Source of the DNA: Phycobacter azelaicus | GTDB lineage: Bacteria; Pseudomonadota; Alphaproteobacteria; Rhodobacterales; Rhodobacteraceae | DNA: 64,000 nucleotides | Assembly: GCF_014884385.1 (NCBI RefSeq) | Contig: NZ_WKFH01000003.1 | Location: 248,001-312,000 of the forward strand | Reading direction: 5' to 3' | The notes under the pieces: generated by a model | The model's database searches: none | What the model saw: the letters and a program-made list of their open reading frames with translations, nothing else | What the model was told of the DNA's origin: nothing | Shown: positions 1 through 64,000 of the stretch, piece by piece | Position numbering within the stretch: the first letter of the stretch is position 1 | Layout of the letters: each line of letters starts with the position of its first letter | Made by a program: the position numbers and the translations under genes

Positions 1-789
1 CCGCGCCACATCCAGATGAAAGTGATCAAGGTGATAGCGATCCGCATCCGGTCCGAGCACCGTGCCGAAAGGTCCACAGGCCGCTTTCCATATCTTGCGC
101 AATTTCTTTCGGGTCCGTCGCTGCTTCCAACCTTCCAAAACGGTAATGGTCTGGCCGTCTTCCAGCGTAAAGCCTGAAATGTCGATTGCACGCGCCTTGC
201 CATGTTCGGAAATACGCGCGCCGGGGCGGCTATTTCGCGTGCGGCAAGCGTAGTGCGCCGCTACCCTCAGTGACACAACCTTGTTGCGCCGACCAAAAGC
301 CTTTTCCACGTCTTTGCTGACCCAGCGGTTCAGCGACTTGGCCAGATCGCAATGCATCACCGAAGGGGTACTCAGGCGCACGCCAGAGATCGACCGCACC
401 CGCACCGCGTCCTTTGCGCCGCAGCCCGGCAAGGAGCCAGTAACAGCGCCCACGGCCTCTCCCTGTATATCGATGTCGCCGCAGACCGAGGTTTTTCGCA
501 AGGCGCGCCGTTTGAAGAGGACCTGCTCGACCATGGCCTGGGGCCGCGCCACCGGGCGCAGTCCAGGTGTGGCAATGGCTACTCCGGGACTGCTCGTTTG
601 AGCGGATGCCAGTACCGGACCGGCCTCTACGGAAGGGCGCGCCACGGACCGGACCTGTGGCAGCTCTGGTTCATGCACCCGCAGGGCATGGGCTGGTCGC
701 AGGTTTGGGCGAAGGGATGCCTCGGGCGCCATGGCGTTTGCCTGTCCCGCCAACATCAGGCCAACCAGAACCACAACCCGCCCGAACAT
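1..789 (-). CDS. Extensin-like family protein, 3' end outside window
   Basis: Reading the minus strand gives 263 codons that run off the left edge. An N-terminal signal peptide ([15 protein letters not shown]...) is followed by a proline/arginine-rich stretch. Then comes an extensin-like C-terminal domain from about residue 105, with CGDIDIQG, paired cysteines, SEHGKARAIDISGF and ACGPFGTVLGPDADR...HFHLD. The His/Asp residues of the last two motifs resemble peptidase M15-type metal sites, so a cell-wall role outside the cytoplasm is plausible but inferred. The ATG overlaps the TGA of tyrA (TGATG), so the two are probably translationally coupled. Confidence 0.8.
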   Translation of the reverse strand, partial: MFGRVVVLVGLMLAGQANAMAPEASLRPNLRPAHALRVHEPELPQVRSVARPSVEAGPVLASAQTSSPGVAIATPGLRPVARPQAMVEQVLFKRRALRKTSVCGDIDIQGEAVGAVTGSLPGCGAKDAVRVRSISGVRLSTPSVMHCDLAKSLNRWVSKDVEKAFGRRNKVVSLRVAAHYACRTRNSRPGARISEHGKARAIDISGFTLEDGQTITVLEGWKQRRTRKKLRKIWKAACGPFGTVLGPDADRYHLDHFHLDVAR

Positions 790-1706
790 CACGTTTTGGA
801 CCGCCCAAAATCCGGCGCGTCGGTGTCCTGCCCCGCTTCGATGATGCCCCGGCGAATGGCGCGGGTTCGGGTGAAATACTGATGCAAATGCTCGCCGTCG
901 CCGGTCCGAATGGCACGCTGCAAGGCAAAAAGCTCTTCCGTGAACCGCCCTAGGATTTCGAGCGTTGCATCCTTGTTGGTCAGAAAGACATCACGCCACA
1001 TGGTAGGGTCCGACGCCGCGATCCGCGTGAAATCCCGAAAGCCTGCCGCCGAATACTTGATAACCTCACTGTCGGTGACCCTACGCAGGTCGTCTGCCAC
1101 CCCAACCATCGTATAGGCAATGAGGTGCGGCGCATGGCTGGTCACGGCCAGAACCAGATCGTGGTGATCAGCGTCCATCTCATCCACATTGGCGCCCATG
1201 CCTTCCCAAAGGCGGCGCAAACGCTCAACAGCGGCCGGGTCCGTTCCCTCCACCGGCACCAAAAGGCTCCAGCGGTTGTCAAACAGCTCGGCAAAGCCCG
1301 CCTCGGGACCGGAGTGTTCGGTCCCCGCGAGAGGATGCGCGGGGACGAAATGCACACCGTCGGGGATATGGGGCGATACGGCCTCGATCACATGACGTTT
1401 GACCGAGCCCACGTCGGACACCGTGGCTCCGGGCATCAATGCGGAAGAAATCTCTTCCATCACCGCGCCCATTGCGCCAACCGGCACGCAGAGGACCACA
1501 AGGTCCGCCCCCTCGACCGCCTCTGCCGCACTGTTGCAAACGCGATCACACAGGCCAATGCTTCGAGCCGTCTCGCGTGTTTGTGCACTGCGGGCATAAC
1601 CCGTGACCTCTGCGGCCAATCCGGCGCGTTTCATCGCCCAGAACATCGAAGACGCAATGAGACCCAGACCGATGAGCGCAACACGATTGTAGACAGGCGC
1701 GCTCAT
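789..1706 (-). CDS. tyrA: Prephenate/arogenate dehydrogenase (TyrA family)
   Basis: A TyrA-family NAD(P)-dependent oxidoreductase of 305 residues; it makes 4-hydroxyphenylpyruvate or tyrosine from prephenate/arogenate. The Rossmann motif is near the start ([12 protein letters not shown], GxGxxx-type). [14 protein letters not shown] and the later [18 protein letters not shown] are family hallmarks. The start at MSAPVYNRV is chosen because the longer frame would run 54 nt deep into hisC, whereas this ATG forms an ATGA overlap with the hisC stop. The order hisC-tyrA-extensin reads as one operon. Whether it prefers prephenate or arogenate cannot be read from the sequence. Confidence 0.9.
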
Positions 1707-2794
1707 GCTGCGCCCTCCCCTGCCTTGAAGGCCTTCACCGCATCGGCTACTGCGCGGCATGCGGCTTCATCGCCGATTGAGATACGCAGGGCATTGGGCA
1801 GGTTATAGCCTGCCACCCGGCGCACGATCAGACCTCTGGCTTTCAGGAAATCATCACAGGCTTCTGCCTCAACCCGACTGGCAAACCGCGCCAAGATGAA
1901 ATTGGTGCAGGAGGTATCAGACGGCACGCCCAGTTCGGCCAATGCATCGGCAAGCCAGCCCCGCCATTTGGCGTTCTCCGCCCGGCATTGAGCGACATAC
2001 TCGGTATCCAACACCGAAGCCAAGGCGCCCGCCAGCGCGGTGGAGGAAACATTGAACGGCCCGCGCAGGCGGTTCAGCACGTCGATGATCTCTTGCGGAC
2101 CATACCCCCATCCGACCCGCGCGCCACCCAGACCATAGATTTTGGAGAAGGTGCGCGTCATGAAGACATTGCGGCGCTGTGCAATCAGCGCCGCCCCGGC
2201 GTCGAACCCTTCTACGTATTCCGCATAGGCGCCGTCCAGCACCAGCAGCGCCCCCTCGGGGATACCATCGGCAAGCCGCGCGACTTCGGCAGCGCCAATC
2301 ATGGTGCCCGTTGGATTGTTCGGGTTGGCAATGAACACCAGCTTGGTGCGCTCGGTACAGCCAGCCAAAAGCGCATCCACATCCGTCACGCGCTCCCGTT
2401 CAGGCACCTCGACCGGCGTCGCACCGGCAGCCTGCGCGCAAATGCGGTACATGGCAAAGCCATGTTCGGTATAGAGAACTTCATCCCCCGGCCCCACGTA
2501 GGCCTGGCAAAGAAAGGTGATGATCTCATCACTGCCCGCACCGCAGATGATTTGTTTGGAGTCGAGCCCGTAAACCTCTCCAATTGCCGCACGCAGCTCG
2601 GCATGATCCGAACTGGGATAGCGATGCATATTGGCCGCCGCCTCACGCATGGCGTCAATTGCGCGCGGGCTTGGGCCGAGAGGGTTCTCATTCGAGGAGA
2701 GCTTGACAGTATTGCTCACCCCTTCCACATGGGCAGCCCCGCCCTGGTAGAGAGCAATGTCCATAATTCCGGGCTGCGGTGTGATCTGGCTCAT
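1703..2794 (-). CDS. hisC: Histidinol-phosphate aminotransferase
   Basis: Class I/II PLP aminotransferase of 363 residues, acting in histidine synthesis and, next to tyrA, possibly also on aromatic keto acids. Visible hallmarks are [11 protein letters not shown] near residue 33, the cofactor loop [15 protein letters not shown] around residue 157, and the PLP lysine in [12 protein letters not shown] (about K218). The start at 2794 is preferred over the longer frame because AAGGAGTCC lies just upstream. The stop overlaps the tyrA start. Pairing of hisC with tyrA supports a dual His/Tyr-Phe role, which is inference. Confidence 0.92.
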
Positions 2795-2905
2795 TCGACG
2801 GACTCCTTGGTTCCGCCCCGTGTTTAACCGCGCGCGCAGCAATCGAAAAGGCGCAAGATGCGTATCGGCGCGACCAGTCGCCACAACACCTTGCGCTTTC
2901 CTTTC

Positions 2906-4330
2906 CTAGGCAGCCTTGGCATGAAACCGCGCGGTGCTGGGATCTGCCTGGTAGCGCTGAGCCTGCTCTTCGGCCCGCAGGGTGAGCTCATTTACGCTGT
3001 CGATGATGTAGTGCGCGGTGTTATCGCTCATCAGATAGGAGAAATTGAGCCGCACCCAGCCCGGTTTGCGTAACTCCTGCCCCGCCTGCAGATCGGCAAA
3101 CAGGCGCCGCGACTGAGGTTCGTCAATACCGAGAAGCCGGTGAGCGTAGGGACCGGCACAGGCACAACCGCCCCTTGCCTGGATTCCATAGAAATCGCTG
3201 AGCATCCTGGTGAAGAGTTGCTGATGCACGGGCTGTCCGGACACGCCGCGAACTGTGAATGAAAAGATCGGCAAGCGCGGGGCGCTGGCATGCCCTAATA
3301 GTGTAAGGCGCGGATTGTCCTGCCAGCCCGCCTTGGCCAAATCGGCGAAATTTGCTTCCCTGCGGGCGATTTCTTTTTCACCAACCGCTTCTTTGACCAG
3401 AAAAGCAAGCGCCGCGCGGATATCGCCAATCACATTGGGCGTGCCAGCCTCTTCGCGCGCAGTCAGATCATCGCTATAGGCATGATCCCATGGAGACACG
3501 AAGCTGACGGTACCGCCGCCCGGCCAGGACGGGGCACGCCGACGCACGACCTGGCTGTTGACGATCAACACCCCTGACGCGCCAGGGCCACCCGGAAACT
3601 TATGCGGTGAGACTACGATGGCGTCTTTGCGCACACCGCCATGTCCGCCCATGTCGATGGGCAGGTAGGGGCCACCCCCCGCATAGTCCCAGACCGCAAG
3701 AGCATCATGCGCCTTCAGGATACGGCTCACCTCATCGACATCGGTCAAGACCCCTGTCACGTTGGAAGCCGCAGAGAAGCTACCGATTTTCACATCACAG
3801 TGGGCATACTCTTTCAACGCCGCCTCAAGCACCCGCAGGTCGACACCACCATCCCGTGCCTCGGGAATCTCAACCACGGTTGCCTTGCTCTCCCGCCAGG
3901 GAAGGATGTTGGAATGATGCTCGTAGGGGCCAATGAAAACCACGGGTGCCTTGGCGCTATTCAAACCGAATAGGCTCACAAGCCGGTTCAGGCCGGCCGT
4001 CGCGCCAGATCCGGCAAAGATCACCGCATCGTCTGATGTGGTGCCTGTCATGCGTGCGATCTCGGCACGCGCGGCACGGCGCATTCGTGTCATATGTGCC
4101 CCGCAGTAGGAGGCCTCGGTGCGAGAGTTGGCGTAAAACGGCAGGACCTGTTCGGCAATAAAATCTTCCACAAAGCGCAGGGCCCGCCCCGAGGCAACGT
4201 AATCTGCATAAACCATTGGCACGGGTCCATCCGGCCCTGGGATCTTCACATCATTGCCAATCAGATCATCGGTCAGATGACCATTTTGAACTGCATCTTT
4301 CAGGGTGTGTTTAAGTGAAGCAAAAGGCAT
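2906..4330 (-). CDS. Class V aminotransferase, cysteine desulfurase-like
   Basis: PLP-dependent fold-type I enzyme of 474 residues. The PLP lysine is in SPHKFPGGPGASGVL (about K244), the GSGATAGLNRL loop binds the phosphate, and a C-terminal ARGGCACAG supplies cysteines in the position of the desulfurase catalytic loop. NSRTEASYCGAHM is also typical of this branch. It is longer than IscS/SufS and has no iron-sulfur assembly genes nearby, so its substrate (cysteine, selenocysteine or another) is unknown. It is divergent from an Lrp-type regulator with about 100 bp between, which suggests control by that regulator. Confidence 0.8.
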   Translation of the reverse strand: MPFASLKHTLKDAVQNGHLTDDLIGNDVKIPGPDGPVPMVYADYVASGRALRFVEDFIAEQVLPFYANSRTEASYCGAHMTRMRRAARAEIARMTGTTSDDAVIFAGSGATAGLNRLVSLFGLNSAKAPVVFIGPYEHHSNILPWRESKATVVEIPEARDGGVDLRVLEAALKEYAHCDVKIGSFSAASNVTGVLTDVDEVSRILKAHDALAVWDYAGGGPYLPIDMGGHGGVRKDAIVVSPHKFPGGPGASGVLIVNSQVVRRRAPSWPGGGTVSFVSPWDHAYSDDLTAREEAGTPNVIGDIRAALAFLVKEAVGEKEIARREANFADLAKAGWQDNPRLTLLGHASAPRLPIFSFTVRGVSGQPVHQQLFTRMLSDFYGIQARGGCACAGPYAHRLLGIDEPQSRRLFADLQAGQELRKPGWVRLNFSYLMSDNTAHYIIDSVNELTLRAEEQAQRYQADPSTARFHAKAA

Positions 4331-4431
4331 GACATTCTCCGACTTTTGCCATGACAGTGCCTGAACTGAACTGCCAATTTCTCACATAATTTTCGATGGA
4401 TTGGATGAAACTTGTGTCATATGATCGAACT

Positions 4432-4893
4432 ATGACAGAAAATATAGATCATATTGACACACGCCTGCTTCGGGCGTTGCAGATGGACGGCAACTTGTCG
4501 CAGCGCGATCTGGCCGACAAGGTGGGTCTTTCGCAAAATGCCTGCTGGCGGCGACTGAAGGCTTTGAACGAAAAGGGCGTTTTGCAGGGCTCAACCGCGC
4601 GAATCGACCGCGCCAAGCTTGGCCTTGATCTGGTGGTTTTCGTTATGCTGCGTACACGGCACCATTCAGCGGACTGGCTAGACCGCTTCCGTGCGCATGT
4701 TTTGACTATACCAGAGGTCGTGGACTTTCACCGCATCGGTGGGGACTATGATTATCAGCTGAAAGTGGTCACCCAGAACATGACCAGCTACGACACTGTA
4801 TATCAGCGCCTTATTTCAGGGGTCGAACTGGACAGCGTCACGTCCTATTTCGCGATGGAGGCGATCGCCGAAGGACGCCCCCTCCCGCTGTGA
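4432..4893 (+). CDS. Lrp/AsnC family transcriptional regulator
   Basis: A DNA-binding protein of 153 residues from this start. An N-terminal winged helix-turn-helix (DTRLLRALQMDGNLSQRDL, then GLSQNACWRRLKAL) is followed by an alpha/beta RAM/AsnC domain that binds amino acids and builds octamers. A longer start at 4396 is possible; neither start has a clear Shine-Dalgarno. I prefer 4432 because family members usually carry only a few residues before the first helix. Its position, divergent from the class V aminotransferase, suggests it controls that gene in response to an amino acid. Confidence 0.85.
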   Translation: MTENIDHIDTRLLRALQMDGNLSQRDLADKVGLSQNACWRRLKALNEKGVLQGSTARIDRAKLGLDLVVFVMLRTRHHSADWLDRFRAHVLTIPEVVDFHRIGGDYDYQLKVVTQNMTSYDTVYQRLISGVELDSVTSYFAMEAIAEGRPLPL

Positions 4894-4919
4894 CCTGGGC
4901 GCAGAAGTACGTCACGCAG

Positions 4920-5492
4920 TTAGTGGCCAAAGGCCGAGTTCGGCATCCATTTCACCCTCTTGCCTTCGGGCCCCATGCGCATGTGCAGGCAGGACGTTCC
5001 AAACCGCTGAAAATAGAGCGTATCGAGCTTATACCACCCAGCCTGCGGCACCTCGACTTCGGTCATGACCGTGGTGTCACAAGGCTGACGACCGTTGAAC
5101 TCGCCAACGATCTGCCCCCCAATCTTGGCTTGCAGGCCGTCGTTGGTCAGGAAATCTATATTGTAGACACCGGGCTTTTCAAAGCGAACATAGCCCGTAA
5201 TCCGCGCTGCCACATGCATCGCGCGTTTCGAGGTGAGCGTCAGATCTCCCTCGTTGGTATCCCTGTAGTCCAGCCCTTTGAGAGGAGGCCCCGCTTCTGA
5301 TCTGATTTTCAGAGCCGCCCGAGCCTGGCTCAGGTCTTTCACGTCCTCCGGATAGGCGTAGCGCACAGCCAGACCTGGCCGCAGGCTGCCCGGTTGAGGG
5401 TTGGCAGGCTGCAGTTTGAGCGGCTCGGCCGACAGGACACCCGCCACTCCGAACGTAGCGAGAGCCGAAAGGACACCCAAAATGGCTTTCAT
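4920..5492 (-). CDS. Secreted PA14-like domain protein, unknown role
   Basis: A small exported protein (190 residues) with a clear signal peptide (MKAILGVLSALATFGVAGVLSA). The mature part has the pattern of PA14/GLEYA beta-sandwich domains: GYVRFEKPGVYNIDFLTNDGLQAKIGG, then GWYKLDTLYFQRFGTSCLHM. Two cysteines (QPCDTT and GTSCLHM) could form a disulfide. The start at 5492 has GGAG ten bases upstream; the longer frame adds ten residues without a better site. It stands alone between the Lrp gene (convergent) and rpsD. PA14 domains often bind carbohydrate, but no ligand can be assigned here. Confidence 0.7.
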   Translation of the reverse strand: MKAILGVLSALATFGVAGVLSAEPLKLQPANPQPGSLRPGLAVRYAYPEDVKDLSQARAALKIRSEAGPPLKGLDYRDTNEGDLTLTSKRAMHVAARITGYVRFEKPGVYNIDFLTNDGLQAKIGGQIVGEFNGRQPCDTTVMTEVEVPQAGWYKLDTLYFQRFGTSCLHMRMGPEGKRVKWMPNSAFGH

Positions 5493-5657
5493 GGCAATTC
5501 TCCATATCGATGCCTCGGACAATCAAGGCAGCTTGATGTGAGCCTAATACCGCCTGACCTCAATCACCAAATGGAAATGCCTGCGACGGCGCGATTTTGC
5601 CAAGGCGGGCATGGTCTTGTCGGAAAGCGCGCCAACGACGCATTGCTGTCGCCAACG

Positions 5658-5683
5658 AAAAGGGGCCACCAACCGGCAGCCCC
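5658..5683 (-). terminator. Likely rho-independent terminator of rpsD
   Basis: Just downstream of rpsD on the minus strand, a GGGGC/GCCCC stem encloses a GC-rich loop and is followed by TTTTCG. The stem is short, so this is a moderate call. Confidence 0.5.
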
Positions 5684-5710
5684 ATACACATCCCAGAAAA
5701 GGGAAATCGC

Positions 5711-6331
5711 TTAGTTCTTGGCGTAGAATTCGACGACCAGATTCGGTTCCATCACAACCGGGTAAGGCACGTCGCCCAGAGACGGGGTGCGCACGAAGGT
5801 GGCTTTCATCTTGGAGTGGTCGGCTTCGATGTAATCGGGCACATCGCGCTCGGCCAGCTGGGTGGCTTCCAGCAGGACAGCCAGCTGCTTGGACTTGTCG
5901 CGGACCTCGATCACGTCGCCTTCCTTCACGCGGTAGGAGGGGATGTTGACGCGCTTGCCGTTGACCAGAACGTGACCATGGTTCACGAACTGACGGGCAG
6001 CAAAGACGGTCGGAACGAACTTGGCACGGTAGACGACCGCGTCCAGGCGGCGCTCCAGCAAGCCGATCAGGTTTTCACCGGTATCGCCTTTGACACGCTC
6101 GGCTTCACCGTAGATGCGGCGGAATTGTTTCTCGGTCAGGTCGCCGTAGTAGCCTTTCAGCTTCTGCTTGGCGCGCAGCTGGATACCGAAGTCAGACAGT
6201 TTGCCCTTGCGGCGCTGGCCGTGCTGGCCGGGACCGTATTCGCGGCGGTTGACCGGGGACTTCGGGCGGCCCCAGATATTTTCGCCCATACGGCGGTCAA
6301 TTTTGTACTTGGCAGACGTGCGTTTGGTCAC
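5711..6331 (-). CDS. rpsD: 30S ribosomal protein S4
   Basis: 206 residues, the usual length for S4. It opens [26 protein letters not shown] and carries the S4 RNA-binding domain ([48 protein letters not shown]). It binds 16S rRNA early in 30S assembly and in some bacteria represses its own operon. It sits alone here, as is common in Rhodobacterales, with GGAG a few bases before the ATG and a 270-bp leader region upstream. Confidence 0.97.
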
Positions 6332-6366
6332 GGCTGATCTCCTTTATTTTTGGCTCCGCAATTTTA

Positions 6367-6393
6367 TCCGAAAACCGGTTCCCACTTTTCGGA
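6367..6393. repeat. Short imperfect palindrome of a dispersed alphaproteobacterial type
   Basis: Arms TCCGAAAA and CTTTTCGGA flank CCGGTTCCCA in the leader region between rpsD and the Hint gene. From memory the same motif recurs between genes in many alphaproteobacterial genomes. Only one copy is visible in this window, so the repeat status rests on prior knowledge. Confidence 0.45.
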
Positions 6394-6602
6394 TTGCGGA
6401 CACGGGGGCCAGCAAACCGGATCAGCCAGAACGCAGCCGGGCAAACTGCGGCTATAAAGGGCGTTGTCCTCTTGGTTTGGTCCGGATGGACCTCCCCATG
6501 ACAGGCATCCCCTTGCGGGGGCCACCAACACCAATGAAGCCGCGCTTATATAGAGGTACACACCCGAGTCAATAGCCCTTCCGGCAGAGTTTTCCCTGCG
6601 CC

Positions 6603-7658
6603 TCAGGCCGCCTCGTGGCACAGGATCGCGGCCTCGCTGACGCTCAGGTTGCGGCGCACAAAGGCACCATAGCTGAGCGGATCTTGTTCCACCGCAGGCA
6701 AGAACTGCAGCAACCGCCGACGATCACCATCCGACAGAGCCGAAAGGGCAGCATTGGCCGGGTGGAAACTTTCACTTTCCACCCCATTGGCCCAAAGCAC
6801 CTGATGATCCTCCAGAAGCAGGTGGATATAGGTGACCTCCCGCACTTGGGTATCCGTTATGATCGAGCTGCCATTTATCAGATCTTTGGCGGCCACAAGA
6901 ACCTCGGGCGTATTGAACAAAGCCTCCACATGGCGCCCGCGCAGCAGCAGCCGGTGTTCGGGCGAGACCAAAAGATCCTCACCGGGGCGGCCAGAGGCAA
7001 ACGCCCCTGCCCGCAGGCGCACGGGGCGCAGGTGCGGATAGACGAAAAGCCGCGCCCCCGTCATCCGGCGCCCACCGATCCACTGGATCTGTTGGGGGCC
7101 ATTGTCACGGGTCTGCACGTAATCTCCTTCGCGCAGCGTCTCCACCGGGCGGGCCCCTTCGGGCGTCTCGATCAACGTGCCCGGCGTAAAACAGATCACC
7201 CCGCTCTGTGGTGGATCTGGTGCATCTTGCCCCCAAGCTTTCAGCCTCGACTTGAGAACCCAGAGCTCCTGATCACGTGGAGGCAGCTCATCCACGAACA
7301 TCAGAAGCGGCGCCTTACCCGGCGCCACCTCGATCAGTGTGGCAGTAAACCTATCGACCCCGTTTGTGAGGATAAAACCCCTGTCCACCAACTGCGCCAA
7401 TACAGCTTCTGACGAGGGTGCAGCACCTGCCGCACCAACAAGCTTGCGCACAGATTGCGCCACACGTCGGCGCAGATCGCTTTCGCTGTCCGCCATATCC
7501 AGACGCAATACCTCTGTTGGGCCATCCACCCGCAGGGCGTTCCCGCGCCAAGACCAAGCAGATCCAACACGCACCAAATCTGGTGACGGGGATCTCTGAC
7601 CGTCCAGTTCCGTTTGCGCCCAAGACATAACAAACGTGCCAGTAAAGCCCGCTTTCAT
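6603..7658 (-). CDS. Hint (Hedgehog/intein-like) domain protein
   Basis: 351 residues with a C-terminal Hint_2-type domain that begins at GVICFTPGTLIETPEGARPVETLREGD (Cys about 156, the nucleophile position of Hint self-splicing domains). It ends with the expected histidine-containing strand VTYIHLLLEDHQVLWANGVESESFHP. The N-terminal 150 residues have no motif I recognise and no signal peptide. Such proteins are frequent in Rhodobacteraceae, often linked to secreted repeat proteins, but their function is unknown. The first ATG is used; MSWAQTEL ten codons later is an alternative. Confidence 0.8.
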   Translation of the reverse strand: MKAGFTGTFVMSWAQTELDGQRSPSPDLVRVGSAWSWRGNALRVDGPTEVLRLDMADSESDLRRRVAQSVRKLVGAAGAAPSSEAVLAQLVDRGFILTNGVDRFTATLIEVAPGKAPLLMFVDELPPRDQELWVLKSRLKAWGQDAPDPPQSGVICFTPGTLIETPEGARPVETLREGDYVQTRDNGPQQIQWIGGRRMTGARLFVYPHLRPVRLRAGAFASGRPGEDLLVSPEHRLLLRGRHVEALFNTPEVLVAAKDLINGSSIITDTQVREVTYIHLLLEDHQVLWANGVESESFHPANAALSALSDGDRRRLLQFLPAVEQDPLSYGAFVRRNLSVSEAAILCHEAA

Positions 7659-7787
7659 TGCTCTTTGCTGCCTCTGTTTTTGTTATTGGGCAAAGAGTAG
7701 CAATCGAATTCCCGCGCTCAAAGCGAAATCCCAAACACCGAGATGACTAGGCGCATGAGCGCAACACAAACGCAAGGGTTGAATGAC

Positions 7788-7812
7788 CGGCAGCCCCCGT
7801 TTTGGGCTGCCG
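7788..7812 (-). terminator. Hairpin downstream of the aldehyde dehydrogenase
   Basis: A nine-base-pair stem CGGCAGCCC/GGGCTGCCG lies just past the end of the aldehyde dehydrogenase operon. There is no clean T tract on either strand, so it may be only a transcript-end stabiliser. Confidence 0.35.
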
Positions 7813-7820
7813 ACCCTGCC

Positions 7821-9269
7821 TCAGATCGGATAGTGGATCCCGCCGTTCTGAGTGGTCATCCAGCGCAGGTCGGTGAATTCGGCAATGCCCCACTGACCTC
7901 CAAAGCGCCCATAGCCAGAGTCCTTGACCCCGCCAAAGGGCATTTGCGCCTCATCGTGCACGGTTGGCCCGTTCACGTGACAGATCCCGCTTTCGATGCG
8001 GTTGGCGATCTGCATTGCCCGCGCCTGATCCCGGCCGAATACGGCAGCCGACAGGCCCATGTCGCTTTCATTAGCGACCCGCACCGCCTCATCCGCATCG
8101 CCCACGCGAATGATGGAGGTTACAGGGCCAAAGCTTTCTTCGGAATAGAGCCGCATCTGCGGCGTGACGTCATCCAGAGCAGCTGCGTTCAGGATAGTGC
8201 CAGACCCACCTCCACCAATCAGGCGCGCGCCTTTCTGCACCGCATCCTCGATCAACTCGCGAATGCGGTCCGCTGCGGCGGCATTCACGACCGATCCCAG
8301 CGGTGCCTTGCCCTCGGTCGGATCGCCTGCGGTCAAGGTTTCGACCTTGCGCGCGAAAGCCTCGACAAAAGCGTCGGCGATTTCTTCGACCACGATGATC
8401 CGTTCGGTCGACATGCAGATCTGCCCCTGGTTCATATAGGCGCCAAAGGCCGCAGCCGCGACGGCAGCGTCGATATCGGCATCCTCCAGGACGATGAAGG
8501 GGGCCTTTCCGCCCAGCTCCAGCAGCGAAGGCTTCAGGTGGCGCGCTGAGATTTCCCCGATCAGACGGCCCACACGGGTCGATCCGGTGAAGTTCACGCG
8601 GCGCACCGCCGGGTGTGCGATCAGCGTCTCAACCAGTTCGGGCGCATCCTCGGGCGCGTTGGAGATCGCGTTGACAACACCCTTGGGCAGCCCCGCCTCG
8701 GCCACCGCCTCAAGGATCAGTGCATGGGTGCGCGGGCAGAGTTCGCTGGTTTTCATCACAACCGTGTTGCCACAGGCCAGCGGCGTCGCGATAGAACGCA
8801 CGCCAAGGATCACCGGCGCATTCCAAGGCGCCATGGCCAGCACCACGCCCGCGGGCTGACGCACCGCATAGGCGGTGCTGCCGGGCCGGTTCGAGGGGAT
8901 GATCTCACCCTTGATCTGGGTTGTTAGGCCTGCCGCCTCTACCAGCATTTCAGAGGCCAGCATGATGTTGAAACGCGCCCAGGCCTCGGTCGCGCCGATC
9001 TCGGCCTTCATGGCCTCGACGATGGCATCACCGCGCGCCTTGAGCGCCTCGGACGCATCCAGAAGCATCCGGCGGCGCACGCCGGGCGCCATGGCCGACC
9101 ATTCCGGAAAAGCCGCCGCCGCCGCATCTGCCGCCCGCATCGCATCAGCGGTGCTGGCCGCCGCCGCGGTTGTGGCAAGAGCGCCGGTCACAGGGTTGTG
9201 GCGTTCGAATTGGCGCCCGTTTTCAGCCTCAACATGTTCGCCGTTGATGAAGAGTTTCAGAGTATCCAT
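7821..9269 (-). CDS. NAD-dependent aldehyde dehydrogenase, aromatic-aldehyde type
   Basis: Aldehyde dehydrogenase family, 482 residues. It has the general-base glutamate in LELGGKAPFIVL, the catalytic cysteine in MNQGQICMSTERI, and the cofactor motif FTGSTRVGRLIGE. The C-terminus AEFTDLRWMTTQ...HYPI resembles salicylaldehyde/vanillin/benzaldehyde dehydrogenases, so an aromatic aldehyde is a reasonable substrate guess, but the sequence cannot prove it. It follows the ABC transporter genes on the same strand with an 18-bp gap after the second ATPase, so it is the last gene of that operon and probably oxidises what the transporter imports. Confidence 0.85.
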   Translation of the reverse strand: MDTLKLFINGEHVEAENGRQFERHNPVTGALATTAAAASTADAMRAADAAAAAFPEWSAMAPGVRRRMLLDASEALKARGDAIVEAMKAEIGATEAWARFNIMLASEMLVEAAGLTTQIKGEIIPSNRPGSTAYAVRQPAGVVLAMAPWNAPVILGVRSIATPLACGNTVVMKTSELCPRTHALILEAVAEAGLPKGVVNAISNAPEDAPELVETLIAHPAVRRVNFTGSTRVGRLIGEISARHLKPSLLELGGKAPFIVLEDADIDAAVAAAAFGAYMNQGQICMSTERIIVVEEIADAFVEAFARKVETLTAGDPTEGKAPLGSVVNAAAADRIRELIEDAVQKGARLIGGGGSGTILNAAALDDVTPQMRLYSEESFGPVTSIIRVGDADEAVRVANESDMGLSAAVFGRDQARAMQIANRIESGICHVNGPTVHDEAQMPFGGVKDSGYGRFGGQWGIAEFTDLRWMTTQNGGIHYPI

Positions 9270-9286
9270 TTCACTCTCTCCGTCTG

Positions 9287-10021
9287 TCAGGAAATTTCAT
9301 TGTCCAGCGGCTCGCTCGTGCCGCCAAGGAAGGCGTGCTGTACCGCTGGATCATTCTGCAATTCGTCACTGGTGCCTTGCCCCACGACGCGACCGGCCTC
9401 GAGCAGGTAGCCCCGGTCGGCCAGCGCCAAGCTTGCGCGCACGTTCTGCTCCACGATCACCAGCGTAAGGCCGGTGCTGCGGATCCGGGCGAGCGCGGCA
9501 AAGACCTCCTTCACTACGATGGGGGCCAGGCCAAGGCTCGGTTCATCCAAAAGCAGGATGTTGGGGTTCGACATCAGCGCGCGGGCGATGGCGACCATCT
9601 GCTGCTCCCCGCCCGACATGGTGCCTGCCAGCTGCCGCCGCCGTTCGGCAAGGCGCGGGAACAGTTCGAACACCTCAGCCTGACGCGCGGCAACGCCCTC
9701 ACGCGCGCGATCTGGATAGGTGCCCAGCGCCAGATTCTCGGCCACGGACATGCGCGGGAAGATGCCGCGACCCTCGGGCACCAGGGCGATACCGCGCCCG
9801 ACCCGTTCATGCGCGGCAACCGTCGCCAGATCGGTGCCTTCGTGGCTGATCCGGCCCGCATGCGGCTCCACCACACCACCGACGGTCTTGAGCAGGCTGG
9901 ATTTCCCGGCCCCGTTGGCCCCCAGGATCACCACGCATTCACCCGGCTCCACCCGCATCGACACCGCATCCAGGGCGACATGCTTGCCATAGGCAACGGT
10001 GAGGTCATGGATCTCAAGCAT
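9287..10021 (-). CDS. livF: ABC transporter ATP-binding protein, LivF-like
   Basis: Second ATPase of a hydrophobic-amino-acid-type (HAAT) importer, 244 residues. Walker A is GANGAGKSS, the signature is MSGGEQQMVAIARAL, and Walker B is ILLLDEPSLGLAP. The start MLEIHDLTVAYGKH overlaps the end of livG by eight bases; the longer frame adds 21 residues inside livG. The short form with GRVVGQGTSDELQNDPAVQHAFLG at the end is typical of LivF rather than LivG. Ligand specificity lies in the binding protein. Confidence 0.9.
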   Translation of the reverse strand: MLEIHDLTVAYGKHVALDAVSMRVEPGECVVILGANGAGKSSLLKTVGGVVEPHAGRISHEGTDLATVAAHERVGRGIALVPEGRGIFPRMSVAENLALGTYPDRAREGVAARQAEVFELFPRLAERRRQLAGTMSGGEQQMVAIARALMSNPNILLLDEPSLGLAPIVVKEVFAALARIRSTGLTLVIVEQNVRASLALADRGYLLEAGRVVGQGTSDELQNDPAVQHAFLGGTSEPLDNEIS

Positions 10022-10742
10022 CTTCTTCTCCCAAGTAAGCCGCCACAACATGGGGATCGTCCAATACCTCGGCCGTTGGTCCATCGGCGATCAGCGCCCC
10101 AGAGTTCATCACCGCGCAGCGTGGGCAAAGCGCGCGCACCGCATCCATGATGTGCTCGACCATGATGATGGTGATGCCGGTCTCCTCCAGCCTGCGGATA
10201 AGGGCGATCCCCTCGTGCAGTTCAGTGGGATTGAGGCCCGCCAGCCATTCGTCCAAGAGCAGGATGCGCGGCTCCGCCGCCAAGGCGCGGGCCAGCTCCA
10301 ATCGTTTCTGGTCGATATAGGTGAGATCGGCAGCCGCACCCGCCGCGCGATCCTCAAGACCAACCATGGCAAGGCACTCCCTCACACGGGCAGCCAGCTC
10401 CGCTACCCAGAGGCGTTTTGCGCCGAAGGCCGCCGGGACCATCACGTTTTCTTCCAGCGACAGCGAAGGCAGAATGCGCACCAATTGGAACGTACGGGCC
10501 ACACCTGCGCCCGCAATCACATCGGGGCGCGCGCCTGCCAGCTGCCGACCCTCCACCGCGAATTGACCCGCCGACGGACGCAGCGCGCCAGAGAGAAGGT
10601 TGAGGAGCGTCGTCTTGCCGGACCCGTTGGGCCCCAGCAGGCCTAGAACCTCGCCTTCGCGCACCTCAAGTGAAACATCATTGACTGCCGTCAGGCCACC
10701 AAAGCGTTTGGTGAGGCCGTCTGTTTTCAGAAGAACACTCAT
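10014..10742 (-). CDS. livG: ABC transporter ATP-binding protein, LivG-like
   Basis: First ATPase of the HAAT importer, 242 residues. Walker A is GPNGSGKTT and Walker B is ILLLDEWLAGLNP. The end DGPTAEVLDDPHVVAAYLGEEDA is characteristic of LivG. The signature is degenerate: DLTYIDQKRLELARAL stands where LSGGQQ is expected, a change common in LivG proteins, which often read LxYGxQR. It overlaps livM by four bases and livF by eight, so the transporter is translated as a unit. Confidence 0.9.
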   Translation of the reverse strand: MSVLLKTDGLTKRFGGLTAVNDVSLEVREGEVLGLLGPNGSGKTTLLNLLSGALRPSAGQFAVEGRQLAGARPDVIAGAGVARTFQLVRILPSLSLEENVMVPAAFGAKRLWVAELAARVRECLAMVGLEDRAAGAAADLTYIDQKRLELARALAAEPRILLLDEWLAGLNPTELHEGIALIRRLEETGITIIMVEHIMDAVRALCPRCAVMNSGALIADGPTAEVLDDPHVVAAYLGEEDA

Positions 10743-11665
10743 TGAGCCGCCTCCCCTTTTGCATCACCCCTTGCCTTACCGCGAAGTTTTTCAGCGGCGG
10801 CCAGCAATCCGTCCGGCAGCGCATAGACCACTGCGAGGAACATCAGCCCCAAGAGGATCGAGAAGTGATCCGGGAAGCGCGCCGAAAGCCATTCGAACAG
10901 CAGGAACAGAGGCACGGCGCCGAAGGCTGGGCCCCATAGTCTGCCCGCTCCGCCCAACAGCGCCATGATCACGGTCAGGAAGCTGACAGTGGGGTTGAAG
11001 ACAATGGAGGGCTCCACATAGACCCAGCGCGGCGCCTGGATTGCGCCCACAAGGGTGATGATGGTGGCAGAGGCCACGAACAGCACCAGTTTGGTGCGCG
11101 CCAGATTGATCCCGCTGTGGGCGGCCACAATTTCATCGTCGCCAATCACCCGCAACGCAAGGCCCAGGCGGCTTTGGCGGATCCATGCCGCCAGCGCCAG
11201 TGTCAGCGCCCCCAGCGCCAAAAGCTGCCAGTAGATATGCTTGGCCTCCAGATCGAGGAAGATATAGCGCCCTAGCGTTCCGGTGACATTGACCTCAAAC
11301 CAGGTGATCAACTGGCGCACCAGTTCGGCGAGGCCAAAGGTGAAGATTACGAAGTATATGCCTGCAAGGCGCAGGGTAGAAAGGCCAACCAGCAGCGCCA
11401 TGGTGGCGCCGATCCCGGCGGCGGCCAGCAGCACCAGCGGATAGGGCAGCGCCTCATTGAGGACAGCAACCGTGTAAGCGCCAACGCCGAAGAAGGCGAC
11501 CGTTGCCAGCGAGACATAGCGCGTCGGCCCCGAGAACATCGCCCAGGAGGTCGCCAGCGTCACATAGCCCGCAAGCCCCACAAGAAGGCCGATACCATAG
11601 CTATCCAGCAGAAAGGGAAGCGCTGCAAGGCAGGCAAGGGCCACAACTGCAATAACAATCCGCAT
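10739..11665 (-). CDS. livM: ABC transporter permease, LivM-like
   Basis: Integral membrane permease of 308 residues with eight or so hydrophobic segments, starting MRIVIAVVALACLAALPFLLDSYGI. The stretch TLRLAGIYFVIFTFGLAEL is the LivM coupling region that contacts the ATPases. It ends in a basic cytoplasmic tail. It sits between livH (3-bp gap) and livG (4-bp overlap) and forms the heterodimeric channel with LivH. Confidence 0.9.
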   Translation of the reverse strand: MRIVIAVVALACLAALPFLLDSYGIGLLVGLAGYVTLATSWAMFSGPTRYVSLATVAFFGVGAYTVAVLNEALPYPLVLLAAAGIGATMALLVGLSTLRLAGIYFVIFTFGLAELVRQLITWFEVNVTGTLGRYIFLDLEAKHIYWQLLALGALTLALAAWIRQSRLGLALRVIGDDEIVAAHSGINLARTKLVLFVASATIITLVGAIQAPRWVYVEPSIVFNPTVSFLTVIMALLGGAGRLWGPAFGAVPLFLLFEWLSARFPDHFSILLGLMFLAVVYALPDGLLAAAEKLRGKARGDAKGEAAQ

Positions 11666-11668
11666 AGG

Positions 11669-12541
11669 TCAGCCTCCCGCCTTGCCAAAGAGCCCGTTCG
11701 GACGCCACAAGAGCACCACCAGGAACAGCGTATAGGTGGCCGCAAGGGTTAGACCGGGGTCAATGAACGCCGCCACAAAAGTCTCTGCCAGCCCCAGAAA
11801 CAGCCCGGCGATCAGAGCGCCCAGGATATTGCCGACCCCGCCCATGATCACCACGATCAGCGCCTTCATGGTGAAGACAACGCCATCGGTGGCCGAAAAC
11901 GTCTGATACATGGAGATGAGCGCGCCGCCCGCCGCCGCCAGCGCGCCGCCAAGGGCAAAGGCCTGTCGTCCCATACGGTCCACATCAATGCCCACGAGAT
12001 AGGCCGAGTCCGGCGACAGCGCCACGGCACGCATGGCAGTGCCCCAGCGGGTGCGGATCAGCAGTGTGAACAGACCCAGCCCGATCACCACCGACAAGAC
12101 AAAGGCAATGAGACGGTTGGCGGCAATGGTCACACCCAACATCTCCACCCCGGTGTTGAGGTAGGAATAGGAGGTGAAATCGCTGCCGAATGTGACCAGC
12201 ATCACGCCCTGCAGGACGAACAGCAGGCCAAAGGTCGCAAGGATGGTGTCGACCTCAAGCCGCCCGCTGCCGCCCGCACGTTTGACCAGCGGGCGCATCA
12301 TCACGCGGTAGATCAGCCAGGAAAACCCATAGCCTGCAGGTGCCACCACAAAAAGCCCCCAGAGCGGGCCAACGCCCCAGCCGGTGAACATCAGCGTCAC
12401 TGCAAAACAGGCGAGCAGCATGAATTCGCCGTAAGCCAGGTTCATGATCCTGGATATGCCGTATTGTAGCGACAGGCCCAGCGCCAAGAGCGCATAGGTC
12501 CCGCCCAGCACTAGGCCGAGGAGAAGGGTCGAGATCAACAT
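11669..12541 (-). CDS. livH: ABC transporter permease, LivH-like
   Basis: Permease of 290 residues, LivH type, opening MLISTLLLGLVLGGTYALLALGLSLQYGISRIMNLAYGEF. The motif GLSLxxGxxxxxNxAxGE is the N-terminal hallmark of this subunit. MRAVALSPDSAYLVGIDVDRM is the cytoplasmic coupling loop. It is the second gene of the operon, 69 bp after the binding-protein gene. Confidence 0.9.
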   Translation of the reverse strand: MLISTLLLGLVLGGTYALLALGLSLQYGISRIMNLAYGEFMLLACFAVTLMFTGWGVGPLWGLFVVAPAGYGFSWLIYRVMMRPLVKRAGGSGRLEVDTILATFGLLFVLQGVMLVTFGSDFTSYSYLNTGVEMLGVTIAANRLIAFVLSVVIGLGLFTLLIRTRWGTAMRAVALSPDSAYLVGIDVDRMGRQAFALGGALAAAGGALISMYQTFSATDGVVFTMKALIVVIMGGVGNILGALIAGLFLGLAETFVAAFIDPGLTLAATYTLFLVVLLWRPNGLFGKAGG

Positions 12542-12610
12542 CTTATGTCCTTGAAGTCTTTTGTGCTGCGGCCCTCACTCGGGGCCGCAGGCAGTTTTAC
12601 CCGGGGGTTA

Positions 12611-13822
12611 TTACCACTCGGGTTTCGGGATCGCAGGCGCGGCCGCGCCAGTGCGGTCAGAGGGGCTGACGGCCACAAAGCTGTCGCCCTGCCACTGTCC
12701 CACGAACCAAAGCTTGCGTAGCTGGTTGTTCTCCATCGCGGTCTCACCCAGGATGGTGTCGAAGGTGCCGGTCGAAATTTCCTCGGCCAGGGCCGCGTGA
12801 TCGAGACCGACGCGCGACACCGCCTCCTCGAGAATCTGCAGAGAGGCATAGGTGATGGCACTTGCCCAGCTGTCGGGGGCATTGCCGGTCGCTTCGACAT
12901 GTTTCTGGAAATAGGTCTGGATCTCCGGGTTCGCGGCATCGATACCGCCGATGGACATCACGCCCTCCTGCTTGCCCCCGGTGATTTTGGTATAGACCGG
13001 GAAGGCCCCGCCCACACCAATATAAAAGACCTTTGGGTTAAAGCCCGTGGTCATCGCCTGTTTCGTCACGCCAAAACTGCCCGGCGGATAGGAGAAGGAG
13101 ATGAAACTGTCCGCCCCCGATCCCTGCACCTCGTTCAGCATGGTGGCAAAATCCGACGTGCCGAGCGGATAGGATGCATCATAGACAGTTTCGAACCCGG
13201 CGTCTGTCAGCGCAGGGCGCGCAGCCTTCACCAGATCGATACCAAAACCGTCAGCTACCGAGATCATTGCAACCTTATTGTTTATCGCCCCAGCATCACG
13301 CGCTGCGGCCAAGGCCTCGACCAAGGCAGTGGCGTAGTCGTGACCTCCGCCCAGCATCCAGAAAGATCGATCCCAGCGTGCTGCAAACTCTGGCGCTTTA
13401 TCGGTCACCGCCGTCACCGCAAGTTGCGGATACCCAAAGCGGTCCATCAGCGGCGCGATCGCCAGATTGCTGCCGGTGCCCCAGGGCGGCAGGATCAGGT
13501 CGACCTTGTCTTGCGTCGCGAGACGCTCGATCGCGCGCACCAGATCCTCGGCGCTGGAACGGTCATCATATTCAACCACCTCGATCTTGCGTCGGCTACC
13601 GTCGGGCAGCATCAGGCCACCCTTGGCATTTACCTCTGAAATCCAGAGTTCATAATTCGGTATGGTTGTGATCCCAGCTCCGGTGGCATTTGGGCCGCTT
13701 TTCGATACCGCATAGCCGATTTTGACAGGTGCCTCGGCCATCGCCGGACCGCCAAACGCCATCATCGCGCCGAGCGCAACGGGAACCGCGCGCAGCAACG
13801 CGCGCCGTGAAAATACAGACAT
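12611..13822 (-). CDS. ABC transporter substrate-binding protein (HAAT family)
   Basis: Periplasmic type I binding protein of 403 residues (LivJ/AmiC fold). The signal peptide MSVFSRRALLRAVPVALGA...AMA has an SRRALLR start that resembles a Tat signal, so Tat export is possible. The mature part opens with VKIGYAVSKSGPNATGAGITTIPNYELW. The start is fixed by GGAGGAG upstream; the frame extends only six codons further. It is the first gene of the operon and divergent from an AraC regulator. The aldehyde dehydrogenase in the operon hints at an aromatic or branched carboxylate ligand rather than leucine, which is inference. Confidence 0.88.
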   Translation of the reverse strand: MSVFSRRALLRAVPVALGAMMAFGGPAMAEAPVKIGYAVSKSGPNATGAGITTIPNYELWISEVNAKGGLMLPDGSRRKIEVVEYDDRSSAEDLVRAIERLATQDKVDLILPPWGTGSNLAIAPLMDRFGYPQLAVTAVTDKAPEFAARWDRSFWMLGGGHDYATALVEALAAARDAGAINNKVAMISVADGFGIDLVKAARPALTDAGFETVYDASYPLGTSDFATMLNEVQGSGADSFISFSYPPGSFGVTKQAMTTGFNPKVFYIGVGGAFPVYTKITGGKQEGVMSIGGIDAANPEIQTYFQKHVEATGNAPDSWASAITYASLQILEEAVSRVGLDHAALAEEISTGTFDTILGETAMENNQLRKLWFVGQWQGDSFVAVSPSDRTGAAAPAIPKPEW

Positions 13823-14007
13823 GTGTCTCCTCCCAGTCATGTAGTCGCGGGCCTGCGTCCGTGATGCCGCCCGGCTTTTTCCCGCCCGCAGAAGGCGAGT
13901 TTTCCTCCACGCACCCAGCGTATTGAAATCCGGCCTTTATAAAATGTGCTTTTGCAGGTAAGAATTGCACTTATGAGAGTGTTTCCATCCGACAGGCACA
14001 GCCCGAA

Positions 14008-14859
14008 GTGATTTCCGACCAAAAACCGCAGATCATTGCCCGTCAGATTCGAAGCCCGCTCGCCGAGACGGCCTACAACCTGCCCCACGCCCAAAGCATC
14101 CTTCTGCTGCTGGAGGCAGGCCAAGGACAGGTAGGCGGCGCCTCTGAAGAGCTTCATTTCGACGCTCCGCGCGCGGTCTGGCTCTCAACACCTAGACAAG
14201 GCAAACTGCGGCTGGCCTCTGGCAGCCGCGGGGAAATACTCCAGCTAAGCGACAATGCAATAGCCAGGGCCCTGCCCGCCACGTCTCTTGGGGACGAGTT
14301 GGCGCGCATTCTGCGCCGTGATCTGTCAGAACCTCTGAGCCGTCAATCAGAGCGGATGACGGGGTGGATGCAAGACCTGCGTGAAGAACTCTCCGGTGCC
14401 GAACCGGCTTCCGAGCTGGCGGCAGAGCACCTTCTCTCCCTTCTTCTGATACAGATCTGGCGGCTTGCCCGAGAGCAACGCCCCCGCTCAGCTGCAGCAA
14501 CCGGAGGGCTGGTGCAGAATTTCGTCCAACTGGTCGGCCTACACTTACGGGATCACTGGAAAGTGACGGACTACGCCAATGCACTGGGTGTCAGCCGCGA
14601 CAGGCTTGGGAGTGCCGTGCGCCGCGCGACCGGACGCTCACCTCAGAGCTATCTCCACGAGGCCTTGATCCGCGAAGCGTCGGAACTCCTGGCCAATTCG
14701 GGCCTCTCGGTGGCCCAAGTCAGCTTTCGCCTCGGGTTCTCTGACCCAGCATATTTCAACCGCTTCTTCACACGAGCACAGGGACTTTCACCCGGACGGT
14801 TCCGCAGAAAGATGGCCACGCGCGGCCGTCAACCAACCTCCTTTTCTGCTTGGCCTTGA
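14008..14859 (+). CDS. AraC family transcriptional regulator
   Basis: 283 residues from a GTG start, since no in-frame ATG lies upstream. A divergent N-terminal sensor half is followed by an AraC/XylS helix-turn-helix pair from about residue 185 (LRDHWKVTDYANALGVSRDRLGSAV...SPQSYLHEALIREASELL...LSVAQVSFRLGFSDPAYFNRFFTRAQGLSPGRFR). The last motif is the family signature. It is divergent from the binding-protein gene with about 185 bp between, so it most likely activates the transporter-dehydrogenase operon in response to its substrate. Confidence 0.88.
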   Translation: MISDQKPQIIARQIRSPLAETAYNLPHAQSILLLLEAGQGQVGGASEELHFDAPRAVWLSTPRQGKLRLASGSRGEILQLSDNAIARALPATSLGDELARILRRDLSEPLSRQSERMTGWMQDLREELSGAEPASELAAEHLLSLLLIQIWRLAREQRPRSAAATGGLVQNFVQLVGLHLRDHWKVTDYANALGVSRDRLGSAVRRATGRSPQSYLHEALIREASELLANSGLSVAQVSFRLGFSDPAYFNRFFTRAQGLSPGRFRRKMATRGRQPTSFSAWP

Positions 14860-15266
14860 ACACCGCTCTCTTGTCGCAGGTAGCCCGGCCAGTTGGTTAG
14901 CCAGATACGCTTGGGTCGTATGGAATACGTGAAATGGCGACAAAGCAGGCCAGCAAAACATGACATACGTTCAGACCGCGAAATGCAGCCAAACCCGAAT
15001 ACAAACAGGGGGGGGGGGCGACGTCATGACTGAGCGACCAAAACCTGCAGTCGGCGACGTCTGTAGCACACCGGGGCAGATCGCTACGAACATTTGCAGC
15101 TATTTAAACGCCAGAAAGATAGCAATTCACAAATTATTAGTTACACTCGCCGATACTGGAATGTGTCGAGGTGGCACCTGTCTTGCTCCCTGTGCGCGCA
15201 GCTTAGCCACAGATGGATCAAAGCAGCTCACCTGCTCGGCGCCTTGATGTTATAAGGTCCATTGTT
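14860..15266. other. Gene-poor stretch with a ten-G run
   Basis: About 400 bases before the receiver gene. It contains a run of ten G residues at 15010-15019 and one 95-codon open frame without family features or codon bias, which I do not call. A promoter for the signalling cluster should lie here, but I cannot assign boxes with confidence. Confidence 0.5.
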
Positions 15267-16016
15267 ATGCGTGAATACGACGACAAAAAGTCGAGGGGTG
15301 AAACAGAGATTGAGGCAAAGGCCGACGTGCTTGAGCGTCCCGTGTTGGCTCTTTGTGTGGATGACGACCCGATCGATCGGTTAAGGCTTTCGAAAATCTG
15401 CAAGAAGGCCGGGCTAAAGATCGACTTTATCGAGGCTGCGACCGTTGATGAGATGCGCAAGCAACTTGATCAGCACATGTTCGATATCGTGTTCCTCGAT
15501 CACAACCTTGGTATGGAAACCGGCCTCGATGCACTGAAGGTTCTGATTTCCCATGAAGATCAGACCAACGCAATACCGATCATGCTCACGAGCGTCACCT
15601 CTCACGCCATTGCGGTTCAGGCTATGCGGGAAGGCTGCGCCGACTACATCGTGAAAGAAGAGTTGACGGTGTCTTCGCTGGTCAAATCAGTCACCTCCGC
15701 CATTGAGAGACGCATTCTTTTTTCTCAACTCACCGGCGCCCAGGCTTTTCAGCGTTCTATCACAGAGGTCATCGAACGTTTCATGCGCACATGCGGGCCG
15801 GAAATGCGGGAAATCCTTGGTCAGACCCTCAAAACTCTGCGCGGCTTGAAGGCAATCAATCGAAGCGAAAACACGCTTGATCCGGTAATCCTGTCCAATT
15901 TCACACTTCTGGAACGGGGCTGTAAGGATCTGACAGTGCTCATGGACGATCTGACCAGCGTTGTGACCACCGCCCGCGACGCCTCTGATCGAAAACCTCA
16001 AAAGATCACCAAGTGA
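15267..16016 (+). CDS. Response regulator receiver protein with helical C-terminal part
   Basis: 249 residues from this start (18 more if 15213 is used; AAGG lies about ten bases before 15267). The receiver domain has acidic CVDDDP near residue 31, the phospho-acceptor Asp in IVFLDHNLGM (about D78), and lysine in YIVKEEL. The C-terminal 110 residues are predicted helical and show no DNA-binding, enzymatic or GGDEF motif. It is the first of four plus-strand signalling genes, 147 bp ahead of the kinase gene. Its likely role is protein-protein output or a phosphate sink. Confidence 0.82.
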   Translation: MREYDDKKSRGETEIEAKADVLERPVLALCVDDDPIDRLRLSKICKKAGLKIDFIEAATVDEMRKQLDQHMFDIVFLDHNLGMETGLDALKVLISHEDQTNAIPIMLTSVTSHAIAVQAMREGCADYIVKEELTVSSLVKSVTSAIERRILFSQLTGAQAFQRSITEVIERFMRTCGPEMREILGQTLKTLRGLKAINRSENTLDPVILSNFTLLERGCKDLTVLMDDLTSVVTTARDASDRKPQKITK

Positions 16017-16163
16017 TCGCAGACTGGGCCAGGAGCTCCCAGATGCGGACCATTTGGGAGGCCATTAATTCCAACCCGAACAAAGCGGCAGACAGTCGCC
16101 AATATGGCGCAAGCCTGCTGAACGACTGCAGCCTGTTGCGGCAGTCACGGAGGTAAAAGGCCG

Positions 16164-18446
16164 ATGCCGACCGTCCGGCGCTTTACTCTGAGAACACGGA
16201 TCGCGCTGCTGGTTTTTGCCTCCACCGGCTTGGCGTTGCTGTGCTCTTCGGCCCTTCTGTTCCTGCAGCTTCGTCAATCACACAACTACACATTGCTGGA
16301 GCGCATGAGGTTTGCGGGAACGGCCTATTCTCAGCGCATTGAAAACGTCCTGAAGGGGGGAGAACGTGATGCCGAAACGATGGCCTTGCTGCTCAACTCC
16401 CTCGGCATCACCGATCTGATCCTTGAGGGGCAAAACACGCAAGAGGGCCTGCCCGTCGACGGGCAGCGGCGCCGCGACGCGACCGCCCAGATCTTTCTGG
16501 AGTTCATGGCCAAGCATGAACATTACACACAGCTGCGACTACTTTCCAAAGACGGCAATTGGCAGGAACGTGTCCGGGTCAACCGTGAGGGCAGCGATCT
16601 GGTGATCGTTCCGGTCGAAGAGTTGCAGCAAAAGGGCAGCGAGCCTTACGTGCAACCGATGAACGATGGCACGTCTGCACAGGTCTATTTTTCGGATTTG
16701 ACCCGCAATCGCGAGCACGGCCAAACCGTCGGGGCGCCGACGATCCGTGTGGTCGCTCCGCTGAGAGAGCAAGATGGCGAGATCATCGGAGCAATCATCA
16801 TCAACGCAAACGCAGCAACCTTGCTTGCCAGTGCCGACCTGACCGTGACCCCTGGGTTTCAAGTCTACGCAATCAGTGACAACCTGGACTACATGGCATT
16901 TGGCACAGGCGAAGACGCGCCCCGCTTCGTGTTTCACCAAGACACCCGCTGGCACGCCCCCCCCTTTGCGAACCAGCTGAAACAAGCGGAAGATCAAACG
17001 TTTTTTGATCCGCAAACGGGGAGTCTGGTCTACTGGTCGTCAGCCCTTGAGCAAGGCGACAACATCCCTTTCGACATCAGCATTCTGGCAATAGCAGATA
17101 GCAATACCGTCATTGTGCCGGGTCTGACCAGACTGCAGGGCATCGCAGTGATTTCGGCCTGTCTGGCGGTTCTTTCAGCCCTTGGAACCTATCTGCTAGC
17201 GGCAAAATTTCTGTCGCCTCTCACCCGCCTGAACGAGGAGATCCAGACAAGGATCGACAGCTTTGAACCCGTGACCTTCGAAACCCGTCACAATGATGAG
17301 GTGTCGGATCTGGCAAACAGTTTCTCGCAAGTCGTCAATACCCGCATCGCCGAGGCAGCCCGCCTTGACGCGATCGTAAAAAGCGCGGCCGATGGGATCA
17401 TCGCCATCGAAAGTGATGGAACTATTTCAGAGGTCAATCCAGCAGCAGAGAAACTGTTCGGATATACCTCGGACGAGTTGGTGGGCAAATCAGTCACCAT
17501 CCTCATGCCCGATCGCGAAGGTCTAAGCCATGGGGAGTACGTCAATCGTTCTCTGCTGTCGGACACCCCAAAAGTCATGGGTAGAAACCGGGACATATTC
17601 GGTGTCTGCAAGGACGGACGTCAGATCCCTCTGAGCATCTCAGTCACCCGCGCATTTTATGGTAATCGGGTACATTTCATTGGAATGATCAGGGACGTCT
17701 CCGAACGCAAAGCCGCAGAGGCTGAGGTGAATGAGCTGATTGCCGCACTGCAACGCTCCAATGAAGAGTTGGACCAATTCGCTTACGTGGCCTCTCACGA
17801 TCTAAAGGCGCCTTTGCGGGTGATAAACAATGCCGCCACCTGGCTGGCAGAGGACCTTGCCCCTCACTTGACCGAGGATACACAAGAAAGCCTGGACCTC
17901 CTGCGCAACCGGGCAACACGCATGGAAAGGTTGCTGGATGATCTGTTGCGTCACTCCCGCATCGGGCGCGACGACGGGCCCGCAGTCATCATATCCGGTC
18001 GCGATCTGCGTGAGGAACTGGAAGAGCTGCTGGACGTACCCGACGGCATTCAGGTGCACTTTGGCAAACCCTTCGACGATCTGGAGCTGCGCAGGCTCCC
18101 TTTGCAAATCATCCTACTGAACCTCATTAGCAACGCCATTCGTCATCACGACAAGCCAACCGGGGAGGTCTGGGTCGATGCCGAGGACAGACCTCAGGAA
18201 ATCGTTTTCCGTGTCAAAGACAACGGCCCGGGCATCCCTGCAGAGTATCACGACAAGATCTTTGAAATTTTCCAAACCCTCAGACCACGGGATGAGATCG
18301 AAAGCAGTGGCATGGGACTGGCTTTGGTCAAGAAACATGCCACGCTGGCCAATGCCAAGATACTCGTCGAGTCTGATGGAACAGATGGATCCACATTCAC
18401 GCTACATTGGCCCAAGCAGACGGCGCCGCAAGAACTGGTAGGCTGA
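16164..18446 (+). CDS. Transmembrane PAS sensor histidine kinase
   Basis: 760 residues. A first membrane helix (TRIALLVFASTGLALLCSSALLFL) leads into about 280 extracytoplasmic residues, then a second helix (about 325-350, IAVISACLAVLSALGTYLLAA) and a HAMP-like linker. A PAS domain follows (about 405-525, ADGIIAIESDGTISEVNPAAEKLFGYTSDELVG). HisKA has His545 in FAYVASHDLKAPL, and the ATPase domain has NLISNAIRH, VKDNGPGIP and GMGLALVKKHA. The SHDLKAPLRVI kinase style matches the phytochrome kinase nearby. It is one base from the next receiver gene, so the two probably work as a pair. Confidence 0.9.
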   Translation: MPTVRRFTLRTRIALLVFASTGLALLCSSALLFLQLRQSHNYTLLERMRFAGTAYSQRIENVLKGGERDAETMALLLNSLGITDLILEGQNTQEGLPVDGQRRRDATAQIFLEFMAKHEHYTQLRLLSKDGNWQERVRVNREGSDLVIVPVEELQQKGSEPYVQPMNDGTSAQVYFSDLTRNREHGQTVGAPTIRVVAPLREQDGEIIGAIIINANAATLLASADLTVTPGFQVYAISDNLDYMAFGTGEDAPRFVFHQDTRWHAPPFANQLKQAEDQTFFDPQTGSLVYWSSALEQGDNIPFDISILAIADSNTVIVPGLTRLQGIAVISACLAVLSALGTYLLAAKFLSPLTRLNEEIQTRIDSFEPVTFETRHNDEVSDLANSFSQVVNTRIAEAARLDAIVKSAADGIIAIESDGTISEVNPAAEKLFGYTSDELVGKSVTILMPDREGLSHGEYVNRSLLSDTPKVMGRNRDIFGVCKDGRQIPLSISVTRAFYGNRVHFIGMIRDVSERKAAEAEVNELIAALQRSNEELDQFAYVASHDLKAPLRVINNAATWLAEDLAPHLTEDTQESLDLLRNRATRMERLLDDLLRHSRIGRDDGPAVIISGRDLREELEELLDVPDGIQVHFGKPFDDLELRRLPLQIILLNLISNAIRHHDKPTGEVWVDAEDRPQEIVFRVKDNGPGIPAEYHDKIFEIFQTLRPRDEIESSGMGLALVKKHATLANAKILVESDGTDGSTFTLHWPKQTAPQELVG

Positions 18447-18447
18447 C

Positions 18448-18894
18448 ATGAGCAAACATCCATCTCTTTCGCAGCAGGCATTAAACATAGTTCTTGTCGA
18501 AGATGACGATGGCGATGCAAAGGCCCTGCAACGCGCATTTCAGCGAGCTAAGATCGCAAACCCTCTTATCCGGGTCCGAGACGGTGTAGAAGCCCTAGAC
18601 TTGTTGCGGGGGCAAATGGACGTCATTCCCCCAAGGAAATTCGTTGTCTTATGTGACATAAACATGCCCCGCATGAACGGTCTCGAGCTGCTTGCAGAAA
18701 TTCGCAAAGATCCTAAGCTGTGCAAGACACTCATCTTCATGCTCACCACATCAGATGACCGCAGCGACATCGATACCGCATACCGCAACAACGTCGCTGG
18801 CTATATAGTCAAATCGCGAGCCGGGCATATGTTCCTTGATTTGATGAACACACTCGACGCCTATTGGCGTGTCGTAGAACTGCCTGATATTTAA
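18448..18894 (+). CDS. Single-domain response regulator, Rcp1-like
   Basis: 148 residues, a lone receiver domain of the Rcp1 type that partners phytochromes and related kinases. The acid pocket is VLVEDDDGD, the phospho-acceptor Asp is in VVLCDINMPRMNG (about D70), the switch is MLTTSDD, and lysine is in YIVKS. The extended loop before the acceptor strand (LLRGQMDVIPPRKF) is typical of this subfamily. No output domain is present. It begins one base after the kinase stop codon. Confidence 0.9.
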   Translation: MSKHPSLSQQALNIVLVEDDDGDAKALQRAFQRAKIANPLIRVRDGVEALDLLRGQMDVIPPRKFVVLCDINMPRMNGLELLAEIRKDPKLCKTLIFMLTTSDDRSDIDTAYRNNVAGYIVKSRAGHMFLDLMNTLDAYWRVVELPDI

Positions 18895-18906
18895 AGAGGT
18901 TTTGTC

Positions 18907-19986
18907 ATGCTCGACATCATGATCGTTGATGACGATATCGCAGATCGCAAGCTGCTGCGTCGATTGTTGAAATCATCCGAAGAGGATCGGGTCTTCAGAG
19001 AAGTCAGCAACGGCCGGTCAGCCTTAGAATACGCGGAACAAGACATCGATGTCATTTTCCTAGACCACCTTTTGCCCGGTCTCACCGGATTGGATCTGCT
19101 GGAACGTTTCGTTCAAACTTGGCCGAAGGCGGCCATTATCCTCATGACCGGCCAAGGCGACGAAGAGATCGCCAAGACGGCCATCCTGCAAGGCGCATCT
19201 GATTACATTCCAAAGTCGATCATGACATCAAGCGCGCTCAATCGCATGGTGGACAACGGTCTGAAACTGTCCCGCATGCGATGGAAGCTGGAAGAGCAAC
19301 GGCGCGAACTCAGCCTGTTCTCGGATACGCTGGTCCATGATCTGAGAGCTCCGGTGCGCGCCATAGAATTCCTGAGCGAGCAGATCCAGACGGATTTTGA
19401 AAACGGCCAGATGGAAGATGTGTACAAAGAGTTCGACATGATGAAGCTCTCGGTGAAACGCATGTCGGAACTGATTGAAAGCCTAGCCAGCCATATCAGC
19501 CTTGATGGCAGCGCCAACTGGGAACACGTCTCACTGGAAAACCTGTGCGAGCGGGTGCGAATGGCCCTTGCGCGCGAGATATCAGACAGTTGCGCACAGT
19601 TGACCTGGGAAACCCGCAACCTGTCCGCGTATTGCATTGCCCCCGAGATCGCGCAGCTCTTGCAGAACCTTGTCGCCAATTCCATTAAATACGCAGGGGA
19701 CGCTGTTCCTCGGGTGCATATTGATGTCCGGGAAATAGAGGGCGGTGTGCATATCGCGGTTTCGGACAATGGCGTCGGAATACCTGAGGCATTTCGCAAG
19801 ACCGTTTTTGCACCGTTCAAGAGGTTGCAACAAACGGCCAGCCTGCCCGGCAGCGGTCTTGGCCTGGCCACCTGCCAGAAAGTTGCCAAACGTCACGGCG
19901 GCGACATCTGGTGCGGAGACGAAGCGCAAAGCGGCACAACCATCCACCTGACTCTGAAAGCGCGACCGGACGCGCCGGATCAATAA
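18907..19986 (+). CDS. Receiver-histidine kinase hybrid (REC first)
   Basis: 359 residues. An N-terminal receiver (MIVDDDIADRKLLRRLL, phospho-acceptor Asp53 in VIFLDHLLPGLTG, TGQGDEE, YIPKS) is joined by a coiled-coil-like helix to a kinase core. The kinase has phosphorylatable His144 in DTLVHDLRAPVRAI, then NLVANSIKYAGD, VSDNGVGIP and GSGLGLATCQKVA. The receiver-before-kinase order suits a signal that enters by phosphotransfer and then changes kinase activity. No membrane segment or sensor is present. Its 3' end overlaps the heme oxygenase gene of the opposite strand by seven bases. Confidence 0.88.
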   Translation: MLDIMIVDDDIADRKLLRRLLKSSEEDRVFREVSNGRSALEYAEQDIDVIFLDHLLPGLTGLDLLERFVQTWPKAAIILMTGQGDEEIAKTAILQGASDYIPKSIMTSSALNRMVDNGLKLSRMRWKLEEQRRELSLFSDTLVHDLRAPVRAIEFLSEQIQTDFENGQMEDVYKEFDMMKLSVKRMSELIESLASHISLDGSANWEHVSLENLCERVRMALAREISDSCAQLTWETRNLSAYCIAPEIAQLLQNLVANSIKYAGDAVPRVHIDVREIEGGVHIAVSDNGVGIPEAFRKTVFAPFKRLQQTASLPGSGLGLATCQKVAKRHGGDIWCGDEAQSGTTIHLTLKARPDAPDQ

Positions 19987-20615
19987 CGCCCAAGATCGGC
20001 GCACTTTCTCTGCCGCGCCCCCCCCTGCAGAGGTTTGTGCGCGCATTCACAATAGTCGGTTACAAAGCGGCCAAAGCTGACAAAGGTTTCTGCCGCACTT
20101 TCACATAGGTCTTGTTGCCGCCAAGGGGCGTCCGCCAACCGCTCCAACTCTGCCAATAGCGCCCGCCAGAGCTGCGGCGCGGTCCCCCCCGACAGATAGG
20201 AGACCCCTGCCCCAGGAAGGGCAGTCTGCACAGCGTTCAAGAGTGTCCTTGCCCCAAAGCCAGCTCCATGCACCACGTAGAGCGCTCCCAGTAAAGCATC
20301 ACGGGACAGTGCCACATGGGCCAAATCGATCTGCACCATGGGCCTGCAATAGCTCTCGCCCCCGATAGTATCTCGCCTTAGTGCCTCTATGTTACTGCGC
20401 AACGAACACTCAGCGAGCGCGTTCATCCCCAAGCGCAATTCTTCAAGCGATTGAAAGAACTCCAGATAAGCCGACATGATCAAACAATACCTATCTGCGG
20501 TCAGCCCTGGCTCAAGCAAAGATGCGATCCATGGGTGATCATGCAGCCGTTCGTGCTCCTCCGCTGTGGCTATGGCAAGGCTGCGGCGCACACTGATCCT
20601 CGGAATATCAGCCAT
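19980..20615 (-). CDS. bphO: Biliverdin-producing heme oxygenase
   Basis: A bacterial heme oxygenase of about 211 residues, opening heme to biliverdin, the chromophore of the adjacent bacteriophytochrome. Seen: EEHERLHDHPWIASL with the likely proximal histidine, and the distal helix YVVHGAGFGARTLL with a G-x-G-type motif. The helical pattern fits the family. It follows bphP with an eight-base overlap if MADIPRISV is the start (a start at 20630 is also possible); neither has a good ribosome site, which suggests coupling to bphP. The kinase-oxygenase pairing is well established for phytochrome operons. Confidence 0.87.
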   Translation of the reverse strand: MADIPRISVRRSLAIATAEEHERLHDHPWIASLLEPGLTADRYCLIMSAYLEFFQSLEELRLGMNALAECSLRSNIEALRRDTIGGESYCRPMVQIDLAHVALSRDALLGALYVVHGAGFGARTLLNAVQTALPGAGVSYLSGGTAPQLWRALLAELERLADAPWRQQDLCESAAETFVSFGRFVTDYCECAHKPLQGGARQRKCADLGRY

Positions 20616-22839
20616 GAAGATAGTCGGCATGCTGAGGAATTCTGATCACGAAACGTGCCCCATTCTCCTGCCTCTCAAGATCAAGGGCAATCGTACCGCC
20701 GTGTTTGTGCGCAATCCGCTGACAGATAGCCAGGCCAAGACCGCTCCCCTCCACGGCAGTATTTCCATGTGCGCGCTCCATCGGCTGAAAAATCTTGTCA
20801 GCGAATTTCAGATCGACACCCAATCCGTTGTCCGCAACCGAAATCTCCAAAACGTCTTCAGCAAACAAAACCGATGTAATCTCTATTACGGGCGAACGGT
20901 CAGGATGACGGTATTTCAATGCATTAGAAAGCAAATTGAGGAAGAGACGCTGCATCATCTGTTCATTGCTTTCGATGACAGGGAGGCGACCAACGGTGAT
21001 TTGCGCATGCTCGGCCTGGATTTGTCCGGCAAGAAGATCCTGGACCTCTGCAACCACCTTCGAAAGATCTACAGGCTTGCGCTTCAATAGCTGGTTTTCC
21101 AAGATGACCAGCTCCAGTAGTCCTTCTGCCAGCTCTGATAGTTTCTCGCTGGATTTGAGTGCCAAAGCATGGGTTTCGCGCACAGCCTCCGGATCGAAAC
21201 CATCTTCGCTCATCCATTCCAATGCCATGTTGATCCCGCGCAAGGGCGCCTTGAGATCATGCGCCGCCGTATAAGCAAAGGAACGCAGGTTTTCGTTCTC
21301 TTCTTTCAACAAGAGCTGAGAGGCCATAATATCGAGGAATTCAGTGAAAATCTCCCGGGCGCTTTGCAGTTCTGCGACATTCCACGGAATGCTCTGGTCG
21401 TTATGCTCTTGCGTCCAGCTCTCAAAAGACTTTCGCGGCGTGAGCCTCCCCTCGGCATCCAGCTCCTTCTTCGGCTCACCTGCCCAGTGAACCGTGCGTG
21501 TAACCGGTCCGCGAAACCAGATCAGTTGGCAAACCCGATGCACCACGATCGGCTGGATCAACACCCCGCAAGCCGTATCGATATGTTCGGCGGCATCTGG
21601 CCATTCCTTATGCAGCGAAATGGTCTGGAACTGGTCTGATCCACCCGGCCGATTGACGGCCCATTTTATCAGCTTTCGTATGAAATCAGGCGGCGGTGTA
21701 CGCCCCGATGTGTGCAGGTTCACGCCGAACTGAAATGCGAACCCGTCAGCGCCAAGGAACTCGCGCAAAACCGGTATCAGCCTGCTGATGACCTCTTCGA
21801 TATTACCATTGCGTCGCAGTGCAGCGGAGAACAGACTTTCGATCTGCCGTAAGCGCGAGATCATGTCTGCCGTATCGGTACGCTGCTGTTGGGAATGGCG
21901 CAACATGAGTGACGTGGCAATCTCTTGAACGAGGCTCCAGTTATCGAAGGGGATCTGCTGTACGTCGCCGTTATGAACAGCGATCAAGCCCCATAGTTTT
22001 CCCTGATGCATCAACGCGTTTGAGAAGCTCGAGGACACCCCGATATTCCTGAGATACTCAACGTGCATATTCGAAACCGATCTCAGAACGGAGCCCGTCA
22101 GGTCCAATTCCGAATTCTCCCCGGGAAGGCACACTATCCGCGCCGGTTCGCCTTCAACCGTGCCAATCGCCCGGTAGGGCACGATCGAATAGAGTTCGCG
22201 CACCGGCTTCGGGATGTCGGTGGCGGGAAAGCAAAGCCCCAGATAGGATGGAAGTGTGCCATCGGAACTCTCTGCGATCACCTCTCCCGACCAGTCTTCG
22301 TGAAACCTGTAGATTTTGACACGCGAATAACCGGTGATGTCACGCACCGCATCCACTGCGATTTGCAAGGATGCCTCAAAGTTCTCTGCGTGAATTATGC
22401 GCGCGCAAGCCGAACTACAGATGCGCATCTTCGCACGAACCTGATTTGCTGTCTCATTGCAATTGGGCACGATCTCGATGATCTGTAGCCCAGCGTGACT
22501 GTGCACCACAAAATCAAAAAGCGTGCCGTTGCGCTGAAGATCATAATCCAGGACACAATGCAGCATGCCCTGATCTTGCCTTGCATGAGTTACTTGCGCC
22601 GCAAGATCCGCGTCGATCTCACGCAAGGGCATTCCAAGCACAGCGTCAGAATCGATATCCCACAGTTCAGCAATATTCTCGGAGACACCGGTCACGACAC
22701 CACTCTCAGAATCAATCAAAAGAAGAGCTCCGATGGGCTGAATTTTGCCAGACAAGTGTACTTGCTCCTGATCGCAGGAGTCTAAATTGGCAGGATCAGT
22801 TGTATTAAAAAAATGAGACAGGGAACGCGGTGCAGTCAT
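20608..22839 (-). CDS. bphP: Bacteriophytochrome sensor histidine kinase
   Basis: 743 residues: PAS, GAF, PHY, HisKA, HATPase. The biliverdin-binding cysteine is expected at Cys22 (DSCDQEQVHLSGKIQPIG). The GAF domain has FPATDIPKPVRELY (Asp208) and NMHVEYLRNIG (His259); the PHY tongue has PRKSFESW (about 468-475). The kinase has His527 in FAYTAAHDLKAPLRGI plus NLLSNALKY, VADNGLGVD and GSGLGLAICQRIA. The start is set by GGGGGAG before ATG; the longer frame lacks such a site. It senses red/far-red light. QPIG replaces the usual QPHG, and AVHN the usual ACHH, so spectral behaviour may be unusual. Confidence 0.93.
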   Translation of the reverse strand: MTAPRSLSHFFNTTDPANLDSCDQEQVHLSGKIQPIGALLLIDSESGVVTGVSENIAELWDIDSDAVLGMPLREIDADLAAQVTHARQDQGMLHCVLDYDLQRNGTLFDFVVHSHAGLQIIEIVPNCNETANQVRAKMRICSSACARIIHAENFEASLQIAVDAVRDITGYSRVKIYRFHEDWSGEVIAESSDGTLPSYLGLCFPATDIPKPVRELYSIVPYRAIGTVEGEPARIVCLPGENSELDLTGSVLRSVSNMHVEYLRNIGVSSSFSNALMHQGKLWGLIAVHNGDVQQIPFDNWSLVQEIATSLMLRHSQQQRTDTADMISRLRQIESLFSAALRRNGNIEEVISRLIPVLREFLGADGFAFQFGVNLHTSGRTPPPDFIRKLIKWAVNRPGGSDQFQTISLHKEWPDAAEHIDTACGVLIQPIVVHRVCQLIWFRGPVTRTVHWAGEPKKELDAEGRLTPRKSFESWTQEHNDQSIPWNVAELQSAREIFTEFLDIMASQLLLKEENENLRSFAYTAAHDLKAPLRGINMALEWMSEDGFDPEAVRETHALALKSSEKLSELAEGLLELVILENQLLKRKPVDLSKVVAEVQDLLAGQIQAEHAQITVGRLPVIESNEQMMQRLFLNLLSNALKYRHPDRSPVIEITSVLFAEDVLEISVADNGLGVDLKFADKIFQPMERAHGNTAVEGSGLGLAICQRIAHKHGGTIALDLERQENGARFVIRIPQHADYLHG

Positions 22840-23164
22840 TTCTCCCCCTATTTTTGAATCGCCAGAAAAGGACCTCGCGCAGTGCACGAAAACGACTTAC
22901 CCCGTCATGATGGGACTACGACGATCGGCCCAAATGAGCCGCAGGGGCGAAAAAATCAGGTCATGTCAAAGGAGTATAGCTTGCGAGCAGAAAACCCCCG
23001 CGTCAAAACTTTAAACCTATCGTAAAAAATCTGCCCAGATCATACTGGCCTGCAACCGGCGCATTGCGCAGTTTGGTTTTGAGACGAGCGAAGAACCGTT
23101 GGTAGAGGTGGTCCTGCTTTTTCGACCAGAATGCAGCCCAGTTAAGGTGGATCAGGGTTTCACA

Positions 23165-23995
23165 TCAGGCTGCCATTTTCATGGGTTCCGGTTTGCTGAC
23201 ATGGACCTCTTCGGGGGTCAATATGCCATGGGTCGAGTGGGGCCGCTCGGCGTTGTAATAGGCCAGCCATTTCCCAATACCGTCTCGGGCCTGTGACCCG
23301 GTCTCGAAGGCGCGCAGGTAGACGCATTCGTATTTCAACGACCGCCACAACCGCTCGATCATGCGATTGTCGATCCAGCGGCCCTTGCCATCCATCGATA
23401 TCTTCACCTTGGCCTCCTTCAGCTCATCGGTCCAGTCGCTGCTGGTGAACTGCGATCCCTGATCGGTGTTGAAGATCTCCGGCGGGCCATATTTGGCCAG
23501 CGCCTCTTTCAGCGCCGCGACACAGAAGTCTGCCTCCAAGGTATTCGACAGCCGCCAGGCCAGCACCTTGCGGCTATACCAGTCCATGATCGCCACCAGA
23601 TACAGGAACCCCCGCTCCATCCGGATATAGGTGATGTCGGCGCACCAGACCTGGTTGGGCCGGTTGATCGCCAGTCCCTTGAGCAGGTAGGGATAGATCT
23701 TGTGCGCCGGGTGCTTCTTGCTGGTGTTGGGCTCCTGGTAGATCGGCACCAACCGCATCAGGCGCATCAATCGCCGCACACGATGGCGGCCACATTTGTG
23801 ACCCTGCCGCTTCATGTGCCGCGCCATCTGGCGAGAGCCATACCACGGGGTCTCCAGGAACTGCTTGTCGATGATCTCCATGAAGGCCAGGTTCTCAGCG
23901 CTCTCCCCCTTGGGCCGGTAATACAGCGTCGAGCGCGACAGTTGCAGCAGCCTGCATTGCCGCCGCTGGCTCAGCTCATGATCCTTGCTCACCAT
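23165..23995 (-). CDS. IS3-family transposase OrfB (DDE integrase core)
   Basis: 276 residues with an HTH_21-like start (RQCRLLQLSRSTLYYRP) and an rve integrase core. The DDE residues are visible in QVWCADITYI, IFNTDQGSQFTS and DNRMIERLWRSLKYE. It is made as an OrfAB fusion by slippage on the six-A run that ends orfA (23995-24000); on its own it would start at the ATG inside that overlap. The frame is intact, so the copy may be active. Confidence 0.93.
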   Translation of the reverse strand: MVSKDHELSQRRQCRLLQLSRSTLYYRPKGESAENLAFMEIIDKQFLETPWYGSRQMARHMKRQGHKCGRHRVRRLMRLMRLVPIYQEPNTSKKHPAHKIYPYLLKGLAINRPNQVWCADITYIRMERGFLYLVAIMDWYSRKVLAWRLSNTLEADFCVAALKEALAKYGPPEIFNTDQGSQFTSSDWTDELKEAKVKISMDGKGRWIDNRMIERLWRSLKYECVYLRAFETGSQARDGIGKWLAYYNAERPHSTHGILTPEEVHVSKPEPMKMAA

Positions 23996-24297
23996 TTTTT
24001 GCCTCGCGTCCCGAGCAGTTGAACCGAGGCATTCGCTAAAAAATCCCGTTCCACCACCAGCTGCCCGATCTTCGAATGCAGCTTCTCGATCTCTGCCTCC
24101 TTCCCCTTCCCGGGATCAGCGCCTCGCCGGGTGAACGCCGTGGCCATGTTCTCGATCGCCGCCCGCTTCCACGTGCTGATCTGGTTCGGATGCACGCCAT
24201 ACTTCTTCGACAGCTCGGCCAGCGTCATCTCTTCTCGGATCGCTTCAAGCGCAACCTTCGCCTTGAACTCAGGCGTATGCGTCTTTCTCTTTGCCAT
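23989..24297 (-). CDS. IS3-family transposase OrfA
   Basis: 102 residues, HTH-type DNA-binding protein (TPEFKAKVALEAIREEMTLAELSKKYGVHPNQISTWKRAA) followed by a leucine-zipper-like helix (EAEIEKLHSKIGQLVVERDFL). It recognises the element ends. It ends RGKKW at the A-rich slippery site where ribosomes shift -1 into orfB. Confidence 0.92.
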   Translation of the reverse strand: MAKRKTHTPEFKAKVALEAIREEMTLAELSKKYGVHPNQISTWKRAAIENMATAFTRRGADPGKGKEAEIEKLHSKIGQLVVERDFLANASVQLLGTRGKKW

Positions 24298-24559
24298 TTC
24301 GGATCGTCTCTCTCGTCATACGATCCACCTTAACAACTGGTCCGAATTTCCGCGACCACCTCTGGTTCATTCCAGAGTCTCAAATCGGCCTTCCTGATAA
24401 CACCCCCAAAAGTGACTCACTCGGTCACATTAGTGATCCTTTGAGGCTACGAAATACCCCCATGTCTGCTTCGCGCGAGACGAAGCAATGCTACCCTAGA
24501 TTGTGACTCTCGCAAAGATCGTTGAACCACGGGTTTCGCGCGCGCTAGGGGGCTCTGCT

Positions 24560-25009
24560 GTACAAATCCGTATGTGGGCGCACTTCCCCTTTTCCGGGAC
24601 GTGTTAGTTCTATTGGCATTGTGACAGGTATGCCAAGACCCCTGTAGCGGTTGAGAACCGCAACGCGGACCTGATCCGTTGCGATAGGGTCGGCTCACAT
24701 TGAGGGATCTCTGGCGGCGGCAGAACGTGCTGGAATCCGGCACCGTCCAGTCCAATCCGACCAGCCGCAGCAGGCTCTCCACGAACTCTGCCGTCTGCCG
24801 AAGCGGCATGCCGAACTGCACCTTTTTCGGCAGGCAGTCTGGATCGCAGGGTCGCTGAAATGGCACTGACGCCCGCGTTTGCTGGTCGGCGGCAGTGTCC
24901 AAACCATGTCGGGATCTAACCAGATGAACAGCGATCCGCGACTATTGAAGCTGTCATTGCAAACCGAGCAATTTGTCGTCTTGTGCTTCGTGGGGGCCCA
25001 GCGGCTCAT
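24560..25009 (-). pseudogene. IS5-family transposase remnant, frameshifted and internally deleted
   Basis: The minus strand encodes recognisable pieces of an IS5-type transposase. The N-terminal piece (KHKTTNCSVCNDSF...SRGSLFIWLDPDMVW, FSDPAIQT) runs from 25009. The frame then shifts into KKVQFGMPLRQTAEFVESLLRLVGLDWTVPDSSTFCRRQ...PYRNGSG, and in another frame directly into VRVAVLNRYRGLGIPVT, which belongs near the C-terminus. The catalytic middle, including the DDE residues, is missing. It is therefore dead and marks an old insertion at the edge of the island. Confidence 0.75.
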
Positions 25010-25278
25010 GACCTCCAGCTACCATACTGGCTTCACAAGGCGCATCCCACTCAGATGATTTGGGCAACAAAGCCCGCAAGGCCCTATCTTCGTGTTATGA
25101 GTCGACTGGCCTGTCTAAAACGTTTTCAATACGCCTCGACATCAATGGCATCAGATCGGCCACCAAATGTCTCGAAAAGGCGAAACCTATCGGCACTATG
25201 TTGCCGCATAGCAGCTTTAAACTGAACAGTTCTACCGTGTTTTAAAGGAACGGGACCCTCGGCGTCCCCCCAAAAAAA

Positions 25279-25302
25279 CCACCGCTGACTTCTCAGCGGT
25301 GG
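25279..25302 (-). terminator. Strong rho-independent terminator
   Basis: A perfect ten-base-pair stem (CCACCGCTGA/TCAGCGGTGG, loop CTTC) is followed on the minus strand by seven T residues. It would stop transcripts leaving the tniQ side of the island. On the plus strand it is followed by CAAACTTTT and may also work weakly. Confidence 0.8.
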
Positions 25303-25384
25303 CAAACTTTTGGTGGTCAGAACTGCAGCCTCAACTCGTCAAATTGCAGACTGATGCGGGCTTTCACACAAAACAACGTGTAAA

Positions 25385-25492
25385 TGAAAGCAAATACCGG
25401 CCACTTCGCAACGCTAAGCCATTGAAAAAACACACTGTGGCCAGCGCGACTTTCAATTAATTTGGCCACTCTGAAAGCACATATTGGCCACT
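25385..25492 (+). repeat. Array of transposase-binding-like repeats (left end)
   Basis: Two 21-bp copies of the pattern TGAAAGCA-N6-GGCCACT sit at 25385-25405 and 25472-25492, with two degenerate GGCC-cored copies between (GGCC at 25439 and 25464). All point the same way. The spacing of about one to four helical turns is typical of end-binding arrays of Tn7/Tn5053-type transposons. A related copy in opposite orientation occurs at 37416-37436, just before nrdJ. The outermost end base on this side is not identified. Confidence 0.65.
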
Positions 25493-25553
25493 TGGCTTGC
25501 CGCCGAAGTATTCCAGTGATTTTCCCATGAATATTATTGGCATACAAGAAAAA

Positions 25554-25576
25554 AGCCGCCCCGGACCGGGGCGGCT
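25554..25576 (-). terminator. Rho-independent terminator after tniQ
   Basis: A GC-rich palindrome (AGCCGCCCCGG/CCGGGGCGGCT around one base) is followed on the minus strand by TTTTTTC. It lies 44 bp past the tniQ stop codon and is the natural terminator of the transposition operon. Confidence 0.85.
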
Positions 25577-25619
25577 CTTCTCTATACAGTAGGTGCACTT
25601 CGCTGAGTCATTTTATTAC

Positions 25620-26847
25620 TCACCATGGCGGCAAAGCTGCTGTGCGATACAAGTCGATCCCGACCGCGGCCTCAGAGATCGCGGGTTTCACCCTATGCCT
25701 CTTCAGCCAGAAAAACTTTTCTCTCGCCGAAAACCCGGTGAGCTCTCTGATGCGACGATCCGTGGCGAAGGTGGCGTGGAACTCTGCGACTTTTTGGGGA
25801 TCGAAACGGATGATGTCGCGCCCACCGTTGATCCCGCTCACCTTGAATGACGGCAGCCGAAGGTCGACATCATCCAGCTTTGTCAACTCCACGCAGGCTT
25901 CTCGCGAAGCCTTCAACAAGCTGCAGACCTGTTCATTCGACCAGCCAGTTAGAACCCGTTTCGCTACAGCTTTCACTTCTTCCGAAGATAGCCTCAGACC
26001 ACCGATGCCGCGCTCACCTTCTGCGAGAGAGACATTTTTCAAGTGACCTCCAAGAACCAGGCCAAGAACCTGAATTGCTGAGAGCCGGGTCCGCTCGGCC
26101 ACCTTCGAAAGCGGCGCGAGTTCAAGCTCTGAGCCTGACACCGACTGAGCGACCGCTTCCAACTCGTCCAATATGCGCTGAACATCCTCCGACAAGACCG
26201 TCTTATGCGCCCTTCCTCGCGAGTCAGTATGGTCATGGTAGATCAGCTCCAGCCAACGATCTGCTACCAAGTTTTCAGCGAGGGGCCTGGAGCAGTTCAA
26301 GAGGTCGGGCAGGTCCTTCAGCTTCTCGGTCTTTTTGAAGCGACGAGCGACCTCCTCCCCCGCAAGTGCGGGGAACGCGAAATGCGATGGGGCTTTGGGG
26401 GCGATCACACGCGCCGTCGCAAGGAGGTTGCGCAAGGAACGGGTGTCGAGCTGCTCCTGCTTGGCCAAAGAAGTCACCGTGTGCAAACGACGACGATGCA
26501 ATTCTGCGCCCAAGATTTTCTCGCCAGGCGCCATGGGCAGATGGTCCCATATGAACTCTCGAGTGATCCGAACGATATCGCCTGGCTCCTTCAGCGATTT
26601 GGAGTGCGCCAATGCGTTATAGAAACAGCCAAACAGACTGCGGGTGCCAGGTTTCTTGCCCGTCTCGGCGAATTCGCGGAGACGATGCGTGAGAGCCTCT
26701 CGGATGCCAGTCTCACCGCGTGACGTAAAATGAAAGCCTATCGCCCCAGCATGGTCCCATTGGTCAACAGTGAGCTCTGGAAGCAACTGCTTCGGCCCGT
26801 AAGCGACAAGAACACCAAGAAGTTCTGTGCCACGCGCTGCTTGATCC
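25620..26847 (-). pseudogene. tniQ: TniQ-family transposition protein, 5' end lost to an IS
   Basis: About 409 codons of a TniQ/TnsD-type target-selection protein: GTELLGVLVAYGPKQLLPELT...WDHAGAIGFHFTSRGETGIREAL, LFGCFYNALAHSKSLKEPGDI, then KTLRNLLATARVI-like and helical C-terminal parts. The family's N-terminal zinc-binding part with PDE(S)LxSWLxR is missing because the IS at 26848 replaces it. An open frame continues 14 nt into the IS from a GTG, so a truncated protein might be made. Assignment is from recalled family patterns. It lies in line with the tnsA-like remnant across the IS. Confidence 0.65.
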
Positions 26848-26903
26848 TGATCCTCCCCCACTGAAGTGGTCCGCCGTTATGTTTAGGAAAACGGAGGATC
26901 AGA

Positions 26904-27182
26904 ATGGCTACGAAGAGACACAAGCCGGAAGAGATTGTCACGAAGCTGCGGCAGGTTGAAGTGCTTGTCGGGCAAGGCATGGCGCGGGCGGATGCGATCC
27001 GCGAGGTTCGCATTACTGAGCAGACCTATTATCGCTGGCGCAAGAAATACGGCGGTATGGGAGCCGACCAACTCAGGGAACTGAAGCGCCTCCAGAAAGA
27101 GAACGAACGGTTGAGAAAAGCCGTCTCGGATCTGACTTTGGACAAGCTGATCCTGGCGGAGGCGGCAAAGGGAAACTTTTGA
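26904..27182 (+). CDS. IS407-like transposase OrfA, copy 1
   Basis: 92 residues. Helix-turn-helix (PEEIVTKLRQVEVLVGQGMARADAIREVRITEQTYYRWRKKYGG) plus a leucine-rich helix (LKRLQKENERLRKAVSDLTLDKLIL) ending AAKGNF. It binds the IS ends. It overlaps orfB by four bases at ACTTTTGAG, the likely -1 frameshift site. Confidence 0.95.
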   Translation: MATKRHKPEEIVTKLRQVEVLVGQGMARADAIREVRITEQTYYRWRKKYGGMGADQLRELKRLQKENERLRKAVSDLTLDKLILAEAAKGNF

Positions 27183-28030
27183 GCCCCGCTCGCCGCCGTG
27201 CCTGCATCGATCACGTTCGCACCCGGTTCCATCTGTCCGAGAGACGCGCCTGCCGTGTCTTGGGTCAGCACCGATCCACGCAGAGGAAAGTGCCGCATGG
27301 CCGTGCCGATGAGGAGCGTCTGGTCGCGGACATGGTCGAACTGGCGCGGCAGTATGGCCGTTACGGCTATCGTCGGATCGCGGCTTTGCTGAGAGATGCG
27401 GGCTGGGAGGTGAACGACAAGCGGGTCGAGCGCCTATGGCGACGAGAGGGGCTGAAAGTGCCAATGAAGCAACCGAAGAAGGGACGGCTCTGGCTTTATG
27501 ACGGATCCTGTGTCCGGCTGCGCCCTGAGTATCGCAACCACGTCTGGAGCTATGACTTTGTCCACTGCCGGACGGAGGACGGAAAGGTCTTCCGGACGCT
27601 CAACATCTTGGACGAGCACAGTCGGGAATGCTTGGCGATCAAGGTGAAGCGCAAGCTGAACTCGGGTGACGTGATCGATGCCTTGAGCGACCTGTTCATC
27701 ATGCGGGGTGTGCCGGATTACATCCGGTCTGACAACGGCCCGGAGTTCGTGGCTCAGGCCGTTCAAGATTGGATCAGGGCCGTCGGCGCCAAGACCGCCT
27801 ACATCGCGCCCGGGTCACCTTGGGAGAACGGCTACTGCGAAAGCCTCAATGCCAGGTTCCGCGATGAACTGCTCAACGGAGAAGTCTTCTACAGCCTTCG
27901 GGAAGCGGAAATCCTGATCGAACAATGGAGGAAACACTACAATACCAAACGACCACATAGTGCCTTGGGCTATCGCCCTCCCGCCCCGGAAACCATCATC
28001 CCGATGGACCCGAGACCGGTCATGCACTAA
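27179..28030 (+). CDS. IS407-like transposase OrfB, copy 1
   Basis: 283 residues, rve-type DDE integrase. Acidic residues are seen in VWSYDFVHCRTEDG, YIRSDNGPEF and SPWENGYCESLNARFRDELLN. It ends in the family tail KRPHSALGYRPPAPE. Produced as an OrfAB fusion; its own first codon would be a TTG inside the overlap. The frame is intact. Confidence 0.95.
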   Translation: MSPARRRACIDHVRTRFHLSERRACRVLGQHRSTQRKVPHGRADEERLVADMVELARQYGRYGYRRIAALLRDAGWEVNDKRVERLWRREGLKVPMKQPKKGRLWLYDGSCVRLRPEYRNHVWSYDFVHCRTEDGKVFRTLNILDEHSRECLAIKVKRKLNSGDVIDALSDLFIMRGVPDYIRSDNGPEFVAQAVQDWIRAVGAKTAYIAPGSPWENGYCESLNARFRDELLNGEVFYSLREAEILIEQWRKHYNTKRPHSALGYRPPAPETIIPMDPRPVMH

Positions 28031-28064
28031 CAATCAAAACGGACCACTCAGGTGGGGCTGATCA

Positions 28065-28632
28065 GTCCAGCATGGCCGATCATCTCGATCAGACGCCCCA
28101 GTTCGCACGGCCCTACCATCGAACACACCGCGCGCCGCGCAGCAGCGTCAACTTCCGGCTCCGGCATGCGCATCTCGTGTAAAAGCTCAGCATTGTAGAC
28201 CTCGATTGGATCAAGGTCTTCTTCCGTCATCACGACAACACGGTCGGCAAAGGATGACGGCACCTGCCTTGCAATAACCCGCAGCTCATCATCGACCCTT
28301 GGGCTTGCCGCCCGTTCGGCAGCTTTCACCATGATCGCGATCCGCTTCCCAGAGCGCTGGGTGGCGCGATAGTCGAAGAAATGCGTTGCGGGTCTGCCGT
28401 CAGCATTCCGATAGAAAAAGGGCACCTGGTTTTCCAAGCTCGCGATGTCTTTTCGTGCCTGAACCACCAGACCAACCCTAAGCTCATAGAGGGATTCGAA
28501 GTTCATCCCCTCTCCCTCATCCGGGCCCAATACAAGCTGGCCGGTGAAGTGCTCACGCCGCCCCTTGGCGACCTTGCGTGCATCAACAGCCGGCCGCGGA
28601 AGGCGAACGCCCCCATCTGCTAATTCCATCAT
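28065..28632 (-). pseudogene. TnsA-like endonuclease, 3' end lost to an IS
   Basis: 189 codons remain, opening MMELADGGVRLPRPAVDARKV after GAGAGGG. The pattern of a TnsA-type restriction-like nuclease is visible: Glu46 in FESLYELRVGL, QVPFFYRN, Asp87 in THFFDYRAT and Lys103 in RIAIMVK (the usual acidic residue of E-x-K is replaced). Such proteins cut the 5' strands in Tn7-like transposition and lie first in tnsA-tniA-tniB-tniQ operons. The IS at 28064 removes its C-terminus. Function is inferred from motif pattern and from tniQ downstream. Confidence 0.55.
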
Positions 28633-28702
28633 TGCGAAACCCTCTCGCTGTGGGCGTTTGCGCCCCACTGATCAGCCCCACCTGAGTGGTCCGTTTTGAT
28701 TG

Positions 28703-29554
28703 TTAGTGCATGACCGGTCTCGGGTCCATCGGGATGATGGTTTCCGGGGCGGGAGGGCGATAGCCCAAGGCACTATGTGGTCGTTTGGTATTGTAGTGTT
28801 TCCTCCATTGTTCGATCAGGATTTCCGCTTCCCGAAGGCTGTAGAAGACTTCTCCGTTGAGCAGTTCATCGCGGAACCTGGCATTGAGGCTTTCGCAGTA
28901 GCCGTTCTCCCAAGGTGACCCGGGCGCGATGTAGGCGGTCTTGGCGCCGACGGCCCTGATCCAATCTTGAACGGCCTGAGCCACGAACTCCGGGCCGTTG
29001 TCAGACCGGATGTAATCCGGCACACCCCGCATGATGAACAGGTCGCTCAAGGCATCGATCACGTCACCCGAGTTCAGCTTGCGCTTCACCTTGATCGCCA
29101 AGCATTCCCGACTGTGCTCGTCCAAGATGTTGAGCGTCCGGAAGACCTTTCCGTCCTCCGTCCGGCAGTGGACAAAGTCATAGCTCCAGACGTGGTTGCG
29201 ATACTCAGGGCGCAGCCGGACACAGGATCCGTCATAAAGCCAGAGCCGTCCCTTCTTCGGTTGCTTCATTGGCACTTTCAGCCCCTCTCGTCGCCATAGG
29301 CGCTCGACCCGCTTGTCGTTCACCTCCCAGCCCGCATCTCTCAGCAAAGCCGCGATCCGACGATAGCCGTAACGGCCATACTGCCGCGCCAGTTCGACCA
29401 TGTCCGCGACCAGACGCTCCTCATCGGCACGGCCATGCGGCACCTTCCTCTGCGTGGATCGGTGCTGACCCAAGACACGGCAGGCGCGTCTCTCGGACAG
29501 ATGGAACCGGGTGCGAACGTGATCGATGCAGGCACGGCGGCGAGCGGGGCTCAA
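28703..29554 (-). CDS. IS407-like transposase OrfB, copy 2
   Basis: 283 residues, identical in protein sequence to copy 1, with the same DDE residues. It overlaps its orfA by four bases at the ACTTTTGAG shift site. Intact, so either copy could supply transposase. Confidence 0.95.
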   Translation of the reverse strand: MSPARRRACIDHVRTRFHLSERRACRVLGQHRSTQRKVPHGRADEERLVADMVELARQYGRYGYRRIAALLRDAGWEVNDKRVERLWRREGLKVPMKQPKKGRLWLYDGSCVRLRPEYRNHVWSYDFVHCRTEDGKVFRTLNILDEHSRECLAIKVKRKLNSGDVIDALSDLFIMRGVPDYIRSDNGPEFVAQAVQDWIRAVGAKTAYIAPGSPWENGYCESLNARFRDELLNGEVFYSLREAEILIEQWRKHYNTKRPHSALGYRPPAPETIIPMDPRPVMH

Positions 29555-29829
29555 AAGTTTCCCTTTGCCGCCTCCGCCAGGATCAGCTTGTCCAAAGTCA
29601 GATCCGAGACGGCTTTTCTCAACCGTTCGTTCTCTTTCTGGAGGCGCTTCAGTTCCCTGAGTTGGTCGGTTCCCATACCGCCGTATTTCTTGCGCCAGCG
29701 ATAATAGGTCTGCTCAGTAATGCGAACCTCGCGGATCGCATCCGCCCGCGCCATGCCTTGCCCGACAAGCACTTCAACCTGCCGCAGCTTCGTGACAATC
29801 TCTTCCGGCTTGTGTCTCTTCGTAGCCAT
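29551..29829 (-). CDS. IS407-like transposase OrfA, copy 2
   Basis: 92 residues, differing from copy 1 at one position (GGMGTDQL instead of GGMGADQL). HTH plus leucine-rich helix as in copy 1. Confidence 0.95.
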   Translation of the reverse strand: MATKRHKPEEIVTKLRQVEVLVGQGMARADAIREVRITEQTYYRWRKKYGGMGTDQLRELKRLQKENERLRKAVSDLTLDKLILAEAAKGNF

Positions 29830-30374
29830 TCTGATCCTCCGTTTTCCTAAACATAACGGCGGACCACTTCAGTGGGGGAGGATCAGGCCCTCGTGGCCTC
29901 TGGACTGTCGAGAAGATTGGCCTCTTTAGAAATTTCCGAAGAAATTCCTAAAACTTTTTTCTGTTTCCTTAAGGCTTTGTTTTTCTGAAGGATAATCAAG
30001 AGAAAGAGCGCGTTCGGCTTCCTGAGCCCGCTATCAAACTCGCCGAGAGTCGATGAGCAGACGACCGGAGCCGACTGGACGCGTCGAGATCAACAAGGCA
30101 CCCTGGCGTGCCTGTGACCCACTCCGAGGCGTAACCGCCCGCCCCAAACACGAACAGCCGATTATCTGAGCACGCCCGAGCCGTGAGCAACATCTGGCGC
30201 TCGTCACCTCGGAGGGCCACGCGTTCGAGCCCATACTCAAGCGTCGGCTCCAGGCTGGGAACGCTGAGCTAATCTACGGGGGCGGCATATGGCCGAAGAC
30301 GTTGAGGGCGCTAAACATCAATGTCGCCTTACAGAACTGCATGTTTAATTCAAAAGAGCAGGCAGTGCGTTTCC

Positions 30375-30428
30375 GGGATCTCCATTGTCGAGTGCGCATT
30401 GAATGAGCGCATCGACAATGGAGCTCCC
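30375..30428. repeat. Long imperfect inverted repeat (about 22-bp arms)
   Basis: Arms GGGATCTCCATTGTCGA-TGCGC and GCGCA-TCGACAATGGAGCTCCC pair with one mismatch and one bulged base around the nine-base loop ATTGAATGA. It is outside any gene. There is no T tract on the plus strand, so it is not a simple terminator for that strand. Confidence 0.7.
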
Positions 30429-30559
30429 AGAAAATCGCTGATCAAAAATAAGGAAAATCGAAAACATTACTAAACTCGTTTCGTCTCTCGCGAAACAGCC
30501 AACCTTGTTATCGGAGCAAGCAAACAAACAAACACAAAGCGATGAGCGGAAATCTTGAA

Positions 30560-30578
30560 GCTGCCCATACTGGGCAGC
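30560..30578 (+). promoter_or_regulatory. Perfect hairpin/operator just before a ribosome site
   Basis: GCTGCCCA-TAC-TGGGCAGC lies four bases before the GGAGAG ribosome site of the next gene. It could be a repressor palindrome or an RNA hairpin that affects translation. Confidence 0.45.
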
Positions 30579-30594
30579 ACTGTAGGAGAGCATT

Positions 30595-30933
30595 ATGCCC
30601 CGTGATTTCACTCTAACCCTTCCGCAAACCGCTTTTATTCTCAACCATGGCGAGGCTCTATGCTCCGCCACGGCATTGCTGGGCGGCTATGCCGCCGAGC
30701 GTCGGTTCAAAAACCTCTACAACGATATGTGCCTGCGTTCATCGACGACCCGCCGTCTCGAACGCGAGCTGGATTGGCTCGAAGACCTGCTTGGGCTCGA
30801 ACACGTTCACGATTTCGATCGTATCGAGGCAGAACTCTTCGCCGAGATCGATCCCAGCGACCCCGTGGTCGCAGAGATCTGCTTGCTCTTGGACGGCCTG
30901 CGAGATGCCCGGAGGGCTTCCCGGGCCGCATAA
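30595..30933 (+). CDS. Small acidic protein of unknown function
   Basis: 112 residues, not recognised. It starts MPRDFTLTLPQTAFIL with GTAGGAGAG nicely placed upstream, which supports a real gene. The sequence is helical and rich in Glu, Asp and Leu (RRLERELDWLEDLLGLEHVHDFDRIEAELFAEIDPSDP), with no membrane segment or signal peptide. It is the first of two small genes in the island cargo, each flanked by perfect hairpins. It could be a passenger or a mobile-element accessory protein. Confidence 0.6.
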   Translation: MPRDFTLTLPQTAFILNHGEALCSATALLGGYAAERRFKNLYNDMCLRSSTTRRLERELDWLEDLLGLEHVHDFDRIEAELFAEIDPSDPVVAEICLLLDGLRDARRASRAA

Positions 30934-30939
30934 ACACCC

Positions 30940-30960
30940 CTGGCGCGCAACGCGCGCCAG
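30940..30960 (+). promoter_or_regulatory. Perfect hairpin between the two small cargo genes
   Basis: CTGGCGCGC-AAC-GCGCGCCAG, a nine-base-pair stem with a three-base loop, starts seven bases past the stop codon of the first small gene. It has no T tract. It may stabilise or attenuate the transcript. Confidence 0.45.
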
Positions 30961-31007
30961 CTTGAAGCATCCTCCAAAACGGGTGATGCAGACGAAGAGG
31001 AATCGCA

Positions 31008-31460
31008 ATGCATGAGACCGCCACCGTCCGCCAAGACGGACTCGAAAGGCTTGCAGCGCAAGCCATTGCCAACCATCGACGCTTCGCGCACAGCTACAAA
31101 GATCGGCGTCACCTCGTCACCTATGCGAACCGGACCGGATTGGATCAACTGGTCAAGGCCAGTCCGGAAGACCTGTTCGCACAGCACACGCTTGCCGAAG
31201 CCCAAGAGCTCATCTTTCGTCTCGCAGACGATGTCGCGCAAAACGGCGGCGTGCCCCAGGTCGAGCGCACCGAATATGGAGATGCGCATCTCACCGGTGG
31301 CACGGAAGCAAGCAAACATCTGCAGATCATCGCCGATCGTTTGCGCAGCTATCTCGACCTCGGCTGGCAGGTGCACGATCGCTTGCTTGCTGAGAGGCTG
31401 CTGAAATCGGCTCCGGCGGAGGGTTCAGCAACCTTATCTCGCCCCACAACATTGGCTTGA
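31008..31460 (+). CDS. Hypothetical protein, island cargo
   Basis: 150 residues, not recognised. It opens MHETATVRQDGLERLAAQAIANHRRFAHSYKDRRHLVTYANRTGLDQLVKA and contains a helical middle (EAQELIFRLADDVAQNGG) and TEASKHLQIIADRLRSYLDLGW. GAAGAGGAA lies before the ATG. It is soluble by appearance. It is 74 bp downstream of the previous small gene on the same strand, so they may share a transcript. The codon usage is high-GC, unlike the large gene that follows, so the cargo may have mixed origins. Confidence 0.6.
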   Translation: MHETATVRQDGLERLAAQAIANHRRFAHSYKDRRHLVTYANRTGLDQLVKASPEDLFAQHTLAEAQELIFRLADDVAQNGGVPQVERTEYGDAHLTGGTEASKHLQIIADRLRSYLDLGWQVHDRLLAERLLKSAPAEGSATLSRPTTLA

Positions 31461-31470
31461 GCGTCATCAA

Positions 31471-31494
31471 GTTGCGGGCCCTTGGGCCTGCAAC
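31471..31494 (+). terminator. Hairpin after the second small cargo gene
   Basis: GTTGCGGGCC and GGCCTGCAAC pair with one mismatch ten bases past the stop codon; only CCCTTAACTT follows, so termination would be weak. It is the third hairpin in a hairpin-gene-hairpin-gene-hairpin pattern. Confidence 0.4.
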
Positions 31495-31801
31495 CCTTAA
31501 CTTCTGCAGCGCGCCGATCGCCATCGGAAAAACCGGTCCATTGCGGGCTTCGACCTTTTCTACCCTTACGCCTCTTTGGGCGTGCCCACCTCATACGCAG
31601 TAGTCGCGATTTCAAGTCTACCGCTTGACTCTGCCAGCGCCTTTACGTCGCATTTTCAACGCGGTAGGTTCAATACAACGATTAGCCGTAGGAGTTTCAT
31701 CGGGCTTTGAATGCGTTCATCTGCCTAAAGCGTCACACATCCAATGGCGTATTAACCACCAAACTCAAGCCCATTCGTTCAAACTGGATATTAAGAAGAA
31801 A

Positions 31802-34800
31802 ATGCCTATTTTCGAGATCGAAAAAGATGACCTTCTTGGCCTTGATGATGGTCAGTTAGAGGAGCTGATTGCACGCCTTTGTGAGGCCGAAATCGGCGCA
31901 AAAAACCATGCAATTAGCAGCGTTCGATGGGGTGGGAGTCTTACGGCGGCGGATGGCGGTGTCGACGTTCGCGTAACAGTCAAAGACAGCACCTTTACCG
32001 GAGATTTTATCAGACGTAGGGATACGGTCTTTCAGGCTAAAGTGCCATCCATGGCGCAGGCTGCCATACAGAAAGAGATTTCAGGCAAGGATACCAGCAA
32101 GGATCTATTTCAAGATTTAGCTAAATCTTGTGGCGCATACATCATCGTCAGTCTGAAAGATGACCTTGCGCCTATCAAGTTGGCAGAACGGCGCAGCCTC
32201 ATGTCTGCCGAAGTAGATAAACTTGTTGCGCCAAATTCCGTTGAATTGGATTTCTTTGATCGGTCGACACTGCATCAGTGGCTTCGTCAGCATATATCCG
32301 TCCAGCTATGGGTTCGCCGTGCTTTGGGAAAACCGCTCACAGGATGGAGACCATTTGAGCGTTGGACGAATGTCCCGTGTAATTCTGACGACACCTTGAT
32401 CGTCGGAGAAGGGCTATATGTATCGCTTCCCGGAAAGAACTCCGATCTGTCAATAGCTGAAGGGATACCCGCGGTCCGCGACCTGATTGTGACCTCTTCG
32501 AAATCTATCAGGGTCGCAGGGTTGTCAGGGGTTGGTAAGACCCGGTTTGTTCAGGCTCTTTTTGAAGAAGGGTTGGAAACGGAAACGCTTGATCGCACCA
32601 AGGTGATCTACGGAGATATTGGCTTCGGCGTAGAGCCATCGGCAAACGTATTAATTGACTCACTGATTGCTGAGAAAAGAGACGCAATAGTCGTGCTCGA
32701 CAACTGTGCAAAGGAAGAACATTCATTCATAGCCAACCGGATCGCTCGGACGAAGTCATCGATTAAACTGATCACGATTGAATACGATATCCGTGACGAT
32801 ACGCCACAAACCACGGAAGTGGTGCGATTGACCCCGCGCGGAACTGAGATCACAGAGAAATTGGTCGCAAGGCGATATCCTCAGCTTGGCATTCTTAACG
32901 CACGGCGTATTGCGGATTTCTCAGGCGGAAATGCTCGGCTTGCCCTGGCTCTCGCGGATGCCTTGCCTGACAACGTCAGTCTGGCTGGCTTGTCCGACGA
33001 AGAACTCTTTGAGAGATTGTTCGAACAAAGACACGAGGCTGACAAAAACCTTCGGGAACAGGCGGAAGTCCTGTCCTTAGTCTACTCTTTTTCAACGGCA
33101 GAAGACGAAGAGGGTGTCAACGAACTTGCCGTCTTGGGTGACCTGTGTGAGGTGAGCGGACGGAGAATGGGGCGCGCGTCAAACACTCTGCTCGAGCGGC
33201 AAATCGCGCAAAAGCGGGGTCGCTGGCGCGCGGTTCTGCCCCACGCAATCGCGAACCGGTTGGCAGCCGATGCATTGCGGCACATCCCGATTGACGATGT
33301 TCTGCGAACGTTCGAAGAGAACGCCGGAGAACGAATGCTGAAATCGTTCAGCCGAAGACTTGGTTTCCTACATACAAGCCCTCAAGCGCGAACAATCGCG
33401 AGGCGATGGCTTCAACCGACTGGCCTGCTACCCAAAGTAATGCAGCTCAATAAACTTGGGGCGACGATGTTAGACAACATTGCTCCAATCGACTGCGAAA
33501 CCGTTCTGGCACGTTTTGAAAGCGAAGAAGCTGAAATTATTGCCGCAGTGAATGATATCTATAAGCGAACGGAACTTCGGCGTGTGATTTCACTGATCGG
33601 CAAGATCGCCTATGAGCCGGAACATTTTGACAGATCCGCCTCCTTACTCCTCAAAATTGCGGATGAGGAGAGTGGCGAAGATCGATCAGATGGGGCTCGA
33701 AAACGTGTCCAAGGATTCTTCCAAATCCGTGGGTCAGGAACTCATGCAACGCTTGAACAGCGTGTTAACGTGCTTGAGACTTGCCTGGCGGATAGTAAAA
33801 GGCACGCATTTGCCCTCGATTGCTTGGAGTCGGGACTTGAAACCCAACATTTTGGGAACACAAATCTGATAGATATAGAGTTTGGCGCACGTCCACGTGA
33901 CTATGGGGCCCGACCTTATGGCGACGAAGCATTTACTTGGCTGTCTACGTTTCTGACTATTGCCGCGCAAATGGCGCTCTCGAGCATTCCCGCTGATCGC
34001 AAGCCAACTCGACGCATCATCGCAGCGCAATTTAGTGGGTTGTGGACTGTCGAAAGCCTGCGACCAGTGCTGGTCGAGCTTGGCGAACAATTACATGCAG
34101 ATGGTGGATGGTTAGAAGGCTGGCGCGCCGTGAAGGGCAAGCTTCACTACGATACGCTGCGATCAAGTCGATCGGGACGGACGGCAAAAGAAGACCGAGA
34201 GCTGGTCAAGCTATGCGAACTACTTGCCCCATCAGACCTGGAGGGACGAGTTCGGGCTATCGCACTCGCGGAAGGGCATCGTATCTTCGCCTTGGATGAA
34301 GAGTTCGATCACGACGATCCGCAAAAATATGAATCGTCTCGAAAACGGCTTGTCGAAGAGGCGTTTCAGCTTGGTCGGGACGTAGCAACCAATCCCGCTG
34401 TATTTGACGCTGTCGCGGATGATTTCTTCGAGCAAGCTCACGGTCCCAATCGATTTTCTTTCGGGCGTGGATTGGCGGCAGCATCCAGCGATCGACTTGG
34501 GCTCTGGCACAATCTCGTAAAGCGTATAAGAGCGTTAGGTTGCACGAACTTCAATGATTGCGTGTTGTCCGGTTTTCTCCGAGAGGTATCGCAGGTCGAA
34601 CCAGATCTGGCCCAAGCAATCTTGGATGAAAGCGCTAAAGACGAGCATCTTCGACACAGAACAGTAGGGCTCATTCCAGCTGATAATTTTTCTCGCGAGG
34701 ACTTTCATAGATGCGAGCGAGTTTTCGACGCGATAGGTCTCGAACTGTGGGGCGTGGATACCTTGCTATGGCGGGATAGCTCCGCCTCTATAAGTAAAGA

Positions 34801-35647
34801 GGATAAGAGCAGGCTGGCCAAAAAAGTATTGGCTGAAGAGGGTGGCGCATCTGTCCTTCTGCATGCCTTCAGTATGATGCTGCATGGAGCTGACCGCTCG
34901 GTTGATACCCTCGGCCAAGACCTCCGAGCGCTGGCTATCAAGGCTTCTGCAGTCGCAATGAGAAGCGATGAGAGCGATCCAGGAGGAACAAGGGACTACG
35001 ATCTCGAGCAGACATTAACCTCTGCATTAGCTTACCACGACAATGACGCTGTAGAAGCGGAACTACTGGATAGCCTCTTCTCAAGAATGGAAAGGCGATA
35101 TGGCCTCTTCCCGCACTACGAAAAGGCAATACAAGTGCTTGCGAAAGCACGGCCAGATGCCTTCCTGGACCGACTAATGTCATATGCTGGCAGGAAAGAC
35201 GATGAAGAGCTCCACTGGGTGGACAACTCATTCGGGGAAAACGCTCCTTTGGACGGGATCGACCCAACAGAATTGGCTGATTGGTGCAGCAAGGGAAACG
35301 ACATCCGCCGGTGGAGACTTATTGGCCACGCTATTTCCGTTTTTGAGAAGGAAAAAGAAGGTGGCGTGAGGTTGTCGGAACAAGCGCAAGCACTTGTCAG
35401 ACTGTGTCCAGAACCGGAGGCGATTATCGGGCGATTTGGCCTTCATCTAAGCCCAAGCTCATGGTCTGGAAATAGGTCGGTGCACATTGAACAAAGAGCT
35501 GCCGCACTGAGTGAGCTATTGAACAGTGAGGATGCCCGAATAGTGGCCGCAACCGAAAAGCTTCTCACCTTTGCAAAAGAGGTTTCGGAAAAAGAAAAAA
35601 AGCGGGAGAAAGCGGAAGATGCGGCTAGAGAACAAACTTTCGAATGA
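31802..35647 (+). CDS. Nuclease-STAND NTPase protein, candidate anti-phage defence
   Basis: 1281 residues from the ATG after AAGAAG; an in-frame extension of 59 codons to 31625 has no coding character. N-terminal residues 1-180 look like a PD-(D/E)xK (Mrr-like) nuclease: WGGSLTAADGGVDVRV with Asp55, then VFQAK (Gln78-Lys80) and GAYIIVS. An NTPase module follows: Walker A GLSGVGKT (240-247) and Walker B AIVVLDNC (Asp300). The rest, about 900 residues, is helical and probably a repeat sensor. This nuclease-NTPase-sensor order is that of STAND defence proteins such as Avs. Function is inferred; no phage sensing can be read from sequence. Lower GC than the core genes suggests transfer. Confidence 0.7.
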   Translation: MPIFEIEKDDLLGLDDGQLEELIARLCEAEIGAKNHAISSVRWGGSLTAADGGVDVRVTVKDSTFTGDFIRRRDTVFQAKVPSMAQAAIQKEISGKDTSKDLFQDLAKSCGAYIIVSLKDDLAPIKLAERRSLMSAEVDKLVAPNSVELDFFDRSTLHQWLRQHISVQLWVRRALGKPLTGWRPFERWTNVPCNSDDTLIVGEGLYVSLPGKNSDLSIAEGIPAVRDLIVTSSKSIRVAGLSGVGKTRFVQALFEEGLETETLDRTKVIYGDIGFGVEPSANVLIDSLIAEKRDAIVVLDNCAKEEHSFIANRIARTKSSIKLITIEYDIRDDTPQTTEVVRLTPRGTEITEKLVARRYPQLGILNARRIADFSGGNARLALALADALPDNVSLAGLSDEELFERLFEQRHEADKNLREQAEVLSLVYSFSTAEDEEGVNELAVLGDLCEVSGRRMGRASNTLLERQIAQKRGRWRAVLPHAIANRLAADALRHIPIDDVLRTFEENAGERMLKSFSRRLGFLHTSPQARTIARRWLQPTGLLPKVMQLNKLGATMLDNIAPIDCETVLARFESEEAEIIAAVNDIYKRTELRRVISLIGKIAYEPEHFDRSASLLLKIADEESGEDRSDGARKRVQGFFQIRGSGTHATLEQRVNVLETCLADSKRHAFALDCLESGLETQHFGNTNLIDIEFGARPRDYGARPYGDEAFTWLSTFLTIAAQMALSSIPADRKPTRRIIAAQFSGLWTVESLRPVLVELGEQLHADGGWLEGWRAVKGKLHYDTLRSSRSGRTAKEDRELVKLCELLAPSDLEGRVRAIALAEGHRIFALDEEFDHDDPQKYESSRKRLVEEAFQLGRDVATNPAVFDAVADDFFEQAHGPNRFSFGRGLAAASSDRLGLWHNLVKRIRALGCTNFNDCVLSGFLREVSQVEPDLAQAILDESAKDEHLRHRTVGLIPADNFSREDFHRCERVFDAIGLELWGVDTLLWRDSSASISKEDKSRLAKKVLAEEGGASVLLHAFSMMLHGADRSVDTLGQDLRALAIKASAVAMRSDESDPGGTRDYDLEQTLTSALAYHDNDAVEAELLDSLFSRMERRYGLFPHYEKAIQVLAKARPDAFLDRLMSYAGRKDDEELHWVDNSFGENAPLDGIDPTELADWCSKGNDIRRWRLIGHAISVFEKEKEGGVRLSEQAQALVRLCPEPEAIIGRFGLHLSPSSWSGNRSVHIEQRAAALSELLNSEDARIVAATEKLLTFAKEVSEKEKKREKAEDAAREQTFE

Positions 35648-35952
35648 TTCCGAAATCTTGCGAGAGTCGTAGAAGCGCGAAGACCGAACCATCTGTTCGC
35701 ACGAAAATCGGAACCTTCGCGCCCCTCGCTTTTTGGAGGGTGGTTGCCGCGCTGAGTTTGACGATGAGAAGTTGTCCTAATGTTTATTTTCATGCTGCGA
35801 CCAGTGAGCCCTCGCACGTGTATAGAACGATGAGCCTCCGCAGCTGGGGAGCGTTGTCACCCACGGCCCGAATTCAAGATTGGTGCGGTCCGAAGTCAAA
35901 GTCTGCTTTACACATGAGCATCCATCAAGAATTTGGATGGAGTGCAATAGAG
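35648..35952. other. Intergenic stretch between convergent cargo genes
   Basis: About 300 bases between the ends of the large NTPase gene and the opposing gene. I see no gene, clear terminator or repeat in it. Confidence 0.5.
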
Positions 35953-36939
35953 CTATGTGGAAGGCGGCATTTCTTCGGACCATCTCATTTTAGGCGGCTT
36001 AGTTATTACTTGCTCCTTGTTTCGATCGTTAAACTCTTGCGCAAACTCTTCATCTGTCCACTCACCATCACCATAATCCGGGACATCCATCACTTCCAGA
36101 CCTTTACCCTCGACATTCCTCATTCCAAATAATGGTCCAACATAGGGAAAGTGGGGGGCGAAATAGGTTTGGACAAAGGGATGGTTCTCAAAATCCTTGG
36201 CCACAAACATGCTTCCTTTTGTTCCGCCGATGAACCAAGGGCGAGCACCCCATGTTCCAAATTGATAGTCGATGATTTTGCGCATATGGAGGATTGCACT
36301 AATAGAATCATCTCGCAATGTATCATAGGTGCTGGTATTGAAGTGAATTGATCGATGACGCAACTTTTTAAGCTGTTTAAATTCCTTCACCACTTCAGGT
36401 AGAAGAACACCCCAAGCCTCTAACGTAGATATTGGAACATCCCAGTTATCGAATGAGTTCTTTCGATAAACTTTTCGATACTCTTTAGTATTTTGGAACA
36501 TGGGACGCATATCGATAATAAGGTGATTCAGTATCCGCTCACCTAATGCACACGCTCCCACTAATGACGGGTAAAAATGCCCCATCACATATGCAGCACG
36601 CACCTGCGCAAAAAAATCATTGTGATATGAAATTACCGACATAGGCTTCGTGTCAATTTCAATAAATCTTTCTATTTTATCTCCCAATTCACTTTCACCA
36701 AACTCATGTGCAAGACCTCTTTTAATGCTCTCCTTATTTTCTAACCAACTTTCTTTTACTTCGAGGCTCCAGTGGTCCTCAATTTTAGTTCCCAAGAACG
36801 CAGCACGAGTATCGAAGTCGCCGGGCGTGCATAAAAGGCGGCGTCGACCTGCATCAGGAACAAAGGTTTTGAGCTCCTCAAACTTAAGTCCTTTTGGAGC
36901 TTGATAAATTGTAGGTCGGGTCAGGGCAAAAATAGTCAT
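35953..36939 (-). CDS. Hypothetical protein with HEPN-like R-x4-H motif
   Basis: 328 residues, not recognised as a named family. The middle is helical: SYHNDFFAQVRAAYVMGHFYPSLVGACALGERILNHLI, then KEFKQLKKLRHRSIHFNTSTY. The first helix resembles the core helix of HEPN-type proteins and RHRSIH fits the R-x4-6-H ribonuclease motif, with the histidine in a similar place after a basic helix. This is a weak structural guess. The gene is AT-rich compared with its chromosomal neighbours and convergent with the STAND gene, so it is probably island cargo, possibly also defence-related. Confidence 0.6.
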   Translation of the reverse strand: MTIFALTRPTIYQAPKGLKFEELKTFVPDAGRRRLLCTPGDFDTRAAFLGTKIEDHWSLEVKESWLENKESIKRGLAHEFGESELGDKIERFIEIDTKPMSVISYHNDFFAQVRAAYVMGHFYPSLVGACALGERILNHLIIDMRPMFQNTKEYRKVYRKNSFDNWDVPISTLEAWGVLLPEVVKEFKQLKKLRHRSIHFNTSTYDTLRDDSISAILHMRKIIDYQFGTWGARPWFIGGTKGSMFVAKDFENHPFVQTYFAPHFPYVGPLFGMRNVEGKGLEVMDVPDYGDGEWTDEEFAQEFNDRNKEQVITKPPKMRWSEEMPPST

Positions 36940-37350
36940 GTCTCACACTACGATAGAGCTTTTGTAATTTCATCCGCAAAGCGTTACCTGCCAGATTATA
37001 CTTCACGCTGCTTGGTCAAGATTTTGTGCTTAGCGGTCATTGATCCCAATCGCAGCTCCCCGCCCCTTCGTTCTGTTCAACTTGGCACCAAGCAGAATGG
37101 CTTGGCTGGGGTTTTCCAAGCGTTTTGGGATACAAAATCCAATCTCGTCAGCGGTTGCACTGTGGTGAGCGCCTGCCGAGGCAATCACATTAGCGGCCTG
37201 ACCTGAGCAGCTTCCGCTGGGTCGATACACGGTGACGAAGAATTTATCCGCTCCTTAGGCAAGACTGCCGCAGGTTTTTTGCGGCTGATCGATTAAAACC
37301 AACCACTGGTTATGGAGCTATCACGTCCTTCCACAACCGCAGAATACGCG

Positions 37351-37382
37351 AATGCCCACCGGTTTTCACGCCGGTGGGCATT
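37351..37382 (+). terminator. Stem-loop at the island's right edge
   Basis: AATGCCCACCGG and CCGGTGGGCATT form a perfect 12-bp stem around TTTTCACG, followed by TTGTG. It may serve as a bidirectional terminator near the end of nrdJ. Its right arm overlaps a degenerate copy of the end repeat. Confidence 0.5.
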
Positions 37383-37436
37383 TTGTGCTTTCAAAGAGGC
37401 CAATTTCCTACCGAAAATGGCCAATAGTTGCTTTCA
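37373..37436 (-). repeat. Inverted end repeats (right end) next to nrdJ
   Basis: Read on the minus strand, 37416-37436 is TGAAAGCA-N6-GGCCATT and 37373-37393 is a weaker TGAAAGCA-N6-GCCCACC. A GGCC half-site lies between (37398). They point opposite to the array at 25385-25492, as the two ends of one transposon should. CGACA at 37456-37460, five bases before the nrdJ stop, could be the terminal CGACA typical of Tn7/Tn5053 relatives; a matching TGTCG was not found at the left. Confidence 0.6.
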
Positions 37437-37464
37437 ACCACACAACGACCAGTCCCGACAGCCT

Positions 37465-39759
37465 TCAGCCGCACTTGGAGTGGCCGCAGCTCCTGCACGT
37501 CATGCATCCTTCGACCATTTGCATTTCGAACTGACCACAGCTGGGACAGGCTTTTCCACGCGGTGTATTTAGGCTTACCACTTCGGCCTTGGGATCAGAC
37601 TTGAGCCCCATGCCCTCGCCTTCGAGAAAGCCTGTCACAACCATATGGGTTTCGATCACACCGCCGATGGCCGCCAGGATCGAGGGGATATATTTGCCCT
37701 GCACCCAAGCACCGCCCCGCGGATCGAACACAGCTTTCAGCTCCTCCACCACAAAGGACACGTCGCCCCCGCGGCGGAACACGGCCGAGATCATCCGCGT
37801 CAGCGCCAACGTCCAAGCATAGTGCTCCATGTTCTTGGAGTTGATGAAAACCTCGAACGGGCGGCGGTGCCCATTGATGATGATATCGTTGATCGTCAGG
37901 TAGATCGCGTGCTCGCTGTCCGGCCACTTCAGCTTGTAGGTATGACCTTCAAGGCTCTGCGGACGATCCAGCGGTTCGGACATGTAAACCACTTCGGCAC
38001 CATTTTCCGTATCGCTTTCGTGGGGCGCGTCTGGGGTCTCTCCCGGCGCCGTGTCGGCGCTTTCGCTGACCGACAGAACCGAACCCGTCACGTCGTTGGG
38101 ACGGTAGGTGGTGCAGCCTTTGCAACCCTGATCCCAGGCCTGCATGTAGACGTCCTTGAAGTCATCGAACGAGATGTCTTCCGGGCAGTTGATCGTCTTG
38201 GAGATCGAGCTGTCGATCCATTTCTGCGCCGCTGCCTGCATCTTGACGTGATCTGCGGGCGCAAGGGTCTGAGCATTCACGAAATACTCGGGTAGCTCTG
38301 CATCGGCGCCGAACTTGTCGCGGTACATCTTCACCGCGTAGTCCACCACTTCCTCTTCGGTGCGCGAGCCGTCCTTTTGCAGAACCTTGCGGGTATAGGC
38401 ATAGGCAAAGACAGGCTCGATCCCTGAGGAGACATTGCCCGCATAAAGGCTGATGGTGCCGGTGGGTGCGATCGAGGTCAGCAGGGCGTTGCGGATGCCA
38501 TGTTCACGTATCGCATCGCGAACGTCCTCGTCCATGTTCATCATATTGCCCGAGGCCAGATATTTTTCCGCATCGAACAGCGGGAAGGCGCCTTTTTCCT
38601 TGGCCAGGTCCACCGACGCCAGATAGGCGGCGCGGGCGATCTGGTGCAGCCATTGATCCGTCTGACGCGCCGCCTCGTCCGAGCCATAGCGCAGCCCCAG
38701 CATCAAGAGGGCATCGGCCAAACCGGTCACCCCCAGGCCAATCCGGCGCTTGTTGCGGGCTTCTTCGGCCTGGGCCTCCAGCGGGAACTTGGAGACATCG
38801 ACGACGTTGTCCATCATCCGCACGGCAGTAGCGACCAAGTCTTGCATCGCCTCAAGGTTCAGTTCGGCGTTTGCCTCAAACGGGTTCGACACCAGTCGCG
38901 CCATGTTGATCGAGCCCAAAAGACAAGCGCCATAAGGCGGCAACGGCTGCTCCCCGCAGGGGTTGGTCGCGCAAATTTCCTCGACATAAGAGAGGTTGTT
39001 GGCCTTATTGATCCGGTCGATGAAGATCACGCCCGGTTCGGCATAGTCATAGGTCGCCTGCATGATCTTGTTCCAAAGATCGCGTGCCTGCACCGTGTGA
39101 TAGACCTTATCACCAAAGACCAGATCCCAGGATCCATCGGCCTTCACCGCATCCATGAAGTCATCCGTCACCAGCACCGACATATTGAACATCCGCAGCC
39201 GGGCCGGGTCGGATTTCGCAGTGATGAACTGTTCGATATCCGGATGGTCGCAGCGCATTGTAGCCATCATCGCACCCCTGCGCGAGCCTGCGGACATGAT
39301 CGTGCGGCACATGGCATCCCAGACATCCATGAACGACAATGGTCCCGATGCATCAGCCGCCACGCCTTTCACATCCGCGCCGCGCGGACGGATGGTCGAA
39401 AAGTCATAGCCGATGCCACCGCCCTGCTGCATGGTCAGGGCCGCCTCTTTCAGCATGTCGAAAATGCCGCCCATGCTGTCCGGTACGGTGCCCATGACAA
39501 AACAGTTGAAGAGCGTCACTTGCCGCGCCGTGCCGGCCCCTGCCGTGATACGGCCCGCGGGCAGGTATTTGAAGTCTTCCAGGGCGTCAAAGAACTTGGC
39601 TTCCCAGACATCCGGCTTGGCCTCTGCCCTTGCCAGATCCCGCGCGATCCGGCGCCAGGTGTCTTCTACGGTGACATCGATCGGGGTTCCGTCCGCCTGT
39701 TTGAAGCGGTATTTCATGTCCCAGATCTGCTCGGCGATGGGGGCAGCAAAGCGGCTCAT
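37465..39759 (-). CDS. nrdJ: Class II (B12-dependent) ribonucleotide reductase
   Basis: 764 residues from MSRFAAPIAEQIWDMKYRFKQ (GGATTCGC upstream; the frame extends 67 codons into the promoter). It reduces ribonucleotides with adenosylcobalamin and so works with or without oxygen. Hallmarks are LPAGRITAGAGT, TLFNCFVMG, GGGIGYDFS, active-site ATNPCGEQPLPPYGACLLGSIN and the finger-loop CPEDISFDDF. A C-terminal zinc-type motif CPSCGQFEMQMVEGCMTCRSCGHSKCG carries redox-active cysteines. The stop codon lies immediately beside the transposon-like end, so the gene itself is intact. Confidence 0.95.
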   Translation of the reverse strand: MSRFAAPIAEQIWDMKYRFKQADGTPIDVTVEDTWRRIARDLARAEAKPDVWEAKFFDALEDFKYLPAGRITAGAGTARQVTLFNCFVMGTVPDSMGGIFDMLKEAALTMQQGGGIGYDFSTIRPRGADVKGVAADASGPLSFMDVWDAMCRTIMSAGSRRGAMMATMRCDHPDIEQFITAKSDPARLRMFNMSVLVTDDFMDAVKADGSWDLVFGDKVYHTVQARDLWNKIMQATYDYAEPGVIFIDRINKANNLSYVEEICATNPCGEQPLPPYGACLLGSINMARLVSNPFEANAELNLEAMQDLVATAVRMMDNVVDVSKFPLEAQAEEARNKRRIGLGVTGLADALLMLGLRYGSDEAARQTDQWLHQIARAAYLASVDLAKEKGAFPLFDAEKYLASGNMMNMDEDVRDAIREHGIRNALLTSIAPTGTISLYAGNVSSGIEPVFAYAYTRKVLQKDGSRTEEEVVDYAVKMYRDKFGADAELPEYFVNAQTLAPADHVKMQAAAQKWIDSSISKTINCPEDISFDDFKDVYMQAWDQGCKGCTTYRPNDVTGSVLSVSESADTAPGETPDAPHESDTENGAEVVYMSEPLDRPQSLEGHTYKLKWPDSEHAIYLTINDIIINGHRRPFEVFINSKNMEHYAWTLALTRMISAVFRRGGDVSFVVEELKAVFDPRGGAWVQGKYIPSILAAIGGVIETHMVVTGFLEGEGMGLKSDPKAEVVSLNTPRGKACPSCGQFEMQMVEGCMTCRSCGHSKCG

Positions 39760-39871
39760 AAAGCGAATCCCTTGTGGCTTTTTGTTGTGGGGTGGCGCTC
39801 TCGATACTACACGGTTTGACCGCATCTCAACGCCCAATTCACATTTCAGACACAGTTTTTTACTGTTGATT

Positions 39872-39919
39872 ACACCATATGTTGCGCTAAGGACTGCAGG
39901 CAAACACCATATAATGACA
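39872..39919 (-). promoter_or_regulatory. Pair of NrdR boxes upstream of nrdJ
   Basis: ACACCATATGTTGCGC (39872-39887) and ACACCATATAATGACA (39904-39919) match the NrdR box pattern ACACWATATATWGTGT in the ACACnATAT half. They are 32 bp apart, about three helical turns, the usual NrdR spacing. They lie 113-160 bp before the nrdJ start, in a divergent promoter region. NrdR binding with (d)ATP would repress nrdJ. Confidence 0.7.
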
Positions 39920-39946
39920 AATTCGGGGAAGACTCTGTGGGCAGAC

Positions 39947-39955
39947 TGTGGATAA
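39947..39955 (-). promoter_or_regulatory. DnaA box (TGTGGATAA)
   Basis: A perfect match to the TTATCCACA box (read on the minus strand), 28 bp upstream of the second NrdR box. DnaA is known to act on nrd promoters in other bacteria. A single box could be chance. Confidence 0.4.
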
Positions 39956-40118
39956 GTCACCCGGCAAATCCGACCTGCCCGTTCGGAGCGGTCTTTGTGA
40001 AACCGATCTGTTGGACGCGCAATGCAAAGGAGTTTGCGTCAGGTTGCCGTCGGCTGCAGAAAGTCTAAAGTGTGCCTTCTGGATTCAACGCTACGGGCCA
40101 AAACCAAAGGGAGCCGCT

Positions 40119-40550
40119 TTGGACAAACATGTGAACCTCGTCAAACTCTCTGTGGGCACCGAAAGCGTGGATTCGCTTGCCACCTGGCAATCCCAGTATC
40201 GCAGGACACTGCCTGAGGGGCTGCCTCGCCATGTCACGCGCATGTGGCCCAAGCGCGAGTCGGAGCTGCTGAACGGCGGCTCCATCTACTGGGTCATCAA
40301 AGGGCTCATCCAGTGCCGCCAGCGCATCATGCGGCTGGACGAAGTGATCGGTAGCGATGGCATCCGTCGCTGCGCTATCGTGCTAGAGCCAGAGATCCAT
40401 CGAACGAACACCGCCCCAAAACGTCCCTTTCAGGGCTGGCGCTATCTCAAGCCCGAGGAAACCCCGGCAGATCTGCCAGAGGGGCGCGAACAGGAAGAGC
40501 CATTGCCGCCAGAACTCTCCCAAGCCCTTGCCGATATCGGTGTTCTCTGA
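40119..40550 (+). CDS. DUF1489 family protein
   Basis: 143 residues, of unknown function and nearly always found in alphaproteobacteria. Hallmarks are LVKLSVGTESVDSLATWQ, PRHVTRMWPKRESELL-GGSIYWVIKG, RQRIMRLDEVIG-DGIRRCA and RPFQGWRYLKPE. The start is a TTG (MDKHVNLVKL) because GGGAG lies five bases upstream; the only later choice, GTG at 40131, is 17 bases from it and the frame's upstream part lacks coding character. Divergent from nrdJ with about 360 bp between. Confidence 0.85.
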   Translation: MDKHVNLVKLSVGTESVDSLATWQSQYRRTLPEGLPRHVTRMWPKRESELLNGGSIYWVIKGLIQCRQRIMRLDEVIGSDGIRRCAIVLEPEIHRTNTAPKRPFQGWRYLKPEETPADLPEGREQEEPLPPELSQALADIGVL

Positions 40551-40660
40551 AGCCGGTTGCCCGCACAGCTGGCGAGCGGTCCCGCCACGGATACGCGCCT
40601 TAAAATACCATTTTCACCTAGCGCTCGCCCCCCGCTGGCGCGGGGGCGGCTTCACCCAGG

Positions 40661-41359
40661 TCAGACCGCCTTTTCGATCAAGGCAAGGAGGTCCTTCAGG
40701 GTCTTTTTTTCCTGCGGGCCATAATCTGCCTCACGGCTGCGCCAGAGGGTAGCCTGGGATTTCAACACCAACCCATCGCTCAGCAGCTTGAGGTGATTTG
40801 CGCGCAGGGTCTCCCCAGTCGAGGTGATATCGGCCACCATTTCGGCCGTCTCGTTCTTGACCGTGCCCTCGGTCGCGCCCTGGCTGTCGACGAGCTGGTA
40901 ATCCGCAACCCCCGCTTCGTTCAGGAATTCGCGCACGAGCCGGTGATATTTGGTCGCAATCCGCAAGCGGTGGCCATGAGTCTGCCGAAACGCCGCTGCC
41001 ACCGCATCCAGATCGTCCAGCGTATCCACGTCGATCCAGAACTGCGGCACCGCGAGCACCAGATCGGCAAAACCAAAGCCCATCCGTTCCAGTTCTTCGA
41101 TCTGCTGCTCCCAGCGCGGCAGTTTTTCCAGGATGAGATCGGTACCAGTCACCCCAAGATGAATACGCCCTGCCGCCAGTTCACGCGGGATCTCACCCGC
41201 AGACAACAGGACCAGCTCGACGCCCTCGACCCCTTCGACAACCCCGGCATATTCGCGCTCGGCTCCCGTGCGGGACAGGGTAATGCCCCTCTTGGCGAAC
41301 CAGTCAAAGGTCTTCTCCATCAATCGCCCCTTGGAGGGCACGCCCAGTTTCAGGCTCAT
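40661..41359 (-). CDS. hisG: ATP phosphoribosyltransferase, short form catalytic subunit
   Basis: 232 residues, the short HisG that needs HisZ for activity and feedback control; it catalyses the first step of histidine synthesis. It opens LKLGVPSKGRLMEKTFDWFAKRGI and has ELAAGRIHLGVTGTDLI and the PRPP-binding VDSQGATEGTVKNETAEMVADITSTGETL. The ATG overlaps the hisZ stop (ATGA). It is the last gene of hisS-hisZ-hisG. Confidence 0.95.
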   Translation of the reverse strand: MSLKLGVPSKGRLMEKTFDWFAKRGITLSRTGAEREYAGVVEGVEGVELVLLSAGEIPRELAAGRIHLGVTGTDLILEKLPRWEQQIEELERMGFGFADLVLAVPQFWIDVDTLDDLDAVAAAFRQTHGHRLRIATKYHRLVREFLNEAGVADYQLVDSQGATEGTVKNETAEMVADITSTGETLRANHLKLLSDGLVLKSQATLWRSREADYGPQEKKTLKDLLALIEKAV

Positions 41360-42444
41360 GACTTGCCCTCCTCGAGCATCAGCATCAGGTCAGGGCGCAA
41401 GACGCCGCCGACCGCAGGAATCTCGTCCCCCTGCCCCAGTTGCCGGGTCAGTGCGTCATAGCGCCCACCGCTGGCCACCGGCGGCAGACCCGGCTTGGTT
41501 TCCGCGTAGAACCCGAAGACAAATCCGTCGTAGTACTCCATCGAGGTGCGCCCGTAAGAAGCTTCGAAATCGAGACTTTCGACATCGATACCCCGCGCCT
41601 TCATTGCGGCGGTGCGCGCTTCAAGCCGGTCCAGAGCAGGCAGAATCGACGGGAGGTCGACAGCGATATCACGCATCTGCTCGATCGCATATGGCAGCGT
41701 CTCGCGCACGGCCATCAAGGCCTCCAAGGCCAGAAGCTCGTGCTCCGAGATCGGCGGCATGGCCGCATCGGCACGCAAAAGCTCGACACGGGCATCCACC
41801 TCTGCCGCGCGACGCTTGCCTATTTCGGGGGCAGATCCACTGAGCGGGCCTTCGGTTGACAGCAGTTTCTTGCGGCTTTCCGGAAGGACGGCGCGTCCGG
41901 CGTAGCGCTCCAGCAGGCTGCGGAAGCGACGCGGGCGCCAGATGTGCCGCATCAGGGCCGATTTGCGCTTTGCGGTCGTGTTCAGCCCATCGACCGCAGC
42001 CATCAGGATGCCGATATCGCCGGTCGCCGCCCGAAGCGGCAATCCGCGCAGCTGCAGCGCAAAAAGGGCAAAAACCTCAGCATCTGCGCCGGCTGGATCC
42101 TCCCGGTCAAAGACCTCGTAGCCAACCTGAAGGTATTCATTGGCCCGATCCGGGTCGTGCTCCTGGCGACGGAAGACCTCGCCGGCATATGTATAGCGAG
42201 CCGGTTCTGCCCCTTGGCGCATGTGCATCTGCACTACGGGCACGGTGAAATCCGGGCGCAGCATCTGCTCACCGCGCAAGGCATCCGAGGTGATATAGGC
42301 GCGGGCGCGGATATCCTCGCCATAAAGATCCAGCAAGGTTTCTGCGGGCTGCAACAAAGGCGGATCCACCACTTGCGCGCCGGCCGCTTCGAAAGTCATC
42401 CGCAGCCGAGCGGCGCGGGCCAATGTGTCTGAGCGTGTGGGCAT
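41356..42444 (-). CDS. hisZ: ATP phosphoribosyltransferase regulatory subunit
   Basis: 362 residues, a catalytically inactive HisRS-like paralogue. It has the class II core (LQPAETLLDLYGED, RPDFTVPVVQMH, VFRRQEHDPDRANEYLQVGYEVFD) and a late GGRYDALTRQLGQGDEIPAVGG, but no C-terminal anticodon domain. It pairs with short HisG. The start MPTRSDTLARA lies four bases after hisS; the longer frame runs back inside hisS. Confidence 0.93.
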   Translation of the reverse strand: MPTRSDTLARAARLRMTFEAAGAQVVDPPLLQPAETLLDLYGEDIRARAYITSDALRGEQMLRPDFTVPVVQMHMRQGAEPARYTYAGEVFRRQEHDPDRANEYLQVGYEVFDREDPAGADAEVFALFALQLRGLPLRAATGDIGILMAAVDGLNTTAKRKSALMRHIWRPRRFRSLLERYAGRAVLPESRKKLLSTEGPLSGSAPEIGKRRAAEVDARVELLRADAAMPPISEHELLALEALMAVRETLPYAIEQMRDIAVDLPSILPALDRLEARTAAMKARGIDVESLDFEASYGRTSMEYYDGFVFGFYAETKPGLPPVASGGRYDALTRQLGQGDEIPAVGGVLRPDLMLMLEEGKS

Positions 42445-42448
42445 CGGC

Positions 42449-43933
42449 CTAGTCCTGACTGTCGAGAATCTCGCGCACCTTGGCGACGAGATCTGCGCGC
42501 GGCACTTCGAACTGGCTGGGGCGTTCCTTCCATTCCTCCAGCGTCGCGCTTTCGGCGATCTTGGCGCCAAGGATCAGATCCTTGATCTGCACCACGCCGC
42601 GTTCCTTTTCGTCGCCGCCTTCGATCACGGCGACGGGGGAATGGCGCTTGTCCGCATATTTCAGCTGGTTGCCAAAGTTCTTGGGGTTACCGAGGTAGAC
42701 CTCGGCGCGGATGCCCGCAGCCCGCAGTTCCGTCACCATGGCTTGGTAATCTGCCATGCGATCACGGTCCATCACTGTCACCACCACGGGGCCAGTGGAC
42801 TCGGACGCAAGGCGTCCCTTTTCGCGAAGCGCCGCCAGCAAGCGATCGACACCGATAGACACCCCAACGGCGGGCACTTCCTGCCCGGTGAAGCGCTTGA
42901 CCAGCCCATCATAGCGACCGCCACCTGCAACCGATCCGAACTGCCGCTTGCGGCCCTTCTCATCGAGAATTTCAAAAGTCAGCTCGGCCTCGAACACGGG
43001 GCCGGTGTAGTAGCCAAGGCCACGCACCACCGAAGGGTCGATCTCGATCCGGTCGGGACCATATCCGCCCGCTGCCAGCAGCGTACCGATCTGCTCCAGC
43101 TCCGCAATACCTTCAGCTCCGATCTTGCTATCGCCCACGGCGGCCCGCAGGTTTGCAAGGGTCGCTGCCGTGTCCGCTGCCTTGGAGGTCAGGAAGGCCA
43201 GCACAGGAGCGGCTTGCTCATCGCTGAGGCCAACGCCATCGATATAGGCCCCCGAGGCATCAAGCCGCCCCTTGCCCAAAAGCTGGCGCACGCCCTCTTC
43301 ACCGACCTTGTCGAATTTGTCGATGGTACGCAGCACCGCATCACGCTGCCCCTCGTCGGCCAGCCCCATGGTCTCCAACACGCCATTCAGAACCTTTCGG
43401 TTGTTGACCCGTACAAGATAGTCGCCGCGCGGAATGCCGACAGCCTCCAACGTGTCCGCCAGCATGGCGCAAATCTCCGCGTCAGCCGCCATAGAGGCCG
43501 TCCCTACGGTATCGGCGTCACACTGGTAGAACTGACGATAGCGGCCCGGCCCCGGCTTTTCGTTTCGCCAGACCGGACCCATGGCATAGCGGCGATAGGG
43601 GGTGGGCAGATCGTTGCGGTGCTGCGCGTAAACACGCGCCAAGGGCGCCGTCAGGTCATAGCGCAGCGCCATCCAGTCGCCCTTGCCATCCTCATCGGCC
43701 TCCTGCCAGGCAAAGACACCCTCGTTCGGGCGGTCCACATCCGGCAGGAATTTGCCCAGCGCCTCGACCGTTTCCACGGCGGAGGATTCCAGCGCATCGA
43801 ACCCGTATCGATGATAGACCCCGGCAATCGTCTGCAGCATTTCCGTGCGCTGAGTGACCTCAGCGCCAAAATAGTCGCGGAAGCCTTTTGGCGTTACGGC
43901 CTTTGGACGTGGTTGTTTCTTGACTTTGGCCAT
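42449..43933 (-). CDS. hisS: Histidyl-tRNA synthetase
   Basis: 494 residues, a class II synthetase charging tRNA-His. Motif 2 is [21 protein letters not shown], the histidine-binding loops are [11 protein letters not shown] and GGGRYDGLV, and motif 3 is [13 protein letters not shown]. The C-terminal anticodon-binding part is present ([27 protein letters not shown]). It heads hisS-hisZ-hisG, a layout usual in Rhodobacterales. Confidence 0.96.
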
Positions 43934-44013
43934 TGTGGCCTCCTCACGGGTGTCTTTGGGTCTGATCTGTGCCGCGCGGTCTAGCCGATGGATGTAACAA
44001 CGGCAAGGTAGCG

Positions 44014-44031
44014 CGGCGCCTTCGGGCGCCG
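44014..44031 (-). terminator. TTCG tetraloop hairpin after the enoyl-CoA hydratase gene
   Basis: CGGCGCC-TTCG-GGCGCCG, a very stable hairpin located between the enoyl-CoA hydratase stop and the hisS start. No T tract follows, so it may protect or end the transcript only partly. Confidence 0.4.
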
Positions 44032-44074
44032 ACGCGACCCGGCTGCGACAGATGCACTGCAGGCAAGACCCGAC

Positions 44075-44878
44075 TTAGATGTCCGAGAAATCTCCCGCAC
44101 GTCCCTTTCCACTGGCAAATCGCGCGGCGCCTTCGCGTCCCTCAGCCGCAAAGACCCCCTGCGAGCGCCACTCCCGTCTCAGAGCCGCCGCAAGATCGAC
44201 CGGGGCCATACGCGCGGACAGGTGATCGGCGAGCATGCAGGCCTGTGGAAAGCGGGACAAATCGGCCGCCAGAGCCTGCGCTGTCTGCAAGGCCTCACCC
44301 TCGGCGCACAAGCGATCCGCCAGCCCCATGGAGAGCGCCTCCTCTGCTTCCACCCCGCGCCCGGTCAGGATCAGGTCATTGGACCGCCCCTGCCCCAGGA
44401 TGCGCGGCAGGCGCACCGTGCCGCCATCAATCAGCGGCACTCCCCAGCGCCTGCAATAGACCACTGCAATAGCACCCCTCGCCATCACCCGCAGATCACA
44501 CCAGGCCGCAAGCTCCAGCCCGCCTGCAACGGCAGCGCCTTCTATAGCGGCAATCACTGGCTTACGCAGCATTAGGCGCGACGGTCCCATTGGCCCCGGC
44601 AGGGGATCATTCATGGGGTCAGACCAATCATCGGGAATATCCAGGCCGGAAATCCAGTGATCAGCAGCACCGGACCCTGCGGATTTCAGGTCAAACCCAG
44701 CGCAGAAAGATCCGCCTCGCCCAGTCAGTACCGCAACACGCGCATCATTGTCCTGCTCGAATGCAAGGAAGGCTTCAAAAAGGGCGCGTGCGGTCTCAGG
44801 ATCGACTGCATTGCGGGCTGCAGGCCGACAGATGGAGATGGTGGTGGTTCCCTCGCGGGTTTCGCAGGTCACAGTCAT
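44075..44878 (-). CDS. Enoyl-CoA hydratase/isomerase family protein
   Basis: 267 residues of the crotonase fold. It has FCAGFDLKSAG (first oxyanion-hole strand) and AAIEGAAVAGGLELAAWCDLRVMARGA (second). GVPLIDGGTVRLPRILGQGRSNDLILTGRGVEAEEALSMGLADRLC is typical. The start at 44878 has GGGAGG upstream; the longer frame reads through the divergent slyX region. The active-site acids are not clearly in the hydratase positions, so a different crotonase reaction is possible. Substrate unknown. Confidence 0.85.
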   Translation of the reverse strand: MTVTCETREGTTTISICRPAARNAVDPETARALFEAFLAFEQDNDARVAVLTGRGGSFCAGFDLKSAGSGAADHWISGLDIPDDWSDPMNDPLPGPMGPSRLMLRKPVIAAIEGAAVAGGLELAAWCDLRVMARGAIAVVYCRRWGVPLIDGGTVRLPRILGQGRSNDLILTGRGVEAEEALSMGLADRLCAEGEALQTAQALAADLSRFPQACMLADHLSARMAPVDLAAALRREWRSQGVFAAEGREGAARFASGKGRAGDFSDI

Positions 44879-44969
44879 AAGCGGTCCTCCCGAGGCATAG
44901 CCTGTCGTTTCTGCCATGGACCGACAAGCCCTGTGGGCGTATGACGTGGCGGAGCGAAGGAGAGCTATC

Positions 44970-45164
44970 ATGCAGCATCTGGAAGAGCAGATCGCACATC
45001 TGACCCGCACCGTGGACGAACTCAGCGATGTGGTGGCCCGCCAGCAGGCCGAGCTGGACCGCCTGGGCCATCGGCTGCAAATGCTGCTCGAGCGAGAGGC
45101 AAGCCGCTCGCAGGAGGGGACCGGCGGTGTCATCTTCGCCGACGAGCGGCCGCCGCATTACTGA
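44970..45164 (+). CDS. slyX: SlyX family protein
   Basis: 64 residues: MQHLEEQIAHLTRTVDELSDVVARQQAELDRLGHRLQML, a heptad coiled coil, then the conserved tail ERPPHY found at the C-terminus of SlyX. GGAGAG precedes the ATG; the frame extends 18 codons without a site. Divergent from the enoyl-CoA hydratase. The cellular role of SlyX is unknown. Confidence 0.88.
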   Translation: MQHLEEQIAHLTRTVDELSDVVARQQAELDRLGHRLQMLLEREASRSQEGTGGVIFADERPPHY

Positions 45165-45238
45165 CGCCCAACGCTTGACAGCATGGAAAGGCATTTACGC
45201 CTATGCCAAACAGAAGAGAGCTCGTTGAACAGAAAGGC

Positions 45239-46867
45239 CTAGCCAGCTCTGGGGAAACGCTGTTCGGGAGGGTCCATGGTGTCGCGCCCAATCTTCAGGG
45301 AGGACCATTTGGTTTCCAGCATCCACTCCACGTCTTTACCAGACATGGGACGAGCAAAAAGATACCCCTGCCCCATCTGGCAATTGACCGATTGCAGAAA
45401 ATCCAACTCCTCAGGCGTTTCAACCCCTTCGGCGATGACCGACAGGTCCAACCCATGCGCAAGAGCCAGTATGCCAGCCACGATACGCTGGTTTTCCGGG
45501 CTGTCCTGAATGTGGGAAATGAAACTGCCGTCGATCTTGATGCTGTCAAAGGGCAACTGCCGCAGGTTGGAAAAAGCTGAAAAACCTGCCCCAAAATCGT
45601 CAAGCACAACGGTAACACCAAGGTCACGCAATTCAGCTAGCGCGCCTCGTGCCATTGCAAAATCGGACATAATCGCGGCTTCAGTAAGCTCAATGACGAG
45701 GCGATCCGGATCAAACCCCGTTTCTTCTAAGCTTTCCTTTATCCGCTCTACCAGGTGTCCGTCCCGGAACTGGGTGGGTGAAACGTTGAACGAAAGACGC
45801 AAGGCCGGGCTCCAGCCTTTTGCGGTCATCAAGGCTTGCCGAAGGACGCTCCACCCTAGGGAGGAGATCAAGCCCACATCTTCGGCAATTTGGATGAAGA
45901 CATCCGGTGGCACCACACCACGCGTTTCATGTGTCCAGCGGGCCAGCACCTCGAACCCACGCAATCTGCCTCCGGCAATATCAAAAACCGGATGGAAAAA
46001 CGGAATGATCTCGTCGTTTTCAACGGCATGCTGCAAATCAAGTTCCAAAGCCCTGCGTTCGCGCGCCTTTTTTTCAAGGGTGGTGTCGAACCAGGCGAAT
46101 TGCCCCCGCCCGCTTTTCTTGGCCGAATACAGCGCGTGATCGGCCCGTTGCAGCGCACTCGCCCGGACCTGTTCGGCGGTGAGACGAGCAAGCCCGATGC
46201 TGGTCCCAATAGAAAGGTGGACACCATTCTCAATGATCGGCTGCGATACGGATGCCAAGATGTGCTTAGCAATATTCTCGGCACGTTCAACGGATGCCCC
46301 AGGCGCCAGTGCGATAGCGAACTCATCCCCGCCAAGGCGCGCAACCAAATCGCCATCTTCCAACTCAGCCAGTAACCGCTCAGCTGTGCGCACGAGGACG
46401 AGGTCGCCGTATGCATGTCCGTGCACGTCATTAACCGCCTTGAAGCGGTCCAGGTCAAGCATCATGATGATCCCCTCCTGGATCATCCCAGTGCGACCCA
46501 GGGACTGCAGATGATCCATGAAAGCCCGACGGTTCGGAAGGCCCGTCAGGGCATCATTGAGGGCAACTTGCTGCGCCTGCCGTTCGGCATTGTCCCGTTC
46601 TGTCGCCAACTTTGACAGCTGGCGTGATCTGACGATCAAGGCCACCATCAGACCCGCTGTCAAGTTCAGGATAAGAACCGCCAGCTCGTCCAGTTCCCAA
46701 TCCTCGTGAGCGCGACTAAACTCGTAAAACTCCTCGAATAGCTCAAGCTCGGCACTGATCATAAACGTCAGTGCCGTACCCGCCGCAATCAGCAGGTACA
46801 CCCAGTTTTCCTTCAACCGATCAAGGAAAGATGACACGCAGTGGCTCCACCAGAAATAGCACTCCAC
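45239..46867 (-). CDS. Membrane GGDEF-EAL protein (cyclic di-GMP turnover)
   Basis: 542 residues. Two N-terminal membrane helices (about 15-35 LIAAGTALTFMISAELEL and 60-80 LAVLILNLTAGLMVALIV) precede a GGDEF domain with an intact LGGDEFAIAL and then an EAL domain whose signature reads FEVLARW. Other EAL residues are present (ELTEAAIM, LDDFGAGFSAFSNLRQLPFDSIKID, AEGVETPEEL, QGYLFARPM), so both activities are possible. The periplasmic sensor is very short. The start could also be a GTG ten codons on. Not clearly in an operon. Confidence 0.9.
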   Translation of the reverse strand: MECYFWWSHCVSSFLDRLKENWVYLLIAAGTALTFMISAELELFEEFYEFSRAHEDWELDELAVLILNLTAGLMVALIVRSRQLSKLATERDNAERQAQQVALNDALTGLPNRRAFMDHLQSLGRTGMIQEGIIMMLDLDRFKAVNDVHGHAYGDLVLVRTAERLLAELEDGDLVARLGGDEFAIALAPGASVERAENIAKHILASVSQPIIENGVHLSIGTSIGLARLTAEQVRASALQRADHALYSAKKSGRGQFAWFDTTLEKKARERRALELDLQHAVENDEIIPFFHPVFDIAGGRLRGFEVLARWTHETRGVVPPDVFIQIAEDVGLISSLGWSVLRQALMTAKGWSPALRLSFNVSPTQFRDGHLVERIKESLEETGFDPDRLVIELTEAAIMSDFAMARGALAELRDLGVTVVLDDFGAGFSAFSNLRQLPFDSIKIDGSFISHIQDSPENQRIVAGILALAHGLDLSVIAEGVETPEELDFLQSVNCQMGQGYLFARPMSGKDVEWMLETKWSSLKIGRDTMDPPEQRFPRAG

Positions 46868-46977
46868 TCCAGTGCTATACGAGCTTTCCTAACATCCTGT
46901 TCAGTCAGAAAGGCCTCTTTTCCTAAAGCTTTAGACACCTCCTAACGCTGCAGGAGTCCCGTCCGGAGCCTGTTCGC

Positions 46978-49900
46978 CTAGATCTCTTCCACATCCAGAA
47001 CCCCTTCAAGGGATTTCAAAGCACCTTTTATTTGCGGATTGATCGGAAAAACCTGCCCGAGATCCATCTCCACATCTCCAGGCAGACCGGGATCCTGCAA
47101 GTACATCAGCACCTCGCCTCGGCTGGCGTTTCGAGCTGCCGATTTGGCATCCTCCAACACGCGCGCCACGGTGGCAATGGCGCCGGGATCACTGACATAG
47201 ACCCGCAGGGAGCTTTTGCCTGCATCAGCAATCGCGGCATCAACCGGTCCGACGGACCTGACCAGTAGCTTCAACTGATCACTTTCCATGGTGGCCTCGG
47301 CCGTGATCACGACCTTGGCGCCAGTCTCGAGGAACTCTCTAGATTTTTCCAGAACTTCCGAGAATAGAGTCACCTCGAAGGCGCCGCTCGGATCGCTGAG
47401 CTGTGCAAAGGCAAAGCGGTTGCCGCGCGCCGATTTCCGTTCTTGCCGTCCGGCGACCACCCCGGCCATTTTCGCCATGAAGGGGCCGCGCTCGGCCTTG
47501 GAGGTGACCTCATCCAGGGTCAGCACGTCCTTGCGTTTCAGGGCGGGCATGTAGTCGTCCAGCGGATGCCCTGACAGGTAAAAGCCGATCGCCTTGAACT
47601 CCTCGCTCAAGCGTTCGGCAGGCAGCCAGTCGGGCGTGCCCGCAAGACGCGGCTCGGGCAGATCATCGCCCGCCTCGCCAAAGAGCGACACCTGGTTGGA
47701 GTTCTTCTGCTCGTGGATCGCGGCAGAGTAATTCACCAGCCCCTCAAGGCTTTCGAACAGACGGCGGCGGTTGCCGTCAAGCTGATCAAAGGCCCCGGCC
47801 CGCACCAGCATCTCAAGCGGCCGCTTGCCGACCTTCTTGAGGTTCACCCGGCGGGCAAAGTCGAAGATGCTGACAAAGGGCCGCTCGGTTCCATCCTCGC
47901 GCCGCGCCGCTGTTACCAGCCGCATCACATCGACACCGACGTTTTTGAGGGCGCCCAGCGCATAAACCAGCTCACCATTGACCACGTTGAAGGTCGCTTC
48001 GGAGCGGTTCACGCAGGGCGGCACGTAAGGCAGGCTCAGCCCCTTGCGGACCTCTTCGAAATAGATCGCCAGCTTGTCCGTGAGGTGAATATCGCAGTTC
48101 ATGACCCCGGCCATGAACTCGACCGGGTGGTTCGCCTTCAGCCAGGCAGTCTGGTAGGAAACCACCGCATAGGCAGCCGCGTGGGATTTATTGAAGCCGT
48201 AGTTGGCGAATTTCTCCAGAAGGTCGAAAACCTCCGACGCCTTCTTCTTGTCGACGCCATTCTCCGCCGCGCCCTTTTCGAATTTGGGGCGTTCGGCATC
48301 CATCGCCTCTTTGATCTTCTTACCCATTGCACGGCGCAAAAGGTCCGCGCCGCCAAGGGAGTAGCCCGCCATCACCTGGGCGATCTGCATCACCTGTTCC
48401 TGATAAACGATGATGCCTTGGGTTTCTTCCAAAATATGGTCGATAAGCGGGTGGACCGAGGTGATCTCGCGCTGGCCGTTCTTCACCTCGCAATAGGTCG
48501 GAATATTCTCCATCGGACCCGGACGATAAAGCGCCACCAGCGCCACGATATCCTCGATACAGGTGGGTTTCATGCGCTTGAGCGCATCCATCATGCCGGT
48601 GGATTCCACCTGGAAGACGGCAACGGTCTTGGCGGCGGAGTAGAGTTTATAAGAGGCCTCATCATCCAGCGGGATGGCGTTGATCTCGTTCACGGCGCCT
48701 TCCGGCGGGTCATAAAGCTGGGTGCCATCGGCGGCCACATGCAGATCGCGCCCCGACTGGCGAATGAGATCCACCGCATTCTGGATCACGGTCAGGGTCT
48801 TCAGGCCAAGGAAGTCAAACTTCACCAAGCCCGCCTGCTCAACCCATTTCATGTTGAACTGGGTTGCCGGCATATCGGAACGCGGATCCTGATAGAGCGG
48901 CACCAGCGCATCCAAGGGCCGGTCCCCGATCACGACGCCCGCCGCGTGGGTCGAGGCATTCCTCAAAAGCCCCTCGACCTGCTGACCATAGGTCAGAAGA
49001 CGGTCCACCACGGGTTCATTCTTGGCCTCTTCGCGCAGCCGGGGTTCGTCCTGCAGGGCCTTTTCGATGGAAACGGGTTTCACCCCTTCGACAGGGATCA
49101 TCTTCGACAGGCGATCCACCTGCCCATAGGGCATCTGCAAGACACGGCCAATGTCGCGCACCGCCGCCTTGGACAGGAGCGCACCGAAGGTGATGATCTG
49201 CCCCACCTTGTCGCGCCCGTATTTCTCTTGAACGTAGCGGATCACCTCTTCGCGCCGATCCATGCAGAAGTCGATGTCGAAGTCGGGCATCGACACCCGT
49301 TCGGGATTGAGGAAGCGTTCGAACAGAAGGCTGTAGCGCAAGGGGTCAAGGTCGGTAATGGTCAGCGCATAGGCCACCAAAGAGCCCGCGCCCGAGCCAC
49401 GGCCCGGCCCCACCGGAATGCCGTGTTCCTTGCCCCATTTGATGAAGTCGGCAACGATCAGGAAGTAGCCGGGGAAGCCCATGCCCTCGATGATGTCCAG
49501 CTCGAAATCGAGCCGTTTCTGGTATTCCTCGACACTGACCGCGTGGGGGATCACCGCAAGCCGGTTCTGCAGGCCCTCATTGGCCTGGCGGCGCAGCTCC
49601 TGCACCTCGTCATCGGCGAATTTCGGCAGGATCGGATCGCGCCGGTAAGCCATGAAGGCGCACCGCTTGGCGATTTCGACGGTGTTCTCAACCGCCTCGG
49701 GCAGGTCGGCGAACAGCGTCACCATCTCCTGCTGGCTTTTGAAATAGTGCTGCGCGGTCAGGCGGCGGCGCGGCTCGGACTGGTCGACATAGGCCCCCTC
49801 CGCGATGCAGATCATCGCATCATGGGCCTCGTACATCTCGGTATTTGGGAAGTAGACGTCATTGGTGGCGACCAGCGGCAGATCCATCGCATAGGCCATC

Positions 49901-50490
49901 TCCACGTGGCCACGCTCGGTCAGCTTTTCCGCCTCGGGCTGACCATCCTCGCCCGGATGACGCTGCAACTCCACATAGAGCCGATCCGGATAGATCTGTC
50001 TCAGGCGCTGCATCAGCGCCTCGGCCGCCGGGCGCTGCCCCTGTTGCAAAAGCTTTCCCACCGGCCCATTCGGCCCGCCTGAAAGGCAGATCAACCCTTC
50101 GGAGTTCGCCTCCAGTTCTTCCAGCGTGACCTGAGGCAACTGCCCGCCCTTGTCCACGTAAAGACAGGAGGAGAGCTTCATCAGATGCTCGTATCCGGTT
50201 TCATTCTGCGCCAAGAGAACGACAGGGGCTGGCGCTTTGGGGCGCTCTCCCGGCTCGCTTTTCTCGAAGCTCACATCCACCTGGCAGCCGATGATCGGCT
50301 GGACCCCGGCCCCCGACAAGGTAACTGAGAACTCCAGCGCCGAGAACATCGCATTGGTGTCCGTGACCGCGATGGCAGGCATGTCGTTTGCCTTGCACAG
50401 GTCAGGTAGCTTCTTGAGCCGCAGCGCGCCCTCCAGAAGCGAGTATTCGGTGTGGGTGCGCAGGTGAATGAATCGGGGGGCGTCTGTCAT
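46978..50490 (-). CDS. dnaE: DNA polymerase III subunit alpha
   Basis: 1170 residues, the replicative polymerase. The N-terminal PHP domain starts FIHLRTHTEYSLLEGALR. The catalytic palm has GPGRGSGAGSLVAYAL and MPDFDIDFCMDRREEVI; the tau-binding and OB-fold region is at the end (RGPFMAKMAGVVAGRQERKS). Length is normal for the alphaproteobacterial DnaE1 type. It is divergent from the xdh genes. Confidence 0.97.
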   Translation of the reverse strand: MTDAPRFIHLRTHTEYSLLEGALRLKKLPDLCKANDMPAIAVTDTNAMFSALEFSVTLSGAGVQPIIGCQVDVSFEKSEPGERPKAPAPVVLLAQNETGYEHLMKLSSCLYVDKGGQLPQVTLEELEANSEGLICLSGGPNGPVGKLLQQGQRPAAEALMQRLRQIYPDRLYVELQRHPGEDGQPEAEKLTERGHVEMAYAMDLPLVATNDVYFPNTEMYEAHDAMICIAEGAYVDQSEPRRRLTAQHYFKSQQEMVTLFADLPEAVENTVEIAKRCAFMAYRRDPILPKFADDEVQELRRQANEGLQNRLAVIPHAVSVEEYQKRLDFELDIIEGMGFPGYFLIVADFIKWGKEHGIPVGPGRGSGAGSLVAYALTITDLDPLRYSLLFERFLNPERVSMPDFDIDFCMDRREEVIRYVQEKYGRDKVGQIITFGALLSKAAVRDIGRVLQMPYGQVDRLSKMIPVEGVKPVSIEKALQDEPRLREEAKNEPVVDRLLTYGQQVEGLLRNASTHAAGVVIGDRPLDALVPLYQDPRSDMPATQFNMKWVEQAGLVKFDFLGLKTLTVIQNAVDLIRQSGRDLHVAADGTQLYDPPEGAVNEINAIPLDDEASYKLYSAAKTVAVFQVESTGMMDALKRMKPTCIEDIVALVALYRPGPMENIPTYCEVKNGQREITSVHPLIDHILEETQGIIVYQEQVMQIAQVMAGYSLGGADLLRRAMGKKIKEAMDAERPKFEKGAAENGVDKKKASEVFDLLEKFANYGFNKSHAAAYAVVSYQTAWLKANHPVEFMAGVMNCDIHLTDKLAIYFEEVRKGLSLPYVPPCVNRSEATFNVVNGELVYALGALKNVGVDVMRLVTAARREDGTERPFVSIFDFARRVNLKKVGKRPLEMLVRAGAFDQLDGNRRRLFESLEGLVNYSAAIHEQKNSNQVSLFGEAGDDLPEPRLAGTPDWLPAERLSEEFKAIGFYLSGHPLDDYMPALKRKDVLTLDEVTSKAERGPFMAKMAGVVAGRQERKSARGNRFAFAQLSDPSGAFEVTLFSEVLEKSREFLETGAKVVITAEATMESDQLKLLVRSVGPVDAAIADAGKSSLRVYVSDPGAIATVARVLEDAKSAARNASRGEVLMYLQDPGLPGDVEMDLGQVFPINPQIKGALKSLEGVLDVEEI

Positions 50491-50877
50491 GCCGATAGGC
50501 TATCCGATCCGATGCGCGGGATAAAAGCGCATTCGTCAGGAAGCCAAAGACGAAGGCCCATAGCCCGAAAAAGCCCCCATTTGCACGAATAATAAGCGCG
50601 ATTTTCAGAAATATCAGAAAAGACCTTAAGAGCCTTCGGCAAACTCAGGCCAACCACTTGATCCCTAACCCACTCATAATACTCAAAGACCCCTCTTTGG
50701 GCGGTCAGCCCTGCCTGTTTGTCGAAATATGAAAGCAAGCGTCGCTTTTTCTTGCCAGACAGCGCCCTGCCTTTCTACTCTGCTTCGTATAACACGGATA
50801 AACCCCGCTGGCTCTTCTACGTCGCATCGAAGGGTCCGCCATTTGGGGAAACAGGGTAAGGCGACGGGTTTCACAAG
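50491..50877. other. Divergent intergenic region dnaE/xdhA
   Basis: About 390 bases carrying both promoters. An 83-codon minus frame here lacks family features. I see no clear operator or riboswitch. Confidence 0.5.
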
Positions 50878-52239
50878 ATGACAATCACCTTTCATCTGAA
50901 CGGTGAGGAGGTAGCGTTGAAGGATGCAGATCCTTCGGCAACGCTGCTTGATTGGCTGCGCGAAGAGCGGGGGCTCTGCGGCACCAAGGAAGGCTGCAAC
51001 GAGGGCGACTGCGGTGCCTGCACGGTGATGGTTACGGACGCGCGCGGGGCCAAGCCGCTCAACGCCTGCATCCTGTTCCTGCCGCAGCTCAATGGCAAAT
51101 CGGTGCGCACCGTCGAGGGCGCCTCCGGGCCGGATGGCAGCCTCCACCCGGTTCAGAGCGCCATGATCGATCATCACGGCAGCCAATGCGGCTTCTGCAC
51201 CCCCGGTTTTGTGATGTCGATGGTCACCGCCCACAAGGACGGCGCGCGGGATTTCGATGATCGCCTCGCCGGGAACCTCTGCCGCTGCACCGGCTATGCC
51301 CCGATCATCCGCGCCGCCGAGGCTGCCGCAGATCAGCCCGTGCCGGAGTGGATCGCTGCGGAGGCGCCCGCCAAGGCGGCGCCGCTGGAGAACATGCCGA
51401 CCTCATCAGACGCGCTGGCCGCGCTTTATGCCGCCAACCCCGACGCGACCCTTGTGGCCGGGGCGACGGATGTGGGCTTGTGGGTCACCAAGGGGCTGCG
51501 CGATCTCTCCCAGATGATCTTTCTCGATGCCTGCGAGGATCTGAAACAGATCGAGATCACCGAAAAGACCGTTCGGATCGGCGCCATGGTGGACATGAAC
51601 CGGATGCGCGCCGCCATCGCGCCCCTGCATCCCTCATACGGCGAGATGATCCGCCGCTATGCTTCGCAACAGGTGCGCGCGGCCGCCACGGTGGGGGGCA
51701 ATATCGCCAATGGGTCGCCCATCGGGGACAACCCGCCTGCCCTCATTGCGCTGGGGGCGACGCTGCACCTGCGCCGGGGAAATGCCCGCCGCGAGTTGCC
51801 GCTTGAGGAGTTCTTCCTAGACTACGGCAAGCAGGACCGCCAGCCCGGCGAATTCGTAGAGGCGGTCTCTTTCCCGCGTCAGCCAGATCACCTGCGCGTC
51901 TACAAGCTCTCGAAACGGTTCGATCAGGACATTTCGGCGGTGCTGGGCGCCTTCAATATCCGGGTTGAGAATGGCGTCGTCCATTCCGCCCACATCGCCT
52001 TTGGCGGCATGGCGGGCGTGCCGAAACGGGCGCCCCATGTGGAGACAGCCCTGATGGGCCAGCCCTGGACTCCGGCGACGATCACCCTAGCCCAAGGCGC
52101 ATTTGGCAAGGACTTCACCCCGATGAGCGACATGCGCGCCTCGGACGCCTACCGGCTCGACTGCGCCCGCAACATGCTCTTGCGCTATTTCGCGGATCTG
52201 GCGGGTGAAGCCGTCAGCGTGCTGGAGGTGAGCCAATGA
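50878..52239 (+). CDS. xdhA: Xanthine dehydrogenase small subunit (FeS and FAD)
   Basis: 453 residues. Two [2Fe-2S] domains come first: LCGTKEGCNEGDCGACTV (plant-type cluster) and CGFCTPGFVMSM...GNLCRCTGYAPI. An FAD-binding CO-dehydrogenase flavoprotein domain begins near residue 185 (LYAANPDATLVAGATDVGL) and has ATVGGNIANGSPIGDNPPALIALGA. With XdhB it oxidises hypoxanthine and xanthine to urate and passes electrons to NAD. The stop overlaps the xdhB start by four bases. Confidence 0.96.
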   Translation: MTITFHLNGEEVALKDADPSATLLDWLREERGLCGTKEGCNEGDCGACTVMVTDARGAKPLNACILFLPQLNGKSVRTVEGASGPDGSLHPVQSAMIDHHGSQCGFCTPGFVMSMVTAHKDGARDFDDRLAGNLCRCTGYAPIIRAAEAAADQPVPEWIAAEAPAKAAPLENMPTSSDALAALYAANPDATLVAGATDVGLWVTKGLRDLSQMIFLDACEDLKQIEITEKTVRIGAMVDMNRMRAAIAPLHPSYGEMIRRYASQQVRAAATVGGNIANGSPIGDNPPALIALGATLHLRRGNARRELPLEEFFLDYGKQDRQPGEFVEAVSFPRQPDHLRVYKLSKRFDQDISAVLGAFNIRVENGVVHSAHIAFGGMAGVPKRAPHVETALMGQPWTPATITLAQGAFGKDFTPMSDMRASDAYRLDCARNMLLRYFADLAGEAVSVLEVSQ

Positions 52240-54533
52240 GCGTAGCAAAGCCCCTCCCCCATGATGCCGCCCGCCTGCATGTGACCGGTGCAGCCCGCTA
52301 TGTGGACGATACCCCCACCCCGCGCGGCACATTGCACCTGGCCTTTGGTCTTTCCTCCATCGCCAAGGGGTGGATCACCTCGATGGATCTAGCCCCGGTG
52401 CGCAGCTGCCCCGGCGTGGTTGCAGTGCTGACTGCAGAGGATCTGCCGTTTGACAATGACGTATCGCCATCAAACCACGACGAGCCGCTGTTGTCGGATG
52501 GCACCGTCAACTATGTGGGCCAGCCAGTGTTTCTGGTGGTTGCCAGCAGCCACCGGGCGGCGCGCATTGCGGCGCGAAACGCCATCATTGAATATTCAGA
52601 GGAAACGCCGCTTCTGACCCTGGACGAGGCGCTTGCCGCAAACAGCCGGTTCGAGGAAGGCCCGCGCATCTATGAGAAAGGCGATGCCGCAGGAGCCATC
52701 GCTGCCGCTCCGCGCGTGGTGGAAGGTAGCTTTGAACTAGGCGGGCAGGAACACTTCTATCTGGAAGGTCAAGCCGCGCTGGCCCTGCCGCAAGAGGATG
52801 GCGGAATGCTGGTCAACTCCTCTACCCAGCACCCCACCGAGATCCAGCACAAGGTGGCCGATGCGATTGGCCTGCCGATGCATGCGGTGCGGGTCGAAAC
52901 CCGGCGCATGGGCGGCGGCTTTGGTGGCAAGGAAAGCCAAGGCAACGCGCTGGCGGTTGCCTGCGCCGTTGCCGCGCGCCACACCGGCCTACCTTGCAAG
53001 ATGCGCTATGATCGTGACGACGACATGGTCATTACCGGCAAGCGCCATGCCTTCCGTATCTCCTATCGCGCGGGGTTCGATGCTGATGGGCGGCTTTTGG
53101 GGGTGGAGTTCACCCATCTGGTGAACTGCGGCTGGGCGCAGGATCTTTCGCTGCCAGTGGCCGACCGCGCCATGCTGCATGCCGACAATGCCTATGCGAT
53201 CCCGGCGATCCGCATCGAAAGCCATCGACTGAAGACCAACCTGCAAAGCGCCACCGCCTATCGCGGATTTGGCGGCCCGCAGGGTATGGTCGGGATCGAG
53301 CGGGTGATGGATCACATCGCACATGACCTAGGCCTTGATCCGGTTGAGCTGCGGCGTCGCAACTATTATGCCGCCCCCGGTACCGCTAAGGGCGACAATA
53401 CCACGCCCTATGGAATGGAAGTCAGTGATTTCGAGCTGCACGAGATGACCGCGCAGCTGCTCGACAGCGCCGACTACGCCGCCCGCAAGGAAGATATCAC
53501 CGCCTGGAATGCAGGCCAGACCCACCTGAAGCGCGGCCTGGCCTTCTCGCCGGTAAAATTCGGAATCTCCTTCACGCTGACACATCTGAACCAGGCAGGC
53601 GCCTTGGTGCATGTCTATCAGGACGGCTCGGTCCATCTGAACCACGGCGGCACTGAAATGGGACAGGGGTTGTTCCAGAAGGTGGCGCAGGTCGCCGCAA
53701 GCCGCTTTGGCATCCCCTTGGAGAAGGTGAAGATCACCGCAACCGACACCGCCAAGGTGCCCAACACCTCCGCCACAGCAGCCTCCTCCGGGTCGGACCT
53801 CAACGGGATGGCGGTCAAGGCGGCCTGCGACATCATCCGCGCCCGCATGGCCGAGCATCTGGCTAACCTGCATCAGATCAACCCCTCCCACGTGGTTTTC
53901 GACGGAGGCATGGTCCGTATCGGCGATGCACGCGAGATCACGTTCAATGAGGCCGCGAAACTCTGCTATGAAGGTCGGATAAGCCTCTCTTCCACCGGTT
54001 TCTACAAAACACCGAAACTGAATTGGGACCGGATCAAAGGCGAAGGCCGCCCGTTCTTCTATTTCGCCTATGGCGCCGCCCTGACCGAGGTGGTCGTGGA
54101 CCGGCTGACCGGCGAAAACCGCATCCTGCGCGCCGACATCCTGCATGATGCGGGTGCCTCGCTGAACCCTGCTCTGGACATCGGCCAGGTCGAAGGCGGC
54201 TATGTGCAGGGCGCAGGCTGGCTGACGACCGAGGAACTGGTCTGGGACGGCAAAGGCACTTTGCGCACCCATGCGCCCTCGACCTATAAGATCCCCGCCT
54301 GCTCAGACCGGCCCGATGTGTTCAACGTGGCCCTTTTCAACGGGCAGAACCGCGAGGACACCATTTATCGCTCCAAGGCGGTGGGCGAGCCGCCTTTCAT
54401 GCTGGGCATTTCCGCCTGGCTGGCCCTTTCGGATGCGGTTGCCAGCTTTGGCACTACCTACCCGGCGCTGAACGCCCCCGCCACGGCGGAAGAGATCTGG
54501 CACGCGGCGCGGAGGGTCTCTGATGGGGTTTGA
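52236..54533 (+). CDS. xdhB: Xanthine dehydrogenase large subunit (molybdopterin)
   Basis: 765 residues, the Moco-binding catalytic subunit. It has GAARYVDDTPTPRGTLHLAFGLS at the start, GGQEHFYLEGQAALALPQEDGGMLVNSSTQHP, GGGFGGKESQ and TAYRGFGGPQGMVGIERVMDHIA with the substrate-binding arginine. Molybdopterin contacts are in NHGGTEMGQGLFQKVAQVAA and the active-site glutamate in KAVGEPPFMLG. It forms a heterotetramer with XdhA. The C-terminus overlaps xdhC by 11 bases. Confidence 0.96.
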   Translation: MSVAKPLPHDAARLHVTGAARYVDDTPTPRGTLHLAFGLSSIAKGWITSMDLAPVRSCPGVVAVLTAEDLPFDNDVSPSNHDEPLLSDGTVNYVGQPVFLVVASSHRAARIAARNAIIEYSEETPLLTLDEALAANSRFEEGPRIYEKGDAAGAIAAAPRVVEGSFELGGQEHFYLEGQAALALPQEDGGMLVNSSTQHPTEIQHKVADAIGLPMHAVRVETRRMGGGFGGKESQGNALAVACAVAARHTGLPCKMRYDRDDDMVITGKRHAFRISYRAGFDADGRLLGVEFTHLVNCGWAQDLSLPVADRAMLHADNAYAIPAIRIESHRLKTNLQSATAYRGFGGPQGMVGIERVMDHIAHDLGLDPVELRRRNYYAAPGTAKGDNTTPYGMEVSDFELHEMTAQLLDSADYAARKEDITAWNAGQTHLKRGLAFSPVKFGISFTLTHLNQAGALVHVYQDGSVHLNHGGTEMGQGLFQKVAQVAASRFGIPLEKVKITATDTAKVPNTSATAASSGSDLNGMAVKAACDIIRARMAEHLANLHQINPSHVVFDGGMVRIGDAREITFNEAAKLCYEGRISLSSTGFYKTPKLNWDRIKGEGRPFFYFAYGAALTEVVVDRLTGENRILRADILHDAGASLNPALDIGQVEGGYVQGAGWLTTEELVWDGKGTLRTHAPSTYKIPACSDRPDVFNVALFNGQNREDTIYRSKAVGEPPFMLGISAWLALSDAVASFGTTYPALNAPATAEEIWHAARRVSDGV

Positions 54534-55509
54534 CCTTGAGGGCCTGAAAGCCGCCGTGGCGACCCACGGACGTGTCACCCGCGTGGTGATTGCGGCGATC
54601 CGCGGTTCCTCCCCCCGTGAAGTTGGCGCGGCGATGCTGGTGTGGTGCACCGAAGATGGCTTTGCCCAGTCCGGCACCATAGGCGGCGGCGCGCTGGAGT
54701 ATGAAGCGGCGCAGCGGGCTGCATCGCAGGACACACCCTCAATTCTCAGCACCCACGCGCTGGGGCCGGATCTGGGCCAATGCTGCGGCGGATCGGTCAC
54801 ATTGCTGAGCGAGGTCTTCGAGGTCATCGATCTGGACGCCTTGAATCACGACGTGATCGCCCGGCCCGCTGGCGGCAAAAGCAACATGCCGCTCTCCATC
54901 CACCGCAGGCTGTCCAGGCTTCGAAATCAGGGGGAGTACCCGCAGGCGCAGCTGATCGACGGCTGGATGATCGAGCCCGTGCACCGCCCCAATCGCCCGC
55001 TTTGGATCTGGGGCGCAGGGCATGTGGGTCGCGCGCTGGTCGATGTTCTGTCTCCACTGCCAGATCACGCAATCACATGGGTCGATACCGCCGCAGATCG
55101 GTTTCCCCAGTCCATTCACGGTGGCGTGACCCCTGTTTGGGCTGAAAATCCGGCTCTATTGGTAGCCCACGCGCCGTCATCTGCACAACATCTGGTCCTA
55201 ACCTATTCCCATGAGCTGGATCTGGCGCTATGCCACGCCCTGCTGAAACACGATTTTGCATTTGCTGGTCTGATCGGGTCTGCCACAAAGTGGGCACGCT
55301 TCCGGTCTCGCCTTGCCGCTCTAGGGCACGGCCCGGAGCAGATCACGCGGATCACCTGTCCGATTGGGGATCCCAACTTAGGCAAGCACCCGCAGATGAT
55401 AGCGATCGGTGTGGCAGCGCAACTGCTGGCGCTTGACGCCCGGCACGAGACAACACCCGCCGCATCAGATGGCGCAGAAGTAAAACAGTGGAAGGATCGC
55501 CGCGCGTGA
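54523..55509 (+). CDS. xdhC: XdhC, molybdenum cofactor insertion chaperone
   Basis: 328 residues: an N-terminal XdhC/CoxI domain (RVTRVVIAAIRGSSPREVGAAMLV, QSGTIGGGALEYEAA, LGPDLGQCCGGSV) and a Rossmann-like C-terminal half (LWIWGAGHVGRALVDVL, FAGLIGSATKWARFRSRLAALGH). It binds Moco, favours its sulfurated form and loads it into XdhB. Its TGA is overlapped by the GTG start of the transporter ATPase. Confidence 0.93.
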   Translation: MGFDLEGLKAAVATHGRVTRVVIAAIRGSSPREVGAAMLVWCTEDGFAQSGTIGGGALEYEAAQRAASQDTPSILSTHALGPDLGQCCGGSVTLLSEVFEVIDLDALNHDVIARPAGGKSNMPLSIHRRLSRLRNQGEYPQAQLIDGWMIEPVHRPNRPLWIWGAGHVGRALVDVLSPLPDHAITWVDTAADRFPQSIHGGVTPVWAENPALLVAHAPSSAQHLVLTYSHELDLALCHALLKHDFAFAGLIGSATKWARFRSRLAALGHGPEQITRITCPIGDPNLGKHPQMIAIGVAAQLLALDARHETTPAASDGAEVKQWKDRRA

Positions 55510-57023
55510 CAGTCCCCCTACTCAGCCTTCAGGGCCTGACCAAGGCCTATCCGGGCGTCGTCGCCAATGACAATGTCTCCTTCGATATCGGTGAAGGCGA
55601 AGTGCATGCCCTTTTGGGGGAAAACGGCGCCGGCAAGTCAACCCTCGTAAAGATGATTTACGGGCTGGTGAAACCGGACAGCGGGCAGATGCTGCTGCGC
55701 GGGGCACCCTTTGCCCCGGCAGAGCCGCGCGCCGCCCGCGCAGATGGCATCGCCATGGTGTTCCAGCATTTCTCTTTGTTCGATGCGCTGAACGTCGCGG
55801 AAAACATCGCCCTTGGCATGGAGAACCCGCCTGCGCTGCGGGATCTGGCCAGCCGCATCCGTGAGGTTTCGGAAACCTACGGCCTGCCGCTTGATCCCTT
55901 CCGCACCGTGGGCGACCTTTCTGCCGGGGAACGTCAGCGGGTGGAGATCATCCGCTGCCTGCTGCAGGATCCAAAACTCCTGATCATGGACGAGCCGACC
56001 TCGGTCCTGACGCCGCAGGAGGTGGAGATCCTGTTCGAGACCCTGCAAAAGCTGCGCAGCGAGGGCACCTCGATCCTTTATATCAGCCACAAGCTGGAAG
56101 AGATCCGAAAGCTGTGCGACCATGCAACCATTCTGCGTCTCGGCAAGAACGTGGGCGAATGTACCCCGTCCGAAACTTCGGCACGCGATATGGCCGAGAT
56201 GATGGTTGGCACTGCTCTTAAAACACCGGAGCGGTCTGAGCGCATCGTTGGCAATGTGGCGCTTGATATCAGCGGCCTCTCCGTCTCTGCGCCTTCAGCC
56301 TTTGGTACGTCCCTGAAGAATGTCCACCTGACCGTACGAAAAGGCGAGATTCTGGGCATTGGTGGCGTTGCAGGAAACGGACAGGATGAACTCTTGGCGG
56401 TGCTGTCGGGAGAAACCCTAGCGGCTCCGGATGCGGTCAAACTGCACGGCAAACCTATCGGCAGGCTTGGCCCGGTCGCCCGCCGTCGCCTCGGCTTGCT
56501 ATCGGCCCCTGAAGAGCGACTTGGCCATGCGGCGGCGCCTGATATGAGCCTCACGGAAAACGCTCTGCTGACCGCCGCCGTGCGTGAAAACCTTGTGACC
56601 CGCGGCTTCCTGAATTGGCCCGCCGCCAAGGCATTTGCGAAACGCGTTATCGCTGAGTTTGACGTGCGCACGCCGGGGCCGGAGAATGCCGCACGCTCCC
56701 TCTCCGGGGGCAACCTGCAGAAATTTGTCATTGGCCGCGAAGTGCTGCAGCGCCCCGAGGTTCTGGTGGTCAACCAGCCCACATGGGGTGTCGATGCCTC
56801 TGCCGCCGCTGCAATCCGGCAATCGCTCCTGGATCTGGCCGCAGGCGGTACAGCGATCATTTGCATCAGTCAGGATCTGGACGAGCTGATGGAGATTTCC
56901 GACAGCTTCGCGGCCCTAAACGAAGGCCGCCTGAGCAGCCCACGCGCGGCTACGGGCCTGACGGTGGATGAGATCGGCCTGATGATGGGCGGAGCGCATG
57001 GCATGGAGGTGGCTCATGTCTGA
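55506..57023 (+). CDS. ABC transporter ATP-binding protein, nucleoside (Nup/BmpA) type
   Basis: 505 residues with two fused ATPase halves. The first has GENGAGKST, DLSAGERQRVEIIRCLL and LLIMDEPTSVLTP; the second is degenerate, with GVAGNGQDELLAVLSG instead of a full Walker A, then LSGGNLQKFVIGREVL and VLVVNQPTWGVDASA. This pattern is that of BmpA-linked nucleoside importers. It starts with GTG in a GTGA overlap with xdhC, which ties purine oxidation to uptake. Confidence 0.92.
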   Translation: MTVPLLSLQGLTKAYPGVVANDNVSFDIGEGEVHALLGENGAGKSTLVKMIYGLVKPDSGQMLLRGAPFAPAEPRAARADGIAMVFQHFSLFDALNVAENIALGMENPPALRDLASRIREVSETYGLPLDPFRTVGDLSAGERQRVEIIRCLLQDPKLLIMDEPTSVLTPQEVEILFETLQKLRSEGTSILYISHKLEEIRKLCDHATILRLGKNVGECTPSETSARDMAEMMVGTALKTPERSERIVGNVALDISGLSVSAPSAFGTSLKNVHLTVRKGEILGIGGVAGNGQDELLAVLSGETLAAPDAVKLHGKPIGRLGPVARRRLGLLSAPEERLGHAAAPDMSLTENALLTAAVRENLVTRGFLNWPAAKAFAKRVIAEFDVRTPGPENAARSLSGGNLQKFVIGREVLQRPEVLVVNQPTWGVDASAAAAIRQSLLDLAAGGTAIICISQDLDELMEISDSFAALNEGRLSSPRAATGLTVDEIGLMMGGAHGMEVAHV

Positions 57024-57062
57024 ACGCCGCCATGATAAAAGCTTCAAGGAAGGAGCCGACAC

Positions 57063-58145
57063 ATGATCCGGCTTGAAAAACGCCCGCAGCCATCCCGCGC
57101 CTGGTCCATGGCCACGCCGCTGGTGGCGGTTCTGGCCACGATGATTGCAGGCGGGCTTTTGTTTGCAATCCTTGGCAAGAACCCGGTGGAGGCGATCCGC
57201 ACCATCTTCTGGGAGCCGCTGTTTGGCGAATTTGCCTTCTACTATCGCCCGCAACTTCTGGTCAAGGGTGCCCCACTGGTCTTGATCGCTATCGGCCTTT
57301 CACTAGGCTTTCGTGCAGGCATCTGGAACATCGGCGCCGAGGGGCAATACATCATGGGCGCTCTCTTTGGGGCGGGCATGGGGCTGGCATTCTACCCCCA
57401 TGAAGCCTGGTACATCTTCCCGCTGATGGTGATCTCGGGAGCGTTTGGCGGTTGGCTCTGGGCGATGATCCCGGCGCTCTTGAAGGTCAGGTTCGGCACC
57501 AATGAGATCCTTGTCTCATTGATGCTGGTCTACGTGGCTGAGCAGTTTCTCGCCTCCATGTCGCTGGGACTACTCAAAAACCCCGAAGGATTTGGATTTC
57601 CCGGCAGCCGTAACCTGCAACAATACGAAAGCGCCCATAATGCCGATCTGATTGCCGGATCCGGTATGCATTGGGGCGTGGTTGCAGCACTGATCGCAGT
57701 GATCTTTGCCTATGTTCTGCTGAACCGGCACATGCTGGGCTACCAGATCCGCCTGACCGGTGAAGCTCCGCGCGCCGCCCGTTTTGCGGGCGTGAAACCG
57801 GCCCGCCTGATCCTGTTCTGCCTTGGCGCATCGGGCATGTTGGCGGGCCTTGCGGGCATGTTCGAGGTTTCCGGGCCATCCGGTCAGGTCTCGATCGATT
57901 TCAACGTGGGCTACGGGTTCACCGCCATCATCGTTGCCTTCCTCGGCCGTTTGCACCCTGTTGGTATCCTGCTGGCAGGCGGGCTGATGGCGCTGACCTA
58001 CATCGGCGGTGATATTGCCCAGTCGAACATGGGCCTGCCCTCGGCCGCAATCCAGGTCTTTCAGGGGATGCTTCTGTTCTTCCTCCTGGCCTTTGACCTT
58101 CTGACCAATTTTCGCCTGCGTCTAGGCAAGCCGGAGGTGGCGTAA
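57063..58145 (+). CDS. ABC transporter permease, nucleoside type (first)
   Basis: 360 residues, about ten membrane helices, BPD_transp_2 family. It starts MIRLEKRPQPSRAWSMATPLVAVLATMIAGGLLFAILGKNPVEAI, with GPLGFRAGIWNIGAEGQYIMGA-like core motifs, KVRFGTNEILVSLMLVYVAE and GENPRAARFAG-like coupling motif GEAPRAARFAGVKPAR. 39 bp after the ATPase gene. It forms a heterodimer with the next permease. Confidence 0.92.
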   Translation: MIRLEKRPQPSRAWSMATPLVAVLATMIAGGLLFAILGKNPVEAIRTIFWEPLFGEFAFYYRPQLLVKGAPLVLIAIGLSLGFRAGIWNIGAEGQYIMGALFGAGMGLAFYPHEAWYIFPLMVISGAFGGWLWAMIPALLKVRFGTNEILVSLMLVYVAEQFLASMSLGLLKNPEGFGFPGSRNLQQYESAHNADLIAGSGMHWGVVAALIAVIFAYVLLNRHMLGYQIRLTGEAPRAARFAGVKPARLILFCLGASGMLAGLAGMFEVSGPSGQVSIDFNVGYGFTAIIVAFLGRLHPVGILLAGGLMALTYIGGDIAQSNMGLPSAAIQVFQGMLLFFLLAFDLLTNFRLRLGKPEVA

Positions 58146-59065
58146 TGGATCTTTCTGCAATCAATCCGGTCCTTCTGGTCGCCTCTCTGATGGTGGCGGC
58201 GACGCCTCTGTTGCTGGCCGCCGTGGGTGAGCTGGTGGTGGAAAAGGCCGGCGTTTTGAACCTTGGTGTCGAGGGCATGATGATCGTTGGCGCGATCGCA
58301 GGCTTTGCCACTGCCGTCGAAAGCGGTTCTCCGCTGCTCGGCTTTGTCGTGGCGGCGGTTGCCGGTGCGGCGCTATCGACGCTCTTTGCGATCCTCACCC
58401 AGTTTGCTCAGGCCAACCAGGTTGCCTCGGGCCTGTCGCTAACGCTGTTCGGGCTTGGCCTATCCGCGCTGATGGGCCAGTCCTACGTGGGGATCAAACC
58501 GCCACAGATGCAGGACATCCATATCCCGCTCCTCAGCGATCTGCCCGTGGTAGGCCCGATCATCTTTGGCCACGACATCATCCTCTATTTCGGGATCGCG
58601 CTGATCGCAGCCGTCTGGATGGTCCTCAAGTATACCCGTGTCGGTCTGATCCTGCGCGCGGTGGGTGAAAACCACGATGCCGCTCATGCGCTGGGATACA
58701 AGGTGCTGAGAATCCGCGTGCTTGCGATCCTCTTTGGCGGCGCCTGCGCAGGCATGGGCGGAGCCTATATCAGCCTCATCCGCGTGCCCCAATGGACCGA
58801 AGGCATGACTGCCGGAATCGGTTGGATCGCCTTGGCGCTGGTGGTCTTTGCCAGTTGGAAACCCTGGCGCGTGCTGCTGGGTGCCTATCTTTTTGGCGGT
58901 GTCACCGTGGTACAGCTCAATCTTCAGGCAGCGGGCGTTGCCATCCCGGTCGAGTATCTGGCAATGTCCCCCTACCTGATCACCATTGTGGTGCTTGTCA
59001 TTCTCTCGGCTGATAAGAGCAGCGCACCGGCTGCCCTTGGCCGCAATTTCCATGCCTCCCGTTAG
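58145..59065 (+). CDS. ABC transporter permease, nucleoside type (second)
   Basis: 306 residues, BPD_transp_2 family, shorter partner. It has GELVVEKAGVLNLGVEGMMIVGAIAGF, FGLGLSALMGQSYVG and the coupling loop RAVGENHDAAHALGYKVLRIRVLAILFGGACAGMGGAYISL. Starts within TAATG at the end of the preceding permease, so translation is coupled. Confidence 0.92.
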   Translation: MDLSAINPVLLVASLMVAATPLLLAAVGELVVEKAGVLNLGVEGMMIVGAIAGFATAVESGSPLLGFVVAAVAGAALSTLFAILTQFAQANQVASGLSLTLFGLGLSALMGQSYVGIKPPQMQDIHIPLLSDLPVVGPIIFGHDIILYFGIALIAAVWMVLKYTRVGLILRAVGENHDAAHALGYKVLRIRVLAILFGGACAGMGGAYISLIRVPQWTEGMTAGIGWIALALVVFASWKPWRVLLGAYLFGGVTVVQLNLQAAGVAIPVEYLAMSPYLITIVVLVILSADKSSAPAALGRNFHASR

Positions 59066-59136
59066 GATCTGACGGAAGGCCAAACACCCTGCCCGACAGT
59101 CCGGGTATATTAAAACAAACACGGGGGATCCCTTTG

Positions 59137-60210
59137 ATGAAACTGACGAAACTTCTGACCGGCGCTGCCATGGCTCTGGGCCTGGCGACCAGCGCCATGG
59201 CCGAAGACAAGACCAAGGTTGGCTTTGTCTATGTTGGCCCCGTCGGCGACGGCGGCTGGACCTATGAGCACGATCAAGGCCGCAAGGCCGTGGTTGCGGA
59301 ATTCGGCGACAAAGTCGAAACCGTCTACGTTGAAAACGTCGCCGAAGGCCCCGATGCGGAGCGCGTGATCACTCAGATGGCCCTGCAGGGCGCTGACCTG
59401 ATCTTCACCACCTCCTTTGGCTTCATGGATCCGACCATCAACGTGGCCAAGAAGTTCCCGAACGTGAAGTTCGAGCACGCCACCGGCTACAAGCGCGCAG
59501 ACAACGTCTCGACCTATTCTGCCCGTTTTTATGAGGGGCGCGCCATCCAGGGCCACATCGCGGGCAAGATGACCAAGTCGAACATCATCGGCTACATCGC
59601 CTCCTACCCGATCCCCGAAGTGATCCGCGGCATCAACTCGGCCTATATCCACGCGAGCAAAGTGAACCCGGACGTCGAGTTCAAGATCATCTGGGCCTAC
59701 ACCTGGTTCGACCCCGCGAAGGAAGCCGATGCGGCCAAGGCCCTGATCGAACAGGGTGCGGACGTCATTCTGCAGCACACCGACTCCACCGCGCCGCAGG
59801 CCGTTGCCAAGGAAGCGGGCAACGTCGTGACCTTCGGCCAGGCCTCCGACATGGGCCAGTACGCACCCTTCCCGCGCGTCTCCTCCATCATCGACGACTG
59901 GGCGCCCTACTACGTGGCTCGCACAAAGGCCGTGATGGACGGCACCTGGGAGTCTGTTGACACTTGGGACGGCATCGGCGCCGGCATGGTCGGCATCGGT
60001 GAGATCACCGATGCGGTACCGGCAGACGTCAAGGCAGAGGCATTGGCGTTGAAAGAGGCCATCGCATCGGGTGAATACCACCCCTTCACCGGCCCGCTGA
60101 ACAAGCAGGACGGCTCGGTGTTCCTGGCCGAGGGTGAAACCGCCGATGATGGTACGCTTGCAGGCATGAGCTTCTACGTTGAAGGCCTCGAAGGCACCAT
60201 CCCGCAGTAA
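59137..60210 (+). CDS. BmpA-family nucleoside-binding protein of an ABC importer
   Basis: 357 residues. A cleaved signal peptide (MKLTKLLTGAAMALGLATSAMA) precedes the BMP fold: KTKVGFVYVGPVGDGGWTYEHDQGRKAV, DLIFTTSFGFMDPTINVAKKFPNVKFEHATGYK, and VILQHTDSTAPQAVAKEAG. Peptides of this set resemble purine-nucleoside or deoxynucleoside binders. No lipobox cysteine is seen, so it is probably a soluble periplasmic protein. Placed last with xdhABC and the permeases: the unit takes up purines and oxidises them. The ATG is used; TTG sits directly before it. Confidence 0.92.
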   Translation: MKLTKLLTGAAMALGLATSAMAEDKTKVGFVYVGPVGDGGWTYEHDQGRKAVVAEFGDKVETVYVENVAEGPDAERVITQMALQGADLIFTTSFGFMDPTINVAKKFPNVKFEHATGYKRADNVSTYSARFYEGRAIQGHIAGKMTKSNIIGYIASYPIPEVIRGINSAYIHASKVNPDVEFKIIWAYTWFDPAKEADAAKALIEQGADVILQHTDSTAPQAVAKEAGNVVTFGQASDMGQYAPFPRVSSIIDDWAPYYVARTKAVMDGTWESVDTWDGIGAGMVGIGEITDAVPADVKAEALALKEAIASGEYHPFTGPLNKQDGSVFLAEGETADDGTLAGMSFYVEGLEGTIPQ

Positions 60211-60232
60211 GCGAATTGCCATTTGAAATACG

Positions 60233-60262
60233 AAAAGGCCCGCCAAATTAGCGGGCCTTTTT
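60233..60262 (+). terminator. Rho-independent terminator of the purine transporter operon
   Basis: AGGCCCGC/GCGGGCCT stem with a seven-base loop, flanked by AAAA and TTTTT, begins 23 bases past the binding-protein stop. Works for both strands, so it may also end the CDP-alcohol gene transcript. Confidence 0.9.
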
Positions 60263-60283
60263 CATGTTCTGGATATTGAGCGG

Positions 60284-60898
60284 CTAGGCCTTTTGCGAAA
60301 ACACCCGATAGGCCAACAGCACCCGAGACCCAGCTGTCACGAAACACAAGCCCCCGAACACCCAGGACATTGGCGCAAACGCTCCCGGAAACAGGCAAAG
60401 CGCGACGAAGAAACCGATCGTCTCAGCCCCTTCCAAAAGCCCCCCGGTGAAATACAGCGTTTTGACACCGCGGGCTGAGCTGGTCATCTTGTGCCGCTCG
60501 GCCAGCACGGAATAGCCAAGGAAGCTGGCGCCATTGACGTAGAAGGACATGAGCAGGAACGCCCCCGCCACGCCATTGGCAGCAGGGTCGGCCAGCACAA
60601 AGCCCATGGGCACCGCGCCATAAAACAGGAAATCGCAGGTGATATCGAGATAGCCGCCAAACCCCGTGGGAGCACTTGCCCGCGCCACGGCTCCGTCCAG
60701 CCCATCGGCCAGCCGCGACAACAACAGAGGCAGCAAAGCCCAACCAAAGGCGCCCAGCGCGATCATCCCCGCCGACAATAAACCAAAGCCCAGTCCAGCC
60801 AGTGTCACCTGGTTGGCGGTGATCCCCCAGCGCGCAATGACCCGGCCCTGGGCATTCAGGGCGGGATCGATCAGAGGGCGGATGCGGGCATCGAACAT
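60284..60898 (-). CDS. CDP-alcohol phosphatidyltransferase family protein
   Basis: 204 residues, four to six membrane helices. The metal-binding signature DGLDGAVARASAPTGFGGYLDITCDF has the pattern DG-x2-A-R-x8-G-x3-D-x3-D. Members transfer a phosphatidyl or diacylglycerol group from a CDP-activated lipid to an alcohol. The alcohol here is not known. The start MFDARIRPLIDP is used; the seven codons before it are less typical. It is convergent with the purine operon. Confidence 0.88.
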   Translation of the reverse strand: MFDARIRPLIDPALNAQGRVIARWGITANQVTLAGLGFGLLSAGMIALGAFGWALLPLLLSRLADGLDGAVARASAPTGFGGYLDITCDFLFYGAVPMGFVLADPAANGVAGAFLLMSFYVNGASFLGYSVLAERHKMTSSARGVKTLYFTGGLLEGAETIGFFVALCLFPGAFAPMSWVFGGLCFVTAGSRVLLAYRVFSQKA

Positions 60899-61017
60899 GG
60901 GATCTGTTTTGCCCTGCAATTGCGCCGCGCTCCAGTCACAATCGCGCGTGCGGACATTTCTGCTGGGGCGCCATCTTGGCTCTTTTCCCTGTTACACGGA
61001 CGTGGCAGTTTGCGCGC

Positions 61018-61974
61018 ATGACACGCACCCTAACCACCCCCGATCACACCCCCGCCAGCCGCTTTGCCTTTGGCACCATGCAGTTCGGAGGCCGCGCGGA
61101 TGAGACGCAATCGGCCGAAATGTATGCCGCCTGCCGCGCCGCCGGGATCAGCCATTTCGACACCGCCTGGGTCTATACTGAGGGCGCAAGCGAGACCATT
61201 CTGGGCAAGCTGATCAAGGGTGAACGGGAAAAGCTGCTGATTGCCACCAAGGTCGGCTATACCGGCGGTGCAGGTGCCGCAAATATGCGCGCGCAGTTCG
61301 ACACAAGTCGCAAGCGGCTGGATCTTGATATGGTCGATGTCCTCTATCTGCATCGGTTCGATCTCGACACCGACCTGCATGAGACGCTGGAGTGCTTTGC
61401 AACCCTCAAACAACAGGGGCTGATCCGCTATGTGGGCCTGTCGAACTTTGCCGCCTGGCAGGTGATGAAGGCACAGATGATCGGCGCCGAATTCGATCTC
61501 AAGGCGGATATCTTTCAGCCGATGTATTCGCTGGTGAAACGTCAGGTCGAAGTGGAAATCCTGCCCATGTGCGCCGATCAGGACATCGCCATTGCACCCT
61601 ACTCCCCGCTAGGCGGCGGTCTGTTGACCGGCAAATATGCCGCAGGCGCTAGTGAAGGGCGTCTCAAGGAGGATGAGCGCTACAACAGTCGCTACGGTCA
61701 GGGTTGGATGCATCAGTCCGCCGCCGATCTGGCGGCCCTTGCCGCGGAGGTCGGCACTGATCCCGCGACTCTCGCCGTGGCCTGGGCCGCTGCCCACCCC
61801 TCGGCGCCGATGCCGATCATTTCGGGCCGTAACGCGGATCAACTGGTCCCCTCGCTGGCCGCGCTGGAATTCGAGATAACGCCGGATCTTTATGCACGCA
61901 TCTCCTCCCTCAGCCCGCGTCCCGCGCCCGCCACCGACCGGCTGGAAGAACAGGACGAAGGCAGCTCGGCATGA
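61018..61974 (+). CDS. Aldo/keto reductase
   Basis: 318 residues, a TIM-barrel NADPH-dependent reductase. Seen: FGTMQFGG, FDTAWVYTEGASETILGKLIKG, VDVLYLHRFD, GLIRYVGLSNFAAWQV and IAPYSPLGGGLLTGKY. The catalytic Tyr (VYTEG), Lys (ATKVGY) and His (YLHRFD) are in place. Its stop overlaps the FAD oxidoreductase start (ATGA). Substrate unknown. Confidence 0.9.
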   Translation: MTRTLTTPDHTPASRFAFGTMQFGGRADETQSAEMYAACRAAGISHFDTAWVYTEGASETILGKLIKGEREKLLIATKVGYTGGAGAANMRAQFDTSRKRLDLDMVDVLYLHRFDLDTDLHETLECFATLKQQGLIRYVGLSNFAAWQVMKAQMIGAEFDLKADIFQPMYSLVKRQVEVEILPMCADQDIAIAPYSPLGGGLLTGKYAAGASEGRLKEDERYNSRYGQGWMHQSAADLAALAAEVGTDPATLAVAWAAAHPSAPMPIISGRNADQLVPSLAALEFEITPDLYARISSLSPRPAPATDRLEEQDEGSSA

Positions 61975-63047
61975 GCGATTTCATTGTCATCGGTGGCGGC
62001 ATTGCCGGTATCAGCGCAGCTGCACGCCTGTCGGATCTGGGCAGCGTCACGGTGCTGGAGGCGGAAGAGGCGCTTGGCTACCACGCTTCGGGTCGATCCG
62101 CCGCGATGTTCGAGGAAAACTACGGCAACCCGGCCACCGTTGCCCTGAACAAGGCCAGTGCGGAGTATCACCGCACCGCCAATGGCGGCTATCTGACCCC
62201 GCGCGGCTTCATGCTGGTGGCGGGTCCCGGCGAGGAAGAACAATTCACCGCCGATGTGAAAGAGCTGGACCTGCACCCGATCGCGGTTGAGGATGCCTAT
62301 GCCCGCGTTCCCATTCTGAAACCTGAAACGGTCACGCTGGCCGCCCTGCATGAAGAGGCGCAGGATCTCGATACCGACCGCATGATCCAGGATTTCGCCC
62401 GCGTCGTGCGTGGCGCTGGCGGTAAGGTTGTGACGAAAGCTGAAGTCACCGCGATCAGACATACCGGCGCAGGCTGGCAGGTCACGGCAGGCGGTGAGGT
62501 CTATGCCGCCAAGCAACTGGTCAATGCCGCGGGAGCCTGGGTCGACCGCATCGCAGCCCTCGCCGGGGTTGATCCCATCGGTATTGTCCCCAAACGCCGT
62601 TCCATGGCGCGGCTGCCTGCGCCGGGCGGGCATGATGTAACCTCCTGGCCGATGATGATGGGCGTGGGCGAGGGCTGGTATGCCAAACCCGATGCCGGCA
62701 AGCTGCTGGTCTCCCCCGCCGATGCGGACCCTGTTGACCCCCATGACGCCTTTGCGGACGATATGGTGCTGGCCGAGGGACTGGCGCGTTATGAGGAAAA
62801 GGTCACAGAACCCGTCACCCGCGTCGAAAGCAACTGGGCGGGCTTGCGCAGTTTCGTCCCGGATGGGGCGCTTGTTCTGGGCCCCGATCCTGCACGGCCC
62901 GATTTCATCTGGTGCGCAGCGCAGGGCGGCTACGGCTTTCAGACCGCACCTGCCGCCTCGCGTCTGATCGCCGATCTGATCGGCGGCCGCCCATCAGAAC
63001 TGGACCGCGATATCCTCGCGGCCCTCTCTCCCGAAAGATTGCGCTGA
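61971..63047 (+). CDS. FAD-dependent oxidoreductase, DAO family
   Basis: 358 residues. The dinucleotide-binding motif is FIVIGGGIAGISAAARLSDLGSVTVLEAEE; YHASGRSAAMFEENYG and QLVNAAGAWVDRIAALAGV are family motifs, and the C-terminal FAD contact is GAQGGYGFQTAPAASRLIADLI-like. It resembles D-amino-acid/glycine oxidases and dehydrogenases; no substrate can be named. TGATG overlap with the DUF938 gene. Confidence 0.88.
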   Translation: MSDFIVIGGGIAGISAAARLSDLGSVTVLEAEEALGYHASGRSAAMFEENYGNPATVALNKASAEYHRTANGGYLTPRGFMLVAGPGEEEQFTADVKELDLHPIAVEDAYARVPILKPETVTLAALHEEAQDLDTDRMIQDFARVVRGAGGKVVTKAEVTAIRHTGAGWQVTAGGEVYAAKQLVNAAGAWVDRIAALAGVDPIGIVPKRRSMARLPAPGGHDVTSWPMMMGVGEGWYAKPDAGKLLVSPADADPVDPHDAFADDMVLAEGLARYEEKVTEPVTRVESNWAGLRSFVPDGALVLGPDPARPDFIWCAAQGGYGFQTAPAASRLIADLIGGRPSELDRDILAALSPERLR

Positions 63048-63703
63048 TGCCCATTCGTTCCACTCCCGGCTCTGCGTCTGTCACCGAAAGTCAGGATGGG
63101 AAGCTGTTCGCCCCCTCCGCCGCGCGCAATCTGGAGCCGCTTTGTGATCTGCTGGAAGAGATCGCACCCAAGTCAGGTCAGGCATTGGAGATCGCCAGCG
63201 GCACCGGCCAGCACGTGGTGGCCTATGCCGCCCGCCTGCCGAGCCTCATCTGGCAACCGAGTGAGGTAGACGCCACCCGCCGCGCCAGTATCGATATCCA
63301 TGCTGCCGAGGCCGACCTAGATAACATCCGTCCCGCGCAAGAGCTGGATGCCACCGCCCCCGGCTGGGCGCAGAGTGTTGAGCCCGTCGATTTCATCGTT
63401 CTGTCGAACCTCTTGCACCTCATCACCGAAAATGACGCAAAGACCCTGATCCGCGAGGCCGCGCGCGCCCTGAAACCATCGGGAAAGCTCTGCATCTACG
63501 GCCCTTTCATGCGAGCCGAGGAGCTGACCAGCGAGGGCGACCGTGCCTTTCATGCCTCCCTCATCGCTCATGATCCGGACATCGGCTACAAGGACGATTT
63601 CGACACCATCGACTGGATACAGAATTCGGGCCTCGACATGGCAGACGTGATCGAAATGCCCGCCAACAACCTCGCGCTGGTGGGGCAAAAGCCGGATTTC
63701 TGA
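63047..63703 (+). CDS. DUF938 protein, SAM-dependent methyltransferase-like
   Basis: 218 residues. It opens MPIRSTPGSASVTESQDGKLFAPSAARNLEPLCDLL, then a Rossmann SAM-binding loop ALEIASGTGQHVVAYAARLP and VDFIVLSNLLHLITENDAKTLIREAARALKPSGKLCIYGPF. The DUF938 family is methyltransferase-like with no known substrate. The ATG in TGATG is chosen; a longer frame from 62912 lies inside the FAD gene. Confidence 0.88.
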   Translation: MPIRSTPGSASVTESQDGKLFAPSAARNLEPLCDLLEEIAPKSGQALEIASGTGQHVVAYAARLPSLIWQPSEVDATRRASIDIHAAEADLDNIRPAQELDATAPGWAQSVEPVDFIVLSNLLHLITENDAKTLIREAARALKPSGKLCIYGPFMRAEELTSEGDRAFHASLIAHDPDIGYKDDFDTIDWIQNSGLDMADVIEMPANNLALVGQKPDF

Positions 63704-63777
63704 CCCAGATCAAGGCCGCTTGTCCCTACCCACCCTACTCCTTCGAAAAATCGAATATGAAGATCGAAGGAAAACCG

Positions 63778-64000
63778 ATGGACTGGCATGACAAACTCGA
63801 CAAGACCCGCGCAGGCCTGCGCAACCTGAACCGGGCGATCCCCGACACGGCGCAGGCTTTTGGCGCGCTGGGAAAGGCCGTGAAACAGGGGGGAACGCTG
63901 GAATTCAAGCAAAAGGAATTCGTCGCCCTGGGCATCGCAGTCGCCCTGCGCTGCGAGGATTGCATCGGCCTGCACGTCGAGACGCTGATAAAGGCAGGCG
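63778..64000 (+). CDS. Carboxymuconolactone decarboxylase/AhpD-like protein, 3' end outside window
   Basis: 74 codons visible: MDWHDKLDKTRAGLRNLNRAIPDTAQAFGALGKAVKQGG, FVALGIAVALRCEDCIGLHVETLIKAG. The C-E-D-C-I-G-L-H motif is the redox-active site of AhpD-like alkylhydroperoxidases. GAAGGAAAACCG precedes the ATG. It follows the DUF938 gene after a 74-bp gap and is cut by the window edge. Confidence 0.88.
   Translation, partial: MDWHDKLDKTRAGLRNLNRAIPDTAQAFGALGKAVKQGGTLEFKQKEFVALGIAVALRCEDCIGLHVETLIKAG

Follow-up and report, generated by a model that had tools for sequence, protein, structure and literature searches.

The locus and the surrounding insertion

The 64,000-nucleotide stretch of the Phycobacter azelaicus genome analysed here (the window) contains on its forward strand an open reading frame of 1281 codons, running from an ATG at 31802 to a stop codon ending at 35647 (Table 1), and the opposite strand over these same positions, read in register, is interrupted by many stops. 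The length of the product and the positions of the residues singled out in a preliminary description of this DNA, namely D55, Q78, K80, K246 (in GLSGVGKT) and D300 (in VLDNC), were all confirmed. An upstream in-frame TTG at 31625 offers a possible longer start; the ATG at 31802 is the one shared with relatives, the alignment of which begins at the same M(P/A)IF. The frame is not a chance one, since 4169 proteins match its product at E <= 0.001 among 7999 candidates scored.

Table 1. Features of the PD-λ-4A-family gene and of the insertion in which it lies (window positions; residue numbers refer to the 1281-residue product).
Feature	Position	Strand	Basis
PD-λ-4A homologue, 1281 aa: nuclease-like N-terminus, STAND NTPase, helical-repeat C-terminus	31802..35647	+	ORF, PADLOC, alignment, models
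D51-G-G-V-D55, first half of PD-(D/E)xK-like motif	31952..31966	+	D51, G53, D55 invariant in 48 sequences; D51, G52, G53, D55 in 14
Q78-A-K80, second half of motif, on predicted strand 74-80	32033..32041	+	Alignments and model
NTPase region, ~residues 178-408	32333..33025	+	Structure comparison (rows span 178-408); Foldseek best match 6mfv
Walker A GLSGVGKT, residues 240-247 (K246)	32519..32542	+	ORF translation, alignment
Walker B-like VLDNC, residues 298-302 (D300)	32693..32707	+	ORF translation, alignment
Linker and HEAT/ARM-like helical-repeat region, ~residues 409-1281, putative sensor	33026..35644	+	Models
Insertion of ~14.4 kb relative to same-genus genome; left edge by eye, ~22846 to 23050	23050..37464	.	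Comparison with G001 (L034)

Comparison with a genome of the same genus (G001) places the gene within an insertion: in that genome 455 bp separate the aligned flanks (window 22846 and 37465), as against ~14.6 kb here. In two further genomes (G002, G003) the ribonucleotide reductase gene which the insertion adjoins is present, and the left flank of the window was not found within the 20 kb taken. Genes for hisG and a hisS-like protein are also nearby. Besides the large gene, the insertion contains genes for transposases, unknown genes and an inverted pair of 1221 bp with perfect identity; its GC fraction is 0.54 (0.52 for the large gene), with 0.59 and 0.61 in the flanks. The inverted pair consists of copies of an rve/HTH_21 transposase element (26846-28066 and 28667-29887), 100% identical and 600 bp apart, which could represent a composite element or a feature of the assembly. 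On the reverse strand, 25620-26861 encodes a 413-residue protein with no family above the cut-off and a 30% identical relative in a Thioclava locus (L010; see below). Directly after the large gene lies a convergent ORF of 328 residues (35953-36939, reverse strand), for which likewise neither Pfam nor NCBIfam nor PADLOC gives a family above the cut-off, and the stretch 35648-36940 has a GC fraction of 0.45.

The preliminary description had regarded the gene as cargo of a Tn7-like transposon, a proposal that found no support: among the 37 of 217 listed window ORFs scanned with Pfam there is no Tns or Tni gene, and the mobile genes there are IS transposase genes. The lack of a TniQ match in the window genome proves nothing, because the search was silent in all 14 control genomes too. 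The TniB model matches 13 of the 14 controls, and its two hits in the window genome lie outside the window.

Membership in the PD-λ-4 A family and its distribution

The window gene is genuine and intact, and belongs to a protein family already known from defence. Scanned with the PADLOC models, its product matches PD-Lambda-4_A end to end (1258 bits; residues 1-1281 on model positions 1-1283); two shorter A models also match, and no further model does so at E <= 1. The library used includes an Avs4 model, and other Avs types are also modelled in PADLOC; no named Avs type is matched at this threshold. The E. coli sequence FEX669 has an A gene (1283 codons) with a B gene (303 codons) behind it, both matched end to end by the PADLOC A and B models, and these lengths equal those of the longest A model and the B model. 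The window protein aligns with FEX669 A over its whole length at 39% identity (1292 columns), with the proviso that FEX669 may differ from the tested allele. Thus, of the earlier remark that the protein could not be placed and might belong to a lesser-known family, the first part gives way to an assignment to PD-λ-4 A, while the absence of any PADLOC Avs match stands. Elsewhere the protein is poorly served by models: a Pfam scan gave nothing above the cut-off, NCBIfam is without a model for it, a profile of its family retrieved nothing from PDB sequences at E <= 1, and a phage collection yielded no homologue at E <= 1e-5.

A review table, in its accessible part, credits PD-λ-4 to Vassallo et al. 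2022 and places it under P-loop NTPases (PMC10952713). The accessible text of that original study describes 21 systems chosen and validated by plaque assay, and in this text PD-λ-4 is neither named nor given a mechanism (PMC9519451). GiPD474 was considered as a possible published relative by its description in the available text, not by sequence (PMC12724215). Within the literature searched, we found no statement of PD-λ-4 as an Avs-like system and no paper treating PD-lambda-4, DefenseFinder and PADLOC together.

The A family is patchily distributed across genomes. Its model matches 11 of 385 alphaproteobacterial genomes, the window's own included, two of them only over ~120 residues, and none of 14 control genomes; on plasmids, A occurs in 39 of 72,556 records. 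In Thioclava atlantica (L010) the reductase gene has beside it, on the corresponding side, a piece of an A gene (225 residues, 86% identity). Two other large proteins (L003 and L044; open frames of 1357 and 1254 residues) share with PD-λ-4A only ~120 residues (profile positions 553-680), which are possibly a shared module. On a Leptospira plasmid (L053:52-3777), a second STAND-type protein is encoded directly upstream of the A homologue, its nSTAND5 and nSTAND3 matches being weak and below the cut-off.

These data bear on the possibility that the window gene encodes a STAND protein with housekeeping or regulatory duties and no part in phage defence. Its adjacency to the ribonucleotide reductase, hisG and hisS-like genes would fit such a role; however, the gene sits in an insertion missing from the same-genus genome, the family is patchy and also plasmid-borne, and the A protein of PD-λ-4, a published defence system, is its homologue, such that we regard this alternative as very improbable. 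The defence role proposed earlier instead gains support from the homology to PD-λ-4 A. A neighbour judged by eye to be a defence or toxin-antitoxin gene was seen in eight of 14 fetched regions, the six regions not counted being L016, L019, L020, L050 (which has no annotation), L052 and L054.

The second gene of PD-λ-4

The PADLOC B model (PDLC03992) has no match in the window genome, and does match the E. coli control genome. Neither ORF 35644-36132 nor ORF 35953-36939 has a PADLOC match. The overlap of the former with the stop codon of A made it a candidate for B; it matches no family and is probably not a gene. Among 27 loci with A, several of which have flanks of only ~1.5 kb and some of which are pieces of one genome, B is present in three, all from E. 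coli. Since B is unmatched in its own genome and rare next to A elsewhere, the window gene is taken as a B-less variant of the family. Across the 385 alphaproteobacterial genomes the B model matches two, one of them weakly; G105, which is among these two, carries A as well, on a different contig. Genes resembling B can also exist without A, because the E. coli control is matched by the B model and not by the A model.

A different picture emerges within E. coli. With coverage of at least 80% as the threshold, 131 of 5426 genomes have A at a single site, 143 have B, and 136 have a stretch made up of the end of A plus B; A and B therefore go together in E. coli, and B may be required there. For the B stretch there are 147 records, and 28 of the 30 listed annotate it as two or three features. 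In EC71, for instance, B is annotated as two overlapping frames and A as one, and many E. coli genomes have the B gene (L018:12898-13810) in two or three annotated pieces with A whole. One-frame copies of B also exist, and in one listed E. coli row an IS lies inside A.

Comparison of ORFs of at least 80 residues across 19 sources (18 loci and the insertion) shows A as the sole family common to all, and all families present in more than three sources are A itself or overlap A; A is fragmentary in L010 and split over two ORFs in L009. This supports the single-gene organisation that had been proposed for the window locus. The alternative is that a second component is needed, with B being essential in E. 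coli PD-λ-4 and either an unrelated neighbour (e.g., the reverse-strand ORF 35953-36939) substituting for it here or the window gene being a non-functional orphan. The inclusion of a B model in PADLOC and the joint occurrence of A and B in E. coli speak for this, yet B is confined to the three E. coli loci among those with A, is nearly absent from the class, occurs where A does not, has no counterpart among the families recurring across the 19 sources, and is mostly annotated in pieces, while A is kept at 80% or more of its length in the 131 E. coli genomes, in one listed row with an IS within it. We hold the need for a partner to be unlikely. A instead looks like a self-sufficient protein to which B has been attached in E. 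coli.

The N-terminal domain

In an alignment of 48 rows (window residues 1-550 and 47 family members picked from 120 listed), D51, G53, D55, Q78, K80, K246 and D300 are invariant. A more diverse set of 14 N-termini, in which identity to the window protein falls as low as 25%, likewise retains D51, G52, G53, D55, Q78, K80 and E92 without exception. The structure model has strands at residues 56-59, 74-80 and 112-117 together with helices; when compared with the core topology of PD-(D/E)xK enzymes, the order of these elements fits. The fit to a restriction-endonuclease core is one of element order, the domain having been modelled as part of a longer fragment and most structural rows covering only residues 178-408, and the loop before D55 (residues 44-52) is modelled at pLDDT < 50. 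The profile of the 14 N-termini retrieved no nuclease from the PDB, the best hit (E 0.02) being a chance-level match to a thermosome. Based on the invariant residues and the element order, the N-terminus is probably a nuclease domain.

It might alternatively be related to the nuclease fold but bind nucleic acids or be non-catalytic in some other way, with the protein acting other than by cutting DNA. Such a reading draws on the lack of a nuclease match by sequence in Pfam or with the PDB profile, on the low-confidence loop, and on the comparison of the DGGxD profile with proteins bearing an Avs4-type N-terminus, in which the aligned part begins only at the QxK strand and the values (probability 12.4%, E 0.0024) do not support a common origin. 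However, D51, D55, Q78 and K80 are invariant in both alignments, the predicted strands and helices fit the PD-(D/E)xK core, and in relatives the same place is occupied by the Avs4 nuclease domain (see below). We accordingly consider a non-catalytic domain improbable, and retain the putative nuclease as the preferred reading.

The STAND NTPase and the C-terminal helical region

The structural prediction for the NTPase supports its assignment to the STAND class in that the best Foldseek match is a STAND protein (6mfv), with the TM-scores of STAND and NLR rows being low (0.21 to 0.31). In the VIA-align comparison, the Avs4 row has an rmsd of 16.9 and ranks 48th, amid many unrelated AAA proteins. 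The model of residues 301-1281 (mean pLDDT 82.3) is nearly all helix, in keeping with the earlier estimate of about 900 helical residues. Taken together, the models and the STAND matches, with the effector part contributed by motif and element order, support the previously suggested layout of an effector, a STAND NTPase and a helical sensor.

Exchange of the effector among relatives

The gene taken alone is unsurprising; the exchange of effectors among its relatives and the role of B are what deserve attention. Three relatives (L016, L050, L051) have a DUF676/alpha-beta hydrolase domain, above the Pfam cut-off, in the place of the nuclease. A relative on a Moraxella osloensis plasmid (L052:3503-7249) has the Avs4 N-terminus (PADLOC, 225 bits) followed by the PD-λ-4A NTPase and sensor, and over the first 164 residues it matches 8dgf, the sequence of a solved Avs4, with E 2.5e-43. 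A search with this protein gave 1126 matches at E <= 0.001 among 7999 scored, with relatives named from Psychrobacter and Acinetobacter. A profile of 13 proteins with the Avs4-type N-terminus matches 8dgf over profile positions 2-237 (E 8.2e-63), and the same profile matches that of PD-λ-4A over 1083 columns, from ahead of the NTPase to the C-terminus (probability 100, E 7e-104). Hence, as judged by sequence, one NTPase-sensor chassis carries three effector types among relatives of the window protein: the putative DGGxD nuclease, the Avs4 nuclease and the DUF676 hydrolase.

Classification by motif of 238 of 253 proteins (15 being dropped as shorter than 1150 residues or lacking a Walker A near the N-terminus) gave 131 with the DxGxD...QxK nuclease, 104 of Avs4 type and three with the hydrolase, counts that depend on the two queries used and should not be read as a census. 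On an unrooted tree of the NTPase-sensor part of 54 of these proteins, 22 rows of which have an odd letter make-up and four of which (L053, L017, L015, L054) form long branches, the effector type, labelled by motif, requires three changes (the minimum possible being two). The Avs4 type requires two changes, also when only well-supported branches are counted, and at least two in all 200 bootstrap trees. The tree being unrooted, gains and losses are indistinguishable. The clade that includes the window protein comprises 23 rows and contains the DGGxD type only.

The occurrence of three effectors on one chassis, together with the three changes on the tree, suggests that PD-λ-4A works like the Avs receptors. 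We consider it reasonably likely that PD-λ-4A is an unrecognised Avs-like receptor type, with a STAND chassis, its own HEAT-like sensor and independence from B, the effector of which has changed at least three times, the Avs4 nuclease having probably been acquired twice separately and the DUF676 hydrolase once; the window gene would then be an intact member with the DGGxD nuclease. That the Avs4 effector is also joined to a different sensor hints at a transfer of effectors from one receptor family to another.

Functional implications and comparison with known systems

Computation has established family membership, motif conservation, predicted NTPase and helical-repeat folds, the lack of a match to B in the genome and the variety of effectors in relatives. 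With good confidence, we propose that the window gene encodes a PD-λ-4A-family, Avs-like STAND receptor acting as a one-protein phage defence. In this model the C-terminal helical-repeat region would bind a phage protein and the central NTPase would bind ATP and drive oligomerisation; the clustered N-terminal DGGxD...QxK domains could then cleave DNA and halt the infection, probably at a cost to the cell, and B would not be needed. Detection rules for PD-λ-4 may demand B; if so, carriers of A only, like the window gene, would be missed. The Avs-like reading also offers a testable mechanism for PD-λ-4 A, for which the accessible part of the review has little beyond its P-loop NTPase label (PMC10952713).

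Relative to PD-λ-4 itself, the window protein is homologous to A over its whole length and matches the A model end to end, whereas its genome has no match to B. The DGGxD...QxK domain is like the Mrr-like PD-(D/E)xK nucleases in these residues and in the predicted order of elements, but has no sequence-level match to any solved nuclease. In the available description of the Avs (AVAST) systems, an effector is followed by a STAND NTPase and a C-terminal sensor, and Avs1-4 are nucleases (PMC12931631). The window protein has no PADLOC Avs match, and its family profile no PDB match, at E <= 1; yet it is predicted to combine the same three parts in the same order in one protein, and the N-terminal nuclease of Avs4 is itself found on relatives of its chassis.
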